Source of the DNA: Lysobacteraceae bacterium | GTDB lineage: Bacteria > Bdellovibrionota > UBA1018 > JAGTJX01 | NCBI GenBank assembly: GCA_023657465.1 | Contig: JAGTJX010000004.1 | Location: 50,053 to 114,052 of the forward strand | Length of the DNA stretch: 64,000 nucleotides | Direction: 5' to 3' | Part shown: in pieces, positions 1 to 64,000 of the stretch | Layout of the letters: the number at the start of each line of letters is the position of its first letter | How positions within the stretch are numbered: the first letter of the stretch is position 1 | The notes under the pieces: model-generated | Seen by the model: the letters and a program-made list of their open reading frames with translations, nothing else | Database searches by the model: none | Told to the model about the DNA's origin: nothing | Made by a program: the position numbers and the translations under genes

Positions 1-81
1 GTTCTCCAAAGGATTTTTCTCTAAAAATTTAAGCGCCCCTTGGATCAGAGTCTCTCGTAGATTTCCATGATGGTACTTCAT
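1..81 (-). CDS. TetR/AcrR family regulator, N-terminal fragment (runs off window start)
   Basis: Reverse strand from ATG at 81 reads MKYHHGNLRETLIQGALKFLEKNPLEN, the typical TetR N-terminus; not in the ORF track because partial. Confidence 0.75.
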   Translation of the reverse strand, partial: MKYHHGNLRETLIQGALKFLEKNPLEN

Positions 82-154
82 TACCTTCAATATAACATGC
101 ATTAGGTTTTATGTTGTAACTCAATACATTAATGTTATAAGCTATTACATAGCT

Positions 155-952
155 ATGAATCAGAATTTTATTAAAAAGTACGGTGAATGGGCGATCGTGA
201 CAGGTTCTTCGAATGGTATTGGAAGAGCGTTAGCGATTGAAGTCGCAAAATACGGACTGAACGTCGTATTAGTGGCTCGTAGCGCTGCAAAGCTCGAGAA
301 ATTATCTGGAGAAATCAAATCTCAGTCCTCAGTGAAGACGAGATTCATTTCAATGGATTTGAGTGAGCCTGGGTCAGTTGATCAACTGATTCAACAAACT
401 ATAGATCTTAAAATAGGTCTGTTGGTTGCTGCAGCTGGTTTTGGAACTTCAGGTCCTATCCTGAAAACAAGTCTGAGCGAAGAACTCAATATGATTGACC
501 TGAATTGCAGATCAGCATTTGAAATCACGCATTGGTTTGCCAATCGGTTTGCCGAACAAAAACGTGGCGGAATCATTCTGATGAGTTCACTTGTTGGCTT
601 CCAAGGAGTTCCGAATGCGTCGAATTACGCGGCAACAAAGGGCTACATTCAGTCCTTGGCCGAAGGACTTCACTTTGAACTGCGACCTTACGGCGTTGAT
701 GTTCTCGCATCGGCTCCCGGTCCTGTGAATTCTGGTTTTGCTGATCGAGCGCACATGACAATGGGGAAAGCTGCGACCCCAGAGGTAGTCGCGCGAGTCA
801 CAATAAAAGAACTGGGAAAAAATCTCACGATCAGGCCAGGATTTTTATCTAAATTTTTAGGATGGTCGCTTGCTCTCATGAATCGCTGGGGTCGAGTCAG
901 AGTAATGCAGATCATTATGGGTGGTATGACTGGAGGACAATCAAAAATATGA
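155..952 (+). CDS. SDR family NAD(P)-dependent oxidoreductase
   Basis: TGSSNGIGRALA cofactor motif and YAATKGY catalytic YxxxK. Confidence 0.9.
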   Translation: MNQNFIKKYGEWAIVTGSSNGIGRALAIEVAKYGLNVVLVARSAAKLEKLSGEIKSQSSVKTRFISMDLSEPGSVDQLIQQTIDLKIGLLVAAAGFGTSGPILKTSLSEELNMIDLNCRSAFEITHWFANRFAEQKRGGIILMSSLVGFQGVPNASNYAATKGYIQSLAEGLHFELRPYGVDVLASAPGPVNSGFADRAHMTMGKAATPEVVARVTIKELGKNLTIRPGFLSKFLGWSLALMNRWGRVRVMQIIMGGMTGGQSKI

Positions 953-1371
953 AGCTGAAAATTATAGTTATTCTTTTATTGAGTGCGATCAATGCATTCG
1001 CAGAATCACCAAAGATCTTCGGACTTTGGAAGACTGAAGCAGGAAATGGACAGGTTCTGATTCAATTGAAAGAGGATGGAACACTAGTGGGTCTCGGTGC
1101 TGGTGGAGGAGATCCGAATCGGAAAGACGACAACAATTCTGACCCTGAGCTGCGTGGGCGTAAACTAGATGGCGCTCAAATTTCATGGGGCTTCAAACCC
1201 GACAGCGAAGATTCTACTGAATGGGCTGGCGGGAATATCTACGATCCTGACAACGGTAAAACTTACTCTTGTAAGATGAAACTCGATGGAGATGTGCTAA
1301 AAATAAGAGGCTATGTGGTGATACCGTTATTCGGTAGAACGACAGTTTGGACGAGAGTTAAGTCACCTTGA
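949..1371 (+). CDS. DUF2147-like secreted protein
   Basis: Signal peptide MKLKIIVILLLSAINAFAES; GLWKT...GNGQVLIQL...LKIRGYV pattern; ATG overlaps the previous stop. Confidence 0.75.
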   Translation: MKLKIIVILLLSAINAFAESPKIFGLWKTEAGNGQVLIQLKEDGTLVGLGAGGGDPNRKDDNNSDPELRGRKLDGAQISWGFKPDSEDSTEWAGGNIYDPDNGKTYSCKMKLDGDVLKIRGYVVIPLFGRTTVWTRVKSP

Positions 1372-2138
1372 ACAGTTTTAAGTACTTCACTGGAGAAATA
1401 TACCAATCAAATCCTGCGTGCTTTTACTTTGGTTTGACTAATCTGGTACTTGCTGTTGTATTTGGAATAATGGCATTATTGAACCCGATCCAAGTAGTGG
1501 GCACGAATGCTTGGTTCAAACCCATCAAATTTGCCCTCTCAATTGGTATCTACGTATGGACATTAGGATTCTTCAGTCGATATTTGGTTGATCAAGTTGA
1601 TCTCACCTATTTTAATTGGACGCTGATCATTTCCTTGGGCTTTGAGATTATTTACATAGCCTTTCAAGCAGCGCGAGGCCAAGCATCTCATTTTAATGTC
1701 AGTACGCCGATCTATTCATTTCTTTATACAATGATGGCACTCGGTGCATCTTTAGCAACACTAGCTGGAGCATGGATGGGATATCAGTTTTTTACCCGTG
1801 ACTTTCCAGAAATGAATTCTGCATTCTTGTGGTCCGTTCGTTTGAGCATTGTCATCTTTGTAGTGTTTGCATTTCAGGGTTTCGCTATGGGATCCAGGAT
1901 GACTCATACAATAGGGGCCAAAGATGGCGGTCCTGGAGTTTATTTTCTAAATTGGAGCAAGGTCGCAGGCGACCTACGTATTGCTCACTTTTTAGGAATG
2001 CACTCGATTCAGATCATTCCTCTCATTACCTACTTATGGATCAGAGATATGCGAATGGTTTTCTTAGCATCTACCATCCACTTTATTTTAACGATGGGGA
2101 TATTCATAAGAGCATTAGGCGGTAAACCTCTCTATTGA
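1368..2138 (+). CDS. multi-pass integral membrane protein, TTG start
   Basis: Hydrophobic segments throughout; overlaps upstream stop. Confidence 0.7.
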   Translation: MNSFKYFTGEIYQSNPACFYFGLTNLVLAVVFGIMALLNPIQVVGTNAWFKPIKFALSIGIYVWTLGFFSRYLVDQVDLTYFNWTLIISLGFEIIYIAFQAARGQASHFNVSTPIYSFLYTMMALGASLATLAGAWMGYQFFTRDFPEMNSAFLWSVRLSIVIFVVFAFQGFAMGSRMTHTIGAKDGGPGVYFLNWSKVAGDLRIAHFLGMHSIQIIPLITYLWIRDMRMVFLASTIHFILTMGIFIRALGGKPLY

Positions 2139-2147
2139 TCTTCTTGA

Positions 2148-2216
2148 AATCTCTATGAAAGAACGCTCCCGATTCCCCACCCAGCCTCTATTATAGATTT
2201 TCCATTTAATCCGGTA
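2148..2216. repeat. ~70-bp direct repeat, copy A
   Basis: AATCTCTATGAAAGAACGCTC...CCTCTATTATAGATTTTCCATTTAATCCGGTA; matches 3652-3721 with roughly 7 mismatches and one gap by eye. Confidence 0.85.
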
Positions 2217-2332
2217 GACTCGATTCCAAAAACCGCCAGATCAACTAAAGAGCTAAATGGGAATATTGGAAATTATTTCCGGTAAAAGAGGGTGCCTGTG
2301 GGTAAGCGTTATTAAATAGAAGCCCGCCTCGC

Positions 2333-2361
2333 TTGACTTAGTCTACTAAAGTAGCTATTTA
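2333..2361 (+). promoter_or_regulatory. putative sigma70-like promoter TTGACT-N17-TATTTA
   Basis: -35 at 2333-2338, -10 at 2356-2361, inverted repeat CTACT-AA-AGTAG in the spacer. Confidence 0.45.
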
Positions 2362-2403
2362 ACTCCTGTTTACAAAACCAGGTTTTATTAAGGGGATATT
2401 ACT

Positions 2404-3597
2404 ATGAAAAATTTATTACTTGTTTTGATAGGTCTCTCTACTAACGCTTACTCTCAAATGCTGACAGAGGGGTCAGATATTCTTTATCAATACTATCCAA
2501 CGTGGAAGCGAGACAAACTCGAGCGACTTTATTCACTCGAAGCGCTCCGATCTAAAAACGCCCCCAGCTTCAAAATTGATACTGAAAAACAGGTTGTTTA
2601 TTTCAGCCAGAGTTACGACCTTGAACCCACAAAACAATTCACGGTTCACTACGATCAAATTAGGTCCTTAGGACCTATAGGTTTTTTTCCTAATAAACTC
2701 ACCTCGGACATGGTGTTTAATTCGGAATTTGTATTGAAAGTGTTACGTTTAGTTAAATCAAACTACGATTTCCAAGGTGCATACATCGAAGGTGAGATTC
2801 TTGCTCACGTCGTTCGTAAAGACGGAAAGGTGTTCCTGAACACCTACCAGTTACGATATTTTCAACATCGTTCCGGATACTACTCAATACAATCAAAAAC
2901 TGGCATCCAAGAATATATCAGTTATTTCGGTGATCACGAAATTGGAAAACCAACACGAACAGAAGCGCTCCTTGGTAATGAGTCGGAAATTCAGAGTACA
3001 AAACTTGAGTACGCCTATTACCCTTATTCAGGGGGCGTGAGAAGTACTGATGATTTGGTACTGTTAGTTCAGATCAATGATCAGTTAAGAGCTTTCTCGA
3101 TCAACAATTTGGTTAATAAAATTTCAGACCAAAGACAGCTTAACTTCATTAAAGAAAACAGCCATCTCGTCAAATATGACGAAAGAAATAAACTGTTTAA
3201 CTGGAGGTACTTATACGATCGCTTCGATGCGTCTGCGCATGGTGGAGATTATTTAAAATGCAGTAATTACAAATGTTTTAAGGAGATCTACCTAAAAACC
3301 AATTATAACTACGATGATTCAATAAGAGATCTTTTCCGAAGCGTTAAGTATAGAGAAGATAAGAAAGTTAGCTTTCGTAAATTTAAAAAAGAATATGTAC
3401 CGCTCTTCTTAAAAGTTTCTAAAGTAGAAAGTAGTTTCTACAAAAAACTGGCCACATCTCCTTACATTGTTTTGCAAGTTGGGAATAATATGAATTCCAT
3501 CGAAATGCAAAGTTCTGACAAGCAAACGCTCTTCTCATTTGAATATTCTGGGATTGATAACAACGGAATTTCTACTGTAGTGAGAAGTTTAAAATAA
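2404..3597 (+). CDS. hypothetical secreted protein
   Basis: Complete ORF with signal peptide MKNLLLVLIGLSTNAYSQ; no family recognised. Confidence 0.7.
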   Translation: MKNLLLVLIGLSTNAYSQMLTEGSDILYQYYPTWKRDKLERLYSLEALRSKNAPSFKIDTEKQVVYFSQSYDLEPTKQFTVHYDQIRSLGPIGFFPNKLTSDMVFNSEFVLKVLRLVKSNYDFQGAYIEGEILAHVVRKDGKVFLNTYQLRYFQHRSGYYSIQSKTGIQEYISYFGDHEIGKPTRTEALLGNESEIQSTKLEYAYYPYSGGVRSTDDLVLLVQINDQLRAFSINNLVNKISDQRQLNFIKENSHLVKYDERNKLFNWRYLYDRFDASAHGGDYLKCSNYKCFKEIYLKTNYNYDDSIRDLFRSVKYREDKKVSFRKFKKEYVPLFLKVSKVESSFYKKLATSPYIVLQVGNNMNSIEMQSSDKQTLFSFEYSGIDNNGISTVVRSLK

Positions 3598-3651
3598 TAA
3601 CTGGTAAGGGAACCCTACAAGAAAAGGGGGGTTTAATTTCTAAGTTCATTC

Positions 3652-3721
3652 AATCTCTATGAAAGAACGCTCAATACACCCCACCCCTGCCTCTATTATA
3701 TATTTTCCATTTAATCCGGTA
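3652..3721. repeat. ~70-bp direct repeat, copy B
   Basis: Matches 2148-2216. Confidence 0.85.
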
Positions 3722-3867
3722 TTACCTTCAGTAGTAAAACACAGTTCGTGAAGGATCTTCAGCGCAGAGTCTCTATAGAGTAAAAACACCACATTTTAAA
3801 GAATGAGAGCCGATGAAATTTGACATTATTTCTAGCAATATAAACTTGGGTTATATAAGCTAGTCTT

Positions 3868-5340
3868 TTGAAGAAGCATACATTCCTTAACAAAACACAT
3901 TTCATGAAAGGTCTACAGTGCGAGAAGTACCTTTATCTCGATGTTCATCACCGAGATCTCGCGACTCCTATCTCTGAATCCCAAAAGAACATTTTTGATC
4001 AAGGTAATGCCGTAGGCTTTGAAGCACAAAAGCTTTTTCCGCAAGGTGTAGAAGTCATAGCAGAATATTGGGATGTAGTAGGTGGATTCGAAAAAACAAA
4101 GCAACTCATCGATGACGGAGTGACGACTCTATTCGAAGCGACAATCATTTACGAAGGAATATCCGCACGAACTGATATTTTAAATAAAAGAAAAAATGGT
4201 AAGTGGGAAATCATTGAAGTCAAATCAAGTGCTTCTGTAAAGGCTCAATACATTGATGATTCAGCTCTTCAGTACTGGGTTTTTAAGAACCATGGTTTTG
4301 AATTAGAGAAGATCAGTGTCATGCATATTAACAGTAAGTATCTGCATCCTGAGAAAGACAAACTTTTCAAAAAAGTAGACGTGACTGAAGATGTTCTTGA
4401 ACGACTCAGTTCAATCACGAAACTTACTAAAAGTTTTCAAGAATTATTACTGAAAGAAAATACACCAGAGATCGACATCGGACCACATTGTACTTTTCCT
4501 TATCCTTGTTCATTCTATGAACATTGCTGGAAGCATATTCCTACTCCGAGTGTTTTTGATATTCCTGGGATGAAGCAAGAAGCATGGAATCTCTACAAAG
4601 AAAATAAGTTCGAAATCAAAAAATTAAGCGAATCAGACTTCAGTCCTAAACAAGCTCGTGCGATACATGCTTTCAAAACGGGTAAGAGATTCATTGATAA
4701 AGAGATCATTCAAAAAGGTATCGCAGACTGGAAGTGGCCGATTTACTTTTTGGACTTTGAAACATTCAATTCAGCGCTTCCTCTTTATGAACATACAAAG
4801 CCTTTTCAACAAATTCCGTTTCAGTTTAGTTGTCATGTTTTGAAGAAAGTGACAGAGGAACCCACACACTTTGAGTATTTGCATCAAGACGAGACTGATC
4901 CCAGAGAACCCCTAGCTCAAGCGCTCTGCCAAGGTTTCGGAGATAGTGGAAGTATCGTCGCTTACAATAAGGCCTTTGAAGCTGGAGTGATCAAAGAGCT
5001 AGAGAAGCTCTATCCGGAGTATCGAGAGAAATTACTCAGTCTCGTTCCTAGATTAGTCGATCCTTGGCCGATCATGAGAGAGGGAGTTTATGACCCGGCG
5101 TTCTTAAGCTCATATTCACTCAAGAGCGTTGCACCTGCAATACTGGGTGCCAAGATGGATTATGAACATCTCGAGATCGGTGATGGGAAGACAGCGAGTA
5201 GGAGTTATCTCAGTCTCATTAAAGGTGATTTGAGAGATGAAGAGAAAAACAAAGCGCGCAACGCAATGCTTCAGTACTGTAGGCAAGATACTTTAGCTAC
5301 AGTCGAGTTAGTGAAGTGGCTTTACAAGAGCCAAGCCTAA
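3868..5340 (+). CDS. DUF2779 domain protein (PD-(D/E)XK-like plus DnaQ-like nuclease), TTG start
   Basis: FMKGLQCEKYLYL N-terminus; ARTDIL...WEIIEVKSS nuclease-like motif; CxxPYPCxFYEHCW cysteines; YFLDFETF exonuclease motif. Confidence 0.8.
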   Translation: MKKHTFLNKTHFMKGLQCEKYLYLDVHHRDLATPISESQKNIFDQGNAVGFEAQKLFPQGVEVIAEYWDVVGGFEKTKQLIDDGVTTLFEATIIYEGISARTDILNKRKNGKWEIIEVKSSASVKAQYIDDSALQYWVFKNHGFELEKISVMHINSKYLHPEKDKLFKKVDVTEDVLERLSSITKLTKSFQELLLKENTPEIDIGPHCTFPYPCSFYEHCWKHIPTPSVFDIPGMKQEAWNLYKENKFEIKKLSESDFSPKQARAIHAFKTGKRFIDKEIIQKGIADWKWPIYFLDFETFNSALPLYEHTKPFQQIPFQFSCHVLKKVTEEPTHFEYLHQDETDPREPLAQALCQGFGDSGSIVAYNKAFEAGVIKELEKLYPEYREKLLSLVPRLVDPWPIMREGVYDPAFLSSYSLKSVAPAILGAKMDYEHLEIGDGKTASRSYLSLIKGDLRDEEKNKARNAMLQYCRQDTLATVELVKWLYKSQA

Positions 5341-5357
5341 GATTAGACCTTTGATCT

Positions 5358-6350
5358 ATGATTAAATCATTCGTAGTTTTGGCTCTTTTCCTTGTTTCCA
5401 TTCACTCTCAAGCGGGTCAATACCGTGGCTACGATCGGTTTGAATATTTGCTTGAGGAACTAGACGAGACACTTCATCAGCCCCATGATGCTAATGAGGC
5501 GATCGATCAGTTTTTAAAAAACGATGTGAGAAGACAACTTTTCAAACTCGAGGGCTTAAGCAGACTTTACAAAATCCAATATGAAGAATTTGATCCAATT
5601 TATAACAAATTTAAAAAATTAGAAGACGTACTTGGAAAGTTCATTGAAACCAAAGAGTATTTTGAGTTTGCAGAAAAGCTAGACGCTCCACAAGCAGCAC
5701 AGAAAAAACTAAAAGCAAAGTTAGATGAGAGTCGGGTTGCTCTAGTCACTATTCTCGAAAAGTCTTGGCTGCCAGATTCTAAAGGAGTATCAGGCGCGGA
5801 AGACATGATGGAAGAGCTATATGATATGGTGTGGGATCCAGATGCGACAGATCGTAAGCTCATGCTTCAATCTTATGCTAGAGATGTGCGTAAAGTAATC
5901 GGGAATGATTACGATATGGACAAGCTACAAGAGGGTATACATGAACTCCGCCGTCGCTTGAGATGGTTCCCTATTTATATCGGAAGCCTAGATGGGCTGA
6001 TCACCATCAAGAAGCCTATCGATGAAACAAAGATAACAGAGTGGCAGCTCCTCATTAAGAAAATGAATTGGAGTGGAAAAGAAAAAGCAGTCGCATCTGT
6101 ATCGTATGAACGTTATCTCAAAATCTCTGATTACATTAAGACCTTAGGAGAATTAAAAGACCAAGGGGAGTATACGGCTGCACTACTTGCTGCAATGGGT
6201 GGAACTGCAGAATCTAAAAAATGGATCTTCACTCGCATGCAAGAACTAGGAATGAAAGTCAGAGATGTTTCAAAAGAAGCAAAAGTTCTTTACAGTGAGA
6301 TGAGACAATCACAAGTCCTTGAAGGATTATTGAAAGAGCTCACTCATTAG
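5358..6350 (+). CDS. hypothetical secreted helical protein
   Basis: Signal peptide, charged helical composition. Confidence 0.6.
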   Translation: MIKSFVVLALFLVSIHSQAGQYRGYDRFEYLLEELDETLHQPHDANEAIDQFLKNDVRRQLFKLEGLSRLYKIQYEEFDPIYNKFKKLEDVLGKFIETKEYFEFAEKLDAPQAAQKKLKAKLDESRVALVTILEKSWLPDSKGVSGAEDMMEELYDMVWDPDATDRKLMLQSYARDVRKVIGNDYDMDKLQEGIHELRRRLRWFPIYIGSLDGLITIKKPIDETKITEWQLLIKKMNWSGKEKAVASVSYERYLKISDYIKTLGELKDQGEYTAALLAAMGGTAESKKWIFTRMQELGMKVRDVSKEAKVLYSEMRQSQVLEGLLKELTH

Positions 6351-7261
6351 TTTTTAATCAATGGCTTAAACCAGCAACGGGGTCTGAATCCTACCTCGAA
6401 TCCATCTGCACTCATGCATGAGTTCTTCCCTGCGATTTTTTCTGCTGCAATCGTGTTACTTCCGCCTTTAGAGCTGAGGCCGGGAATGATGCTGTCATCA
6501 AAAGTTTTAGTACAAAGAGATCCGTGAAAATAAGTGTCTAGCCTGCACTGAGCTGAGCCGTAACTCGGATTGGTCTCTGTTACTTTGATTTTATCAGGAG
6601 TGTCGAACTCAGGAGTGGTTTTATCATTGTTCAATACTGAGAATAGACCGGCCACTGCATAGGCTGCATCCATTTCTCTATAGCAAAGTGCACGCTTTTC
6701 AGTAGTAATATATTGAATGTCGCATTCTTCTTTTGCGACTGAGTCGACCAATTTTTTTGATTTTAGATTCTTCTGAGCATTCCCGCCCCAACCAGCCTTC
6801 GCACAGGCTTGAGTAGCGAAGTAATCGGCTTGGCCTTCTGATGATCCCCAATCTTCGTAGAAAGGATAGCCTGCTAAGTGGTGACCAATTTCGTGACAGA
6901 CAATGAGAGCGAATCCATCAGGAGTGACTTCCGGCCGCCTGGCTAATCCACCAAAAAAATTAACTTCCCAGTTTTTTGTAGTTTCATTCACAGCTGCGTA
7001 TGCATTCACAGTGCCGTTCTTCCAATTCTTGATTGCGACTAATTCATGGCCATGTTCTTTGACAATGGGTTTGTAGTAAGCGACGATTTTGTCGATGATC
7101 TGATTGAACTGAGCTTCTGTGATGTTGCTCTCTGAAGGATCGTCTTTTAGAAACAATCTGTTCTGTGGGAAGCAAGTTGTTTTCTTTTGTTTTGCAAAAC
7201 TGGATTGAGAAATCAAAGATAGAAAAACTAAACTCAGACAAATATTACGAGTAAAATTCAT
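6347..7261 (-). CDS. secreted zinc metallopeptidase-like protein (HExxH), paralogue A
   Basis: VCHEIGHHLAGYPFY...SSEGQADYFAT; signal peptide from MNFTRN. Confidence 0.75.
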   Translation of the reverse strand: MNFTRNICLSLVFLSLISQSSFAKQKKTTCFPQNRLFLKDDPSESNITEAQFNQIIDKIVAYYKPIVKEHGHELVAIKNWKNGTVNAYAAVNETTKNWEVNFFGGLARRPEVTPDGFALIVCHEIGHHLAGYPFYEDWGSSEGQADYFATQACAKAGWGGNAQKNLKSKKLVDSVAKEECDIQYITTEKRALCYREMDAAYAVAGLFSVLNNDKTTPEFDTPDKIKVTETNPSYGSAQCRLDTYFHGSLCTKTFDDSIIPGLSSKGGSNTIAAEKIAGKNSCMSADGFEVGFRPRCWFKPLIKN

Positions 7262-7367
7262 TAGCCCCCCGGCTTTATCCATTCAAACTCAAATTAAAGT
7301 AAGAGTGAATGACTATGAAAACAAGGACGAGTGCGTTAGTTGGCTGGTGGGGTCATTTTTTCGACAT

Positions 7368-7406
7368 AAAAAAACCGGTACAAGTCTGATTCAGAATTGT
7401 ACCGGT
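7368..7406 (-). terminator. rho-independent terminator for the minus-strand 7430-7771 gene
   Basis: Perfect 10-bp inverted repeat ACCGGTACAA...TTGTACCGGT followed on the minus strand by T7. Confidence 0.8.
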
Positions 7407-7429
7407 GATGAGGTAAATAATTTTAAGAT

Positions 7430-7771
7430 CTATTGTGCAGAGCAGTTTTCGACTTCGCTGAGTTCGAAAACTGTTTTGGCTTCAAGTTGGATTGGCTTAA
7501 GTGCAGCACTCAAAGTGAGAGCATCATTCTTGCCAGCGGCTTCAACACAGAAGCTTCCGCCGCCTTCAGATCCCATGGAGAGCGTCTTAAACTGAGAGAT
7601 TGAACCTTTTGCGAGGAGGAATCCCAGATTAGAACGAATGGCTTGGTAGCCCTCTTTGTCGAATCCAGCGATACCGCCGAAAACGTTGATCTTGATCGCT
7701 TTGTTTTCAGCTGCAAATACTGAAGAGCTTAATCCTGCAACCATCACAAACGTAAGAAGTACAGATTTCAT
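7430..7771 (-). CDS. small secreted protein between two metalloprotease paralogues
   Basis: Signal peptide MKSVLLTFVMVAGLSSSVFAAE; 113 aa, two cysteines in the mature part. Confidence 0.7.
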   Translation of the reverse strand: MKSVLLTFVMVAGLSSSVFAAENKAIKINVFGGIAGFDKEGYQAIRSNLGFLLAKGSISQFKTLSMGSEGGGSFCVEAAGKNDALTLSAALKPIQLEAKTVFELSEVENCSAQ

Positions 7772-7789
7772 AAATCGAGTTCCTTTCGG

Positions 7790-8740
7790 TTAGTTTCTGA
7801 ATTTGCCTGAAAACGGTTTGAACCAGCAACGTGGACGATATCCCACTTCGAAGCCTTCTGCTGTTGTGCAAGAAGTCTTAGAAGCGATCACTTCTGCTTT
7901 TGCAGAGTCTTGTCCGCCACGAGAATCACGACCTGGAATTTCGTTCTCATTGAACTTCTTGGTGCAGAGTGCGCCTTGGAAGTAGGTATCTAAGCGACAC
8001 TGCGCTGCAGGGTGGCTTGGATCTGTGCGTGATACTTTTGATTGGTCTGGAGTATCAAACTCAGGAAGTTTTTCGCTATTGAGAGATGCAAGCAAGTCAG
8101 CAAGTGACTGACCAGCGTCTGCTTCACGGTAACAAAGTGCGCGTTCTTCAGGTTTGCTGTAAGTTGCGTCACATTCTTCCTTAGCAACTGGATCCACCAA
8201 TTTTCTGGATTTTAAGTTCTTCTCCTTGTTGCCACCCCAGCCTGCTTTTGCGCATGCGTGAGTTGCAAAATAGTCTGATTGGCCTTCTGAAGAAGCCCAT
8301 TCGCTATCATCATAGAATGGATAACCTGCCAAATGGTGGCCAAGCTCATGGCAAACTACGAGAGCGAAACCATCCGGTGTAACTTCGGGACGACGTGCCA
8401 AACCACCGAACATGTGAATTTCCCATGTTTTGCCATTTTGGTTAGCGTAAGCGTTAACTGTTCCGTCTTTCCAATTTTTAAATGCTACAAGATCACCGCC
8501 GTGAGCTTTCACGATCGGCTTGTAATACTCAACTATTTTGTCGATGATTTGGTTGAATTGAGTTTCGGTGACATTGCCGGCTTCAAGGTCATCTTGAAGA
8601 CTGAGTCTATTAGGTGGAAAACAAACTGTTTTACCGCCTTTTTTGAAATTTGGTTTTAATTTTTTGCTTTGTGCAAAACTGGTATTACTGACTGCGAAAA
8701 CTAATGCTAATGCTAAATAAATCGTACGATTGAAACTCAT
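7790..8740 (-). CDS. secreted zinc metallopeptidase-like protein (HExxH), paralogue B
   Basis: VCHELGHHLAGYPFY...SSEGQSDYFAT; similar over full length to 6347-7261. Confidence 0.75.
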   Translation of the reverse strand: MSFNRTIYLALALVFAVSNTSFAQSKKLKPNFKKGGKTVCFPPNRLSLQDDLEAGNVTETQFNQIIDKIVEYYKPIVKAHGGDLVAFKNWKDGTVNAYANQNGKTWEIHMFGGLARRPEVTPDGFALVVCHELGHHLAGYPFYDDSEWASSEGQSDYFATHACAKAGWGGNKEKNLKSRKLVDPVAKEECDATYSKPEERALCYREADAGQSLADLLASLNSEKLPEFDTPDQSKVSRTDPSHPAAQCRLDTYFQGALCTKKFNENEIPGRDSRGGQDSAKAEVIASKTSCTTAEGFEVGYRPRCWFKPFSGKFRN

Positions 8741-8840
8741 ACTGAACCCCCTCCATTTGATTCGTTAAACTTCTAAAGCCTAATAAAAGTATTTGATAAA
8801 CTTACTTTTGACAAATTCTATTTTCGGCTATGATGACGCC

Positions 8841-11225
8841 ATGATGATCATACTCATTCTCTTCTTGGCATTGGGTTTTATTGGCGCACCACTCTATGTA
8901 TGGACGGCAGCAATAGCCGGTCTCTTCTACTACTTAGATGTAACTCAAACCTATTGGATTACATTCGGTGTAATCGTTGCAATATTCAATCTTCCACCAC
9001 TACGCACGATATTTTTCAGTACATTCGTTGCGTGGACATTCAAGAAGCTTCAACTCATGCCGAAGATTTCTCAAACAGAAAGCATCGCGCTTAAAGCAGG
9101 AGATGTTTGGATTGAGAAAGAGTTGTTTTCAGGTAAGCCAAACTTTAAAAGAATCTTAGATCAGAAATATCCAGAGCTCACTGTAGAAGAGCAGTCCTAT
9201 ATTGACGGACCTGTTGAACGCTTGTGTGCGATGATTAATGATTTTGAAATTTGGAGAACTCGCAAGATTCCTGATGAAGTGTTTAACTTCATGAAGAAAG
9301 AAAAAATCTTTGGGATGATCATACCAAAAGAATACGGCGGACTGGGATTCTCGGCACTCGCTCACAGCGAAGTGATTCTTAAGCTTTCATCGCGCTCGAT
9401 GCCCATCACTGTTACCGCAATGGTTCCTAATTCATTAGGCCCCGCAGAGCTGCTTGTTCATTACGGAACAGACGAACAAAAGAAAAAATTACTACCTAGA
9501 CTAGCAACGGGAGAAGAGATTCCTTGCTTCGCTCTCACTGAGCCAGGTGCGGGTTCTGATGCAGGATCCATTCAAGCTTCGGGACATGTGTTCAAAGACT
9601 CAAGTGGCCAAGTCATGTTGAGACTTAATTGGAACAAGCGCTGGATCACTCTTGCTGCTCAAAGTACGATTTTAGGTCTCGCGTTCCGTCTCTATGATCC
9701 AGAAAATTTATTAGGAAAAGGAAAAGATCCTGGCATCACTTGCGCTCTCATTCCTTCCCATACTCCAGGCATCACTGCAGATCGTAGACACGATCCAATG
9801 TACATTCCGTTTGTAAACTCTCCTACGCAAGGTCATGACGTCATCGTACCACTCGATGTAATCATCGGTGGACCTGACAGAGTAGGCGAAGGTTGGTCGA
9901 TGCTCATGGATTGTTTGGGTGCAGGTCGGGGAATCTCACTTCCCGCTCAAGCTGCAGGAGTCGTAAAGTACGCTACTCGCGTTTCATCAGCGCATTCAGT
10001 AGTACGTAAGCAATTCGGTATGTCGATTGGACAATTCGAAGGTGTGTCTGAGAAGTTAGGTAAGATGGGTGGATACTCCTATCTCGTTGAAGCAGCTCGT
10101 CTCTATACTGTAGGAGCACTCGACTCAAATACAAAGCCTCCGATCGTAACTGCGATTATGAAACACTATTCTACTGAGATCGGTAGAACCGCGATCAATT
10201 ACGCAATGGATGTTGTTGCGGGTGCTGCTGTTGTTGTAGGTCCAAGAAACTTACTTGCACATGCTTATATTGCTACTCCTGTATCGATCACAGTTGAAGG
10301 AGCGAACATTCTCACTCGTACTCTCATGATCTTCGGTCAGGGTGCACTCCGTGCTCACCCCTATGCGTTTGCTGAGATGGATTCTCTTGAGCGTGGAGAC
10401 ATGCGCGGCTTCGACCGTGCATTCACAGGTCACATGGGTCACATCATTAGAAATATGCTTCGTTGGTTGCTGCTTTCACTTTCTCGTGGATGGCTCACCA
10501 TTTCTCCACGCATGGGTGTGACAGCTCTCTATTATAGGAAGCTTGCATGGGCATCTGCTACTTACGCATTCTTGGTTGATTTCTTCATGATCAGTCTGGG
10601 TGCGAAATTGAAAGCAAAGGGCAAGATCACAGGACGCATGGCGGACATCATTGGATGGATGTATCTTGCGACCGCCACACTTCGTAGATTCGAAGCAGAA
10701 GGTCGCAAGAAGGAAGATGAACCATTCTTAAGATGGGCAATGGATCAATCCTTCTATGAGATTCAAGTAGCACTCGATGGACTTTTCGCTTCGGTTGAGA
10801 TTCCATTGATTGGGTTTATTTTCACAGGTCCCATTAGATGGTTACACGCTCTGAATCCAATCGGTCGTCCGACATCGGATGCGCTTGAGCTCAAAATCTC
10901 TCAGCTCATTCAGACTCCAGGAGCACAGCGTGATCGCATTACTGGACGTATCTTCATTCCTAAAAATAAGGATGAGTACTTCCGTAAGTTAGAAGACGCG
11001 TTCCAACTGAATTACACTTGCTTGGGTACAGAGAAGAAAGTTAAATCAGCAGTACGTTCTGGAAAGCTCAAGAAGAAACCGATGAAAGAGTTGCTTGCAG
11101 ATGCTCTCTCTAGTGGTGTGATCACGAAGCAAGAGTTTGATGATCTTGCACGCATAGAAGAGATCCGCAACGATGTGATTCAAGTTGACTCGTTCTCTCA
11201 AGAAGAATACGTAAAGCGTACTTAA
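8841..11225 (+). CDS. fadE: acyl-CoA dehydrogenase, FadE-type with N-terminal membrane segment
   Basis: ALTEPGAGSDAGS motif, length and C-terminal domain; ATG at 8841 preferred over TTG at 8793. Confidence 0.85.
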   Translation: MMIILILFLALGFIGAPLYVWTAAIAGLFYYLDVTQTYWITFGVIVAIFNLPPLRTIFFSTFVAWTFKKLQLMPKISQTESIALKAGDVWIEKELFSGKPNFKRILDQKYPELTVEEQSYIDGPVERLCAMINDFEIWRTRKIPDEVFNFMKKEKIFGMIIPKEYGGLGFSALAHSEVILKLSSRSMPITVTAMVPNSLGPAELLVHYGTDEQKKKLLPRLATGEEIPCFALTEPGAGSDAGSIQASGHVFKDSSGQVMLRLNWNKRWITLAAQSTILGLAFRLYDPENLLGKGKDPGITCALIPSHTPGITADRRHDPMYIPFVNSPTQGHDVIVPLDVIIGGPDRVGEGWSMLMDCLGAGRGISLPAQAAGVVKYATRVSSAHSVVRKQFGMSIGQFEGVSEKLGKMGGYSYLVEAARLYTVGALDSNTKPPIVTAIMKHYSTEIGRTAINYAMDVVAGAAVVVGPRNLLAHAYIATPVSITVEGANILTRTLMIFGQGALRAHPYAFAEMDSLERGDMRGFDRAFTGHMGHIIRNMLRWLLLSLSRGWLTISPRMGVTALYYRKLAWASATYAFLVDFFMISLGAKLKAKGKITGRMADIIGWMYLATATLRRFEAEGRKKEDEPFLRWAMDQSFYEIQVALDGLFASVEIPLIGFIFTGPIRWLHALNPIGRPTSDALELKISQLIQTPGAQRDRITGRIFIPKNKDEYFRKLEDAFQLNYTCLGTEKKVKSAVRSGKLKKKPMKELLADALSSGVITKQEFDDLARIEEIRNDVIQVDSFSQEEYVKRT

Positions 11226-11232
11226 GCTTTCT

Positions 11233-12873
11233 ATGATTCATCTCAACGGGATTTACAAACAATTCGGGGACACGATTCTCTACAAGGACTCTAGTTTCCA
11301 GATCAACCCTGGATACAAGATGGGGCTTGTGGGTCCTAACGGTGCTGGGAAGACCAGTATCTTCCGTCTTATTACAGGTGAAGAATCTCCTGATCGTGGC
11401 AATATCACGAAACCAGACAAGCTCAATGTCGCTTACTTCTCTCAAGATGTTGGTGAGATGTCAGGTCGCACTGTGCTTGAAGAGATCCTCTCAGGAGCTG
11501 AGAAAGTTGCAAAAGCTGCGAAGCGAATCAAAGAAATTGAAAAAGTTTTAGAATCGAGCGCAGATCATCCGATTGAAGATAATGAGATGGCAGTGATTTT
11601 GGAAGAGTACGGTGATCTACAATCCTTCTTCGAACAAAGCGGCGGATACGATCTCGAAGCCAGAGCTAAGGAGATCATCACGGGTCTAGGCATCATGCCT
11701 GAAGACCATCATCGACCCGTTGAGACTTTTAGCGGTGGGTGGAAGATGAGAATCGAACTCGCCAAGGTTCTACTCGTCATGCCTGATGTTTTACTCATGG
11801 ATGAACCGACCAACCACTTGGACTTAGAATCGATTCTCTGGTTAGAAAACTGGCTTGTGAATTTCAAAGGTTCACTCCTCATGACGTCACACGATCGTGA
11901 CTTCATGAATAGGATCGTCAATCGCATTGTCTCAATCGAGAATCAGAAAATCGTAGTCTACACTGGGAATTATGACTTCTATGAGAAAGAGCGCGATATC
12001 CGTAAAGATCAGCTCATGGCTTCTCACAAACGCCAGCAGGACATGCTCGCTAAGGAAGAAGAGTTTATCGCAAGATTTGCAGCACGTGCCTCACACGCAG
12101 CTCAGGTACAATCTCGAGTGAAGAAACTAGAGAAAATCGATCGCATTGAGATTCCACCCGATCAGCAGGTGATGAAATTTGATTTTCCAACACCACCCCG
12201 TTCTGGAGTCGATGTCATTAAGATGGAGAATCTAGGTAAGTACTGGGTTCATCCTGATGGCAGGAAGAAGCAAGTGTTTAGCGGGATCTCAGGATTTATC
12301 AGGAGATTAGATAAAGTCGCAATCGTGGGAGTCAATGGTGCTGGTAAATCTACATTTCTAAAAACCATCTGCGGATTCACAGATGCTACTGAAGGTAGAA
12401 CCACGATGGGTCCATCTGTAGAGATGGGATACTTCTCTCAGTACTCGCTCGATGTTTTGGATCCTGACAACACAGTTCTTGAAGAGATTCAGCAGCGTCT
12501 TCCTGATGCAACACTTGGCATGGCGAGAAGCTTGTTAGGCGCGTTCTTATTCGGTGGCGATACCGTGAATAAGAAGATCAAGGTTTTATCGGGGGGAGAG
12601 AAGTCCCGAGTGATCTTGGCTACTCTCATGGCTAAGCCACTGAACTTCCTTGTGCTCGATGAGCCGACTAACCACTTAGACATTCTCTCGCGTGAAGTGT
12701 TACTGGACGCGATCAAAAACTTCGAAGGCACAGTTGCAATCGTGAGCCACGATAGACACTTCTTAAGATCGATTGCTAATCGCGTGTTTGAGATCGATCA
12801 TGGTGAGATGCGTGTGTATGGAGGTACCTATGATGAGTATCTCCATAAGGTTGAAGAGAAGATTAAGCACTAG
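11233..12873 (+). CDS. ABC-F family ATPase
   Basis: Two ABC domains: GPNGAGKTS, SGGWKMR, LLMDEPTNHLDLES; GVNGAGKST, SGGEKSR, LVLDEPTNHLD. Confidence 0.95.
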   Translation: MIHLNGIYKQFGDTILYKDSSFQINPGYKMGLVGPNGAGKTSIFRLITGEESPDRGNITKPDKLNVAYFSQDVGEMSGRTVLEEILSGAEKVAKAAKRIKEIEKVLESSADHPIEDNEMAVILEEYGDLQSFFEQSGGYDLEARAKEIITGLGIMPEDHHRPVETFSGGWKMRIELAKVLLVMPDVLLMDEPTNHLDLESILWLENWLVNFKGSLLMTSHDRDFMNRIVNRIVSIENQKIVVYTGNYDFYEKERDIRKDQLMASHKRQQDMLAKEEEFIARFAARASHAAQVQSRVKKLEKIDRIEIPPDQQVMKFDFPTPPRSGVDVIKMENLGKYWVHPDGRKKQVFSGISGFIRRLDKVAIVGVNGAGKSTFLKTICGFTDATEGRTTMGPSVEMGYFSQYSLDVLDPDNTVLEEIQQRLPDATLGMARSLLGAFLFGGDTVNKKIKVLSGGEKSRVILATLMAKPLNFLVLDEPTNHLDILSREVLLDAIKNFEGTVAIVSHDRHFLRSIANRVFEIDHGEMRVYGGTYDEYLHKVEEKIKH

Positions 12874-12979
12874 TTTCTACAGTCTAAAAATCAAACATTA
12901 AGTCTGATATTCGTACAAAATCCTCGCCTACTTGGTTAAATTGAGAATGGTCTGGCATAGCCGTGCACACGTAGGGTGC

Positions 12980-13216
12980 ATGAATAGAAAAATCCCTCAG
13001 AATCAAAGTATAATTTTTAGATTAGAAATTCTTTTAGAATTGGATCTATTGGATCCAGTTGTAGAAGCCAAGGCTCGAACAATTTTAGCAGAGCTGAGCG
13101 AGTTAGGTATTTACCGCATTGATCATCAAGACGACGGCTGTATAGCGTGTTTAGACTTATACTTTGGCGTTGCTTTAAACGAGCTGAAGAAGAGAGTTCG
13201 TTCCACATGGTTATGA
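12980..13216 (+). CDS. small hypothetical protein
   Basis: 78-aa ORF from internal ATG; no family recognised. Confidence 0.4.
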   Translation: MNRKIPQNQSIIFRLEILLELDLLDPVVEAKARTILAELSELGIYRIDHQDDGCIACLDLYFGVALNELKKRVRSTWL

Positions 13217-13221
13217 AAATA

Positions 13222-13249
13222 ATTTACTTGTATAATAATACAAGTAAAT
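13222..13249. promoter_or_regulatory. perfect 12-bp inverted repeat over a TATAAT; candidate operator of the downstream TA module
   Basis: ATTTACTTGTAT-AATA-ATACAAGTAAAT. Confidence 0.65.
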
Positions 13250-13331
13250 GCAATAATAGCTGGAGTATCGCTTGAAGGCGGTTTTGGTTAACCGCAAGTA
13301 GTCTAACGTCTTAAATAGGTCGGGGAAACTC

Positions 13332-13601
13332 ATTGTTATTGAGATCGATCTTTTTAAGATTAGAGGAAGAGAAGCAGATCATTATCCTGAAGGCTATCGA
13401 CTGGGATGGATTGCTTTTGATCCCGAGGAGCCAGGTCGAAGAATCTTGTTTGACTCTCCTCCTCCTAAAGGTCTTCATTTTCACGTTGACGATGATGTAG
13501 TTGGAGAGCCAATTGTTTGGGAGTCTTTCGAAAAAACGAGAGAAACTTTTTTTCAAATGGTCTGTAATCATTTTGATGTTAATAGAGAGGAACTGCTATG
13601 A
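13332..13601 (+). CDS. DUF6516/TumE-like toxin, apparent ATT start
   Basis: Frame reads KLIVIEIDLFKIRGREADHYPEGYRLGWIAFDPEEPGRRILFDSPPPKGLHFHVDDD...; no ATG/GTG/TTG between the upstream TAG (13299-13301) and the conserved region; GGGGA five nt before ATT. Confidence 0.65.
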   Translation: MVIEIDLFKIRGREADHYPEGYRLGWIAFDPEEPGRRILFDSPPPKGLHFHVDDDVVGEPIVWESFEKTRETFFQMVCNHFDVNREELL

Positions 13602-13987
13602 AGACCTTTACTTTTCAATATGATCCGCATCCGCTAAAATCAGCCTTTGCGAGTATTGAGCGATCCATGAAGACAGGTCATGTCGATATCCAAAAAGACT
13701 CCATCACCTGTAAAAGTACTGAGGACATGATGACGCTCATGACAAAAAGTCGGATGAAAGTTTTTTCTGCAACTTTAGAAAAATCTCCCGAATCGTTAAC
13801 AGAACTTGCAGATTCAATTGAGAAAGACCTTGGAAATACTCTCAAAGATGCCAAGGTTTTAGAGTCAATAGGTCTCATTGAACTAAAAAGACTACCTGGT
13901 AAACAAGGTGAAAAATTAAAGCCCATCGCACTATATCAACGTATTGTTTTTGAATGTGAGCCTAGGAAAGTAAAGAAAGTCGGATAG
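13598..13987 (+). CDS. HVO_A0114 family winged-helix DNA-binding protein (TumA-like antitoxin)
   Basis: LTELADSIEKDLGNTLKDAKVLESIGLIEL wHTH; ATGA overlap with 13332-13601. Confidence 0.75.
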   Translation: MKTFTFQYDPHPLKSAFASIERSMKTGHVDIQKDSITCKSTEDMMTLMTKSRMKVFSATLEKSPESLTELADSIEKDLGNTLKDAKVLESIGLIELKRLPGKQGEKLKPIALYQRIVFECEPRKVKKVG

Positions 13988-13988
13988 T

Positions 13989-14714
13989 TTATTCAGAGAG
14001 CTTGATCTGAGCATCTGGGAAGAACACTAATACTTCATCTCTAGTTAATTCTTTGTATTCACTTGTTTTCAAATCTTTCAGCTCTGCAGCTCCGTAAGAA
14101 ATTCGCTTGAGTGCTGTGACTTCGCAACCCACAGAGAGCATGAGGTTTCGGACCTCGCGGTTTTTCCCGCCTGTGAGTGTGATCTCTAGATGAGACTCTT
14201 TGCTGCTGATTTTTCTGGGTTCAACTCGATGAGCTTGAGCGCGGAGTTTTTTTAGTTTTTCTTCAGTCACTTCCCCACGAGCAGTTACAGAATATACGCG
14301 AGGCACTTCATTCTTGGGATCAGTGAGCCAGTCAGATAGACGAGTGTCATTCGTAAGGATGATGAGTCCTGTAGTGGTGTAATCCAGACGGCCTACAGAG
14401 TGAAGATGGGGCTTGTCATGAGTGATGAGTGAGAAAATCGTCTTACGACCCTTCTCATCAGAGCGAGAGGTGATGGTGTTCTTAGGTTTATTGAGAATGT
14501 AGCAAACGAACGATTGCTCGGTGGCTCGTTCGCCATCGATGGTGATCTTCGTCTTCTCTGGATTCACACCTTGTCTGGGGTTTTTGCAGACCTTGCCTGA
14601 GACGTGAACGCGACCTTCTAGAATCCATTTGTGTCCCACGGTACGAGAAGCAAGTCCTAGTTTGGAAAGTGCTCGTTCTAAACTCACTTGTCCTGGGGGG
14701 TATTTTTTGATCAT
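13989..14714 (-). CDS. RsuA/RluB family pseudouridine synthase
   Basis: N-terminal S4-like domain, GRLDYTTTGLIILTND motif. Confidence 0.9.
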   Translation of the reverse strand: MIKKYPPGQVSLERALSKLGLASRTVGHKWILEGRVHVSGKVCKNPRQGVNPEKTKITIDGERATEQSFVCYILNKPKNTITSRSDEKGRKTIFSLITHDKPHLHSVGRLDYTTTGLIILTNDTRLSDWLTDPKNEVPRVYSVTARGEVTEEKLKKLRAQAHRVEPRKISSKESHLEITLTGGKNREVRNLMLSVGCEVTALKRISYGAAELKDLKTSEYKELTRDEVLVFFPDAQIKLSE

Positions 14715-14716
14715 GA

Positions 14717-15268
14717 TTACATAAACAGAATGTTAATAGGAATGATGAATATTCCGCAGATCATTCCAAGCACTGCTCCTCCGAGAAGATCACTGGGAAA
14801 ATGAACTCCTAAGTAAACTCTAGAGAAGCTCACCAATAGAGCCCAATATCCAATTGCAGGAGTGTAACTATGCAGAGACATCCACAATGCTACATAGAGA
14901 GCGACTGCAGAACTGGTGTGTGACGAGGGGAATGACTGACACTTTGGGGCTTTGATCTCCGCTAGGAATCCAGGAATTGTTTCTTCGGGTCTGGGTCGAT
15001 TAACTTTTTTCTTTATTAGGCTACCAATCCACCAAGCGATGAGTGCACAAACCATCGATCTTAAGACCGTCGTCTGTGAAGTGAGAACATCGATTTTTAG
15101 AATCTCAAGAACGAAAAGAATGATGGCAACACCAATCCAAACAGTGCCAGAGCCCGAGTGTGTGACGATCATGAGGATTTTAGTGAGGAGTGGGTGTCTG
15201 TGATTTCTAATTTTCAGAATAATTTTTTTGTCGAGATCGGTGATGAGCTTGATCAAGCTAGTTAACAT
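14717..15268 (-). CDS. PAP2 family phosphatase
   Basis: KKKVNRPRPEE, FPSSHTSSA, SRVYLGVHFPSDLLGG. Confidence 0.9.
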   Translation of the reverse strand: MLTSLIKLITDLDKKIILKIRNHRHPLLTKILMIVTHSGSGTVWIGVAIILFVLEILKIDVLTSQTTVLRSMVCALIAWWIGSLIKKKVNRPRPEETIPGFLAEIKAPKCQSFPSSHTSSAVALYVALWMSLHSYTPAIGYWALLVSFSRVYLGVHFPSDLLGGAVLGMICGIFIIPINILFM

Positions 15269-15639
15269 AAGACTATAATGACTAATGCAAGGATTGCGGG
15301 CAAGGACTGAATGAAAAAAATCCTCTTACTCACGGTACCTGCTCCAAACACTCCAGCAATGGCAACGCAGGATAAGAAGAAAACTTTAAAACTATGTGCT
15401 GTGTCGGGATTGGTTACAAAGAGAGAGTAGAGGAGTCCCGCGGCTAAGAATCCGTTATAGAGTCCTTGGTTTGCCGCAAGTGGAGCAGTCATTTTAGCTT
15501 TCTCAGGTGACATACGAAAGGTTTTGAGTCCGATAGGTTTTTTCCACATAAACATCTCTAGATAGAGGAAATAAATATGAAGGATTCCAACTAGAGCTAC
15601 GAGTACTGTCGAAAGAGTATCCATGGTGGTAGTGTACAC
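15262..15639 (-). CDS. DUF1304 family membrane protein
   Basis: LYLEMFMWKKP and NQGLYNGFLAAGL. Confidence 0.85.
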   Translation of the reverse strand: MYTTTMDTLSTVLVALVGILHIYFLYLEMFMWKKPIGLKTFRMSPEKAKMTAPLAANQGLYNGFLAAGLLYSLFVTNPDTAHSFKVFFLSCVAIAGVFGAGTVSKRIFFIQSLPAILALVIIVLC

Positions 15640-15641
15640 CT

Positions 15642-15989
15642 ATGAGTATTTTGATTCCAAAAAACTTATGTCCTCAGTGCCATCAGACACGAGTGTTTGA
15701 GGGTTACTACAAGATGAAGAAAAATTGTACGGCCTGTGGACTGATCTATGAGAGAGAGCAGGGCTATAATATTGGTGGAGTCATTATTCACTACTTGCTT
15801 GCTGCACCCTTAGGGCTCCTCACAATAGTTAGTCTTATTTTTGCTTTAGAAATGAGCTTTCCTTATGCGCTTGGAATATGTGTAGTTCAGATTGCTGTGA
15901 CTCATCCTTTTTTCTATAAGTATTCGGCATTGGTGTGGATGAATATTCACCAGGCTATTATTAATAACGGTTACGAAGGTAAGCGCTAA
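15642..15989 (+). CDS. DUF983 family protein
   Basis: CPQC...CTACGLIYEREQGYNIGG then transmembrane segments. Confidence 0.8.
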   Translation: MSILIPKNLCPQCHQTRVFEGYYKMKKNCTACGLIYEREQGYNIGGVIIHYLLAAPLGLLTIVSLIFALEMSFPYALGICVVQIAVTHPFFYKYSALVWMNIHQAIINNGYEGKR

Positions 15990-16067
15990 TTTACTAAAGA
16001 TTTACCTTCTGAATGCTTTTTGGAAATGGTGTGGAAACAGGCCTTTTTTGAGTCAAAAAAATACTTC

Positions 16068-16097
16068 TTGCGATGTTCGGTTTTTGTTCGGTATAGT
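16068..16097 (+). promoter_or_regulatory. lexA promoter with embedded LexA-box candidate GTTCGGTTTTTGTTC (16075-16089)
   Basis: TTGCGA (16068-16073), N18, TATAGT (16092-16097); spacer contains GTTC-N7-GTTC. Confidence 0.7.
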
Positions 16098-16105
16098 CTA
16101 AGTAT

Positions 16106-16747
16106 ATGAGTTTCCTCCAACAACCCACACCACGGCAGAAGGCGATATTAGACTTCATCAAGGAGTTTCAGCGTGAGCAAGGATTCCCGCCTTCTCGCCG
16201 TGAAATTGCAACCGGCGTAGGACTGAGTTCCGTAGCTACCGTGCAAGAGCATGTCGAGGCTTTGGAGAAGAAGGGTTTACTGAAGTTAAGAAGCGAGATG
16301 AACCGTGGAATTGAAGCGATGCCAGATCCCGAACACGAAAAAAACGATAGAGGAGAGGCTAGAGCTCTTCCGCTCGTGGGTCAAGTCGCAGCCGGCATTC
16401 CCATTGAAGCGATCAACGCACAAGAGTTAGTCGATGTACCTAACTTCATGCTGAAGAAGGGTGGAGGGGAATACTTCGTTCTGAAGGTGAAGGGCTGGTC
16501 GATGATTGAAGATGGGATCTTCGATCAAGATTACGTGGTCATTAAGAAGCAGTCGACCGCTCAGAACGGAGACACTGTGGTGGCTCTCATTAATAACGAA
16601 GCAACGATCAAGCGTTATCAGAAGAAGCAGGGAGTTGTGGAGCTTCATCCCGCTAATCCCGAGTTCAAGACAATTGTAGTGAATGGGGAACAGGAATTCA
16701 AAATCGAAGGCGTACTCGCCGGAATCATGAGGAGATACGGAAAATGA
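16106..16747 (+). CDS. lexA: LexA repressor
   Basis: N-terminal wHTH, AG cleavage site in LVGQVAAGIP, catalytic Ser in GWSMIEDGI and Lys in NNEATIKRY. Confidence 0.95.
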   Translation: MSFLQQPTPRQKAILDFIKEFQREQGFPPSRREIATGVGLSSVATVQEHVEALEKKGLLKLRSEMNRGIEAMPDPEHEKNDRGEARALPLVGQVAAGIPIEAINAQELVDVPNFMLKKGGGEYFVLKVKGWSMIEDGIFDQDYVVIKKQSTAQNGDTVVALINNEATIKRYQKKQGVVELHPANPEFKTIVVNGEQEFKIEGVLAGIMRRYGK

Positions 16748-16758
16748 TGATAGGGACA

Positions 16759-17259
16759 ATGAAGTCGTTATTTCAGTCTGTGAATTTGAAACATGAGCCA
16801 GAGTTATATCTAGGGCCTAGATTATTCGAGGGCGTGCCTGTGGGATCTGTCGTCGGAGTTTCTGGCGATGGAGGACGGGAATGGATTCTAGAGTTTATCA
16901 AGATGAATGAGAATTGTGATGCCGCTTGGCTGGAGGATGTGATGGACGTGTTGCCGACCGCGCTCAAATCACGGAATCTTAACTTAGACCGCATTTCATT
17001 CTTAGAGAGCAATGAGAACTGGAATCAGGCATTAGGACATGTCTTGAGATCGGATCATTTCGATTTGATTGTTCTGCCACTGGAATGGGTGAATGACCTA
17101 AAGGATCGTAAGGCTTGGTCTAGGTTCTTGGGGTGGGTAAAAGGGACAGGGATTACTGTGTTTCTGGTGTCGGAGTATCCCGAGAAGTCAGCCTCAGTTC
17201 CAATGCAGATTCATACGTGGTTCAAAGAGAAGCGGATGGTCGCCAGCAGACTGAGATAA
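16759..17259 (+). CDS. ImuA/SulA-like protein in operon with lexA
   Basis: Overlapping coupling to lexA; size and degenerate RecA-like GVSGDGGREW; start could be 16744. Confidence 0.5.
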   Translation: MKSLFQSVNLKHEPELYLGPRLFEGVPVGSVVGVSGDGGREWILEFIKMNENCDAAWLEDVMDVLPTALKSRNLNLDRISFLESNENWNQALGHVLRSDHFDLIVLPLEWVNDLKDRKAWSRFLGWVKGTGITVFLVSEYPEKSASVPMQIHTWFKEKRMVASRLR

Positions 17260-17330
17260 ACAAGCCATATGTAATAAATATCAGGTGAGTTGTGATTTGG
17301 TTCTGCCCAGCATATTTGAGTCGCGTTGGT

Positions 17331-18058
17331 ATGGGGATACTGATTTCAGCATTATTTTTTTAATTCCATCGCTAGTTTCGGCGCAGTCATGGGATTTTAC
17401 TCCTTCAGACTATCAGGCATTGGTTACTAGCGGTGGAACACTCCGTTTTGAGAAGGATAGCGATTGGTTTCCAATCCCTCTTCAAGAGAATCTTCTGACA
17501 GTGCTCAAGCATGTCTTAGATCCTTCGCTCACACCCTCTAGTACTGCTGGAGTGAATGTTAAAGATTTTTATCACGGTCATTGGGCATGTGAAAAATCTG
17601 ATACGCTCAAACCACTTCTCTTTGGTGAGAGTAATATTTTTCAATTACAGGATCCGTTCTTTCTTAAGCATGGTTAAAACTGGTGGACTTCTGTGACTGA
17701 AGAGAATCTCAAACAATATACAGAAGCAGTCGTTGAGACAGAGTCTTATTACAGTGAAATTGCGAAGAGAGTTCTTAGTGAAAAGCTGTGCGAGAAGATG
17801 GTGGTTATTTATCATACGTTTGAAGCTTCAGGACCTTCAAGGTTAATGCCGGGTGATGCGAGAAGGAATTTTATTGTCCCGTTTGGTAAGGCACCTATTC
17901 ACTTTCAGACTAGAGATATTAACTCGGCCAGTGGTTGGGAAGAAGATCACACGGAGGTATTTCAGTTCTCATTCTTAATTGATGAGAACGGAGTTGTGCA
18001 TGCGAGCACGGGATCGACGAGTGAACTTTCGCGTGTTACTGGGCGGCCTGAGAACTAG
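17331..18058 (+). pseudogene. disrupted secreted protein gene (one frameshift, one in-frame TAA)
   Basis: Inserting one T in the T7 run (17355-17361) joins MGILISALFF to LIPSLVSAQSWDFTPSD; in-frame TAA 17675-17677 separates two same-frame ORFs. Confidence 0.7.
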
Positions 18059-18293
18059 GCTTTTTGTTTTTCATCAAGAGTGCGTAGATCACAGCACCCA
18101 CAACTATACCTACGCCACCGCCTGCGAGCATGGCCTTCTTATAGACATCTAGACTCCAGTCTACAGCGGGTCTGCAATTCACCAGCATGTTCACTGGTGG
18201 AGCGAAGTACCAGCCAATGATCTGAGGTGAGAACCATGCGAAGAGTGCAATTCCTGCTAGAGCGCTAAAGAATAGTGTGCGAAGGAGTTTCAT
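18036..18293 (-). CDS. small membrane protein
   Basis: 85 aa, two hydrophobic segments. Confidence 0.55.
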   Translation of the reverse strand: MKLLRTLFFSALAGIALFAWFSPQIIGWYFAPPVNMLVNCRPAVDWSLDVYKKAMLAGGGVGIVVGAVIYALLMKNKKPSSQAAQ

Positions 18294-18310
18294 ATGCGCT
18301 CAATATACCA

Positions 18311-18987
18311 TTAAAAGTTTACGACTGTACTACCCGAGATGAGGGGATAGACAGGATAAGTGCTTGCAGTAGGGTAGTAGTGCACACCAATTCGGAAACC
18401 TCCCCAATAATGACTTAGGCCTACGCCAAACATTCGGTAGTCAATATCGTAAGTCACGCCTGCAGCGAGCACATTACCTGCACAGTTTTTTTCTTACTTT
18501 GGTATGACCAGGCGAGATCACTACCCACTTGAGTGCCGCGAAGCAAACTTGAAGTAGTCACTCCCCCGTAGTTCACCGTGATGTTGGTGAAGTTCACATT
18601 GCCGCCTAGAATCCAAGCGAATGAATCAGAAAGACCATATGCAGTTGTTAGTCCAGGGCTTACGATCATGATCTGTTGAGACCCTTGGGTATAGTAAGTC
18701 CAGCCTCCTATCAGGCCAGCGGCGAATCCTGAAACATCTATCAATTGAAACTTCACTTGAGCATTGTACTGCATATAGAAGTTGCGAAGTACATCTGTAC
18801 TGATTTCCATGAAGTCCGTTATACCGATCGCAACACTAGAGCCAAAAATAATATTGCCACCAGGCATCGTGTAAGGACTGGGTTGCATGTGTGTGTAGGA
18901 GAAGATGGGATTAGCTACGGACTTTGATCCTGCGTGAAGTGGAGTGGTGGTCAAGAAGAGTGAAAGTAGAGCAAAAAAGGATTTCAT
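18311..18987 (-). pseudogene. outer-membrane beta-barrel-like protein, frameshifted at A7
   Basis: After SKKK at the A7 run (plus-strand T7 18486-18492), a -1 shift gives NCAGNVLAAGVTYDIDYRMFGVGLSHYWGGFRIGVHYYPTASTYPVYPLISGSTVVNF*. Confidence 0.7.
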
Positions 18988-19061
18988 AGTGAGAGGGTAT
19001 CATATTTGCTGGGCAGATTTTACCGATAGAACACAAAATTGTTTAATAGCAATATATACTG

Positions 19062-20357
19062 GTGAAGCGTCTCATTTTCTTTCTGCTATTGAACTCAGTC
19101 GTACAAGCAGATGAAATCACCAATTAATCTCAGTTGAGAGGCTTTCTACAAAAGAATTCCTCCTGCAAACTTGAAGATGTTCTAAGTGAGCTTGATCCGG
19201 CGATCCGTTCATTTTTTTTGTTGGTTTATGACTCTAGAAGTCCGATTGGAGCAAGTTTAGATCATCCTCGGATTATTCTCTCGAACGCAGATGCTTCATT
19301 CATCTTAGCTTTTGGAGGAGATCGGAGCATGCATTACGGTGAAACGTTAGAAATTATTGATTTTAATGCGAGCAACAAAAAATTTGAGTTTAGAAAGATA
19401 GAATTCGGAGGAAACAAAGTATCGATCGATGATCATCCTTCAACCTGTGTAGCTTGTCATGGCAATGTACAGTCAGGTAGTTCGCGACTTAAACCTAATT
19501 GGGATTGATACCCAGACTGGGTAGGTGTTTTAGGAAGTTCGCATAATAATTTTCTGATGCAGAAGTTTGGAGTCGAAGGACGTACGAAGCATGATGGTGG
19601 GACCTCGGGAGTTCCTGATCTTGAATTTGAGATTAATGCTTTTAATAAGTTAAAGGCATTGTCTCTCAATACTTCAAGTAGGTATTCGTCTCTAACAAAT
19701 TTAAAAGAAACTTCATTTCATAAATTGGCTTCATATTCTGCGGCTTTCACAAATTTACTTTGGCAGAGAAATACCGAGAGCCTTATTGGAGAAGTTCATT
19801 CCAGAGCGAGTCAGTTGTTTCTTAAAAATCCTCAACTCTACCAGGTTCAGAGGTCTGCTGTGATCCAAATTCTAGAAAATGAAATGCCTCAGTCCAGAGC
19901 ACTCAACCATCTAAAAACGAATGAGTAAGTGGAATATCATAATCAGATTAAACGATTTTATAAATTGAAGAGGGATCGACATGCAAAAGTCATTTCAAAA
20001 TGGGGAACTCAAAAAGATAAAGAGATCGCAAGTAAGCTCAAAGTATCTGAGGAAAAATAATATTCAGGTCGTACTTACGATGGGCCATTCATTGTAAGTT
20101 TTGGCACAGAATCTAGTAATGTAGTGCCGTTATTTCATCTGAAGCGATCACTTGAGGTGTTCGGTGTCGATAGCTCAACACTGTCGATTGCTTTCGGATC
20201 ACATAACTACGATATTGCTGTGCCGACTCTTGCAGGAGATTTTTCTAAAGATTTTACCAACATTTTTATGTCGAGCATCAAGTCTGACGGCCCAATTAAA
20301 TCGTTTGATGAAATAAAGTTCAAAAGCTGTGCAGCTCGAATCAGTCCCAGGGAGTAA
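19062..20357 (+). pseudogene. secreted CxxCH-motif (cytochrome c-like) protein with four in-frame stops
   Basis: GTG at 19062 starts a signal peptide (VKRLIFFLLLNSVVQA); same frame to 20357 broken by TAA 19125, TGA 19506, TAA 19926, TAA 20058; contains CVACH. Confidence 0.8.
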
Positions 20358-20399
20358 TGAAATGGCGGCCGCCGAGCAATACTGACCGAACCAAAGACA

Positions 20400-20534
20400 G
20401 TCGTTCGTGAATACGTATATTCACTCTGGGAACGACAGTTTGGGAGAGCGTATAAACTCTCATTGGTAGGTTCATTGAAAATTAAAATCTAATCAATCCC
20501 CTAAGGCCAGGTGGCGTGCCTTGGGGGATTTTCT
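20400..20534 (+). ncRNA. candidate structured small RNA ending in a rho-independent terminator
   Basis: Hairpin GTCGTTC-GTGAATA-cgta-TATTCAC-(TCTGG)-GAACGAC, hairpin GAGAG-N8-CTCTC, then a 13-bp terminator stem. Confidence 0.5.
20495..20534 (+). terminator. rho-independent terminator
   Basis: AATCCCCTAAGGC-N10-GCCTTGGGGGATT followed by TTCT. Confidence 0.8.
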
Positions 20535-20575
20535 ATCACTATTCAAAATATAAAAAACAACGAAAGGACTAAACT

Positions 20576-20746
20576 ATGAACATTTCAAATTTGATCAACC
20601 GACACATTTGGTTTGGGATAGCTCTAGGCTGGAGCGGAACCCTTGTAGATGCGACATCACAACTCATGCACGGAGCGTCTAAGCAGCGCATGATGAGCCT
20701 AGGTAAATGGAACCGAGCGCTTTTAGGTCAAAAACAGGGCAGATAG
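20576..20746 (+). CDS. small hypothetical ORF (56 aa)
   Basis: AAGGA about 7 nt upstream of ATG; MNISNLINRHIWFGIALGWSGTLVDATSQLMHGASKQRMMSLGKWNRALLGQKQGR. Confidence 0.45.
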   Translation: MNISNLINRHIWFGIALGWSGTLVDATSQLMHGASKQRMMSLGKWNRALLGQKQGR

Positions 20747-20800
20747 CCTGTATTCTTTTTTTGTCTTGATACATGACAAAATATGACATATTATCAAACT

Positions 20801-21069
20801 ATGACCTGGACGGTTAAAACCAAGAAGAAGGCTGTAAAGAGTCTAAGTAAATTGCCCAAGAGCATTCGGGAATTACTTCAGATTCTAATCGCCGACATCA
20901 TGGAAAGGGTCCAGTTCGAGGCGATTGGCCTAACTATTCAAAACTAACTGATGGATCTCATCACTGCCATTTGAATTATAGCTACGTTGCCGTTTGGATA
21001 GTTGTAGATAACGAAGTTAAAATTGTGGAGGTGACATATGTCGGTAGCCGTGAAAACGCGCCTTATTGA
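20801..21069 (+). pseudogene. RelE/ParE-superfamily toxin, frameshifted
   Basis: MTWTVKTKKKAVKSLSKLPKSIRELLQILIADI in one frame, KGPVRGDWPNYSKLTDGSHHCHLNYSYVAVWIVVDNEVKIVEVTYVGSRENAPY* in the -1 frame; shift near 20900-20908. Confidence 0.8.
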
Positions 21070-21403
21070 GGTTGCGATTAAAAGTGGAACGAAGAGAAAG
21101 CTTTTTCTTGTGACCCAGGAAAAGGCGGATGCCATTGAGACTTTGCTTCAAAGCGTGCCAGACGATGAGTTGGTTGACATGACGGACGTCTTCCCAGATT
21201 TGAAAGATCCTGAAAAGCTACCCTCCATTACGTTTCGTGGGATTCGTGCGAAGACAGGCCTCACTCAGGCTGAAGTAGCTGAACGACTGGGGATTACCCA
21301 GGCTGAGGTCTCCAAAATCGAAGGTGGAAAACGCTCCATCGGTAAAGCACTAGCCAAGAAAATCGAGAAAGAATTCAAAATTGATTACCGCAGGTTTCTA
21401 TAA
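21038..21403 (+). CDS. XRE-family HTH antitoxin
   Basis: GLTQAEVAERLGITQAEVSKIEGGKRS helix-turn-helix; overlaps toxin 3' end. Confidence 0.85.
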   Translation: MSVAVKTRLIEVAIKSGTKRKLFLVTQEKADAIETLLQSVPDDELVDMTDVFPDLKDPEKLPSITFRGIRAKTGLTQAEVAERLGITQAEVSKIEGGKRSIGKALAKKIEKEFKIDYRRFL

Positions 21404-21426
21404 GAAATAGGCAGTACCTAAAAACA

Positions 21427-21465
21427 CAAAACCCCTGTCCTGCGATTGCGAGAACAAGGGTTTTG
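21427..21465. terminator. hairpin terminator
   Basis: CAAAACCC-c-TGT...ACA-a-GGGTTTTG. Confidence 0.55.
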
Positions 21466-21511
21466 TTGAATTTTAGTCTTTTGCTTTTTAGAGCATCAAA
21501 AGGCTACAAAA

Positions 21512-22060
21512 CTAGTAACAGGTGAGTGTGACGAGTCGATAAGAACTAGCGCGCGCATTATTTAAGTTACCCTGTTCATCTACTAAAACAGTATCTTCAA
21601 GTGACTTATTTCGACGAGCGCTATCATCAAGATAAGATGAAAAACCAAGATATTTGCAGACCCCTTGAAAATCTTGATTTTGCCAAGCCGCAAAAGGCAA
21701 TCCAACTTCTTTGTGAATCGGCTGTGGGATGACGGTAAAGCCGGGATCTGAGGGTGGCGTGAGAGATCCAGAACACCATATCTCAACAATAGGATTGTGC
21801 TTTGGATTGGATATAGTAATGCCGTCAAAATTGACCTGAACAACATCTACGACTTCCTTAGAGCGTCTGGCGCTGTCAAAAATATAATTCTGGTAACCTA
21901 ACGCCTTACAAACGCCATCAATCTCGGTTGGATTTCCAGCCGAAAATGGAATGCCTAAACTTGGGTGCACTGGATTCTGTAACTTAACGATCTGATCCTC
22001 CGCAAGCGCAAGAGAGTGTGATGATCCAAAAAGCACTATCGCAATACATAGCCTTTTCAT
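21512..22060 (-). CDS. hypothetical secreted protein with duplicated motif
   Basis: Signal peptide from MKRLCIAIVLFGSSHSLALA; repeated GVCK.LG..(N)Y..D.ARR(S/N)K. Confidence 0.6.
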   Translation of the reverse strand: MKRLCIAIVLFGSSHSLALAEDQIVKLQNPVHPSLGIPFSAGNPTEIDGVCKALGYQNYIFDSARRSKEVVDVVQVNFDGITISNPKHNPIVEIWCSGSLTPPSDPGFTVIPQPIHKEVGLPFAAWQNQDFQGVCKYLGFSSYLDDSARRNKSLEDTVLVDEQGNLNNARASSYRLVTLTCY

Positions 22061-22425
22061 TTTTTCTCCGTTCATCAATCCAATGTTTCCCACGCTAACC
22101 GTGAGATGAAACTCTTTGCAAATCCGCCCATACCTTTCGTGAGTCTCGTTCAAAAGACAAGGATATCGTAAAGCTAACTAAAGCAAGAGCAGTACCAGAT
22201 TAGCTGCAATTAAATCAAGTATATTGAATGTGAGGCTGTCGTTATAGCGAATGCTGTCGAGCTTTTAAAAATCTGTCTAAAAGTATTGCAGCGAGAAACG
22301 AGTTGACTCACAAATAAAGTAACCGAAGGACTGATAAAAACGAGGCCGTGAATGGCAGGGAAAGAAAGTAGTGCCTCGATGACTCAGGATCAGGTAACCC
22401 AAAATCATTAATAACCAACAATGAC

Positions 22426-22448
22426 ACTCCGTTAGAGCGGAGTTTTTT
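22426..22448 (+). terminator. rho-independent terminator upstream of transposase
   Basis: ACTCCG-TTAGAG-CGGAGT then T run. Confidence 0.65.
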
Positions 22449-22463
22449 GGGAGGAGCCTAATT

Positions 22464-23375
22464 ATGAGTCTCGAGGCAAGACGTGAGTATCTCAGAGCGA
22501 TCCGGGTGCGCTACCGGAATTCGACGAGGTACGAGAAAAAATTGATTCTGAATGAATTCTGCATGGTGTGCGGGTACTCGAGGAAATACTCCATTAGGAT
22601 TCTAAACGGAGAAGCGGAGCCTGGGGGATCCAAGGCTGGCAGGAAGTCAAAATACGGCCCAGGGTTTTGCAAACAGCTCTATGAGCTGTGGCTGCCTTAT
22701 TACAAGGATCCTGGTTGTACCGAGGAGATCAGAAAACTGTTACTAGAAGTCAGTCCTGCAACCATAGACCGTTTGTTACGCCCTATTCGTAGAGGAGAAG
22801 GACTTAAGGGGCTATCTGCTACCAGAAGGAGCTCTTGGGTCAAAAGCAGGATTCCCATTGAATTACTCCATGAGAAGGTGACAGAGCCTGGGTTCATCGA
22901 AGCAGATACGGTTGCTCATTGTGGAAATTCCCTCTTTGGAGAATACGTATTTAGCCTCACGATGACGGATCTGTTTTCTGGCTGGACGGAGAATCGGGCC
23001 TGTATGGGGAAGGGAGCAAATGCCGTGCTATCGAAGATTAGGAGTATTGAAAGAACATTACCGTTTCCAATGAAAGGATTTGCAAGTGATAACGGGACTG
23101 AGTTTTTAAATGCCGATGTTTTTCATTATTTTAATCGCAGGAAGAAAGATGCTGTAAAATTCGTCAGGAGAAGACCCTACAAAAAGAACGATGCGGCACA
23201 CGTGGAACAAAAAAATCACACAACAGTGAGGCAGCTCTTTGGATACGAAAGGCTTGAGGACGAAGCATTCGTAGACATCATGAACGAGATCTATCTTGCG
23301 TTACTAGAATCCGCTTCTGAATTACTTCGCAAAATGGTGGCCTCAACAGGAATCGAACCTGTAACAATTCTTTAG
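22464..23375 (+). mobile_element. DDE/integrase-core transposase, 3'-truncated against tRNA-Arg
   Basis: IEADTVAHCG...MTDLFSGWTENRA...SDNGTEFLN...NDAAHVEQKN DDE pattern; C-terminus runs into antisense tRNA (MVASTGIEPVTIL). Confidence 0.8.
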
Positions 23376-23409
23376 GAAAGAACCGTTATATCCATTTAAC
23401 TATGAGGCC
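23335..23409 (-). tRNA. tRNA-Arg (anticodon CCU), CCA encoded
   Basis: Minus strand GGCCTCATAGTTAAATGGATATAACGGTTCTTTCCTAAAGAATTGTTACAGGTTCGATTCCTGTTGAGGCCACCA; acceptor, anticodon (loop TTCCTAA) and T stems pair. Confidence 0.95.
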
Positions 23410-23494
23410 GCGTATCTGCAGGACATTAGCATTCTTGATATTTTAAATAAAGTGCTTGAGTGCGCAATGCGGCTAAGGCTATTAACGCGCGTGT

Positions 23495-24167
23495 ATGTGG
23501 GGGCTCATTCAATTATTAGTGGTTATAAATCTAGCTTATTCTTCTAGTGAGTTAGAGAGTACTGCAGAGTATTGCGGGAATTTGGCTAGTAAAAGCACTA
23601 TCGAAATCAGAAAAGTAACCCATAGTGAGAAGGAATACCAAATTCATGAATATGGTAAGCTTTTGCCACTGCTCACTGTGCCTGTAGTTGAAACGACGAG
23701 TTTCATCACTCAAGCTTCTCGGTGGTATGCAAGAGATTCTATTCAACTAGCAGCAGATGCAAACTTTGAGTGGATTGTTTCTGAACTCAAAAAACAAAAA
23801 TCAAAACTAGCTACTGTGAAAGATACTGCCGAGAGAAAACTGAGAACCGCTTGCTTGGTGAAATGCTTTACAAGCAATTGGATCGAATATGACGACCAAC
23901 TACTCGATGAAGTCTATGATTACGATATTGAGTCTATTGCAAAAAAAGTGGGCTACGACTTAGGATACCGAGCTAGTAATATATTGTTTGAACGAAAAGG
24001 TGTTTGCACGCAGTTCTCTGTAGCTGCAACAAAGTTACTTTTCCGATTGGGAGTCCATTCTCAACCAGCGTTTGGGGACAGGCATGCTTTCAATGGAATA
24101 AAAGCGGGAAATGATCGACTTATTTTTTGAACCTCAAAATGAGTCTTGTGAGTTTATGAAGCGCTAG
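23495..24167 (+). pseudogene. secreted transglutaminase-like protein with probable 3' frameshift
   Basis: GVCTQFSVAATKLLFRLG and HAFNG motifs; ORF stops at 24130, but removing one T from T6 gives LIFEPQNESCEFMKR* ending 24167. Confidence 0.5.
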
Positions 24168-27100
24168 GAGCGATTCCACCGTAGGAGCTCCATGGCTCAA
24201 TCCGGAGTTCGCTCATGTCATACTTGTTGAATCCCTGGATCGCACGTCTTGCGAGCCAATGATCAGTGATCAGTGAGCTGCCAGTGTCTACTGCAAGTCT
24301 TCTGACTTTGTAGTGATCTTTTCTTGAAAGCGAAATCACTAAATCAACAGTTTTTGAAGCAATGAGCTCTAAAGCTTCGCCTTCACTCATACTCTCAATT
24401 GGGAAAGTAGCACGAGTTTTTGTACCGCTCTTACCACCACAAATATAAATCTTAAGTCCTGATTCTTGAGCCGTGTGAAGGTCAATTGAGAGACCGAGGT
24501 CTAGTGGCTGATTAGAATCGAGTGTGAGTAAGATCCCTTTTTTTGGAATTTTAAATCCTGTAGAGATCATTGCTTTAAGAAGTGCTTCTTTTGCGTTCTT
24601 GCCGAAACATCCTGCTTCACCTGTGGAGTGCATCTCTACACCATTAATCGGATCAGCGTTTTTGATTCTAGAATAAGAGAACTGAGGTGACTTCACGCAG
24701 ACGTATTCAAGATCAATGAGGCCTGGAGCATCTACCATGACGGGCTTCTCGTTCACGTCACTCATCATGGCCTTCGTCGCTTCACTGATGAAATTCACAC
24801 GCATGGCCTTAGAGATGAATGGAAATGAGCGAGATGCACGTAGATTGCACTCAATCACGCGTACTTCATGATTCTGATTGAGGAGCTGAATGTTAAATGG
24901 GCCCGTGATGTTGAGTGCTTTGGCAAGTTTCTTTGCGACTTTAGTCGTCATCCCTAGCACGTCAATCGTGATGCGTTGAGGAGGAATGATCAGAGTGGCA
25001 TCACCGGAGTGAACACCTGCGTTCTCAATGTGTTCTGTGATTGCAGAGAGGATGATCTCGCCATTCTTAGCAACACCATCAAACTCAATCTCTCTTGAGT
25101 CTTCTTCAAACTTCGTCATGACTACAGGATGTTCACTTGACACATCAGTTGCAGACTTTAAGTAGCCTTTCAGTTCATCCATCGTCCACGCGACTTTCAT
25201 CGCAGCGCCTGAGAGGACATAAGAGGGACGTACTAAGATCGGGAATCCACCGAGTTCCTCTACAGTAGTATCGATCACGCTCATATCAGTCGCAGTAGCC
25301 CACTTGGGTTGATAGACGTTGAGCTCATCGAGGAGCTTAGAGAATTTCGAGCGGTCTTCCGCCATATCAATCGACTCGGCTGAAGTGCCGATGAGTTTCA
25401 CTCCAGCCTTAGCAAGTTTCAGAGCTATGTTATTCGGAGTCTGTCCACCCATCGAGACGAACACACCGATAGGGTTAGCGAAGTCTACTGTCTCTAGCAC
25501 CATCTCCATCGAGATTTCATCGAAGATGAGTTTCTCGCAGACATCGAAGTCAGTTGAGACGGTCTCAGGATTGCAATTCAAAAGAATGACGTCGTAACCT
25601 AAATTCTTCAGCGTCTTCACGGCACTCACAGCGCACCAATCAAACTCAACGCTTGAACCGATTCGGTAGCAGCCAGATCCTAGGACGAGTGCAGTAGGTT
25701 TAGTAGAGGGCTGAATGTCATGTTGCTCAGCTGCGTAAGTGTAATAGAGGAAGTTGGTATTCGCAGGATATTCAGCCGCAAGAGTATCAATCTGTGAGAG
25801 GTGAGGCTTCACTCCAAGTGCAAGACGAGCTTTTCTCACTGAGAGGTCGTTCGTCTGGGTGAGCTTTGCAAGATAGGTGTCTGAGAATCCTGCGCGCTTG
25901 AGAATGTTCATCTCATTTTTCTCGATGGACTCTACTTTTCTGCCTTTGAGAGATTGTCCTAGCTTCACTACGCGTTCAATCTCGTGCAGGAAGAATGGAT
26001 CCATTCCTGTGAGCTCTTGAATGTGTGAAACAGTCATTCCTTGCTCGAAGGCCTTCGCTAGAGCAAACATCCTGCGATGTGTAGGCTCACGGAGTTCCTT
26101 CTGGAGATCATCAAACTGGAATGCATCTGGATCTAATCCTAGTGCACCGATCTCTGTCATGCGGATCGCCTTCTGAAGAACTTCTGGGAAGGAGCGGCCA
26201 ATGGCCATGACTTCACCCACGCTCTTCATCTCGCTGCCAATGCGAGTGTCAGCACCTGGGAACTTAGTGAGATCCCATCTGGGAAACTTGCAGACGATGT
26301 AATCGAGCGCTGGCTCGAAGAATGCAGTAGTGACCTTAGTCACTTGGTTTGCAATCTCAAAGAGTTTGTATCCTAGAGCAATCTTAGCTGCGACGTAAGC
26401 AAGTGGATAGCCAGTAGCCTTAGAAGCAAGAGCAGATGAACGAGAGAGACGAGCATTGACTTCGATCACGCGGTATTCACGGTTATGCGGATTGAGTGCG
26501 TATTGAATATTACATTCACCTACGATGCCCAGGTGTCTGATCGTCTTGATCGCGACATTTCGGAGCATTTGGTATTCGTTGTCATCCAGAGTCTGTGATG
26601 GAGCAATGACGATGGATTCACCGGTGTGAACTCCCATCGGATCGACATTTTCCATGTTACAAACTGTAATGCAGTTATCAGCGCCGTCACGGACGACTTC
26701 GTATTCGATTTCTTTCCAACCCGATAAACATTCTTCAATGAGGATTTGAGAGACGGTGGCAAACGCAGTCTCGGCCATCTGTTTACATTGCTCATCATTA
26801 TAGACAAGACCTGAGCCTTGACCACCCAGCGAGAATCCTGCACGTAGCATGACAGGATAGCCAATCTCACGAGCAGTCTTCACAGCGTCGTCTACGGATT
26901 CAATCGCCTTAGACTTAGCGGTGACGACTCCGATTTCATCTAATCTTTGAATGAAAAGATGACGGTCTTCAGTGTCACGGATCGCGCGCACGGGAGTTCC
27001 CAACACTTCTACGCCTAAACGTTTGAAGACTCCGGATTTTTCAAGCTCTAGTCCGCAGTTGAGTGCCGTCTGACCGCCGAAGCTTAAGAAGACAGCATCG

Positions 27101-27342
27101 CATTTTTCTTTTTCTAAAACTTTCTCTACGAAGTAAGGAGTGACAGGAAGGAAGTAGACTTCATCGGCCATTCCATCGTCCGTTTGAATCGTCGCGATGT
27201 TGGGATTGATGAGGACACTCTTAATGCCTTCTTCTCTTAATACTTTAATAGCTTGTGAGCCTGAGTAATCGAACTCACCCGCTTGAGCGATTTTCAGAGC
27301 ACCAGATCCTAGAACTAAAACTTTTTTAGGTTTGCCCTTCAT
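24154..27342 (-). CDS. carB: carbamoyl-phosphate synthase large subunit
   Basis: Full-length duplicated ATP-grasp architecture, 1062 aa. Confidence 0.98.
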   Translation of the reverse strand: MKGKPKKVLVLGSGALKIAQAGEFDYSGSQAIKVLREEGIKSVLINPNIATIQTDDGMADEVYFLPVTPYFVEKVLEKEKCDAVFLSFGGQTALNCGLELEKSGVFKRLGVEVLGTPVRAIRDTEDRHLFIQRLDEIGVVTAKSKAIESVDDAVKTAREIGYPVMLRAGFSLGGQGSGLVYNDEQCKQMAETAFATVSQILIEECLSGWKEIEYEVVRDGADNCITVCNMENVDPMGVHTGESIVIAPSQTLDDNEYQMLRNVAIKTIRHLGIVGECNIQYALNPHNREYRVIEVNARLSRSSALASKATGYPLAYVAAKIALGYKLFEIANQVTKVTTAFFEPALDYIVCKFPRWDLTKFPGADTRIGSEMKSVGEVMAIGRSFPEVLQKAIRMTEIGALGLDPDAFQFDDLQKELREPTHRRMFALAKAFEQGMTVSHIQELTGMDPFFLHEIERVVKLGQSLKGRKVESIEKNEMNILKRAGFSDTYLAKLTQTNDLSVRKARLALGVKPHLSQIDTLAAEYPANTNFLYYTYAAEQHDIQPSTKPTALVLGSGCYRIGSSVEFDWCAVSAVKTLKNLGYDVILLNCNPETVSTDFDVCEKLIFDEISMEMVLETVDFANPIGVFVSMGGQTPNNIALKLAKAGVKLIGTSAESIDMAEDRSKFSKLLDELNVYQPKWATATDMSVIDTTVEELGGFPILVRPSYVLSGAAMKVAWTMDELKGYLKSATDVSSEHPVVMTKFEEDSREIEFDGVAKNGEIILSAITEHIENAGVHSGDATLIIPPQRITIDVLGMTTKVAKKLAKALNITGPFNIQLLNQNHEVRVIECNLRASRSFPFISKAMRVNFISEATKAMMSDVNEKPVMVDAPGLIDLEYVCVKSPQFSYSRIKNADPINGVEMHSTGEAGCFGKNAKEALLKAMISTGFKIPKKGILLTLDSNQPLDLGLSIDLHTAQESGLKIYICGGKSGTKTRATFPIESMSEGEALELIASKTVDLVISLSRKDHYKVRRLAVDTGSSLITDHWLARRAIQGFNKYDMSELRIEPWSSYGGIAPSAS

Positions 27343-28502
27343 AGTTTTGCTCCATTTTTTCCATCGACAGACAAATCTTTGTTTTTAAGGATATCCCAAG
27401 TGAACGCGGCTTCTTTGTTCTGCTTAGTTATTTTCCATGTACGTACGACTTTCATGAATTCATCGAAGAGATAGGCCGTGTCTTGAGGACCTGGGCATGC
27501 TTCTGGGTGAAACTGTACAGAGGCAAAAGGTTTCTCAACATGGCGGATACCCTCGTTCGTCTTATCATTCAGATTGATGAACCAAGGTTTCCACTCGCGT
27601 GAGAGAGATTCTGTCTGAACAACGTAGCCGTGGTTCTGAGAAGTGACGAAACATCTGCCGCTCTCAAGATCTTGAACAGGTTGATTCACAGACCTATGAC
27701 CGTATTTCATTTTGAAAGTTTTCCCGCCAGCGGCGAGTGCTAGCATCTGGTGACCGAAGCAAATTCCAAAGATCGGGATCTCACGAGAGAGAAGTGCTTG
27801 AACCTTCTCAATGAGTCCGCCCGCATCGAGTGGATCACCTGGACCGTTAGTGAGGAAGATTCCATCTGCTTCATCGACGTACTTCTCCCAGTCAGTATTC
27901 CAAGGGGCGCGGATCACGGTGGCTTCACGCTTAAGGAGTGATCTGACGATGTTCTCTTTGGCACCCGTATCGATGAGGAGGATCTTTGTGTTGCCGCCTT
28001 CATGAATGGTGGTTTCGGTAGGTGCTACTTTCTTCAGCACCTTCCTCATGTCGATGTTCTTAGAGTATTTAGGTTTGCCGATTCTACTCTCATCAGTGAA
28101 TTCGATTGCGCCACCCAGAGTGCCACGCTCACGAAGGTGGCGAGTGAGAGTACGAGTATCCACGCCGTAGATCGCAGGAACGCCTTGGCTCTCAAGCCAC
28201 TTGCCCAAGGACTTCACGGCAGCGTGGTGATGAGGATGATCAGAGTAGTGGGAAACAATTAAACCTTGGATCTGAATTCTTGGAGCTTCAAACGGTCCAT
28301 CTGGAACGCCGTAATTGCCCTGAAGTGGGAAGGTCGTAACTAGAATTTGTCCTTTGTAGGAGGGATCGGTGAGAGTTTCGACATACCCAGTCATGCCGGT
28401 ATTAAAAACGACTTCACCTTGTACCTCTTTTGGTGCCCCAAAAGATTCTCCGTGGAACTCTCGTCCGTCTTCCAGGACAAGCTTGATCGTTCTGTCACTC
28501 AC
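27339..28502 (-). CDS. carA: carbamoyl-phosphate synthase small subunit
   Basis: GICFGHQMLALA amidotransferase motif; GTG start at 28502 (VSDRTIKLVLEDG). Confidence 0.95.
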   Translation of the reverse strand: MSDRTIKLVLEDGREFHGESFGAPKEVQGEVVFNTGMTGYVETLTDPSYKGQILVTTFPLQGNYGVPDGPFEAPRIQIQGLIVSHYSDHPHHHAAVKSLGKWLESQGVPAIYGVDTRTLTRHLRERGTLGGAIEFTDESRIGKPKYSKNIDMRKVLKKVAPTETTIHEGGNTKILLIDTGAKENIVRSLLKREATVIRAPWNTDWEKYVDEADGIFLTNGPGDPLDAGGLIEKVQALLSREIPIFGICFGHQMLALAAGGKTFKMKYGHRSVNQPVQDLESGRCFVTSQNHGYVVQTESLSREWKPWFINLNDKTNEGIRHVEKPFASVQFHPEACPGPQDTAYLFDEFMKVVRTWKITKQNKEAAFTWDILKNKDLSVDGKNGAKL

Positions 28503-28556
28503 AATTATTTGTGATAAACGAATTAGTTTTTTTTTGAAAGAAATAATCTTCTTATT

Positions 28557-28585
28557 TTGACAAAAATTTTTGCAACCCGTAAAAA
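28557..28585 (+). promoter_or_regulatory. putative pyrB promoter TTGACA-N17-TAAAAA
   Basis: -35 28557-28562, -10 28580-28585, optimal spacer; start codon at 28592. Confidence 0.55.
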
Positions 28586-28591
28586 GAAAGA

Positions 28592-29548
28592 GTGAAGGCT
28601 GGCTCCCACCTATTGTCGATCGATGATTTTGGAATCGACGAAGCCCATTTAATTCTAAAAACCGCTCAAAAATTTGAAAAACTTCTCGAAACAAAACGTC
28701 GAATCAATGTTCTTCATGGCTATAACCTAGCGACTCTCTTCTTCGAACCTTCGACTCGTACTAAGCTCTCGTTTGAATCAGCTATGCTCAGACTGGGCGG
28801 AAGTATTCTTCCTGTCGTAGGACAGACCACTTCACTCGAAAAAGGCGAGAGCTTCCCTGATATGGGTCGCGTGATCAGTAGCTACGCTGATATCGCAGTG
28901 ATGAGACATCCTAAGGAGTTCTCCGTTCACGAACTCTGCAAGGGCTCCAATATTCCAGTCATCAATGCTGGAGATGGAGCCAATGAGCATCCCTCTCAAT
29001 CACTCGTCGATCTCTACACTGTTCAGAAGTCACAGGGACGACTAGAGAATCTCACGATCGGATTCTTGGGTGATCTGAAGTACGGAAGAGCTGCGCACTC
29101 TACCGTGAAGCTGCTGAGTCGTTATCCAATCAATTTCGTTTTCATCTCTCACGACAAGCTCAAACTTCCTGAGTCAGTACTTAAAGTCGTGAAAGACAAT
29201 AAGAGCGAGTACGAGGAAACCGATCAGCTTCACGATGTGATTAACAAGATCGACGTTCTCTATGTGACTAGGGTTCAGAAAGAGCGATTCTTGGATCTCG
29301 ATGAGTACGAAGAAGTGAAGACAGTATTCCAAGTGAACCGCGGCACTCTCATTGATGCGAAGAAGTCACTCTCTGTCATGCACCCACTCCCGCGCTTAGA
29401 AGAGATTCAGAGAGAGGTAGATCTCGACCCTAGAGCTACTTATTTCGACCAAGTTCAAAATGGTCTTTATGTCAGGATGGCGCTGCTGACGATCTTGCTT
29501 GGCAAAGTCAGAAACGTGGACGGATTAAAAGCTCTGGAGAAACTATGA
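28592..29548 (+). CDS. pyrB: aspartate carbamoyltransferase catalytic subunit, GTG start
   Basis: FFEPSTRTKLSFE, HPSQSLVDLYT, MHPLPR. Confidence 0.97.
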   Translation: MKAGSHLLSIDDFGIDEAHLILKTAQKFEKLLETKRRINVLHGYNLATLFFEPSTRTKLSFESAMLRLGGSILPVVGQTTSLEKGESFPDMGRVISSYADIAVMRHPKEFSVHELCKGSNIPVINAGDGANEHPSQSLVDLYTVQKSQGRLENLTIGFLGDLKYGRAAHSTVKLLSRYPINFVFISHDKLKLPESVLKVVKDNKSEYEETDQLHDVINKIDVLYVTRVQKERFLDLDEYEEVKTVFQVNRGTLIDAKKSLSVMHPLPRLEEIQREVDLDPRATYFDQVQNGLYVRMALLTILLGKVRNVDGLKALEKL

Positions 29549-30717
29549 GACCACTATCAAAGCGAATGCTCGCCGTGAAACCATCTCCTACGATCGTGAT
29601 GAACTCTAGAGCTGCAGCTCTGGCTCGTGAGGGCAAACCCGTGATTAGTTTCGCAGTCGGTGAGCCGGACTTTGCAACACCGAAGCCAATCGTCGAGCGT
29701 GCGATCGAAGGATTAAGAGCAGGACATACTAAGTACGGAGCTGCAGGTGGTGGACCTGATTTGCGTGGCGCGATCTCTGCTAAATTGAAAAATGAAAACA
29801 AACTCGAATTCGCTCCAGAACAAATCGTCGTAGGCATTGGTGCTAAGGAGATTCTGTTTCACTTGATGCTAGCGCTTATCAACGAAGGTGACGAGGTCAT
29901 CATCCCTGCGCCTTATTGGGTGAGCTACGCAGACCAAGTGATTGCGGCAGGTGGTAAACCTATAGTGCTCCCACTTCCCGAAGGATTTCCTGAAACTGGA
30001 TTCGATGTAGAGCTCATAGAGCTTCATGCTACTTCACGCACAGTTGCTATCCTTCTTAATTCACCTAACAACCCTACTGGCTATACGTTTTCTGAAACTG
30101 AGCTCAAGGATCTCGGAAAACTACTTAAGAAAAAAGACTGGTGGATCATCTCGGACGAAATTTACGAGTATCACTCTTTTGAACGTCCACATCACTCAAT
30201 TTTAAATTTTTTCCCTGAGCTTAAGGATCGTTTCTTTTATGTAAATGGATTCTCTAAGAGCTTCGCTATGACTGGATGGCGCGTGGGTTATGTAGCAGGA
30301 CCTAAGGAGCCAATTGGCATCGTGAGAAGTCTTCAGAGTCACTCATCGACTTGCCTTCCAGGATTCATTGAAGACGCAGCGATCGTTGCGATTCAAGGGG
30401 GAAAATTTCTTGTAGTACAAGAGCTTTCTGAGCTTAACACCCGAAGGAAGCTTGCGATCAAAGAGATCAGTAAAATCTCAGGACTTAAAGTCGGAGCTCC
30501 ACATGGTGCATTCTATCTCTTCTGCGATGTGAGATCGAAGACTCAGGATTCGATGAAGTTCTGTGAAGGGTTACTCTTAGAGAAGCACGTCGTGACGGTT
30601 CCTGGTGAAGCGTTTGGCGCTCCAGGATTCTTTAGAATGAGTTATGCAGTATCGGATAAGAAATTAATTGATGGGATTCAGAGGATTAAAGAGTTTTTTG
30701 AATCGAAAGTAGTTTAG
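29545..30717 (+). CDS. PLP-dependent aminotransferase (aspartate aminotransferase-like)
   Basis: SPNNPTGYTFS, FSKSFAMTGWRVGY. Confidence 0.93.
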   Translation: MRPLSKRMLAVKPSPTIVMNSRAAALAREGKPVISFAVGEPDFATPKPIVERAIEGLRAGHTKYGAAGGGPDLRGAISAKLKNENKLEFAPEQIVVGIGAKEILFHLMLALINEGDEVIIPAPYWVSYADQVIAAGGKPIVLPLPEGFPETGFDVELIELHATSRTVAILLNSPNNPTGYTFSETELKDLGKLLKKKDWWIISDEIYEYHSFERPHHSILNFFPELKDRFFYVNGFSKSFAMTGWRVGYVAGPKEPIGIVRSLQSHSSTCLPGFIEDAAIVAIQGGKFLVVQELSELNTRRKLAIKEISKISGLKVGAPHGAFYLFCDVRSKTQDSMKFCEGLLLEKHVVTVPGEAFGAPGFFRMSYAVSDKKLIDGIQRIKEFFESKVV

Positions 30718-31278
30718 AAACGCAAACCCTGTATAAGTCACGGGCACATACTTCCAATCCTTCTTCAAATAATGTAGCGCAATCTTCACAGCAGTTTTCC
30801 CAGAGATGAGTCCTGGCCCCATTTGTGATGTGAATCCTGCAGGCACGATGTGGCGGTAGGTGAGTGATGGATCATGATAGAGCTTCGCTGCTTCCTTCGC
30901 GTATGCACGCTTGGAGTCTAGATAGATTTGAAGATCCTTGTTCCCCCACGCTGGGTGGAACTCAATCTCTGATCCCAATCCCCAAACTTCAGCAGGCTTG
31001 GAAACTGACATACGAGCCGCTCTATAGAGTTCGATGATTTTCATGAACGATGTGCAGTTGGCTTCCATTGCGTGATCTTTCTTAGAGCCATGTGAGAGGA
31101 CGAGTACATCGATATCCTTCAAGCGAGATTCGCTAAAGTAAGAGTAATCCGAGTAGTTCCAATCACGTGAGAACTTAGGGCAAGTGGTTTTGCCTCCCAT
31201 ACTCTCTAATTCTATTTTAAGTTTGGATCCGAAGGATCCGCTAGCTCCTGTGATGAGGAAGTGTCTCTCGAAGTTCAC
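30664..31278 (-). CDS. SDR/NAD(P)-binding protein
   Basis: FLITGASGSFGSKL; 54-nt convergent overlap with 29545-30717. Confidence 0.75.
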   Translation of the reverse strand: MNFERHFLITGASGSFGSKLKIELESMGGKTTCPKFSRDWNYSDYSYFSESRLKDIDVLVLSHGSKKDHAMEANCTSFMKIIELYRAARMSVSKPAEVWGLGSEIEFHPAWGNKDLQIYLDSKRAYAKEAAKLYHDPSLTYRHIVPAGFTSQMGPGLISGKTAVKIALHYLKKDWKYVPVTYTGFAFLNYFRFKKLFNPLNPIN

Positions 31279-32897
31279 AGACGTCCAGCTCTGAGTTCAT
31301 CAGCAGCGTGCTCGCTCGCACGTAAGCAGAGAGCCATCTCAGTGAGAGTAGGGTTCTGCCAGCCTGAGGATACGAATGTTGCGCCGTCACCGATGACGAC
31401 GTTAGGGCAGTCCCAGACTTGGCTGTAAGGATTCGTGACTGAAGTTTTAGGGTCTGATCCCATTTGTGCGCCGCCCACTTCATGGACGAAAAGACCCGGT
31501 GATGAGAACTTCCAGCGAGCATCAAGAGTATTAATGATTTTCTTCATAAACGGGGGAGTGCGAATCACGTCATTAAGACCAATATGAACAGCGCCTGCAG
31601 ATTTCACCATTTCTATGGCGTCATTGCGCATTTTTTCTGAGAGCTTTAAATCTTCAGGTGTCCATTCATAATGGATATTTACAGCGGGGATTCCCCATTT
31701 GTCTTTGAGTTTAGGATCAATCTCTACAAAGTTTTTGTGACTGGGAAGAGCTTCGCCCATGCAACATACGAACCCAAGAGCGGTTCCTGGTTTCTTTCTC
31801 AAGAAGGGAGGAAATTTCATTCTGCTGACTCCACCCCAAAATCCGAATCCTCGATGTACAGTATCATCTAAGTTATAACGTGGAATAACTAAACCATCAC
31901 TGCCCAGTAAGTGAAACTTCGAGGTTTCTTTGTGCTTGGGAAGATAGAAGAACACGGTATTCACGATGTGATCCATGATTGCCTTGCCTAGCATTCCAGT
32001 TGAAGCGCCGATTCCGTTTGGGAATGTTTCAGACTTGGAGTTCATGAGTATTCTCACTGACTCGATCGATGAAGCGCAGAGAACAACAAGCGGTGCGTAG
32101 ATTTCTTTTTTAGAGCCTGTTTGAGTTTCGATGCATTCTACACCGATTGCTTTTTTTGTTTTTTCATCAATGAGTATTCTTGAGACGACGACACCACTTT
32201 TTAGTGTGAGATGGCTGGTCTTGGAAGCTTCTTTGAGAGAGGTTTGATTAGACGAGAGCCTGCTATGAGATTCTCCCTTTTCTGCATAACGGTGTGCTCG
32301 GATACCGCGAGATATGATGAGATCGCGATTGAATTTTTCTTTGATTTCTTTCTTTAAAAAAATTTCGCCAGGTGTGAGAGGTGTAGCTTCATTGAACGCA
32401 CCATCAGGGAGTTGACTTAAATTTTCTCGAGATCCATGTACATTGAGTGTTTGTTCTACACGAGAATAGAAAGAGTCCATATCTCTATGTGAAATAGGCC
32501 AACCCATTTTGAACTCGTAGTCTGAGAATCTTAAGCACACTCCACCCCAAGTGTGAGATCTCCCACCCACTTGTCTACCTCTGATCCAATAGAAGGGTTT
32601 ATTCTCTGGAGTAGAATAGGGATTTTCGTTGTCATTGACGAAAAGTTTTGGGTTCGTTTCCCAATATCCCGTATGAACTTCTTGAGTTTTTTGGTTTTTT
32701 GAGAACCAATGTTGTTTGAGTTGTCTCAAAGTGTTTGTGAACGGTGAACCATAAGTTTTTTTCTTCAGATCAGGACCAGCTTCAAGAACGATGGTTTTGA
32801 GACCTTTTTGTGTGAGACCAAGTGCTGCAATACCACCGGTAGCTCCTGAGCCAACAACGATAGCGTCAAATTTTGTATTTAAGAGATTTTTGCTCAT
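31275..32897 (-). CDS. GMC family oxidoreductase
   Basis: VVGSGATGGIAAL FAD motif, GGRSHTWGGVCLRF, C-terminal GMC domain. Confidence 0.92.
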   Translation of the reverse strand: MSKNLLNTKFDAIVVGSGATGGIAALGLTQKGLKTIVLEAGPDLKKKTYGSPFTNTLRQLKQHWFSKNQKTQEVHTGYWETNPKLFVNDNENPYSTPENKPFYWIRGRQVGGRSHTWGGVCLRFSDYEFKMGWPISHRDMDSFYSRVEQTLNVHGSRENLSQLPDGAFNEATPLTPGEIFLKKEIKEKFNRDLIISRGIRAHRYAEKGESHSRLSSNQTSLKEASKTSHLTLKSGVVVSRILIDEKTKKAIGVECIETQTGSKKEIYAPLVVLCASSIESVRILMNSKSETFPNGIGASTGMLGKAIMDHIVNTVFFYLPKHKETSKFHLLGSDGLVIPRYNLDDTVHRGFGFWGGVSRMKFPPFLRKKPGTALGFVCCMGEALPSHKNFVEIDPKLKDKWGIPAVNIHYEWTPEDLKLSEKMRNDAIEMVKSAGAVHIGLNDVIRTPPFMKKIINTLDARWKFSSPGLFVHEVGGAQMGSDPKTSVTNPYSQVWDCPNVVIGDGATFVSSGWQNPTLTEMALCLRASEHAADELRAGRL

Positions 32898-32947
32898 AGT
32901 TTAAAGTAGCTTTTACTACAATGAATATAAAATGGTATGTATAAAAT

Positions 32948-35380
32948 ATGAAGCTGCTCGCTAGATTTCTCAACCGATACGCAGGATCCGTTTCGCTCGC
33001 GGGCTTAGCTTTATCTATAGTGTGTGGATATTATTCAGTCCAACTTTATAAGAATTTAAGAACCGAAATTGAAGAGCTTCTTCCGACTACAGCGCGCAGC
33101 ATTATCGATTTAAATGAAGTGACTAGTAGGCTCGCATCCTTCGAAAACATGGTTGTTCTTGTTTTCTCCAAAGACACTGTCGCATCTAAGCGATTCGTCG
33201 ATGATCTTGCAACCAAACTTCATCAAGCACCCCCGTCTGTCATCGCGTCTGTTGAACATCGTATCGATAAGGAAATCGCATTCTTTAAGCAAAGACGCAG
33301 TCTCTTCATTGAGCTTGAAGATCTCATTCAGATTAGGAACTACATCCGAGATCGAATCAATTATGAAATTGAGCTTTATAATCCGCTTACGTTTCTTGGA
33401 AACGTCAATGTCCCTGAGCCTCTTCTTGATCTCCAGCAATTAAGAAGAAAGTATGAAACCAAGTCCAATCAGTTTGATCATCTTCCAGATGGATACTATG
33501 CCAGGAAAGATGAGACGATGAGGTTAGTCATCGTCTACATGCCTGGAAAGAATATTGAAACTTCGATTAAGCTCTCAGAGTATGTCAGGAATTCAGTAAA
33601 ACAGCTCAATTCCTCAAGCTACGCATCTGATCTTGAAGTCAAGTACACCGGAAACGTTCAGAACATGATTGAAGAGACTGCTGCACTGGTAGCAGATCTA
33701 GCGTCATCTACGATCATCGTCGTACTTCTCGTCGCGTTTGCGATGTGGTTTTTCTACCGATCACTTCTCGGTACGATTGCTTTGAACGTTTCACTGTTCA
33801 TGGGCACGTTCTATACATTCTGTGTTGCTTACTTTGCTGTCGGATACTTGAACGCAAACACTGCATTCTTGGCATCTATCGTGATTGGTAACGGAATTAA
33901 CTTCGGGATCATTCTGCTAGCGCGATACTTCGAAGATCGCAGAGCAGGTCATGGGCACTTAAGCGCTCTTGAAAGCTCAATGAGTTCTACTGCCACCTCT
34001 ACTGGTACAGCGGCTCTTGCAGCGGGTCTTGCATATGGATCACTCATTCTCACAGGATTTAGAGGATTCAATCAATTCGGCGTGATTGGCTTTGCAGGGA
34101 TGATACTCTGTTGGGCTAGCTCTTATATTCTCATGCCTGCTTTTCTCACTCTGATCGAAAGATGGAAGGGGGATAAGTGGATTAACTTCGTCACTCCTAA
34201 GCCTATTCTCAGTGGTTTCATCGCTAATCTCGTCGATCGACATGCAAAACTGATTTCGATTATTTGTCTCGTACTCACGGTCGCAGCCGTCATGACTTTC
34301 CCTAAGGCTAAGAACGGAGTGATTGAAACAAATCTCAAAAAACTAGGTGATAAGGAATCTCTCGAGCACGGTTCGGGATCCCTCTATCATCATATCAAAG
34401 AAGTGTTTAATGGCTCAGTTTCTCCGATGGTAATTCTCCCTAGAGACAGACAAGATGCTAGAAAGATCGCGGAAGTCTTAAGAGAGATGGATCGCAAAGA
34501 TGGAGCGAATTCTATTATTTCAACTGTTCAAACTCTCGATGATTTTGTTCCTGAAAAACAAAAAGATAAAATCTTGGTTCTCAGTCAAATTTCAAAACTT
34601 CTCAAACCCGAAATCATGGATCACCTTCAGGGCGAAGAGAAGAAAATGGTCAAAGAGCTACTCGCCAAGGAATCTCAACTCCCATTCGTAGAAGAGGATC
34701 TACCTGAACTTGTGAAGAAGAAGTTTCGAGAGAATGATGGAAGAATTGGAAACATTGTTCTTCTTGATAGAAAGTTTTATGACTCTCGTTCTGAGAATAT
34801 GGCTGATCTCGAGCGCTTCATTCAGATTGGAAGACGAGCTGCTGATATCGTGAAACCAGGAACACCCGTCGCAGGGCAGTTGCCTGTGAGTTATGACCTC
34901 TTTAAAGCGATTGAAGTCGATGGACCTAAGGCTACGTTCTTTGCTTTTTTAGCAGTTATCATTCTTGTCATTGTTCTCTTCAGGCACATTCCTACGATTG
35001 CTCAGACGTTGTTTTCTCTCATCATAGGAATGATTTGGCTTGCGGGACTCATGCTTGGTTTCGGAATCAAAATTAATTTCTTAAACTTCATCGCTCTTCC
35101 GATCACCTTCGGTATCGGTGTCGACTATGGTGTAAATATTCTCCAGCGTTACCGAGAAGTAGGAGCTGAGGGGATTGTCGATGTAGTAAGAAACACAGGA
35201 GGAGCAGTGATGCTCGCGAGCCTTACCACGATCATCGGATACGGATCGCTCCTTATTGCGGGTAACCAGGCATTCGTGAGTTTCGGTCTACTCGCAGTAT
35301 TGGGAGAGCTCACCTGCGTCGTAGCTGCAGTTGTCGCATTACCAGCCTTTTTGCGCTGGAGACATGGACCATCAAAATAA
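32948..35380 (+). CDS. MMPL/RND family transporter
   Basis: Duplicated RND topology; GIGVDYGVNILQRY. Confidence 0.9.
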   Translation: MKLLARFLNRYAGSVSLAGLALSIVCGYYSVQLYKNLRTEIEELLPTTARSIIDLNEVTSRLASFENMVVLVFSKDTVASKRFVDDLATKLHQAPPSVIASVEHRIDKEIAFFKQRRSLFIELEDLIQIRNYIRDRINYEIELYNPLTFLGNVNVPEPLLDLQQLRRKYETKSNQFDHLPDGYYARKDETMRLVIVYMPGKNIETSIKLSEYVRNSVKQLNSSSYASDLEVKYTGNVQNMIEETAALVADLASSTIIVVLLVAFAMWFFYRSLLGTIALNVSLFMGTFYTFCVAYFAVGYLNANTAFLASIVIGNGINFGIILLARYFEDRRAGHGHLSALESSMSSTATSTGTAALAAGLAYGSLILTGFRGFNQFGVIGFAGMILCWASSYILMPAFLTLIERWKGDKWINFVTPKPILSGFIANLVDRHAKLISIICLVLTVAAVMTFPKAKNGVIETNLKKLGDKESLEHGSGSLYHHIKEVFNGSVSPMVILPRDRQDARKIAEVLREMDRKDGANSIISTVQTLDDFVPEKQKDKILVLSQISKLLKPEIMDHLQGEEKKMVKELLAKESQLPFVEEDLPELVKKKFRENDGRIGNIVLLDRKFYDSRSENMADLERFIQIGRRAADIVKPGTPVAGQLPVSYDLFKAIEVDGPKATFFAFLAVIILVIVLFRHIPTIAQTLFSLIIGMIWLAGLMLGFGIKINFLNFIALPITFGIGVDYGVNILQRYREVGAEGIVDVVRNTGGAVMLASLTTIIGYGSLLIAGNQAFVSFGLLAVLGELTCVVAAVVALPAFLRWRHGPSK

Positions 35381-35421
35381 TATTGACATTACTAGTCACA
35401 AATCGTTAAACAGCTCTCACT

Positions 35422-35784
35422 ATGAAGTCATTATTAATTGCGATGTTGTTGGTTTCTGGATCCGTTCACGCCTCTGCTCCTGAGTGCGGTAAGGTCATTC
35501 GAATTGATCCTACTAGCTCAAAAGGGAATACCTTCAGAGCGTTCATGATCCCAGATGCGACTTTCAAAGTCGATGGAGAGCCAAGCAAAGTTTCCTCTAC
35601 ATTCGAGTTAGGAATGAGCGGTGAGTTCGCGAAGAATATGGCGGATATCCAAATGGCGATGACCGCATTTCAGAGCGAAACACTTCTGTGTCGTTGTGAA
35701 TCTACTTCTAGAACTGCTACTGGCGGAGTGGATTATAATTACCGTGTAGTTCGTCAGGCAATGTACGTCGGCGATTGTAAATAG
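35422..35784 (+). CDS. small secreted hypothetical protein
   Basis: Signal peptide MKSLLIAMLLVSGSVHA. Confidence 0.65.
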   Translation: MKSLLIAMLLVSGSVHASAPECGKVIRIDPTSSKGNTFRAFMIPDATFKVDGEPSKVSSTFELGMSGEFAKNMADIQMAMTAFQSETLLCRCESTSRTATGGVDYNYRVVRQAMYVGDCK

Positions 35785-35854
35785 CGCGTTGCGCCACTAT
35801 TGTGATTTTTAGCCATTCCTATACGATGTAAACAACACATCGAAAGAGGACACC

Positions 35855-36994
35855 ATGGCTGAAGTAAAAGTATACGAAGACGCAATCGACAAAGGTTTAG
35901 AGGGCATCGTTGCCTGTACGACCAAGATCAGTTCCATTCAGGGGAACACACTCACTTATCGTGGCTACACGATTGAAGATCTGGCTGCTAATTCTACATT
36001 CGAGGAAGTCGTATTCCTCCTCTGGAATGATCGCCTTCCAAACAAGAGTGAATTAGAAACTCTCAAAAAAGATTTGAACACAAACATGAAGCTCTCTGGT
36101 GAAACGGTTTCGCTCATGAAGGCTCTTCCTGCGAAAAAGGCAATCCCTATGGATTTCCTCCGCACAGTCGTTTCTTCACTCTCAATGACCGATGCTGATG
36201 TTGCTGACAATAGCGAACCTGCAAACATGAGAAAAGCACTCCGTCTCACAGGACAGATCTGCTCTATCGTTGCTGGATTCGACAGAATTCGCAATGGTCA
36301 ACCGCTCGTAGAACCTAAGTCAGGACAAGGATTGGGCTGGAACTTCGTGTACATGCTTACTGGCAAAGAACCAGACGCAGAACTGGCTAAGAACTTCGAC
36401 ACCTGTCTCGTCCTTCACGCAGATCACGAGATCAACTGCTCAGCATTTTCAGCACGCGTGACGACTTCTTCACTCTCCGACATTCACTCAGCAGTGACAT
36501 CAGCGATTGGAACTCTTAAAGGTCCTCTCCATGGTGGTGCTAACGAGCAAGTGCTCCGCATGCTCCAGAAGATCGGCGATTTAGAAGCTTGCGAAGAATT
36601 CATCACTCAAGCGCTTGCTGACAAAGCAAAAGTTATGGGGATTGGTCACCGTGTTTACAAAGACGGCGATCCACGTGCGAAAATCTTGAGACAGATGAGC
36701 GACAAGTTAACTGCTAAAGTTGGCAAACATGTTCTCTATGAAATGTCTGCGAAGATCGACGACATCATGCAGGAGAAAAAAGGCCTCATGCCTAACGTCG
36801 ACTTCTACTCAGCGACTGTTTATCACTCGATGGGTTTCCCAACAGATATTTTCACTCCAATCTTCGCAGTCTCTAGGATTGCGGGATGGTGTGCTCACAT
36901 TATGGAGCAATATCCGAACAATCGTATTTATCGCCCACGTGGTAAGTACGCTGGCAAAACCGGACAGAAGTTCACTCCACTAGCGAGCAGATAA
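35855..36994 (+). CDS. gltA: citrate/2-methylcitrate synthase
   Basis: LHADHEINCSAF, LHGGANE, GIGHRVYKDGDPRA. Confidence 0.92.
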   Translation: MAEVKVYEDAIDKGLEGIVACTTKISSIQGNTLTYRGYTIEDLAANSTFEEVVFLLWNDRLPNKSELETLKKDLNTNMKLSGETVSLMKALPAKKAIPMDFLRTVVSSLSMTDADVADNSEPANMRKALRLTGQICSIVAGFDRIRNGQPLVEPKSGQGLGWNFVYMLTGKEPDAELAKNFDTCLVLHADHEINCSAFSARVTTSSLSDIHSAVTSAIGTLKGPLHGGANEQVLRMLQKIGDLEACEEFITQALADKAKVMGIGHRVYKDGDPRAKILRQMSDKLTAKVGKHVLYEMSAKIDDIMQEKKGLMPNVDFYSATVYHSMGFPTDIFTPIFAVSRIAGWCAHIMEQYPNNRIYRPRGKYAGKTGQKFTPLASR

Positions 36995-37002
36995 CTGACC
37001 TA

Positions 37003-38121
37003 ATGAAAGTCCAAGAACTCCTCACTCGTTTCGAGCAGAAAGCTCCGTTCGGAACCGCAGAGGACTGGGACCCAGTGGGTCTTCTTGTAGGTGATCCAAA
37101 AAAAGAAATCACAGGTGTAGTTGTCTCTGTTGATCTCTCTCGTTCTTCGTTCGATCTTGCAGTGAAGAGCGACGCTAATGTCATCGTCAATCATCATCCC
37201 TGCATCTTCCCTAAGCAATCGGGAATATCTCGTTTAGTTCCTGGTAGATCAGATGACATGACGACGCTCATGTTTGAAGCCGTACAAAAGGGCATCCAAA
37301 TCATAGCACTTCATACGAACTTCGATCGCTGTGCAATGGAAGTGGTACAAAAAATTACTGCAGAGCTAGGTGCTAAACCAGTCGGTAGACTCGTAGATTC
37401 CTCAACTGAATTACTGAAGCTAGTGATCTATGTTCCTGAGACTCATATCGAGAAAGTCCGTGATGCGATTCACGCATCGGGTGCAGGAGTCATTGGGAAT
37501 TACGATCAGTGTAGTTTTTCTGTTTCTGGAGAAGGAAGATTTCGCGGACTCGACGGATCCAATCCATTCTTAGGCAAACCCGGCGTCACGGAGAAAGCTA
37601 AAGAAGTCCGTCTTGAAACTGTGCTTCCAGCAGGACTTAAGAAACAAGTTTTGAAAGCCATGCACGATACTCATCCGTACGAGGAAGTGGCCTACGATCT
37701 ATATGCTCTAGAACAGAAAATTAAAGACACCGCTCAAGCTCCGGGATTAGGTTATGGATTCGTTGCAGATCTGCCCGCTAAGATTCCGTTCACGGAGTTC
37801 ACAGCCAAAATCAAATCCACATTTGAAGTCCAAGGATTCTACTCAACACCTGCAGAGCCAGGATCTGTGAAGCGTATCGGTTATGTTCCTGGCAAGGGAT
37901 CAAGCTTCATCAATAATGCGCTCTCTCAAGGCTGTGACGTATTCGTCACAGGTGAAGTGGGGTATCATCTCGCTACTTCGATGAGCTGCAAAGGTCTCAC
38001 TGTTATTGAGCTCGGTCATCGTCACAGTGAAATTTATTTCCCCCGTGTAGTGAGTGAATGGTGTGAATCATTCGGATTAAAAACTCATCTCGAAGAAGCC
38101 CCTACACAGAAAATCTGGTGA
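37003..38121 (+). CDS. Nif3-like dinuclear metal centre protein
   Basis: WDPVGLLVG, VNHHPCIF, VFVTGEVGYH, ELGHRHSE. Confidence 0.92.
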   Translation: MKVQELLTRFEQKAPFGTAEDWDPVGLLVGDPKKEITGVVVSVDLSRSSFDLAVKSDANVIVNHHPCIFPKQSGISRLVPGRSDDMTTLMFEAVQKGIQIIALHTNFDRCAMEVVQKITAELGAKPVGRLVDSSTELLKLVIYVPETHIEKVRDAIHASGAGVIGNYDQCSFSVSGEGRFRGLDGSNPFLGKPGVTEKAKEVRLETVLPAGLKKQVLKAMHDTHPYEEVAYDLYALEQKIKDTAQAPGLGYGFVADLPAKIPFTEFTAKIKSTFEVQGFYSTPAEPGSVKRIGYVPGKGSSFINNALSQGCDVFVTGEVGYHLATSMSCKGLTVIELGHRHSEIYFPRVVSEWCESFGLKTHLEEAPTQKIW

Positions 38122-38128
38122 ACTGATC

Positions 38129-38989
38129 ATGAAAAATAATTTTATTATGAGAAGTTTGTTGATTCTTTCGGTACTCGTCACGGGCTGCTCCAAACTTGAA
38201 ATCGTCTATGACCTTGCTCCTGGTTTCATCGCAGGAAAGATGGACGATTACTTCGATCTCGATGTGAAGCAAGAGTTTCAATTGAAGGCCGCGATCAGAT
38301 CTGAACTTGATCGGATTGTTATGAGTGAATTGCCTCAGTACATCGAGCTCGAAAAGGAATGGATCAGGCAGCTCCAGAAGAAGGATTTGACTCTCGCTGA
38401 GGTGAAGAAGCTCAACGACTCTACAAGAGATTGGCTTTTTCATGTGTTTGCGACAATGGAACCAGCTCTATTGCCACTAGCTCTTGAGCTCTCGCCCAAG
38501 CAGCTGGAATACTTCCACAAGAAAGTTTTAGAAGATCTTGCCGAAAATGAGGAAAAAACCTCTACTCCCAAGGGACAGAAGAAGGAGCTCCGTAGGAGAT
38601 TTGAGTTTGGGTTGAACTGGAACTTCGATGGGCTCTCAAGTAGTGAGGAGAAGCTCTTCGAGAGTTGGTTAGATGTAGCGGGTTACCCATTTAAGGATGA
38701 GGGCATCAGTCGCAAGCAGTCTGCTCAGCTGTTTTTTGATGCTTCTAAAAACCCTATGACGTTTAAGGCTCACTTAGAGGGAATTTTCAGAAAGCCACTT
38801 GCTCTGCGTACTAAAGAGTACGCCCAGAAGTTGGATATTGTGCTGAATTCCTATCGAGATCTTCAGTGGAAGATGCTGGCCCAATCGACTGATAAAGACA
38901 GAAAGCGTAGGGTCGAGCACACAGAAGACCATATAGAGCAGCTCACAAAGCTTCGTGAGAAAATTCTGAAATCTAAGGCTAAAAAATAG
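38129..38989 (+). CDS. DUF6279-like lipoprotein
   Basis: Lipobox LVTGCS then LEIVYDLAPGFIAGKMDDYFDLD. Confidence 0.75.
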   Translation: MKNNFIMRSLLILSVLVTGCSKLEIVYDLAPGFIAGKMDDYFDLDVKQEFQLKAAIRSELDRIVMSELPQYIELEKEWIRQLQKKDLTLAEVKKLNDSTRDWLFHVFATMEPALLPLALELSPKQLEYFHKKVLEDLAENEEKTSTPKGQKKELRRRFEFGLNWNFDGLSSSEEKLFESWLDVAGYPFKDEGISRKQSAQLFFDASKNPMTFKAHLEGIFRKPLALRTKEYAQKLDIVLNSYRDLQWKMLAQSTDKDRKRRVEHTEDHIEQLTKLREKILKSKAKK

Positions 38990-39065
38990 CCCCACTTACT
39001 TAAAACTATGCCCCGTGTTATACGTGTGGATCACTTCGTGAAAAACATGTTTTCCATGCAGTGTT

Positions 39066-39454
39066 CGGCGTAGGACAGGCAATGGCTGGTTCGCGGTAAG
39101 AGGCGTAAGTTTCAAATCGTGAGCTGGAGGAAAGTCCGGGCTCCACAAAGCACAGCACCGGCTAACGGCCGGGCATCGAAAGGTGACGGAAAGTGCAACA
39201 GAGAATAGACCGCCTGTAGAGTCAAATCTGCAGGTAAGGGTGAAACGGTGAGGTAAGAGCTTACCGCAGTTCTAGGAAACTAGGCTGGCAAGGCAAACCC
39301 TGCTGGGAGCAAGATCAAATAGGGTGGCACATAGGATTCGCTTGGTCCTCAGTTTGCCACCGGGTTGATTGCATAGAGGAATCATTGCCTCTGTTTTGTG
39401 AGTGGGTAACCGTTTGCAAAATGAAGACAGAACCCGGCTTATCGTCCTACGCCG
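39066..39454 (+). ncRNA. rnpB: RNase P RNA, bacterial class A
   Basis: GGAGGAAAGTCCGGGCTCC and CAACAGAGAATAGACCGCC signatures; terminal P1 helix CGGCGTAGGAC/GTCCTACGCCG. Confidence 0.95.
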
Positions 39455-39481
39455 ATAAATTTTTACACTCCAAATAAATCA

Positions 39482-41518
39482 TTGTCACAACCCCCTAAGT
39501 CTACTAAAACTTTTCGTATGAAAACTTGGGGAATTAAAGAGGCTCTGAAGACTTACAATATCGAAAACTGGGGGGACAATTATTTCAACGTCAACCTAGC
39601 AGGCAACATGACGGTTCATCCAAAACAGACGCCTGGCCAAGGCATCGACATCATACAAGTGATCGAAGATGTGAAGAAACAGAATCTCTCACTCCCCGTA
39701 GTGATAAGGTTCCAAGACATACTTCGTAACCGAGTGGTCAATCTCAACGAATCATTCAGAAAAGCAATCGCTGAAACCAACTACAACGGTGTTTACAAAG
39801 GTGTGTACCCCATTAAGGTGAATCAAATGCGTGAAGTGGTCGAAGAGATCATTGATGCAGGCGCACCTTACAACTTTGGATTAGAAGCAGGATCAAAATC
39901 AGAATTAGCAGCAGTACTCGCGATGGAAACTGCAAAAGATTCTCTCGTCATCTGTAACGGATACAAAGATTACTCGTTCATCAAGATGGCGCTCATGGGG
40001 AATAAGTTAGGCAAGAACGTCATCATCGTTGTTGAGAAACTCTCTGATCTCTATCAAACGATTGCTGTGTCCAAAGAATTAGGTGTGATGCCGATGATCG
40101 GAGTTCGTTTTAAGCTCGCCACTAAGGGTTCAGGCAAGTGGGAGAACTCAAGCGGTGACCTAGCGAAGTTTGGACTCACTACTCACGAAGTCATTCATCT
40201 CGTTGAAGTCCTCAAAAAAGAAGGCATGGAGAGATGCTTCAAGCTCCTGCACTTCCACATCGGTTCACAGATTTCTAATATTCGCGTGATTAAAGACGCA
40301 GTGAAGGAAGCAACTCGTATCTACGCAAAACTCATGAAGATGGGGCTTAATCTCGAGTACATCGATGTCGGGGGCGGACTCGGAGTGGATTACGATGGAT
40401 CACGAACGAACTTCGCTTCATCCATGAACTACTCTCTTCAAGAATATTGCAATGACGTGGTCTATTCGATCAAAGAAGTCTGCGAGAACGAAGAAGTTCC
40501 AGAGCCGAATATCGTTTCAGAGAGTGGTCGTGCACTTGTAGCGCATCACTCTGTTCTAGTGGTTAATGTGTTCGGAAACATTGAAGTGGGCTCGACTCCT
40601 ACTGCTCTTCCAGAATCAGATGAAGAAGCAGATGTCGTCAAGGAGATGAGATACTTGCTTACGAATCTCAATCTCAAGAACATGATGGAGAGTTTCAACG
40701 AAGCAGCGACTCGTAAAGAAGAAGCGCTCTCAATGTTTAAATTGGGATTCCTCTCTCTTGAAGATCGCGCCAAGGTAGAGTTCCTCTACTGGCAGATTTG
40801 TAAGCTACTAGCTAAAGAATCTAAAGACTTAAGTCACGTTCCGGAAGATGTCGCACAACTCGACAAGTACCTCTCGGATCAATACCTTTGTAACTTCAGT
40901 TTATTTCAATCGATGCCAGATCACTGGGCGATTCAACAGCTCTTCCCAATCATTCCGATTCACAGACTGAACGAAGAGCCTACTAAAGAAGCAACGCTTG
41001 CAGATATCACTTGCGATAGCGATGGCAAGGTTTGCAAGTTCGTCGACCTAAGAGACATCCGAGATACACTTAAACTCCACGCACTTCGAGATAACGAACA
41101 GTACTACTTAGGTTTCTTCCTCATGGGTGCATACCAAGACATCATGGGCGATCTACACAATCTCTATGGCCGAGTGAACGAAGTGCACGTCTTCACAGAT
41201 GATACAGAACCCGGTGGCTACTACATTGAAGAAGTCATCAGAGGTAATGATGTCGCAGGAGTACTTTCTTGGATTCAATACAATCCTGCAGGACTTGAGA
41301 AGCGCGTGAAAGAAATGATCGATATCAAAGTCAAAGAAGGAATCATTAAGCCTAAAGAAGGCGTGGATCTTCTCAACTTCTACGAGACGAATCTCTTCGG
41401 TTACACTTATATGAATAATGAGATCCCACCATCGACTCTTGGAACTGCACAAGCAGCAGTTTCGCAACATCAGAACGGATCTCAAATCATGCAAGCAGCA
41501 CCTAAGGAAATGCAGTGA
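39482..41518 (+). CDS. speA: biosynthetic arginine decarboxylase (TTG start or ATG at 39518)
   Basis: YNIENWGDNYFNVN, GVYPIKVNQ, FHIGSQISN, length. Confidence 0.95.
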   Translation: MSQPPKSTKTFRMKTWGIKEALKTYNIENWGDNYFNVNLAGNMTVHPKQTPGQGIDIIQVIEDVKKQNLSLPVVIRFQDILRNRVVNLNESFRKAIAETNYNGVYKGVYPIKVNQMREVVEEIIDAGAPYNFGLEAGSKSELAAVLAMETAKDSLVICNGYKDYSFIKMALMGNKLGKNVIIVVEKLSDLYQTIAVSKELGVMPMIGVRFKLATKGSGKWENSSGDLAKFGLTTHEVIHLVEVLKKEGMERCFKLLHFHIGSQISNIRVIKDAVKEATRIYAKLMKMGLNLEYIDVGGGLGVDYDGSRTNFASSMNYSLQEYCNDVVYSIKEVCENEEVPEPNIVSESGRALVAHHSVLVVNVFGNIEVGSTPTALPESDEEADVVKEMRYLLTNLNLKNMMESFNEAATRKEEALSMFKLGFLSLEDRAKVEFLYWQICKLLAKESKDLSHVPEDVAQLDKYLSDQYLCNFSLFQSMPDHWAIQQLFPIIPIHRLNEEPTKEATLADITCDSDGKVCKFVDLRDIRDTLKLHALRDNEQYYLGFFLMGAYQDIMGDLHNLYGRVNEVHVFTDDTEPGGYYIEEVIRGNDVAGVLSWIQYNPAGLEKRVKEMIDIKVKEGIIKPKEGVDLLNFYETNLFGYTYMNNEIPPSTLGTAQAAVSQHQNGSQIMQAAPKEMQ

Positions 41519-41521
41519 TCT

Positions 41522-42607
41522 ATGAAGATTCAGAACCAAGGATTTGATCACATTGAATTCATCGTAGGTGATCTCTCCAAGCATTCGCTGATGTGGGAGA
41601 AAATGGGTTTTGAATGTATAGGTAAGCGCGACAGTAAGAAATCAGGAATTGAATCTGTAGTCATGTCTCAGGGGCTGACGAGAATCATTCTTTCACGAGT
41701 GACTGATCTCAAGGCAGCAGGAAATGACCCCAGAGTTGCCTTCCATGAGAGACACGGTGATGGCATCTGTGTTCTCGCTCTTGATGTAGAAAACAGCGAA
41801 GAGTTCTATCAGGAGACCACGAAACGCGGCGCTCGTTCTGCAATGAAGCCAGAACGATTCGAATCAGCTCTAGGCTCAGTTGTTCGCTCTGAAGTTTATA
41901 CTCCTGAAGATATTCGATTTGCATTCATTGAGAGAAAACAAAACAAGAGCAATACAACTGGGCCCGCTCTCTTCGATCAAGATCTTGAAGTCAGTACACT
42001 CAAGAGTCCATCACCCTTTAATTTGAAACTCGTTGATCATCTCACGAATAACGTAGACATGGGTCAATACAAAACTTGGAGCGAGTATTACCAGAAAGTT
42101 TTTGGCTTCAATATTACGAGACATTACAAGATCTCTACTGGACGAACAGGGCTCATCTCAGACGTCATGCAAAGTGCGGACTTCAAGATCAAGGTTCCGA
42201 TCAATGAAGCCACTGAGAGAGAGAGTCAAGTTCAAGAGTTCGTCGATCGGTTCAAAGGAGCAGGTGTTCAACATTTGGCACTCTTCACTACAGATATTCT
42301 AGATACATTGAAAAAACTCCGCGAAAACGGGTTTAAGTTCCTCTCTGTTCCTCCGTCCTACTACAAAGAAGTGCCTACTCGCGTTCCAGGTGTGACTGAA
42401 GATTTGGCTGAGCTTGAGAAGAATGGAATTTTGCTAGATGGCGAAGGAGAAGGTTATCTCCTTCAGATCTTCAGTGAAGAGCTCGTAGGACCTTTCTTTC
42501 TTGAGTTCATCCAGCGCAAAGGCAATCAAGGATTCGGCGAAGGTAACTTCAAAGCACTCTTTCAGGCTATTGAACGTGATCAGTTTAAGCGTGGAACATT
42601 GAAGTAA
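41522..42607 (+). CDS. hppD: 4-hydroxyphenylpyruvate dioxygenase
   Basis: VDHLTNNV, GVQHLALFT, EGYLLQIFSEEL...FFLEFIQRKG. Confidence 0.93.
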   Translation: MKIQNQGFDHIEFIVGDLSKHSLMWEKMGFECIGKRDSKKSGIESVVMSQGLTRIILSRVTDLKAAGNDPRVAFHERHGDGICVLALDVENSEEFYQETTKRGARSAMKPERFESALGSVVRSEVYTPEDIRFAFIERKQNKSNTTGPALFDQDLEVSTLKSPSPFNLKLVDHLTNNVDMGQYKTWSEYYQKVFGFNITRHYKISTGRTGLISDVMQSADFKIKVPINEATERESQVQEFVDRFKGAGVQHLALFTTDILDTLKKLRENGFKFLSVPPSYYKEVPTRVPGVTEDLAELEKNGILLDGEGEGYLLQIFSEELVGPFFLEFIQRKGNQGFGEGNFKALFQAIERDQFKRGTLK

Positions 42608-43692
42608 TGTGGTTATATCTGATGTGCGCTCTCGCACTCTCTAGCTCAAGCGCTCAATCACCTAAACAAGTTCGTAAAGCTGTTGAGAATAGGTTGGAAG
42701 AGCTAACTAAAAGATTACAAATCCAAACCTTAATGATGATTGATGGCACTCAGACCAATACCCGAGAGTCTGATCGGATTTTTAAAAAATTAGTTGAAGT
42801 TGATATAAATACTCTGAAACTAAAAGGTAACTTTTTGAGAGTTATTACTCATGGATTTGAAACGATACCAAGGAAAGCTCGAACAATTGGTAGGGATCTT
42901 GGTCCGAGTGTCATGGTTTTTTTTGTAAGTGCTGAAGGTTCAAGTATTGTTACTCCTATTGTTTTAACTGCAATAGGTGAAGCTGAACTTGCAGCTGCTA
43001 TCATCGCTGTTCCGATAGTCATTCCTGCTATGATTGCCATAGTGATTGTAAATAAGTTTAGTAAAAATCTAAAAGAAAATAAAATTTACGGTGGCTATAA
43101 AAACCGAAGAGATATTCTTTCTCAACAAAAGAAATACTTAGAATCAATAGGAATTAAAAATATAGAAAAAACTTTGTACTTTGAAGGTGAAAAGCTTCCA
43201 AAAATTTCAGAGCTCAAACGTGCAATGATGAATGATCAGGAGCTAAATAAACTACTTAGGCCCATTTTAAATCACTATCAGTGGACTAAAAACGAAAGAG
43301 TCTTGTTCATGTTGGCTCAAGCACAAAAACATTTCGATGAGGGTGAAGAATCGATTAGCTCAACACAGTTAGAGTCTAGTACTTCTCTCGATTTGGAGAA
43401 CTGGACAATCCGTGCTTCTCAGGCAATGAGTTTCGCTGAAGTACCCGATTTGTTTTATTCCATACCCTTAGCAGGTAATTACAAAGCTTCTACAGTTTTT
43501 AGGCTTTGGTATTATTTAATCATTCCAAGTTGGGTTAAAAACATGTCTGATAAAGGACTTAAAAAGTATAGATGCCTTAAAAAGAATGATTATATTCTTC
43601 ATGCAGAAGCTGATATTGCCAAAGATAGAATTTGGGATCCCGATGATGAGTTGAAGTTGAAAAACTACCTCTCTCAGTGTGGTGTTCTATGA
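42607..43692 (+). CDS. hypothetical membrane-associated protein
   Basis: Complete ORF, signal-like N-terminus, internal hydrophobic region. Confidence 0.6.
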   Translation: MWLYLMCALALSSSSAQSPKQVRKAVENRLEELTKRLQIQTLMMIDGTQTNTRESDRIFKKLVEVDINTLKLKGNFLRVITHGFETIPRKARTIGRDLGPSVMVFFVSAEGSSIVTPIVLTAIGEAELAAAIIAVPIVIPAMIAIVIVNKFSKNLKENKIYGGYKNRRDILSQQKKYLESIGIKNIEKTLYFEGEKLPKISELKRAMMNDQELNKLLRPILNHYQWTKNERVLFMLAQAQKHFDEGEESISSTQLESSTSLDLENWTIRASQAMSFAEVPDLFYSIPLAGNYKASTVFRLWYYLIIPSWVKNMSDKGLKKYRCLKKNDYILHAEADIAKDRIWDPDDELKLKNYLSQCGVL

Positions 43693-43970
43693 TTGTCAAA
43701 AATACTAAATTACTAGAACTACTCGAGAGCCAGCTCACGTTCCCCACTCATTACATGCATAAGGTGATTGGGAAGAATTCAGAGAAGTTTTTGGCAGCGG
43801 TCGCAGCACTTCTTAAAACAACTGTCAGGCTTAGTGTGAAATCAAAAAAAGAGACAGCCAATCAAGCTCATGTCTCTATTACTCTTGAGCTCCATGCACA
43901 TTCTGCTCATGAGGTTGTTTTTCTGATCGAGAGATCGCAGCAATTAACTGACGTACTATACGTTCTTTGA
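43689..43970 (+). CDS. DUF493/YbeD-like protein
   Basis: FPTHYMHKVIGKN...VSITLELHAHSAHEV; ATG at 43689 preferred over 43677. Confidence 0.65.
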   Translation: MIVKNTKLLELLESQLTFPTHYMHKVIGKNSEKFLAAVAALLKTTVRLSVKSKKETANQAHVSITLELHAHSAHEVVFLIERSQQLTDVLYVL

Positions 43971-44654
43971 TTTGCGCCGTGCTCGGATATTTAAAAATTC
44001 AACCAGCATCGAGAACGCCATCGCAAAATAGATATAACCTTTAGGTACATGTAATCCCCAGCCCTCTGCAACAAGTACAAATCCCACCATAAGAAGGAAT
44101 GAGAGCGCGAGCATCTTGATTGTAGGATTGCGATTGATGAAATCGTTGAGCTGGTTGACTGTGAGAACCATGACGATAACGGCAGCGATGACTGCTGAAA
44201 CCATAACGGTAAGATTCTGAGACATGCCCACTGCTGTAATCACCGAGTCGAGTGAGAACACGATGTCGAGAAGTCCAATTTGGAAAATAATAGAGATGAA
44301 GTTCACAGGTGATTTAAAGTCGTGAGGTCCTGCTTCGTCGCCTTCGACTTTTTCGTGGATCTCAGTTGTGCTCTTGGCAATAAGGAACATGCCTCCTCCA
44401 AGAAGAATGATATCGCGGCCACTGAAACCTTTGCCGAAGATAGTGAAAAGGTTCTCAGTCAATCCTGCAATCCAAGAAATGAAGAAAAGGAGTAGAATCC
44501 TGAAACCTAGAGCAAGTACGAGTCCCACTTTTCTAGCAGAGCTCTGCTGATGTTTGGGAAGTTTAGACGATAGGATAGAGATGAAAATTAAATTATCTAT
44601 TCCTAGAACAATCTCAAGAAGGGTGAGGGTCAGAAAGCTGATGAAGAGTTCCAA
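43956..44654 (-). CDS. TerC family membrane protein
   Basis: LEIVLGIDNLIFISIL, GLLDIVFSLDSVITAVG. Confidence 0.93.
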   Translation of the reverse strand: MELFISFLTLTLLEIVLGIDNLIFISILSSKLPKHQQSSARKVGLVLALGFRILLLFFISWIAGLTENLFTIFGKGFSGRDIILLGGGMFLIAKSTTEIHEKVEGDEAGPHDFKSPVNFISIIFQIGLLDIVFSLDSVITAVGMSQNLTVMVSAVIAAVIVMVLTVNQLNDFINRNPTIKMLALSFLLMVGFVLVAEGWGLHVPKGYIYFAMAFSMLVEFLNIRARRKSKNV

Positions 44655-44663
44655 TGTCGTTTC

Positions 44664-45176
44664 CTATTGAATCATGTAGTGAATGAAGAAAACGTTCGTC
44701 ACGAGATCTTCTTTCAGGAGTTTGTTTGCTGCAGAGATCATCTCCGATCTCAGTACATATCTTCCTTGAACGGTGGTGAGATCGCCGAATCTTTTCTTTC
44801 CTAGAATATTCAGAAGAGAATCTAAGAACTGAACTTTGATATTGGTGACTTTCTCCGCTTTTCTGTTGTCCTTGATCTCAAGAGAGAAGTTGATATTAGC
44901 GTATCGAACGCGATTGCTCTCACCTGGTAAACCAGGATCAGGGGAGATCGTCGCATTGATGGGATCAAATGTTACAATTCCTAAATTGAGCGAACTCTCA
45001 GTCTTGCCTAGTTTCGATCCGGCTTGAATGGAGCTCTCTAGCTTAACTCTCTCCGCAGACTCAGTAATGGGAGCACGTTTGTATAGCACCTTCGTGTACA
45101 CAACAGTTCCTAAGGCACCTAAGACCACGAGAGTGTTCACGAGTGCCAAAATCATTGAGCTACTTGGACGGGCCAT
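44664..45176 (-). CDS. FliL-like protein
   Basis: N-terminal TM plus FliL-like domain. Confidence 0.6.
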   Translation of the reverse strand: MARPSSSMILALVNTLVVLGALGTVVYTKVLYKRAPITESAERVKLESSIQAGSKLGKTESSLNLGIVTFDPINATISPDPGLPGESNRVRYANINFSLEIKDNRKAEKVTNIKVQFLDSLLNILGKKRFGDLTTVQGRYVLRSEMISAANKLLKEDLVTNVFFIHYMIQ

Positions 45177-45188
45177 ATTTGACTAATT

Positions 45189-46295
45189 CTACAGAACGAG
45201 TGGCTCGTAGGGAAGACGTAAATCATCAGCAACTTGCTTATAAACGAGTTTACCGTTGCAGATGTTGACGCCTTTTCGGAGTGCTTCGTCTTTTTTGCAG
45301 GCTTCCTTCCAACCCATGTTTGCGAGCATGAGAGCGTATTTCATTGTTACGTTCGTTAGAGCGTAAGTTGAAGTACGTGGTACTGCTCCTGGCATGTTTG
45401 GAACTGCGTAATGGATCACTCCGTCTACGTTGTAAGTCGGATGTTCATGGCTAGTAGGTCTGCAGGTTTCTACAGATCCGCCTTGGTCAACAGCAACGTC
45501 GACGATCACTCCACCTGGTTTCATTTTGGAAACCATTTCACGAGTGACAAGCTTAGGAGCCTTAGCACCAGTGACAAGTACAGCACCGATCACGAGGTCT
45601 GCGTTCACTACAGCTTTTTCGATTTGCTCGCTGTTGGAATAAAGAGTGGTGATTTCGTTTCCAAAGATATCTGAGAGGTAATCGAGACGGCCTACATTGA
45701 CGTCGAAGAGTGTCACTCTAGCGCCTAAGCCCACTGCCATTTTTGCAGAGTTGATACCGACAACTCCACCACCTAATATGACGACGTTAGCACGATCAAC
45801 ACCAGTGACGCCGCCCAGAAGCATTCCCTTACCACCGTGATCATGTTGCAAGTAGGTTGCGCCGATCTGTGTAGCCATACGTCCTGCTACTGCACTCATG
45901 GGAGCGAGAAGAGGGAGAGTATGGTCAGGCAACTCGATCGTTTCATATGCAATTCCCACGATTTTTCTCTCCATGAGAGCTTTGGTGAGACGATCATCTG
46001 CAGCGAGATGTAAGTAAGTATAGAGAATCTGTCCTTCGCGAAGGAGTGGATACTCTTCAGGAAGAGGTTCTTTTACTTTTACGATCATGTCTGATCGGTC
46101 AAAAATTTCTTTTGGAGATTCGATGATCTTCGCACCTGCACGGATGTATTCATCATCGGTGATACCAGCGCCAACGCCTGCATTTTTTTGGATGAGAACG
46201 GTGTGACCACTTTGAGTGAGTGATCTCACTCCAGCGATGACCATGCCTACACGGTTTTCTTTATTCTTAATTTCCTTTGGTACGCCAATTATCAT
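45189..46295 (-). CDS. ald: alanine dehydrogenase
   Basis: MIIGVPKEIKNKENRVG...GGVVGINSAKMA...NMPGAVPRTST. Confidence 0.96.
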   Translation of the reverse strand: MIIGVPKEIKNKENRVGMVIAGVRSLTQSGHTVLIQKNAGVGAGITDDEYIRAGAKIIESPKEIFDRSDMIVKVKEPLPEEYPLLREGQILYTYLHLAADDRLTKALMERKIVGIAYETIELPDHTLPLLAPMSAVAGRMATQIGATYLQHDHGGKGMLLGGVTGVDRANVVILGGGVVGINSAKMAVGLGARVTLFDVNVGRLDYLSDIFGNEITTLYSNSEQIEKAVVNADLVIGAVLVTGAKAPKLVTREMVSKMKPGGVIVDVAVDQGGSVETCRPTSHEHPTYNVDGVIHYAVPNMPGAVPRTSTYALTNVTMKYALMLANMGWKEACKKDEALRKGVNICNGKLVYKQVADDLRLPYEPLVL

Positions 46296-46298
46296 GAT

Positions 46299-47075
46299 CT
46301 ATCTCCATTTCAGTTGCAGGCCATCGTATGCTAGGCCTACGTTTTTTGGCAGCTTCTTCTGCCAGGTTTTAAAATCAAAGTCATGACCCAGATGGGTCAA
46401 GTATGTTTTTTTCGGCTTTAATTTACTTACAACATCTAAAGCTTTTTCTAAATTAAAATGGGTGTCATGGCTGCCGATCTTGACACAGTCCAAAACTAGA
46501 ACATCTAGATTCTTCAGTCTGTCGAGTGAGGTTTCGGGTATGAAATTGCAATCCGTGATGTAGGCCATAGTTCCAAATCGATAGCCTACAACGATTTTTG
46601 AGCCATGTTGCACAGAGACAGGAATGACTCGCACACCCAAAACATCCCAATACGGATCGGCTTCATTCAACATCTTTAAATCGATGAGGGGAATCCCTCC
46701 TCCGACTATTTTTTCAGGTTTAAAAATATAGGGATATCGAATCGGTAATTCTGCAGCAGTCCATGAATGAACATAAGCAGGCATTCTGGATTTCTGCATG
46801 AAGTTAAACGCGCGTAGCTCATCGATCCCAGAAATATGATCCGCGTGTGGATGAGTGTAAAGCACGGCGTCAACCTTCTTGATTTTAAACCTGAGAGTCT
46901 GCTGACGAAGATCAGTAGAGGTGTCGATCAAAAAACTTTTCCCCTGTGTTTCAACAAAAATAGAAGCTCTCAACCTTTTGTTTTTTGGGTCTTTGGATTT
47001 GCAAACTTTGCAGGAACACAACATGATGGGGACACCCGTTGAGGTTCCGGAACCCAGTATAGTGAGGCGATTCAT
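46299..47075 (-). CDS. MBL-fold metallohydrolase (PhnP-like)
   Basis: LTILGSGTSTGVP, THPHADHISGID, THLGHDF; conserved start at 47075. Confidence 0.88.
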   Translation of the reverse strand: MNRLTILGSGTSTGVPIMLCSCKVCKSKDPKNKRLRASIFVETQGKSFLIDTSTDLRQQTLRFKIKKVDAVLYTHPHADHISGIDELRAFNFMQKSRMPAYVHSWTAAELPIRYPYIFKPEKIVGGGIPLIDLKMLNEADPYWDVLGVRVIPVSVQHGSKIVVGYRFGTMAYITDCNFIPETSLDRLKNLDVLVLDCVKIGSHDTHFNLEKALDVVSKLKPKKTYLTHLGHDFDFKTWQKKLPKNVGLAYDGLQLKWR

Positions 47076-48411
47076 GGTGAGAACATTAGCACTGATCCTA
47101 TTGAGTTTCATCTCTGCTGGGTGTCAATCTGAACTCGGCACTCTCAAAATCAACTGGAAGAGGCACACTCTCTCAAATGGCTTGAGAGTGGTACTCGTCG
47201 AAGATCATTCTGTTCCACTCATTTCTTATCAGACTTGGGTGGGTGTGGGCTCAGTGAATGAAGAGGAAGGTAAGACAGGACTTGCGCACTTCTTCGAGCA
47301 TCTCATGTTCAAAGGCACTGAGAAATATCCCGGCAGAAAATTTTTTGAGAAACTCGAAATGCAAGGCGCAGAAGTCAATGCTTCTACGAGTAGAGACACA
47401 ACTACATTTTATGAAAATTTTTCTCCGCACCTTTTAGATACAGTCATCGATCTTGAATCAGATCGTTTTCAGAACTTGCTCATTGATGAAGAGCGCATGC
47501 AAGTGGAGAAGGCAGTTGTCCTTGAAGAGAGAAAACTACGAGTAGAGAGTCAACCTGCTTCGAGAATGCAAGAAGCACTTTGGAGTACTGTATTCAGACA
47601 GCACCCTTATTCACATCCGGTTAGTGGATGGCCTGAAGATATTATTAAGTTTAAAACAGAAGATCTGAAAAAGTTTTTCGCCCAATACTACACACCTAAG
47701 AATGTTGTGATTGTTGTTGTTGGAGATTTGGATTCTGCTGTTGTCATCAAAAAAATAGAGCAGGGTTATGGTTCTTGGCAAGATCGATCAGAGAGAAAAC
47801 CTCTAGAGATAGAATTCGAGCCTGAACAAACGGGAGAGAGACGTTGGACTCTGACGGACGGAGTGACATCAGAGCAACTCGTGATGGGTTATCCCATTAG
47901 TTCTGCAGACCAGAAAGATTCTTTTGTTTTAGATTTGTTGTCAGGGATCTTATTTTCAGGTGAGAGTTCAAGAGCGCATCAGAAATGTGTAGAGAAGGAG
48001 CAGCTTGCACTTTCTGTTTCTGGATCTGCATATACTCCGAAGTATCCTGGATTGTTCTCATCTCACGTGGTGATGAAGCCTGGCATCTCTATCAGTAAGG
48101 CCGAAGCTTGTATTGAAACACTTCTCTTAGATTTTAAGAAAGAGCTTGTGACTCAAGGAGAACTCAATCGTGTCAGGAAACAGTTTTTAGTGAGTACGCT
48201 TGATGGAGTAAAAACTCCTTATGGTCTAGGTCAGTGGATTGGGACAGTCACAGTGATGTTCGATGACCCAGGAAGATTCATCTCGGATTATCAAAAATAC
48301 GAAACGATCACTCCCGAAGATATTAAACGTGTTGCAATTAAATACTTTGATTCAAACCAACGGAGTGTGATTACGCTTACTCCAAGAGTAGCGATCACGA
48401 AGGCCAAATGA
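47074..48411 (+). CDS. M16 family metallopeptidase, lipoprotein
   Basis: Lipobox ISAGC; GLAHFFEHLMFKGT (HxxEH). Confidence 0.92.
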   Translation: MVRTLALILLSFISAGCQSELGTLKINWKRHTLSNGLRVVLVEDHSVPLISYQTWVGVGSVNEEEGKTGLAHFFEHLMFKGTEKYPGRKFFEKLEMQGAEVNASTSRDTTTFYENFSPHLLDTVIDLESDRFQNLLIDEERMQVEKAVVLEERKLRVESQPASRMQEALWSTVFRQHPYSHPVSGWPEDIIKFKTEDLKKFFAQYYTPKNVVIVVVGDLDSAVVIKKIEQGYGSWQDRSERKPLEIEFEPEQTGERRWTLTDGVTSEQLVMGYPISSADQKDSFVLDLLSGILFSGESSRAHQKCVEKEQLALSVSGSAYTPKYPGLFSSHVVMKPGISISKAEACIETLLLDFKKELVTQGELNRVRKQFLVSTLDGVKTPYGLGQWIGTVTVMFDDPGRFISDYQKYETITPEDIKRVAIKYFDSNQRSVITLTPRVAITKAK

Positions 48412-49781
48412 AAATTTTGATCGTGCTACTCATTCTCAGTGTACAGCCTTGCTTCGCAACAATTCCTAAGCCTTATGTTGAGAAACTACCTTCTGGATTA
48501 ACGGTTGCAGTATTCGAAGATCATAAACTTCCTCTCATCGACTTCGTCCTTCTGGTTCCTCATGGATCGGTGAATGATCCAGCTATGAAGAGTGGTACGG
48601 CACAGCTCATGATGGAATTACTCGACCGAGGTTCAGGTGAATATAATGCTGCTCAGTTTGCTGATCTTGTAGAGAGTAAGGGTGCTACTACTTATTCCAG
48701 CATTGATAACGACTCGATGACTTTGGGAATTCACGGCATGTCCACTGATCGTGATGTTCTGTTTGATTTGTTTAGGAAGTGGATCATGAGCCCTAAGTGG
48801 GATCCAGAAGAATTTAAGAAGGAAAAGACCAAGCTCCTCGATCGCTGGGGTCATCTCGGTGATCAGACGAGTTTACTTGCCACGCTTGGATTCTCTAGAA
48901 GACTCACGAACAAGACGCTTTACGCTCGCGGTGCATTCATGTCTGAAGTGGAATTGAGATCAATCAACCTTTCTGACTCAATTGCGTTTTATCAGAATTT
49001 CTTCAAACCCTCCGACTCAGTTCTGATTATTGTGGGTGATGTGAATACACAGACTTGGCTTAAGCCTCAGCTTGCAAAGTTATCTGAGTGGAAGGGTTCA
49101 GTCCCCACTCAGCCATTGCAGAAGTTTGCTAGTCCACAATTTGATGTTTCGAAAGAAGTGATCATCGCCATCGATAAGCCTGGTGCACCTCACGCAGATA
49201 TTAAGTTTGGAGTACCTGCTCCTAGCTTTAAGTCAAAGGAGCATTATGATCTCTTGGTCTCAAACAGTATTTTTGGAGACACTTTCAGTAGTTGGTTGAA
49301 TACAAAGATCAGAGATCAGGCTGGTTATGTTTATTCTATAGGGAGTTCGTTCGGTCACTCGGTAGGGTACTCGATCTGGGGTGTTTCTACTTCTACTGCT
49401 CCTGAGCAAGTAGGTTTAGTCCTCGCAAAAATCAGCAAACTCTACAAAGATTTTCAAGCGACACAGTTCACAGAGGCTGAAGTCACTGCAGCCAAAGGTT
49501 ATCTCGTTGGAAGTTTTGCAGTAAACAATTCTACTCTTGGGCAAGTCGCCTCTCGATGGCTTGCAGGAAAACTTTTCGATCTTCCAGAAGATTATTTAGA
49601 GAAATTTACAGACAGAGTGAATCAAACCAATTTCGCTTCTGTTGCGAAAGCAACGCGTACACATTTTGCAGGTAAGACACCCGAGATTGTGGTTTCTTGT
49701 GACCGTCTCAAATGTGAGAAGACTTTAGTTGCAGCGGGTTTTAAGAGACTGAAGTGGCTAAAGGTTTCGGACTTGAAATAA
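48408..49781 (+). CDS. M16 family peptidase-like protein, second subunit
   Basis: M16 fold sequence; classical HxxEH replaced (GTAQLMMELLDRG). Confidence 0.85.
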   Translation: MKILIVLLILSVQPCFATIPKPYVEKLPSGLTVAVFEDHKLPLIDFVLLVPHGSVNDPAMKSGTAQLMMELLDRGSGEYNAAQFADLVESKGATTYSSIDNDSMTLGIHGMSTDRDVLFDLFRKWIMSPKWDPEEFKKEKTKLLDRWGHLGDQTSLLATLGFSRRLTNKTLYARGAFMSEVELRSINLSDSIAFYQNFFKPSDSVLIIVGDVNTQTWLKPQLAKLSEWKGSVPTQPLQKFASPQFDVSKEVIIAIDKPGAPHADIKFGVPAPSFKSKEHYDLLVSNSIFGDTFSSWLNTKIRDQAGYVYSIGSSFGHSVGYSIWGVSTSTAPEQVGLVLAKISKLYKDFQATQFTEAEVTAAKGYLVGSFAVNNSTLGQVASRWLAGKLFDLPEDYLEKFTDRVNQTNFASVAKATRTHFAGKTPEIVVSCDRLKCEKTLVAAGFKRLKWLKVSDLK

Positions 49782-50097
49782 AAGATCCATCGATCCAAGC
49801 ACCAATTTCAACTTCTACTTGTGGTGCTTGAATTTTTCCCGAGACACGACCTTGTGAGGTAACAGTGATTTTGGTTTGCGCAATCACTTCACCGCGGACG
49901 AAACCATCAATAATGATTTTATCTGCAAACACTTTTCCTTCCACGACTGATGTAGCGGCAAGAATGAGCATACTGCTGTTCTTGGCATGAATCTCACCTT
50001 TAAACTTGCCGTGGAATCTTGTGACAGAGTCTATTGTAAGCTTGCCTTCGATTTCTGTATTTTCAGCGATGATATTGAGGCTATGTTCTTCGATCAT
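49741..50097 (-). CDS. bactofilin family protein
   Basis: NIIAENTEIEGKLTIDSVTRFHGKFKGEI repetitive beta-helix pattern. Confidence 0.85.
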   Translation of the reverse strand: MIEEHSLNIIAENTEIEGKLTIDSVTRFHGKFKGEIHAKNSSMLILAATSVVEGKVFADKIIIDGFVRGEVIAQTKITVTSQGRVSGKIQAPQVEVEIGAWIDGSFISSPKPLATSVS

Positions 50098-50900
50098 TCG
50101 GATTCGTCCTCAGATTCTGCGTTAGTTTTAGAAGATCCTGCTCCTTTGATTTCTTTTGGCGAGAGAGTCTTATGAATGAGTAGTTCGCCTGAATCATTCA
50201 TAATGAAAACGTCTACTGCCAATATATCTTTTGCGGCTGTGAATGGACCGAACTGAGCAAGCACTCCTCTGAATCTACTCACAGAGAAGTGTTCTCCACT
50301 CTCTTCACCAATGAGACTGCGTGTGGCTTCGTTACTGATTGAACCTTCTGGATAAACGAAGATCTGGGATTGGCCTCGAGCGACGATGAGGATGCGGCCC
50401 TGTTGATTGCCCCCGTCACCCTTGGTGTATTGAATATTGAATTGGATTCTCAAATTCTTAGAGCCGATCCAGCGTGCTCGCATCTCTGTGAGTACGATTG
50501 GAACGCTAGACGCTGAATGAGAAATTTTCATAGAAGCAGGAAGGAATCTGATGGAGAGATCATCTTCGCTTGCAGTAGGAGCGACAGTGTTTGGTGCAGG
50601 TGCCGCTTGAGGCGCAACAGTTTGTGCGACTGGAGCAGCAGCAGTAGCGCTGTCTGTTTTCTTGTTTTGCATGACGAGTCTTAGCTCCATGAGTTCGCGT
50701 TCTAGCTCGATTACTTTTCCAGGATTGGCTTTGAGTGCCTGTCTATAGAGTCTAAGCGAGAATACAAACATGACTGAGCATCCGATAATGATGAGTCCTA
50801 GGATGAGGCTCAAGTTTAAGAGCCATTTTGGATGCAATTTAAACGTTCTGGCCGGTAAATTACCCCTAAACAGACTTATATGCAGTTTGGACTCGCTCAT
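50094..50900 (-). CDS. single-TM protein coupled to bactofilin
   Basis: ATGA overlap with bactofilin; TM then Ala/Pro-rich linker. Confidence 0.65.
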   Translation of the reverse strand: MSESKLHISLFRGNLPARTFKLHPKWLLNLSLILGLIIIGCSVMFVFSLRLYRQALKANPGKVIELERELMELRLVMQNKKTDSATAAAPVAQTVAPQAAPAPNTVAPTASEDDLSIRFLPASMKISHSASSVPIVLTEMRARWIGSKNLRIQFNIQYTKGDGGNQQGRILIVARGQSQIFVYPEGSISNEATRSLIGEESGEHFSVSRFRGVLAQFGPFTAAKDILAVDVFIMNDSGELLIHKTLSPKEIKGAGSSKTNAESEDESE

Positions 50901-50978
50901 TTAGGTAGTAAGAATACCTGAAATCTAAAGAAAAGTCAGACAAATGCCGATCTGTGAAATGAGAGGGATTGGTGTTTT

Positions 50979-52439
50979 TTGGCAAACAATGACAATAAAC
51001 CTAAAAATGATGGCGAACCGTTAGAGCTGGAGGACTCTGAGAGTCTCTATGGCTCAACTGATAGAAAGGATAGCAAAAGCGATCCGAGTATTTCGCTGCA
51101 AATGGAACCCTCCATGACTATTGATGCGGCGGCTCCAGCTGATGCCCCGCCAGTAGAAATCCCTGGAGAGACTGCTCCTGAGGTGGTTTCGACTGCGAAC
51201 CACGACGAGAGTGCTACAACCGTTTTGAAATTAGATGATTCCGTTCAAGTGACTTCTGCTGCTGATACAACTCAAGATGCAGCCACTTCAGCTCCTGCTG
51301 AAGGTGGAATCGAAATCGGAGATGACTCCGGTGGAATTGTTTTAGAATCTCACAAAAGCGAAGCACAAGGAGAAGTCGCAGTAGGAGCAGCAGTTGAAGC
51401 AGCTCCTAGCATAGAGGCAGCTCCGAGTTTTGAAACTGCCATAGCTGTTGAAGCAGCAGCTCCTGTAGAGATTACTGCACCTATTGATGTTTCAGTTGTG
51501 GCTGCAGAAGCAGCTCCTAAAGAGCCTTCAGAAGAACTTCCCACATTTGATTTTCCAGTTGATGGCACAGTCTCTGTAGGTGCGCCCCAAGCAGAAACCG
51601 CTCCTTCGGTAGAATTCACTACCAGTGCTCCAGCCGCACAACAACCCGATCCTGTGAGCGATGCTTCTTCTGAAGCTGAGCTCCCGTACTTATTCGGCAA
51701 GGAACATAAGAAGTCATCGTTTGACCCTCTCGCAGCAATGGGAAGAGCTCTCGGTGATGCGATTGTTCCTGGTGGTGCTGCGTCAGCACCCGATGTCGAA
51801 ACACTCAAAAAATTCCTCTTACTTCGTGAACAAGATGTCGTAGCACTCACTACTCAGCTTAGTGCTGCGATCGAGCATATTAAAACTCTCGAGAGTCAGT
51901 TTGGCCAGGAACAGTCCAAGGTCGAAGCTCTCGAAAACGAAAACAGAATCAGTAAATCGATGATTGAAGATTTTGAGAGTATAAAAGAGAGCGAAATTTT
52001 AGCTCTCCGCTATGAAAACCAAGAACTCGCAAAAACTCTTCACGAAAAATCTGAAAAAACTAAAATGATGGAGCTGCAAGTTCGCGCAACCATCGGTGAG
52101 ATCGATCAGATCAAAGAACGTGTAAGACTGGATATCAGGCGTATCCGTGTTCGTGAGAAGGAACTCGAGAATCGACTTGAAGTGGTGAAGAAAGATGCTG
52201 AGCAACTCATCTTGACTCGTGAAATTAAGATTGTTGATCTGAAGCGTAAACTCGACACACTTGAGTTCAATATGGATCTAGTGAAAGAGCAAATGAATCG
52301 CGAACAAGAGAAAGCTCGTCTCTTAAAACAGAAGCTCATGAAAGCGACAGCAGCATTCAAAAACGCTGAAGAAATGATGAGCATTGAACAAGAGCCTGTT
52401 CAAGAATATGATAAAACAGTTGTATTGAAGGCTTCTTAG
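50979..52439 (+). CDS. low-complexity plus coiled-coil protein, TTG start
   Basis: Ala/Pro/Glu-rich N-terminal half, long heptad-like C-terminal half. Confidence 0.7.
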   Translation: MANNDNKPKNDGEPLELEDSESLYGSTDRKDSKSDPSISLQMEPSMTIDAAAPADAPPVEIPGETAPEVVSTANHDESATTVLKLDDSVQVTSAADTTQDAATSAPAEGGIEIGDDSGGIVLESHKSEAQGEVAVGAAVEAAPSIEAAPSFETAIAVEAAAPVEITAPIDVSVVAAEAAPKEPSEELPTFDFPVDGTVSVGAPQAETAPSVEFTTSAPAAQQPDPVSDASSEAELPYLFGKEHKKSSFDPLAAMGRALGDAIVPGGAASAPDVETLKKFLLLREQDVVALTTQLSAAIEHIKTLESQFGQEQSKVEALENENRISKSMIEDFESIKESEILALRYENQELAKTLHEKSEKTKMMELQVRATIGEIDQIKERVRLDIRRIRVREKELENRLEVVKKDAEQLILTREIKIVDLKRKLDTLEFNMDLVKEQMNREQEKARLLKQKLMKATAAFKNAEEMMSIEQEPVQEYDKTVVLKAS

Positions 52440-52460
52440 TTAACTGATAATCTCCTAACC

Positions 52461-53219
52461 ATGTCCAAACCCAGAGTTGTAGCGGTGATTCCCGCTCGTT
52501 ATGCGTCTACTCGTTTACCAGGAAAACCTCTCGCAGATATCCATGGCAAGCCCATGATCCAATGGGTTTACGAACGAGTGAAGAAGTGCAGAGCGGTTGA
52601 TCAGGTCATTGTCGCAACGGATGATACAAAAATTTTGGAGAAGGTGAAGTCATTCGGTGGCGAGTGCCTCATGACGTCGCTAGACTGCCAATCAGGTACA
52701 GACCGAGTAGCTGAAGTCGCAACCAAAGTAGACGGAGATATCTTCGTTAATGCTCAAGGTGATGAGCCTCTCATGAGTTCACAAGCGATCGAACTCGCAG
52801 TGAAGCTTGTAGTCAGCGGCAAATTCAAAATGAGTACCGTAGCCACTCCCATTCAAGGTCCAGAGGATCTGACTGAAGTTTCTGTAGTGAAGGTGATTGT
52901 AGATGCAGACGGGAATGCGATCTACTTCTCGCGACTCCCAATTCCCTATACTCGTGTAGAACCACCTAAACAGAGACACTCTCAGGGGATGACGAGTGCT
53001 TATCTCTGTAAGCGCCATGTGGGGCTTTATGTTTATGAGAGAGCGACACTTGCACAATTTGCAGCATGGCCTGCTACAGATCTCGAGAAGGCTGAATCGC
53101 TTGAGCAACTCCGGGCTCTCCATCATGGGCTCTCTATTGGTGTAGCAGACAGCGACTTCCTATCTATTGGAGTAGATACTTCTGAAGATCTCAAAAAAGT
53201 CAGAGAACTTCTTCAATAA
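52461..53219 (+). CDS. kdsB: 3-deoxy-manno-octulosonate cytidylyltransferase
   Basis: VIPARYASTRLPGKPLADI, NAQGDEPL. Confidence 0.97.
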   Translation: MSKPRVVAVIPARYASTRLPGKPLADIHGKPMIQWVYERVKKCRAVDQVIVATDDTKILEKVKSFGGECLMTSLDCQSGTDRVAEVATKVDGDIFVNAQGDEPLMSSQAIELAVKLVVSGKFKMSTVATPIQGPEDLTEVSVVKVIVDADGNAIYFSRLPIPYTRVEPPKQRHSQGMTSAYLCKRHVGLYVYERATLAQFAAWPATDLEKAESLEQLRALHHGLSIGVADSDFLSIGVDTSEDLKKVRELLQ

Positions 53220-53263
53220 CTCATTGCACCATTGAAGAACTCTAGTGTAGAGTTGACTCCAGC

Positions 53264-54898
53264 GTGGCCAAGCATCGTAAATTCATATTCGTAACGGGCG
53301 GGGTTTTATCCAGTATTGGTAAAGGCATAGCTGCCGCCTCAATCGGAAACCTACTCGAAGCCCGCGGTCTCAAAATTTCAATGGTCAAAATGGATCCGTA
53401 TCTCAATGTTGATGCAGGTACGATGAGTCCTTTCCAACACGGCGAAGTGTTCGTTCTTGATGACGGTGGAGAAACCGATCTCGATCTCGGTCACTATTCC
53501 CGTTTCGTAGGATCTGCTCAGTTCACTCGTAAGAATAGTTTCACTACAGGTAGAGTCTACGACAGCGTGATCAGACGTGAACGTGAAGGCGGCTATCTCG
53601 GTAAAACCGTACAAGTCATTCCTCACATCACTGACGAGATCAAACTCAGAATTCGTGAAGCTGCTGGCGAGAGCGATATCACCATCATCGAAATCGGTGG
53701 AACCGTAGGGGACATCGAGAGTCTTCCATTCTTAGAAGCGATCAGACAGCTTCGTCACGAAGAAGGCGCAACGAATGTACTCTTCGTTCACGTGACACTA
53801 GTTCCTTACATTGGTTCAGCAGGCGAGTTAAAAACAAAACCTACTCAGCACAGTGTGAAAGAACTCCGAGAGATTGGTATTCAGCCAGATATTCTGCTTT
53901 GTCGTTGCGATCGTCCTCTTTCAAAAGAAATCAAAGATAAGATTGGTCTCTTCTGTAACTTGACTGGCGATCAAGTATTCAGCGCGATCGATATCAAAAC
54001 TATTTATGAAGTTCCGCTCTACTTCCATGACGAAGGTGTGGATGAGAAGATCATCGAGAAACTAGGAATCTGGTCAGGCAAGCCTGATCTCTCCAAGTGG
54101 CGTGACATGGTCAATTTGATCAAGAACCCAGAAGGAACAGTGAATATCGGTGTCGTAGGTAAGTACATGGATTGGCATGAGAGCTACAAGTCGCTCAGTG
54201 AATCACTCATTCATGGTGGTGTAGCAAACCGAGTTCAGACTATGGTTCATTACATTGATTCAGAAAAAGTAGAAAGTGGTGATCTCACAGAACTCAAGGG
54301 CATGGATGGTATCTTAGTCCCAGGTGGATTCGGTGAGCGCGGAGTCGAAGGTAAGATCAAGGCCATTGAGTACGCTCGTACGAACAACGTTCCCTTCTTC
54401 GGAATCTGTTTAGGATTACAACTTGCTGTGATTGAATTCGCTAGAAACGTAGCAGGAATCAAAAACGCAAGCTCTGCAGAATTCAAGCCTGAGGGTCGAG
54501 AGAATGTCATCGATATCATGGAGCACCAGAAGAAGATCACCGACAAGGGTGGCACGATGAGATTAGGCGCTTATCCTTGTGATGTTCTAGAGAAGCAAAG
54601 TGGAGTGAAGACTCATGCATACGGTGCCTACGGAGAGACCAAGATCAGTGAGCGTCACCGTCACCGTTTCGAAGTTTCAAATGAGTTCCTACCTAAGCTC
54701 ACCGAACACGGCCTCGTTGTTTCGGGTAAGTACAAAGACAAAGCTACTGATACAGAGTTAGTCGAGATGGCTGAGCTCCCTAAACATCCTTGGTTCTTGG
54801 GTTGTCAATTTCATCCTGAGTTCTTAAGCAAACCACTGAAGCCTCATCCACTTTTTTCTGCATTTATCGCATCTTCTAAGAAAAACAAAAAATCATGA
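53264..54898 (+). CDS. pyrG: CTP synthase, GTG start
   Basis: [37 protein letters not shown]. Confidence 0.98.
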
Positions 54899-55758
54899 GC
54901 CTGCTCTCTAAAAAACCAATGACTTTGATTGCTGGCCCTTGCGTGATCGAAGACGAGGGACTCGTGATGGAAGTGGCTCAAGAGTTGAAGCGTCAGCTGA
55001 AGGGTAAGAAAGTTGATTTTTACTTCAAGGCTTCATTCGACAAGGCCAATCGTTCTTCTATTGAAGGATTCCGTGGCCCAGGTTTGAGAGCGGGATTAAA
55101 AATTTTAGAAAAAGTGAAAGTGAAGACAGGACTCAAGCTCCTCACAGACTTTCACACTCCTGATCAAGCGTTTGCGGTAGCTGATGTCGTCGATTTCATT
55201 CAGATCCCTGCGTTCCTTTGCCGACAGACCGATGTAGTTCTAACGGGAGCAATGGCTGCACTTCAACTCGGTAAGAAACTCAATATCAAGAAAGGGCAAT
55301 TCCTTGCTCCTTGGGATGCGAAGAATATTATTGAGAAAGTCCGTGAAGTAGAAAAAATGTCCAAGGCAAAGTTCAAATTAGATGAGTTCTTCATCACTGA
55401 GCGTGGTGTAACTCATGGTTACAATCAGCTCACGGTTGATATGACTGGATTCCAATGTATTCAGATGATGGGCACTCCTGTGATCTTCGATACCACTCAC
55501 TCTGTGCAGATGCCAGGTGGGGGGAAAGACGGCAAGAGCACAGGCGGTAAGCGCGAATACATCGAAGTGCTCGCTCGTTCTGCTATGGCTGCAGGAGCTG
55601 ACGGACTCTTCATGGAAGCTCATCCAAGACCTGAGAAGGCAAAGTCTGATGGACCGAATGCATTCCATCTTCAGTTTGTCGGAAAATTCATTGATCAGTT
55701 ACTTGAGATTAGAAAAATAGTCTCAAAGATGCCAAAATTACTTCCAGAGGCAAAATGA
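54895..55758 (+). CDS. kdsA: 3-deoxy-8-phosphooctulonate synthase
   Basis: [33 protein letters not shown]. Confidence 0.97.
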
Positions 55759-55761
55759 CTT

Positions 55762-56280
55762 ATGAAACTCTCTAGTGGCAACAAAACCAAGATCAAAAAA
55801 TTAAAATGTCTCATTTTAGATGTAGATGGTGTACTCACGGACGGTAGAATTTTTTGGATCAAAGGCCAAGGTTGGACCCGTCAGTACCATACACAAGATG
55901 GCTATGGCATGAGACTCCTCATAAAGTCTGGATTCCCAGTAGCAATCTTCAGTGGTGGAGAATCCGATGATCTCCGTGAACGCATCAAAGTCTTGGGAGT
56001 AGAACATGCGTACATTGGCAACGAGAACAAACTCATTGCACTTGAGGAGTTCAAGCGCAAAACAGGATTTAAGGAATCTGAAATGGCATTCATCGGAGAT
56101 GAACTCTTCGATCTTCCTGTCTTAAATAAAGTAGGGTTCTCAGCTACTGTTCCTCATGCTTGTGAAGAAGTGCGTAAGTCGGTGGACTATGTCACTGAGG
56201 CTCAAGGTGGAATGGGCGCTGTACGCGAAGTCATTGAGATGATTCGCTCTGTTCACAAAATCACCATTAAGACCAAATAA
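55762..56280 (+). CDS. kdsC: KDO-8-P phosphatase, HAD family
   Basis: LILDVDGVLTDG...FIGDELFDLPVL. Confidence 0.93.
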   Translation: MKLSSGNKTKIKKLKCLILDVDGVLTDGRIFWIKGQGWTRQYHTQDGYGMRLLIKSGFPVAIFSGGESDDLRERIKVLGVEHAYIGNENKLIALEEFKRKTGFKESEMAFIGDELFDLPVLNKVGFSATVPHACEEVRKSVDYVTEAQGGMGAVREVIEMIRSVHKITIKTK

Positions 56281-57203
56281 TGAATCTCTTCTCGGAACTT
56301 TTGCTTAAAGTTTCGCCACTGTTCTTCTTCCTCATCATTGGATTTATAGCGGGCAGAGTTTCTAAAGTTCATAAAGAAGGTCTAGCCAAGCTACTCATCT
56401 ATTATCTTTCTCCAGCGCTCATCTTCACGCAAATGTTGCGCGCACATCTCACGATTTCAGATCTCTGGCTTCCTGGACTCATCTGGGCTTTAGGTTCAGT
56501 GATTGCAGTTGGATATTATTTTATCGGTTCACGAGTGTATCCTGAAGGTACGAAAAAGAATCTTCTAGGTTTCGCAGCGGGTAACGCTAACTCTGGGTAC
56601 TTCGGAATCCCAGTAGCAGACGCGCTCTTCGGTGGAGACGCCGTAGCAAGAGTGATCCTCTGTGGCATGGGTTACATTCTTTATGAGAACTCAGTGGGAT
56701 TCTATCTCGCAGCTCGAGGACACTCTTCGATCAGTAGTGCTGTCATGAAAGTCGTGAAACTCCCAGGGTTCCATGCTGCGTGGTTGGGGATCTCGCTCAA
56801 TCTCTTGTTTGGTGCAACAGAGAATTCTTGGGTGCAAGGAGTGAATCAAAACTTGCGTGGAGCTTATTCAATCTTAGGTGTAGCACTCGTGGGGCTTGCG
56901 ATGAGTGAGCTTGCGAGGTTCAAGTTTGATCTCAAGTTCAACGCACTGTCGTTCTCTGCGAAGTATCTCGCTTGGCCACTTGCACTCTATGCACTTGTTT
57001 ATGGAAACGAGTCCGTCGTGCAAATATTCGATGCTGAAAACGCTCGAGTGCTCAAACTCATTGCTTGGGTCCCTCTTGCTGCAAACACTGTGGCCATTGC
57101 AGCTGAATTAAAAACAGAACCAGAAACAGCTTCGATGGCGGTCTTCTTAAGTACGATCTTCTCTCTTTTTCTCATTCCATTCGTCATGATGGTGGCGTCA
57201 TGA
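56280..57203 (+). CDS. AEC family transporter
   Basis: GNANSGYFGIPVADALFG, ten-TM pattern. Confidence 0.85.
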   Translation: MNLFSELLLKVSPLFFFLIIGFIAGRVSKVHKEGLAKLLIYYLSPALIFTQMLRAHLTISDLWLPGLIWALGSVIAVGYYFIGSRVYPEGTKKNLLGFAAGNANSGYFGIPVADALFGGDAVARVILCGMGYILYENSVGFYLAARGHSSISSAVMKVVKLPGFHAAWLGISLNLLFGATENSWVQGVNQNLRGAYSILGVALVGLAMSELARFKFDLKFNALSFSAKYLAWPLALYALVYGNESVVQIFDAENARVLKLIAWVPLAANTVAIAAELKTEPETASMAVFLSTIFSLFLIPFVMMVAS

Positions 57204-58291
57204 GTTTAAAGTGTCATTCAATTTTACTCTTACTGCTCGTCACTCATCAGTCTCAAGCGATGACATTCACGATCAATAATGCTTCTTCTCCTCTTACAAA
57301 CGCGGGTAACGATCTTGTAGTCAAGACAGCCGTTTTTTCCATGGCGACTCAATTGCAGAATCAAGTGAACAATAGCGTTCTGATACCTGAGTCGAGCTTC
57401 CAGACTACTCTCACCGCTTTTAGTAATGCATCAGTCGCAAGTAGTAATGGGCTTGGAGTGATGTATGAAGGCGGCGTGAAGAAAGTATCGCTTGGGATTG
57501 GAGTAGGTGGTGGAGCGTCTGGAAGTTTTAATTCTTTCAGCAGACTGGGTGCAATTCAGGCCAATCAACTCCCTGATGTAGGTGGAGGAGCGCAGGTCTC
57601 AGCCATCTTGGGTTTAAGCGCCGCCGGAATGGGGTGGAAGATCGGAAGACTGGATCCGAAGCGACTCAATGTTTTCTTCAATGCAATGTATCTCTATCAT
57701 CCTAATCTTTATAATGTGGCTCTCAGAATTGCGAATCTAGGAGCACACGTTCAGTACCACATTCATGCTCCAGCTCGGGAGAATCTGCTTTTTCATTGGG
57801 ATGGAATCTCGTTCACGACAGGTCTTAGGTATATGTATCAAGATGCTGCTTACTCAACTGCAATGACCATCTCTCAGAGTGATGCTGCTTCACAGAGCAC
57901 CATGAGTTGGAGAGCAAATTACAATCTAGGTGTTCACTCCAATGTGTTTACAGTTCCTATTGAAGTCACTTCAAATTTTGATTTCCTAGAAACGTTTGGA
58001 TTTGTGCTTGGAGCTGGAGCGGATCTCAGTTTAGGGGGGGCAGCGACTTACGGAGGCGCTTCGGGTCCGATTCAATCCAACTCAACTCTGCCAGGCCTCA
58101 CGAGTTCAACCATCTACACGGGAACAGGTGTGCTCGACGCAGGTTCGAATACTTACGCTCCTTCACTTGGAGTGATGAAGGCCTTGGTGGGTGTTCATTT
58201 TAAACTTTGGGCAGTGAGGTTCAGTGTTCAGGGAATGGCTAACACCGCGAGTGCTTATTCGGCCTATTCGGGACTGCATCTCGTTATTTAA
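57200..58291 (+). CDS. secreted, probable outer-membrane protein
   Basis: Signal peptide, Gly/Ser-rich beta-barrel-like composition. Confidence 0.6.
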   Translation: MSLKCHSILLLLLVTHQSQAMTFTINNASSPLTNAGNDLVVKTAVFSMATQLQNQVNNSVLIPESSFQTTLTAFSNASVASSNGLGVMYEGGVKKVSLGIGVGGGASGSFNSFSRLGAIQANQLPDVGGGAQVSAILGLSAAGMGWKIGRLDPKRLNVFFNAMYLYHPNLYNVALRIANLGAHVQYHIHAPARENLLFHWDGISFTTGLRYMYQDAAYSTAMTISQSDAASQSTMSWRANYNLGVHSNVFTVPIEVTSNFDFLETFGFVLGAGADLSLGGAATYGGASGPIQSNSTLPGLTSSTIYTGTGVLDAGSNTYAPSLGVMKALVGVHFKLWAVRFSVQGMANTASAYSAYSGLHLVI

Positions 58292-58363
58292 TCAAATAAT
58301 TACAAATACTTAATCAAAATATGGAATTACGACTCTAAATATCGTATATTGGGCTTCGAGACT

Positions 58364-58810
58364 ATGATTAAGCTCAACAAAACGACTGAATATGCACTCA
58401 TCGCACTCAATCACCTGACCCGCAGTCAAGGTACAGTCAGTGCACGAGAAGTCTCAGAGAAGTATCTACTCCCTTACGACATCACCGCCAAAACTCTCCA
58501 GAGGCTAAAAGAAATCGGCTGGATCGAATCCACCTCGGGTTCAAAAGGTGGATACAGATTGAAGATGAATCCAGCTACTGTGAGTTTCGCAAAATTTTTA
58601 GAAACATTCGAAGGTTATCACGCCATTGTCGCATGTTGCATGACAGGTACTGGGGCACAGACCTGTGAAATTCAATCTGCATGCGAGGTTCGTCCGTTTC
58701 TCTCCAATCTCAATGCTAAGGTTTTTCATTTTCTGAATTCACTCCCAATGAATGAAATCATCGATGCTCCTTCAATGCTGACTCAAGTGAAGTCGGAGGT
58801 GAGTGTATGA
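58364..58810 (+). CDS. Rrf2/IscR-family regulator
   Basis: TTEYALIALNHL wHTH; cysteine cluster CCMTGTGAQTCEIQSAC. Confidence 0.9.
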   Translation: MIKLNKTTEYALIALNHLTRSQGTVSAREVSEKYLLPYDITAKTLQRLKEIGWIESTSGSKGGYRLKMNPATVSFAKFLETFEGYHAIVACCMTGTGAQTCEIQSACEVRPFLSNLNAKVFHFLNSLPMNEIIDAPSMLTQVKSEVSV

Positions 58811-60000
58811 AACTCCCTATCTATCTGGATCATCAAGCAACCACTCCAGTCGATTCTGAAGTTTTGAAGGAGATGCTGCCTTATTTCACAGAGAAGTTTG
58901 GAAACGCATCTAGCAGACATCATGAGTTTGGTTGGACAGCGGATTCTGCAGTTGAGAATGCTCGCTCGATGATTGCCGCTCTTATTGGTGCACAGCCTAA
59001 GGAAATCGTATTCACGAGTGGTGCGACCGAGAGCAATAATTTAGCGATCATCGGTGGAGCACGCTCTTATCGTGATCGTGGCCGACACATCATCTGTACT
59101 AGTGTTGAACACGCATCGGTACTGAGTGCTGTAGAGTCACTGAAGATGGAAGGATTCGATGTTACGATTCTTCCAGTCGATCGTGATGGGCTCATCACTC
59201 TTGAGACATTGAAGAATGCTATTCGTCCAGACACGATCTTAGTCTCTGTGATCCACGCAAACAATGAAGTGGGTTCGATCAATCAGATTCAAGAATTGGC
59301 AGCCTATACCAAATCCAAAAACATTCTATTTCATACAGATGCCAGCCAATCTGTAGGTAAGATCCCCTTTTCAGTGATTGATCTCGGAGTCGATCTCGCA
59401 TCACTCTCTTCACATAAAATCTATGGACCTAAGGGTGTGGGTGCACTCTATGTGAGATCGAAGCGCCCTAAGATTTATTTGGACCCGATTCTCCACGGTG
59501 GAGGCCACGAGCAAGGACTCAGAGCAGGAACGCTCAACGTTCCAGGCATCGTAGGATTCGGTAAGGCGCTTGAAATTGCGTGTAGTCACCTGGCTATAGA
59601 GTCCGCACGCATCACTTCACTTCGTGAGCGTCTCTATCAGGGACTCAGTCGCAGCATCTCGGGTGTTAAACTCAATGGATGTTCCACACAGAGAATCCCG
59701 GGCAATCTTAATATTTATATTCCTGGTGCCTTAGGCAACGCACTCATGATGGCTAATCCTGAGATTGCGTTCTCCTCAAGCTCTGCATGTAGTGAAGCCG
59801 ATGGTAAGCCTTCACACGTACTGCGTGAGATGGGACTCACCGATGAACAAGCAGCGAGTTGCATCCGTTTTGGAGTTGGACGCACGACCACCACCGAAGA
59901 GATCGATTACGTCATAGAGAAAATTTCAAAAACAGCATTAGAACTCAGACAACTTATATTTCAATCAGAAGTGAACGAACAAGAGGAGATCAGACCATGA
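58807..60000 (+). CDS. iscS: cysteine desulfurase
   Basis: YLDHQATTPVDSEV, HTDASQSVGK, SLSSHKIYGPKG, SSSSACSEADGKPSHVL. Confidence 0.95.
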   Translation: MKLPIYLDHQATTPVDSEVLKEMLPYFTEKFGNASSRHHEFGWTADSAVENARSMIAALIGAQPKEIVFTSGATESNNLAIIGGARSYRDRGRHIICTSVEHASVLSAVESLKMEGFDVTILPVDRDGLITLETLKNAIRPDTILVSVIHANNEVGSINQIQELAAYTKSKNILFHTDASQSVGKIPFSVIDLGVDLASLSSHKIYGPKGVGALYVRSKRPKIYLDPILHGGGHEQGLRAGTLNVPGIVGFGKALEIACSHLAIESARITSLRERLYQGLSRSISGVKLNGCSTQRIPGNLNIYIPGALGNALMMANPEIAFSSSSACSEADGKPSHVLREMGLTDEQAASCIRFGVGRTTTTEEIDYVIEKISKTALELRQLIFQSEVNEQEEIRP

Positions 60001-60326
60001 TCGCAATTACAGACAAGGCAGCCAAAGAGATTAAACGGATTCAAACCACAGACGAGACCGCTCGTGACGCTCACTTAAGGGTGATGGTTATCGGAGGCGG
60101 ATGCTCAGGAATGAGTTACAAACTGGGATTCGATAAGGCGTTAGCAGCCGAAACCGATAAGACTTTTGAATACGATGGAGTGAAGCTCTTGGTTGATTCC
60201 AAAAGTTTCCTGTTCCTAGATGGTACGACACTTGATTTTAGTGATGGACTGAACGGCACAGGTTTTGTATTTAATAACCCTAATGCAAAACGCACTTGTG
60301 GGTGCGGTAACAGTTTTTCAGCTTAA
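59998..60326 (+). CDS. IscA/ErpA-type iron-sulfur carrier
   Basis: GGGCSGMSY and CGCGNSF; ATG overlaps iscS stop. Confidence 0.93.
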
Positions 60327-60338
60327 GGGTGTCTTCAC

Positions 60339-60635
60339 ATGCCAAAAATAACTTTTGAGAACTTAAACGTAACCATCGAAGTGAGCAAAGGTGACACCAT
60401 CTTAGATGCATCTATTGCTAACGATATTCCGATTCAACATGCATGCGGTGGCTTCTGTTCTTGTACGACTTGTCATGTCATCGTCAAAAAAGGAACAGAA
60501 AACCTAGCTCCCATGGAAGATGACGAACACGAGAGAATCCAAGGAGTCGAGCGTCAGTCGCCGACATCCAGACTGGGTTGCCAATCCCGCGTGATGGGTG
60601 ACGTCGTAGTAGAAATAGTTAACATTGATCAGTAG
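60339..60635 (+). CDS. 2Fe-2S ferredoxin
   Basis: HACGGFCSCTTCHV. Confidence 0.93.
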   Translation: MPKITFENLNVTIEVSKGDTILDASIANDIPIQHACGGFCSCTTCHVIVKKGTENLAPMEDDEHERIQGVERQSPTSRLGCQSRVMGDVVVEIVNIDQ

Positions 60636-60644
60636 ACTAGTGGG

Positions 60645-62186
60645 ATGTCCCACTGGTTTTCAATTCTTGCTCTAATACTCTCCTTTAATTCAGTTTTTGC
60701 TGAACATTCGGCCAAAAAGTTTTCTTTCCGTCTATCGGGCGAGCCTGAGACATTGGATTGGAATCTCGCTCATACGAGTGTCGAGACTCACCTCATGATG
60801 AACATGATGGATGGGTTGGTCACTCTCGATAACAAACTCAATGTGAAGCCGATGCTTGCGACTGAGTGGGCAATCAGTTCGGATCAAAAAGTTTATACCT
60901 TCACCCTTCGTAAGAATGTGAAATGGTCTGATGGTGTCGAGCTCAAGGCCTCACACTTTGTCGATGGATGGAAGAGGCTTCTTTCTCGTGAGACAGGCGC
61001 ATCGTACAGCTACTTGCTTTTCGATCTTGTAGGTGCTCAAGAATACTTCGAAGGTAAGATCTCTGACTTCACAAAAGTAGGCGTGAAGGCATTAGGTGCA
61101 TACAAACTTCAAGTGACCTTAAAGAATCCAGTGCCTTATTGGATTACGATTCCTTCATTCTGGGTAACGTTTCCTATTCGCTCTGATCTGATCAAGAAAT
61201 ACGGAAAAAAATGGACTAAGCCTGGTAATCTCGTGACTCTGGGGATTCTTGTACTTGAGAAATACGAAATCGATCATAAGCTTGATTTCAAAACCAATCC
61301 TTACTACTGGAATTTGAAGACAAACGTCGAAGAGTGGTCTGGCATCATCATTAAAGATGAGAACACGGCCGTCTCTCTCTATCAGTCGGGTAGATTAGAC
61401 TTCGTGAATGATCTTCCGATTCTTTCACTGAAGAACAATCAGAATAATCCGGAATTGAAAGAATTCGCCTATCTCAAAACGGTTTACCTTGGATTCGCTG
61501 TCACTCGTCCTGAAGTGGCGAATGCAGGTCTCAGGCGTGCCATTGCAATGGCGATTGATAAATCAAAATTTGCAGAGATCCTCTATGGGAGACAGAAGCC
61601 TGCATCAAGCTTCGTTCCTCCTCCGCTCTTCGCTTCAGGTTCTAACTTGGGACTGCCATTCTCCATTGAACGCGCGAAGAATGAGTTGAAGAAGATCGGC
61701 ACTCTACCTAAGAATATTGAGCTTCTCATTCCTAACGTCGATAAGAACATGATGGTCGCCCAATACATTCAAGGTGAACTGAAGAAGAACTTGGGGCTAG
61801 AAATAGCAATCCAAACTTACGATTACAAAACTTACCGTAAGCATATGGAGAGCCAGTCTGAGTCCATGTTCATGGCCTCTTGGGGGGCGGATTACCCAGA
61901 CCCTGATAATTTTCTTTCAGTATTCCTAAGTCAATCCGGGAATAATCGCACTCTCTTCAAAGACGATCCGTATGATTCTTGGGTGATTCAAGCGAGATCC
62001 ATCTCGAATCAGAAGAAACGTGAAGAGCTCTATGAAATTGCTCAGAAGCGCATGCTTCAAGATTATGCACCGATCATTCCACTCTATTATGAACCCAATC
62101 TGGTCTATGTGAAGCCTTCGATCGAAGGTCTCTTGATGGATCCCATGAACAACTTGGACTTGAGACAAGTGAAAGTGAAAAATTGA
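60645..62186 (+). CDS. oligopeptide ABC transporter substrate-binding protein
   Basis: GEPETLDWNLAHTSVE; FTLRKNVKWSDGVELKASHFVDGWKR (SBP family 5). Confidence 0.92.
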   Translation: MSHWFSILALILSFNSVFAEHSAKKFSFRLSGEPETLDWNLAHTSVETHLMMNMMDGLVTLDNKLNVKPMLATEWAISSDQKVYTFTLRKNVKWSDGVELKASHFVDGWKRLLSRETGASYSYLLFDLVGAQEYFEGKISDFTKVGVKALGAYKLQVTLKNPVPYWITIPSFWVTFPIRSDLIKKYGKKWTKPGNLVTLGILVLEKYEIDHKLDFKTNPYYWNLKTNVEEWSGIIIKDENTAVSLYQSGRLDFVNDLPILSLKNNQNNPELKEFAYLKTVYLGFAVTRPEVANAGLRRAIAMAIDKSKFAEILYGRQKPASSFVPPPLFASGSNLGLPFSIERAKNELKKIGTLPKNIELLIPNVDKNMMVAQYIQGELKKNLGLEIAIQTYDYKTYRKHMESQSESMFMASWGADYPDPDNFLSVFLSQSGNNRTLFKDDPYDSWVIQARSISNQKKREELYEIAQKRMLQDYAPIIPLYYEPNLVYVKPSIEGLLMDPMNNLDLRQVKVKN

Positions 62187-63061
62187 TTAAGAAGTTAGCA
62201 CTCATCATTACTCTTTTTGTTTCTGGATGTGCGTACACACCGGAATTCTCTGCGGCGAAGCTCACTGACGAGGAGAGAAAAGATGTTTTGCTCTCTAAAC
62301 TCAAGCTTGCAGGTGTACAGCAAGATTTTATCGATATGATTTTTAAAAGTCCAAGATTCAAGCTCGATTCTAAGTACATCAAGATGAGTGTGCTGATCTT
62401 TAAACTCAAGTCGGATTACACTCAGTTCTTACAAGGATACGTTGTAGCAAACGGAAGGCTGTTTCTGAAGAAGTACAGAAAAGTATTTGCGAAAGTTGAG
62501 AAAATCTACGGAGTTCCAAAGGAAGTAATCACGGCACTCATCTCTGTCGAGACAAGATTAGGTCGCAACACGGGATCTGAGAATATCGCGAGCGTGTTCT
62601 TCAGTCTTGCGATGGCTGATCAAGAGGATATCTGTAAGAGTTTGGTTGCAGAAGTCGAAGACGACATGAAACCCAAGATCCCAGAGCGTTGCCAGCGCAA
62701 GGCAGACTGGGCAAGGGGTGAGATCCTTTCGCTTCAAGATATGTACATTAAGCGCAGTATCCCAGTGGGTCAGCTCTCGGGGTCATTCGCAGGAGCGTTT
62801 GGACTGCCGCAATTCGTCCCATCTAGTTTCATGAAGTGGGCTTCTCCTGGTCCTTCGAACGATAGACTTGATCTCTATGAAGCAGACGATGCGATTACTT
62901 CCGTCGCAAATTATTTAAAAGTAAATGGCTGGACTATCAACACTGATGAGCAGCGAGCGGCACTCTTCCATTACAATCGTAGCCAAGATTACGGGAACAC
63001 GATTCTGCAGCTAGCGGAGTTGCTAAAGGCAAAGCCTGTTTCAAAGAAGAAAAAAATCTAA
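62183..63061 (+). CDS. MltB-like lytic murein transglycosylase, lipoprotein
   Basis: Lipobox FVSGC; YGVPKEVITALISVETRLGRNTG; AGAFGLPQFVPSSF. Confidence 0.9.
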   Translation: MIKKLALIITLFVSGCAYTPEFSAAKLTDEERKDVLLSKLKLAGVQQDFIDMIFKSPRFKLDSKYIKMSVLIFKLKSDYTQFLQGYVVANGRLFLKKYRKVFAKVEKIYGVPKEVITALISVETRLGRNTGSENIASVFFSLAMADQEDICKSLVAEVEDDMKPKIPERCQRKADWARGEILSLQDMYIKRSIPVGQLSGSFAGAFGLPQFVPSSFMKWASPGPSNDRLDLYEADDAITSVANYLKVNGWTINTDEQRAALFHYNRSQDYGNTILQLAELLKAKPVSKKKKI

Positions 63062-63882
63062 CCAATATCCACTCTGGATTGCTTCGGATCTAGCCAGTCC
63101 CTTAGTCCATCTCCTAAAAAATTAAAAGCAAGTAGCGTGATGAAGAGCGCAGCTCCTGGGAAAACAATCAAATGCGGATAGGTTTGAATCGCGCGGAACC
63201 CATCAGAGGCAAGTGTGCCCCAACTTGCATACGGTGGCTGAAGCCCAAGACCTAAGAAGGACAAGAAACTCTCAGCCATGATGTTGTTGGGAATCTGAAA
63301 CGAGAGCGCCACGATGATGGGCCCCCAAAGATTTGGGATGATGTGCCTGAAAAGAATGATGAAGTGTGAAGTCCCGATTGCACGAGCCGACTCGACATAA
63401 GGAAGTTCCTTGGCTTGCATGACAAGCCCTCGTACCAAACGAGCAGGTGTCGCCCACGAAGTGAGTGCAATCGCAGTAATGATTCCTGTCACACCCTTAC
63501 CAAGAAGCATGAGGAGTAGAATTGCAATCAGCACCATGGGGAAGATCTGGAAGATATCTGTCACTCGCATGATCACGCCATCTACCCATCCACCGATGTA
63601 GCCTGAGATTGCGCCTAGTGTGAGACCAATGATGAGAGAGACAAGTGCAGTGAGTACTCCGACAGTGAGTGAGAGCCTCGCTCCATAAATAATTCTAGAG
63701 TAGAGATCTCTCCCCAGTACATCCGTGCCCATGAAGTGTTTCGCAGAACTGGTCTCTAATCTCTCCATGATATTCTGCTCATCATAAGTGTAACGAGTGA
63801 CTTGAGGTGCAAGGATCGCAAGAGCTCCCATGATGAGGAGAAACGAAATCGAAATCTTGGAGAGAATGCCGAACTTCTTCAT
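63058..63882 (-). CDS. oligo/dipeptide ABC transporter permease, DppC/OppC type
   Basis: GTDVLGRDLYSRIIYGARLSL; ESFLSFLGLGLQPPYASWG. Confidence 0.93.
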   Translation of the reverse strand: MKKFGILSKISISFLLIMGALAILAPQVTRYTYDEQNIMERLETSSAKHFMGTDVLGRDLYSRIIYGARLSLTVGVLTALVSLIIGLTLGAISGYIGGWVDGVIMRVTDIFQIFPMVLIAILLLMLLGKGVTGIITAIALTSWATPARLVRGLVMQAKELPYVESARAIGTSHFIILFRHIIPNLWGPIIVALSFQIPNNIMAESFLSFLGLGLQPPYASWGTLASDGFRAIQTYPHLIVFPGAALFITLLAFNFLGDGLRDWLDPKQSRVDIG

Positions 63883-64000
63883 GTGAGTTTGATCCTGGGG
63901 TCTGCCCAAGTGTAGGCGATATCCGTGATGAAATTAGCGACGAGGAGGAATACGCCATAGAGAAGTGTAATACCCATGGTGACAGGATAATCTCTGTTGA
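63879..64000 (-). CDS. oligo/dipeptide ABC transporter permease, DppB/OppB type, C-terminal fragment
   Basis: Minus strand reads NRDYPVTMGITLLYGVFLLVANFITDIAYTWADPRIKLT*; ATGA overlap with next gene. Confidence 0.85.
   Translation of the reverse strand, partial: NRDYPVTMGITLLYGVFLLVANFITDIAYTWADPRIKLT

Follow-up and report, generated by a model that had tools for sequence, protein, structure and literature searches.

The direct repeat GTTCGG-N5-GTTCGG in the lexA promoter is in all likelihood the operator for the LexA encoded in this genome, and would belong to a direct-repeat system of the Bdellovibrionota rather than to a transferred alphaproteobacterial system. From the sequence, a small SOS regulon with this repeat as its LexA operator is the best reading. 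The genome itself groups with Bdellovibrionota, in line with an earlier note on the same 64,000-nucleotide stretch of DNA (the window), which had found it non-alphaproteobacterial in appearance. That note had also located the box where autorepression of lexA is expected; with the same box at umuDC and in relatives, a role as the autorepression operator is predicted and very probable.

Read directly, the region before lexA has the layout TTGCGA-T-GTTCGG-TTTTT-GTTCGG-TATAGT-CTAAGTAT-ATG. The 18-bp spacer between TTGCGA and TATAGT is filled by GTTCGGTTTTTGTTCGG (16075-16091), which bears out the arrangement GTTCGG-TTTTT-GTTCGG described in the earlier note. A sigma-70 scan of the region returned this promoter as its sole result. 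In all lexA promoters of the order with the TTCG box (type A; the TACG box is type B), the GTTCGG of the second half-site is directly followed by TA. The lexA start codon (16106-16108) is safe because the conserved TPRQK has no other start codon before it. It lies 8 nt after the -10 hexamer, not 9 nt as previously stated. This distance is 6-12 nt in almost every lexA promoter of the order (L037-L066), with 8 nt at lexA and 6 nt at umuDC in this genome and 9 nt in G018; the median in other phyla exceeds 30 nt. Given this proximity across the order, a leaderless mRNA is likely, and the lexA mRNA here is probably leaderless; the earlier note had suggested that it may be nearly so. The short distance points to leaderless lexA mRNAs order-wide, those of other phyla mostly having longer leaders.

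Features of the lexA promoter region and downstream genes (window positions)
Feature	Positions	Strand	Basis
-35-like hexamer TTGCGA	16068-16073	+	Sequence; promoter scan 9/12 with 18-bp spacer; TTG kept here in type-A relatives' lexA promoters
LexA half-site 1 (predicted), GTTCGG	16075-16080	+	Same 17-mer before umuDC; TTCG core in 11/11 type-A lexA promoters of the order
TTTTT between half-sites	16081-16085	+	Sequence
LexA half-site 2 (predicted), GTTCGG, 11 bp after half-site 1	16086-16091	+	umuDC 17-mer; TTCG core in 11/11 type-A promoters
-10 hexamer TATAGT	16092-16097	+	Sequence; promoter scan; TANNNT here in every type-A lexA promoter of the order
lexA, LexA/S24 repressor, 213 aa	16106-16747	+	TIGR00498, PF01726, PF00717, alignment
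imuA-like gene	16744-17259	+	41.8 bits against profile of relatives' box-controlled ImuA-like proteins

The LexA protein scored 195.8 bits against TIGR00498 (cut-off 110.95) and also matched PF01726 and PF00717, so that both the DNA-binding and the S24 peptidase domains are present. The A96-G97 cleavage site, S132 and K169 are invariant in the alignment, which provides the Ala-Gly site and the Ser/Lys dyad. The recognition helix lies around residues 42-53 (SSVATVQEHVEAL). No second lexA exists in the 2.83-Mb assembly. The imuA-like gene overlaps the lexA stop codon (ATGA) and is therefore probably co-transcribed, with the same box in control; it has no Pfam or NCBIfam match of its own. Neither imuB nor dnaE2 was found after lexA within the window. 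Two ORFs of 130 and 121 aa follow the imuA-like gene (17285-18058) and matched no Pfam family.

Across the genome, the full 17-mer was found twice, against 0.0003 copies expected, and both copies lie in SOS promoters (lexA and umuDC). The sequence TGTTCGGTTTTTGTTCGG has exactly two occurrences, the second before the umuD-umuC pair. The block common to the two promoters, TGTTCGGTTTTTGTTCGGTATAGT, comprises 24 bp including the -10 hexamer (expectation 4e-8). The genome-wide scan for GTTC-N7-GTTC suggested in the earlier note thus singles out lexA and umuDC when the full 17-mer is used, but the bare pattern is not enriched. Its 5 copies in the window are ordinary (2.84 +/- 1.57 in shuffles), its 81 copies in the genome compare with 151 for the reversed pattern, and most of the copies inspected singly lie inside genes. 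The bare count was rejected as a test of the regulon, being below its reversed control. Genome-wide, no site with one to three mismatches to the 17-mer stands before a recognisable SOS gene, and no box precedes recA, recN or dinB (the second Y-family polymerase) of this genome. The palindromes TTAC-N3-GTAA, GAAC-N4-GTTC and CTGT-N8-ACAG have no match in the window. On the question raised in the earlier note, whether the motif is missing from other SOS promoters, an identical box is found before umuDC here and before imuA-imuB-dnaE2 and recN in relatives.

The umuDC box (L014 1501-1620; G000:C2 about 9945-10065) separates umuDC from a divergent SRAP gene of the YedK/HMCES family (PF02586, ATG at 1601). 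With a TATAAT just 4 nt upstream of its ATG, this SRAP gene may or may not be under the control of the box. In G021, too, a box is flanked by an SRAP gene and an imuA-like gene.

Relatives were found in genome contigs with the LexA alignment as query; a single LexA protein as query found none. Those of the same order include G014 (CAMCGZ010000014.1, Bdellovibrio sp.), G026 (JAIXQO010000001.1, Proteobacteria bacterium) and G031 (CAIOKW010000140.1, Oligoflexia bacterium). The exact box GTTCGNNNTTTGTTCGGTA is present in 12 of the 55 genomes of the order, namely this genome, ten of genus g5 (family f5) and G026 (family f2). The remaining 357 of the 369 genomes in the phylum sample have no exact copy, and one-mismatch matches there are no commoner than the reversed control. 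Within the box-bearing relatives of the order, the box stands before lexA, before an operon encoding ImuA-like, ImuB-like and DnaE2 proteins (DnaE2, 1210 bits, cut-off 939; ImuA, 31.6 bits, below cut-off) and before recN. The mepA (M74) sites of relatives were dismissed as targets, being located within the part of the gene that encodes the signal peptide or, in G021, within the gene in antisense orientation. The genome G020 (L104, L116; 93% complete) has exact TTCG boxes before genes for an HNH protein and an ImuB-like protein and no LexA match, owing to either an assembly gap or true loss.

Most other lexA genes of the order carry a sister box, CTTACG-N5-CTTACG (TTACG-N6-TTACG), which shares the 11-bp period and again lies between -35 and -10. 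No genome has boxes of both types, save for one weak match. In relatives within the order, type B boxes stand before imuA, imuB and dnaE2; the targets are therefore shared though the address differs. Further lexA operator types were seen in L058 and L062 (f7) and in L064-L066 (f2): TGTACG-N5-TGTAC with the helix SRSTAQKY, and a TATACCATAC motif with the helix VGTVQDH.

The box type follows residue 44 of the recognition helix. Among the aligned LexA proteins of relatives and named public genomes, which span phyla, glycine at residue 44 accompanies TACG (35:0) and alanine accompanies TTCG (31:0); after shuffling, 1.1% of the upstream regions give a box hit. No exact box occurs in the stretch examined of 8 A-type and 11 G-type lexA genes, in some because the true start is uncertain. 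Other helix residues vary jointly with residue 44: the helix reads SVATVQEH in this LexA and SLGTVQNY in its TACG-type relatives. The tree contains two well-supported independent switches of residue 44 (four in the best tree), too few for a phylogenetic significance test, so in our view the association, though strong, does not yet amount to a demonstrated code. The lexA genes of Patescibacteria with serine at position 44 (L159, L201, L204, L205, L212) have GTTCT-N6-GTTCT direct repeats, and Collinsella (L295), also with serine there, has the palindrome GAAC-N4-GTTC. The changes in LexA408 sit in the LexA recognition helix. In E. coli, LexA408 reads a changed operator (PMC8222386), and Asn41, which aligns to residue 44, contacts the operator via a bridging water (PMC5999292).

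The two domains of this LexA have different nearest relatives. With the helix included, the N-domain is closest to that of G026 (58.7%, against 47.6% for the best TACG-type protein), and the C-domain is closest to those of TACG-type order relatives (64.2%, against 51.6% for the best TTCG-type protein). In the N-domain tree, which likewise includes the helix, this LexA groups with TTCG-type proteins of several phyla (100/99), and its grouping with TACG-type order relatives is rejected (p-AU 0.0003). The C-domain tree places it among Bdellovibrionota proteins, within the TACG-type order relatives, and the nearest named LexA by score is L147 (Bdellovibrionota bacterium). An N-domain like the TTCG type on a C-domain like the TACG type suggests a swap of the N-terminal domain, which is the favoured, if unproven, reading of the mosaic. 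It is less likely than not, in our judgement, that the TTCG-type LexA of the order instead diverged in place from a TACG-type ancestor by point changes, the C-domains of f5 and G026 later evolving faster. The branches of f5 and G026 are indeed long, and the AU test does not reject a single group of all A-type C-domains of the order (p-AU 0.47, or 0.24 once A-type rows from other phyla are included). Against divergence in place stand the N-domain tree and the finding that, with the helix left out, the N-domain is still nearer to type A (mean 49.2% vs 42.5%), by a gap that shrinks.

The earlier note had taken the direct repeat as a sign of a different or independently acquired specificity. A different specificity holds; acquisition from Alphaproteobacteria does not. 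Lateral gain of lexA and its box from Alphaproteobacteria would account for the shared formula GTTC-N7-GTTC and has a published precedent in Acidobacterium capsulatum (Mazon 2006, as cited in PMC7739468), but we consider it very improbable here. The N-domain is only about 30% identical to four alphaproteobacterial LexA proteins (16-20 of 63 residues, 25-32%), and the recognition helix, LASKSGIHRLITAL here and LSSVATVQEHVEAL there, shares 4-5 of 14 residues. The LexA phylogeny for which the note had called likewise speaks against such a gain, the C-domain tree separating this LexA from the alphaproteobacterial lineage. Moreover, the box is longer (GTTCG-N6-GTTCGGTANNNT), and most order relatives carry the sister direct repeat. 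Finally, the bare pattern's chance frequency and largely intragenic copies would suit a fortuitous repeat with no regulatory role, but the identical block at umuDC and the retention of the box at exactly the same place in another family's lexA promoters leave this reading next to no probability.

Taking the box as the operator of the resident LexA, we infer the following mechanism. The half-sites abut the -35 and -10 elements and, set one helical turn apart, face the same side of the DNA, so that LexA bound there would block RNA polymerase at lexA-imuA and umuDC. Once DNA is damaged, RecA would prompt LexA to cleave itself, and translesion synthesis would be released. The GTTCGG half-site probably differs from the TTACG of most order relatives because the recognition helix differs. 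We propose, tentatively and with rather less than even confidence, that in 11-bp direct-repeat LexA operators the second base of the TNCG core is dictated by the helix residue that corresponds to E. coli Asn41 (Gly/TACG, Ala/TTCG), and that in one Bdellovibrionota order an N-domain swap, along with rewritten operators at the same small set of genes, gave a different SOS address. Helix and half-site would thus have changed, with spacing, promoter placement and target genes kept.

The steps of LexA operator change are seldom visible. Here, one order contains two types that differ by one core base, share their targets and go with corresponding helix differences, and the co-change of protein and DNA is therefore directly testable. 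GTTC-N7-GTTC does not by itself mark alphaproteobacterial origin. LexA operators have changed repeatedly in evolution, with 17 motifs reported (PMC8565304), and direct-repeat motifs evolved more than once, also outside Alphaproteobacteria (PMC7739468; PMC8565304); a direct-repeat box outside that class is thus of a kind already known.

The motifs given in the earlier note are correct: GTTC-N7-GTTC is the alphaproteobacterial SOS box, and TTAC-N3-GTAA is the Bdellovibrio LexA motif (PMC3323433). The alphaproteobacterial box is, like the present one, a direct repeat of 11-bp period with a GTTC core (here at 16075-16089). In contrast to it, the core here extends to GTTCGG and abuts the -10 hexamer, and the LexA helices are unrelated (SKSGIHR there, SVATVQE here). 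Bdellovibrio bacteriovorus belongs to the same phylum, and its LexA, published as not controlling canonical SOS genes, is comparable with the small regulon here; its motif is a palindrome, unlike the direct repeat in the window. For Patescibacteria, direct-repeat LexA boxes have been described (Sanchez-Osuna 2017, as cited in PMC7739468). Patescibacteria-type lexA promoters (L166, L167, L181) have nearly the same box, TTCG-N7-TTCG between -35 and -10 (for example, TTTCGGTTTTTGTTCGGTA in L166), and a related LexA helix (S-x-A-T), but their C-terminal domain is of a different lineage and lexA usually starts 20 nt or more after the -10, compared with 6-12 nt in Bdellovibrionota. The Balneolaeota motif TTACACATATTTTWTACATA is an independently evolved, EMSA-tested direct repeat (PMC7739468) with a half-site that differs from the one here. 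As far as the literature searched shows, three things are new: the occurrence of the box in this order of Bdellovibrionota, its exchange at shared target genes with a sister box differing by one base, and the tie between box type and residue 44.
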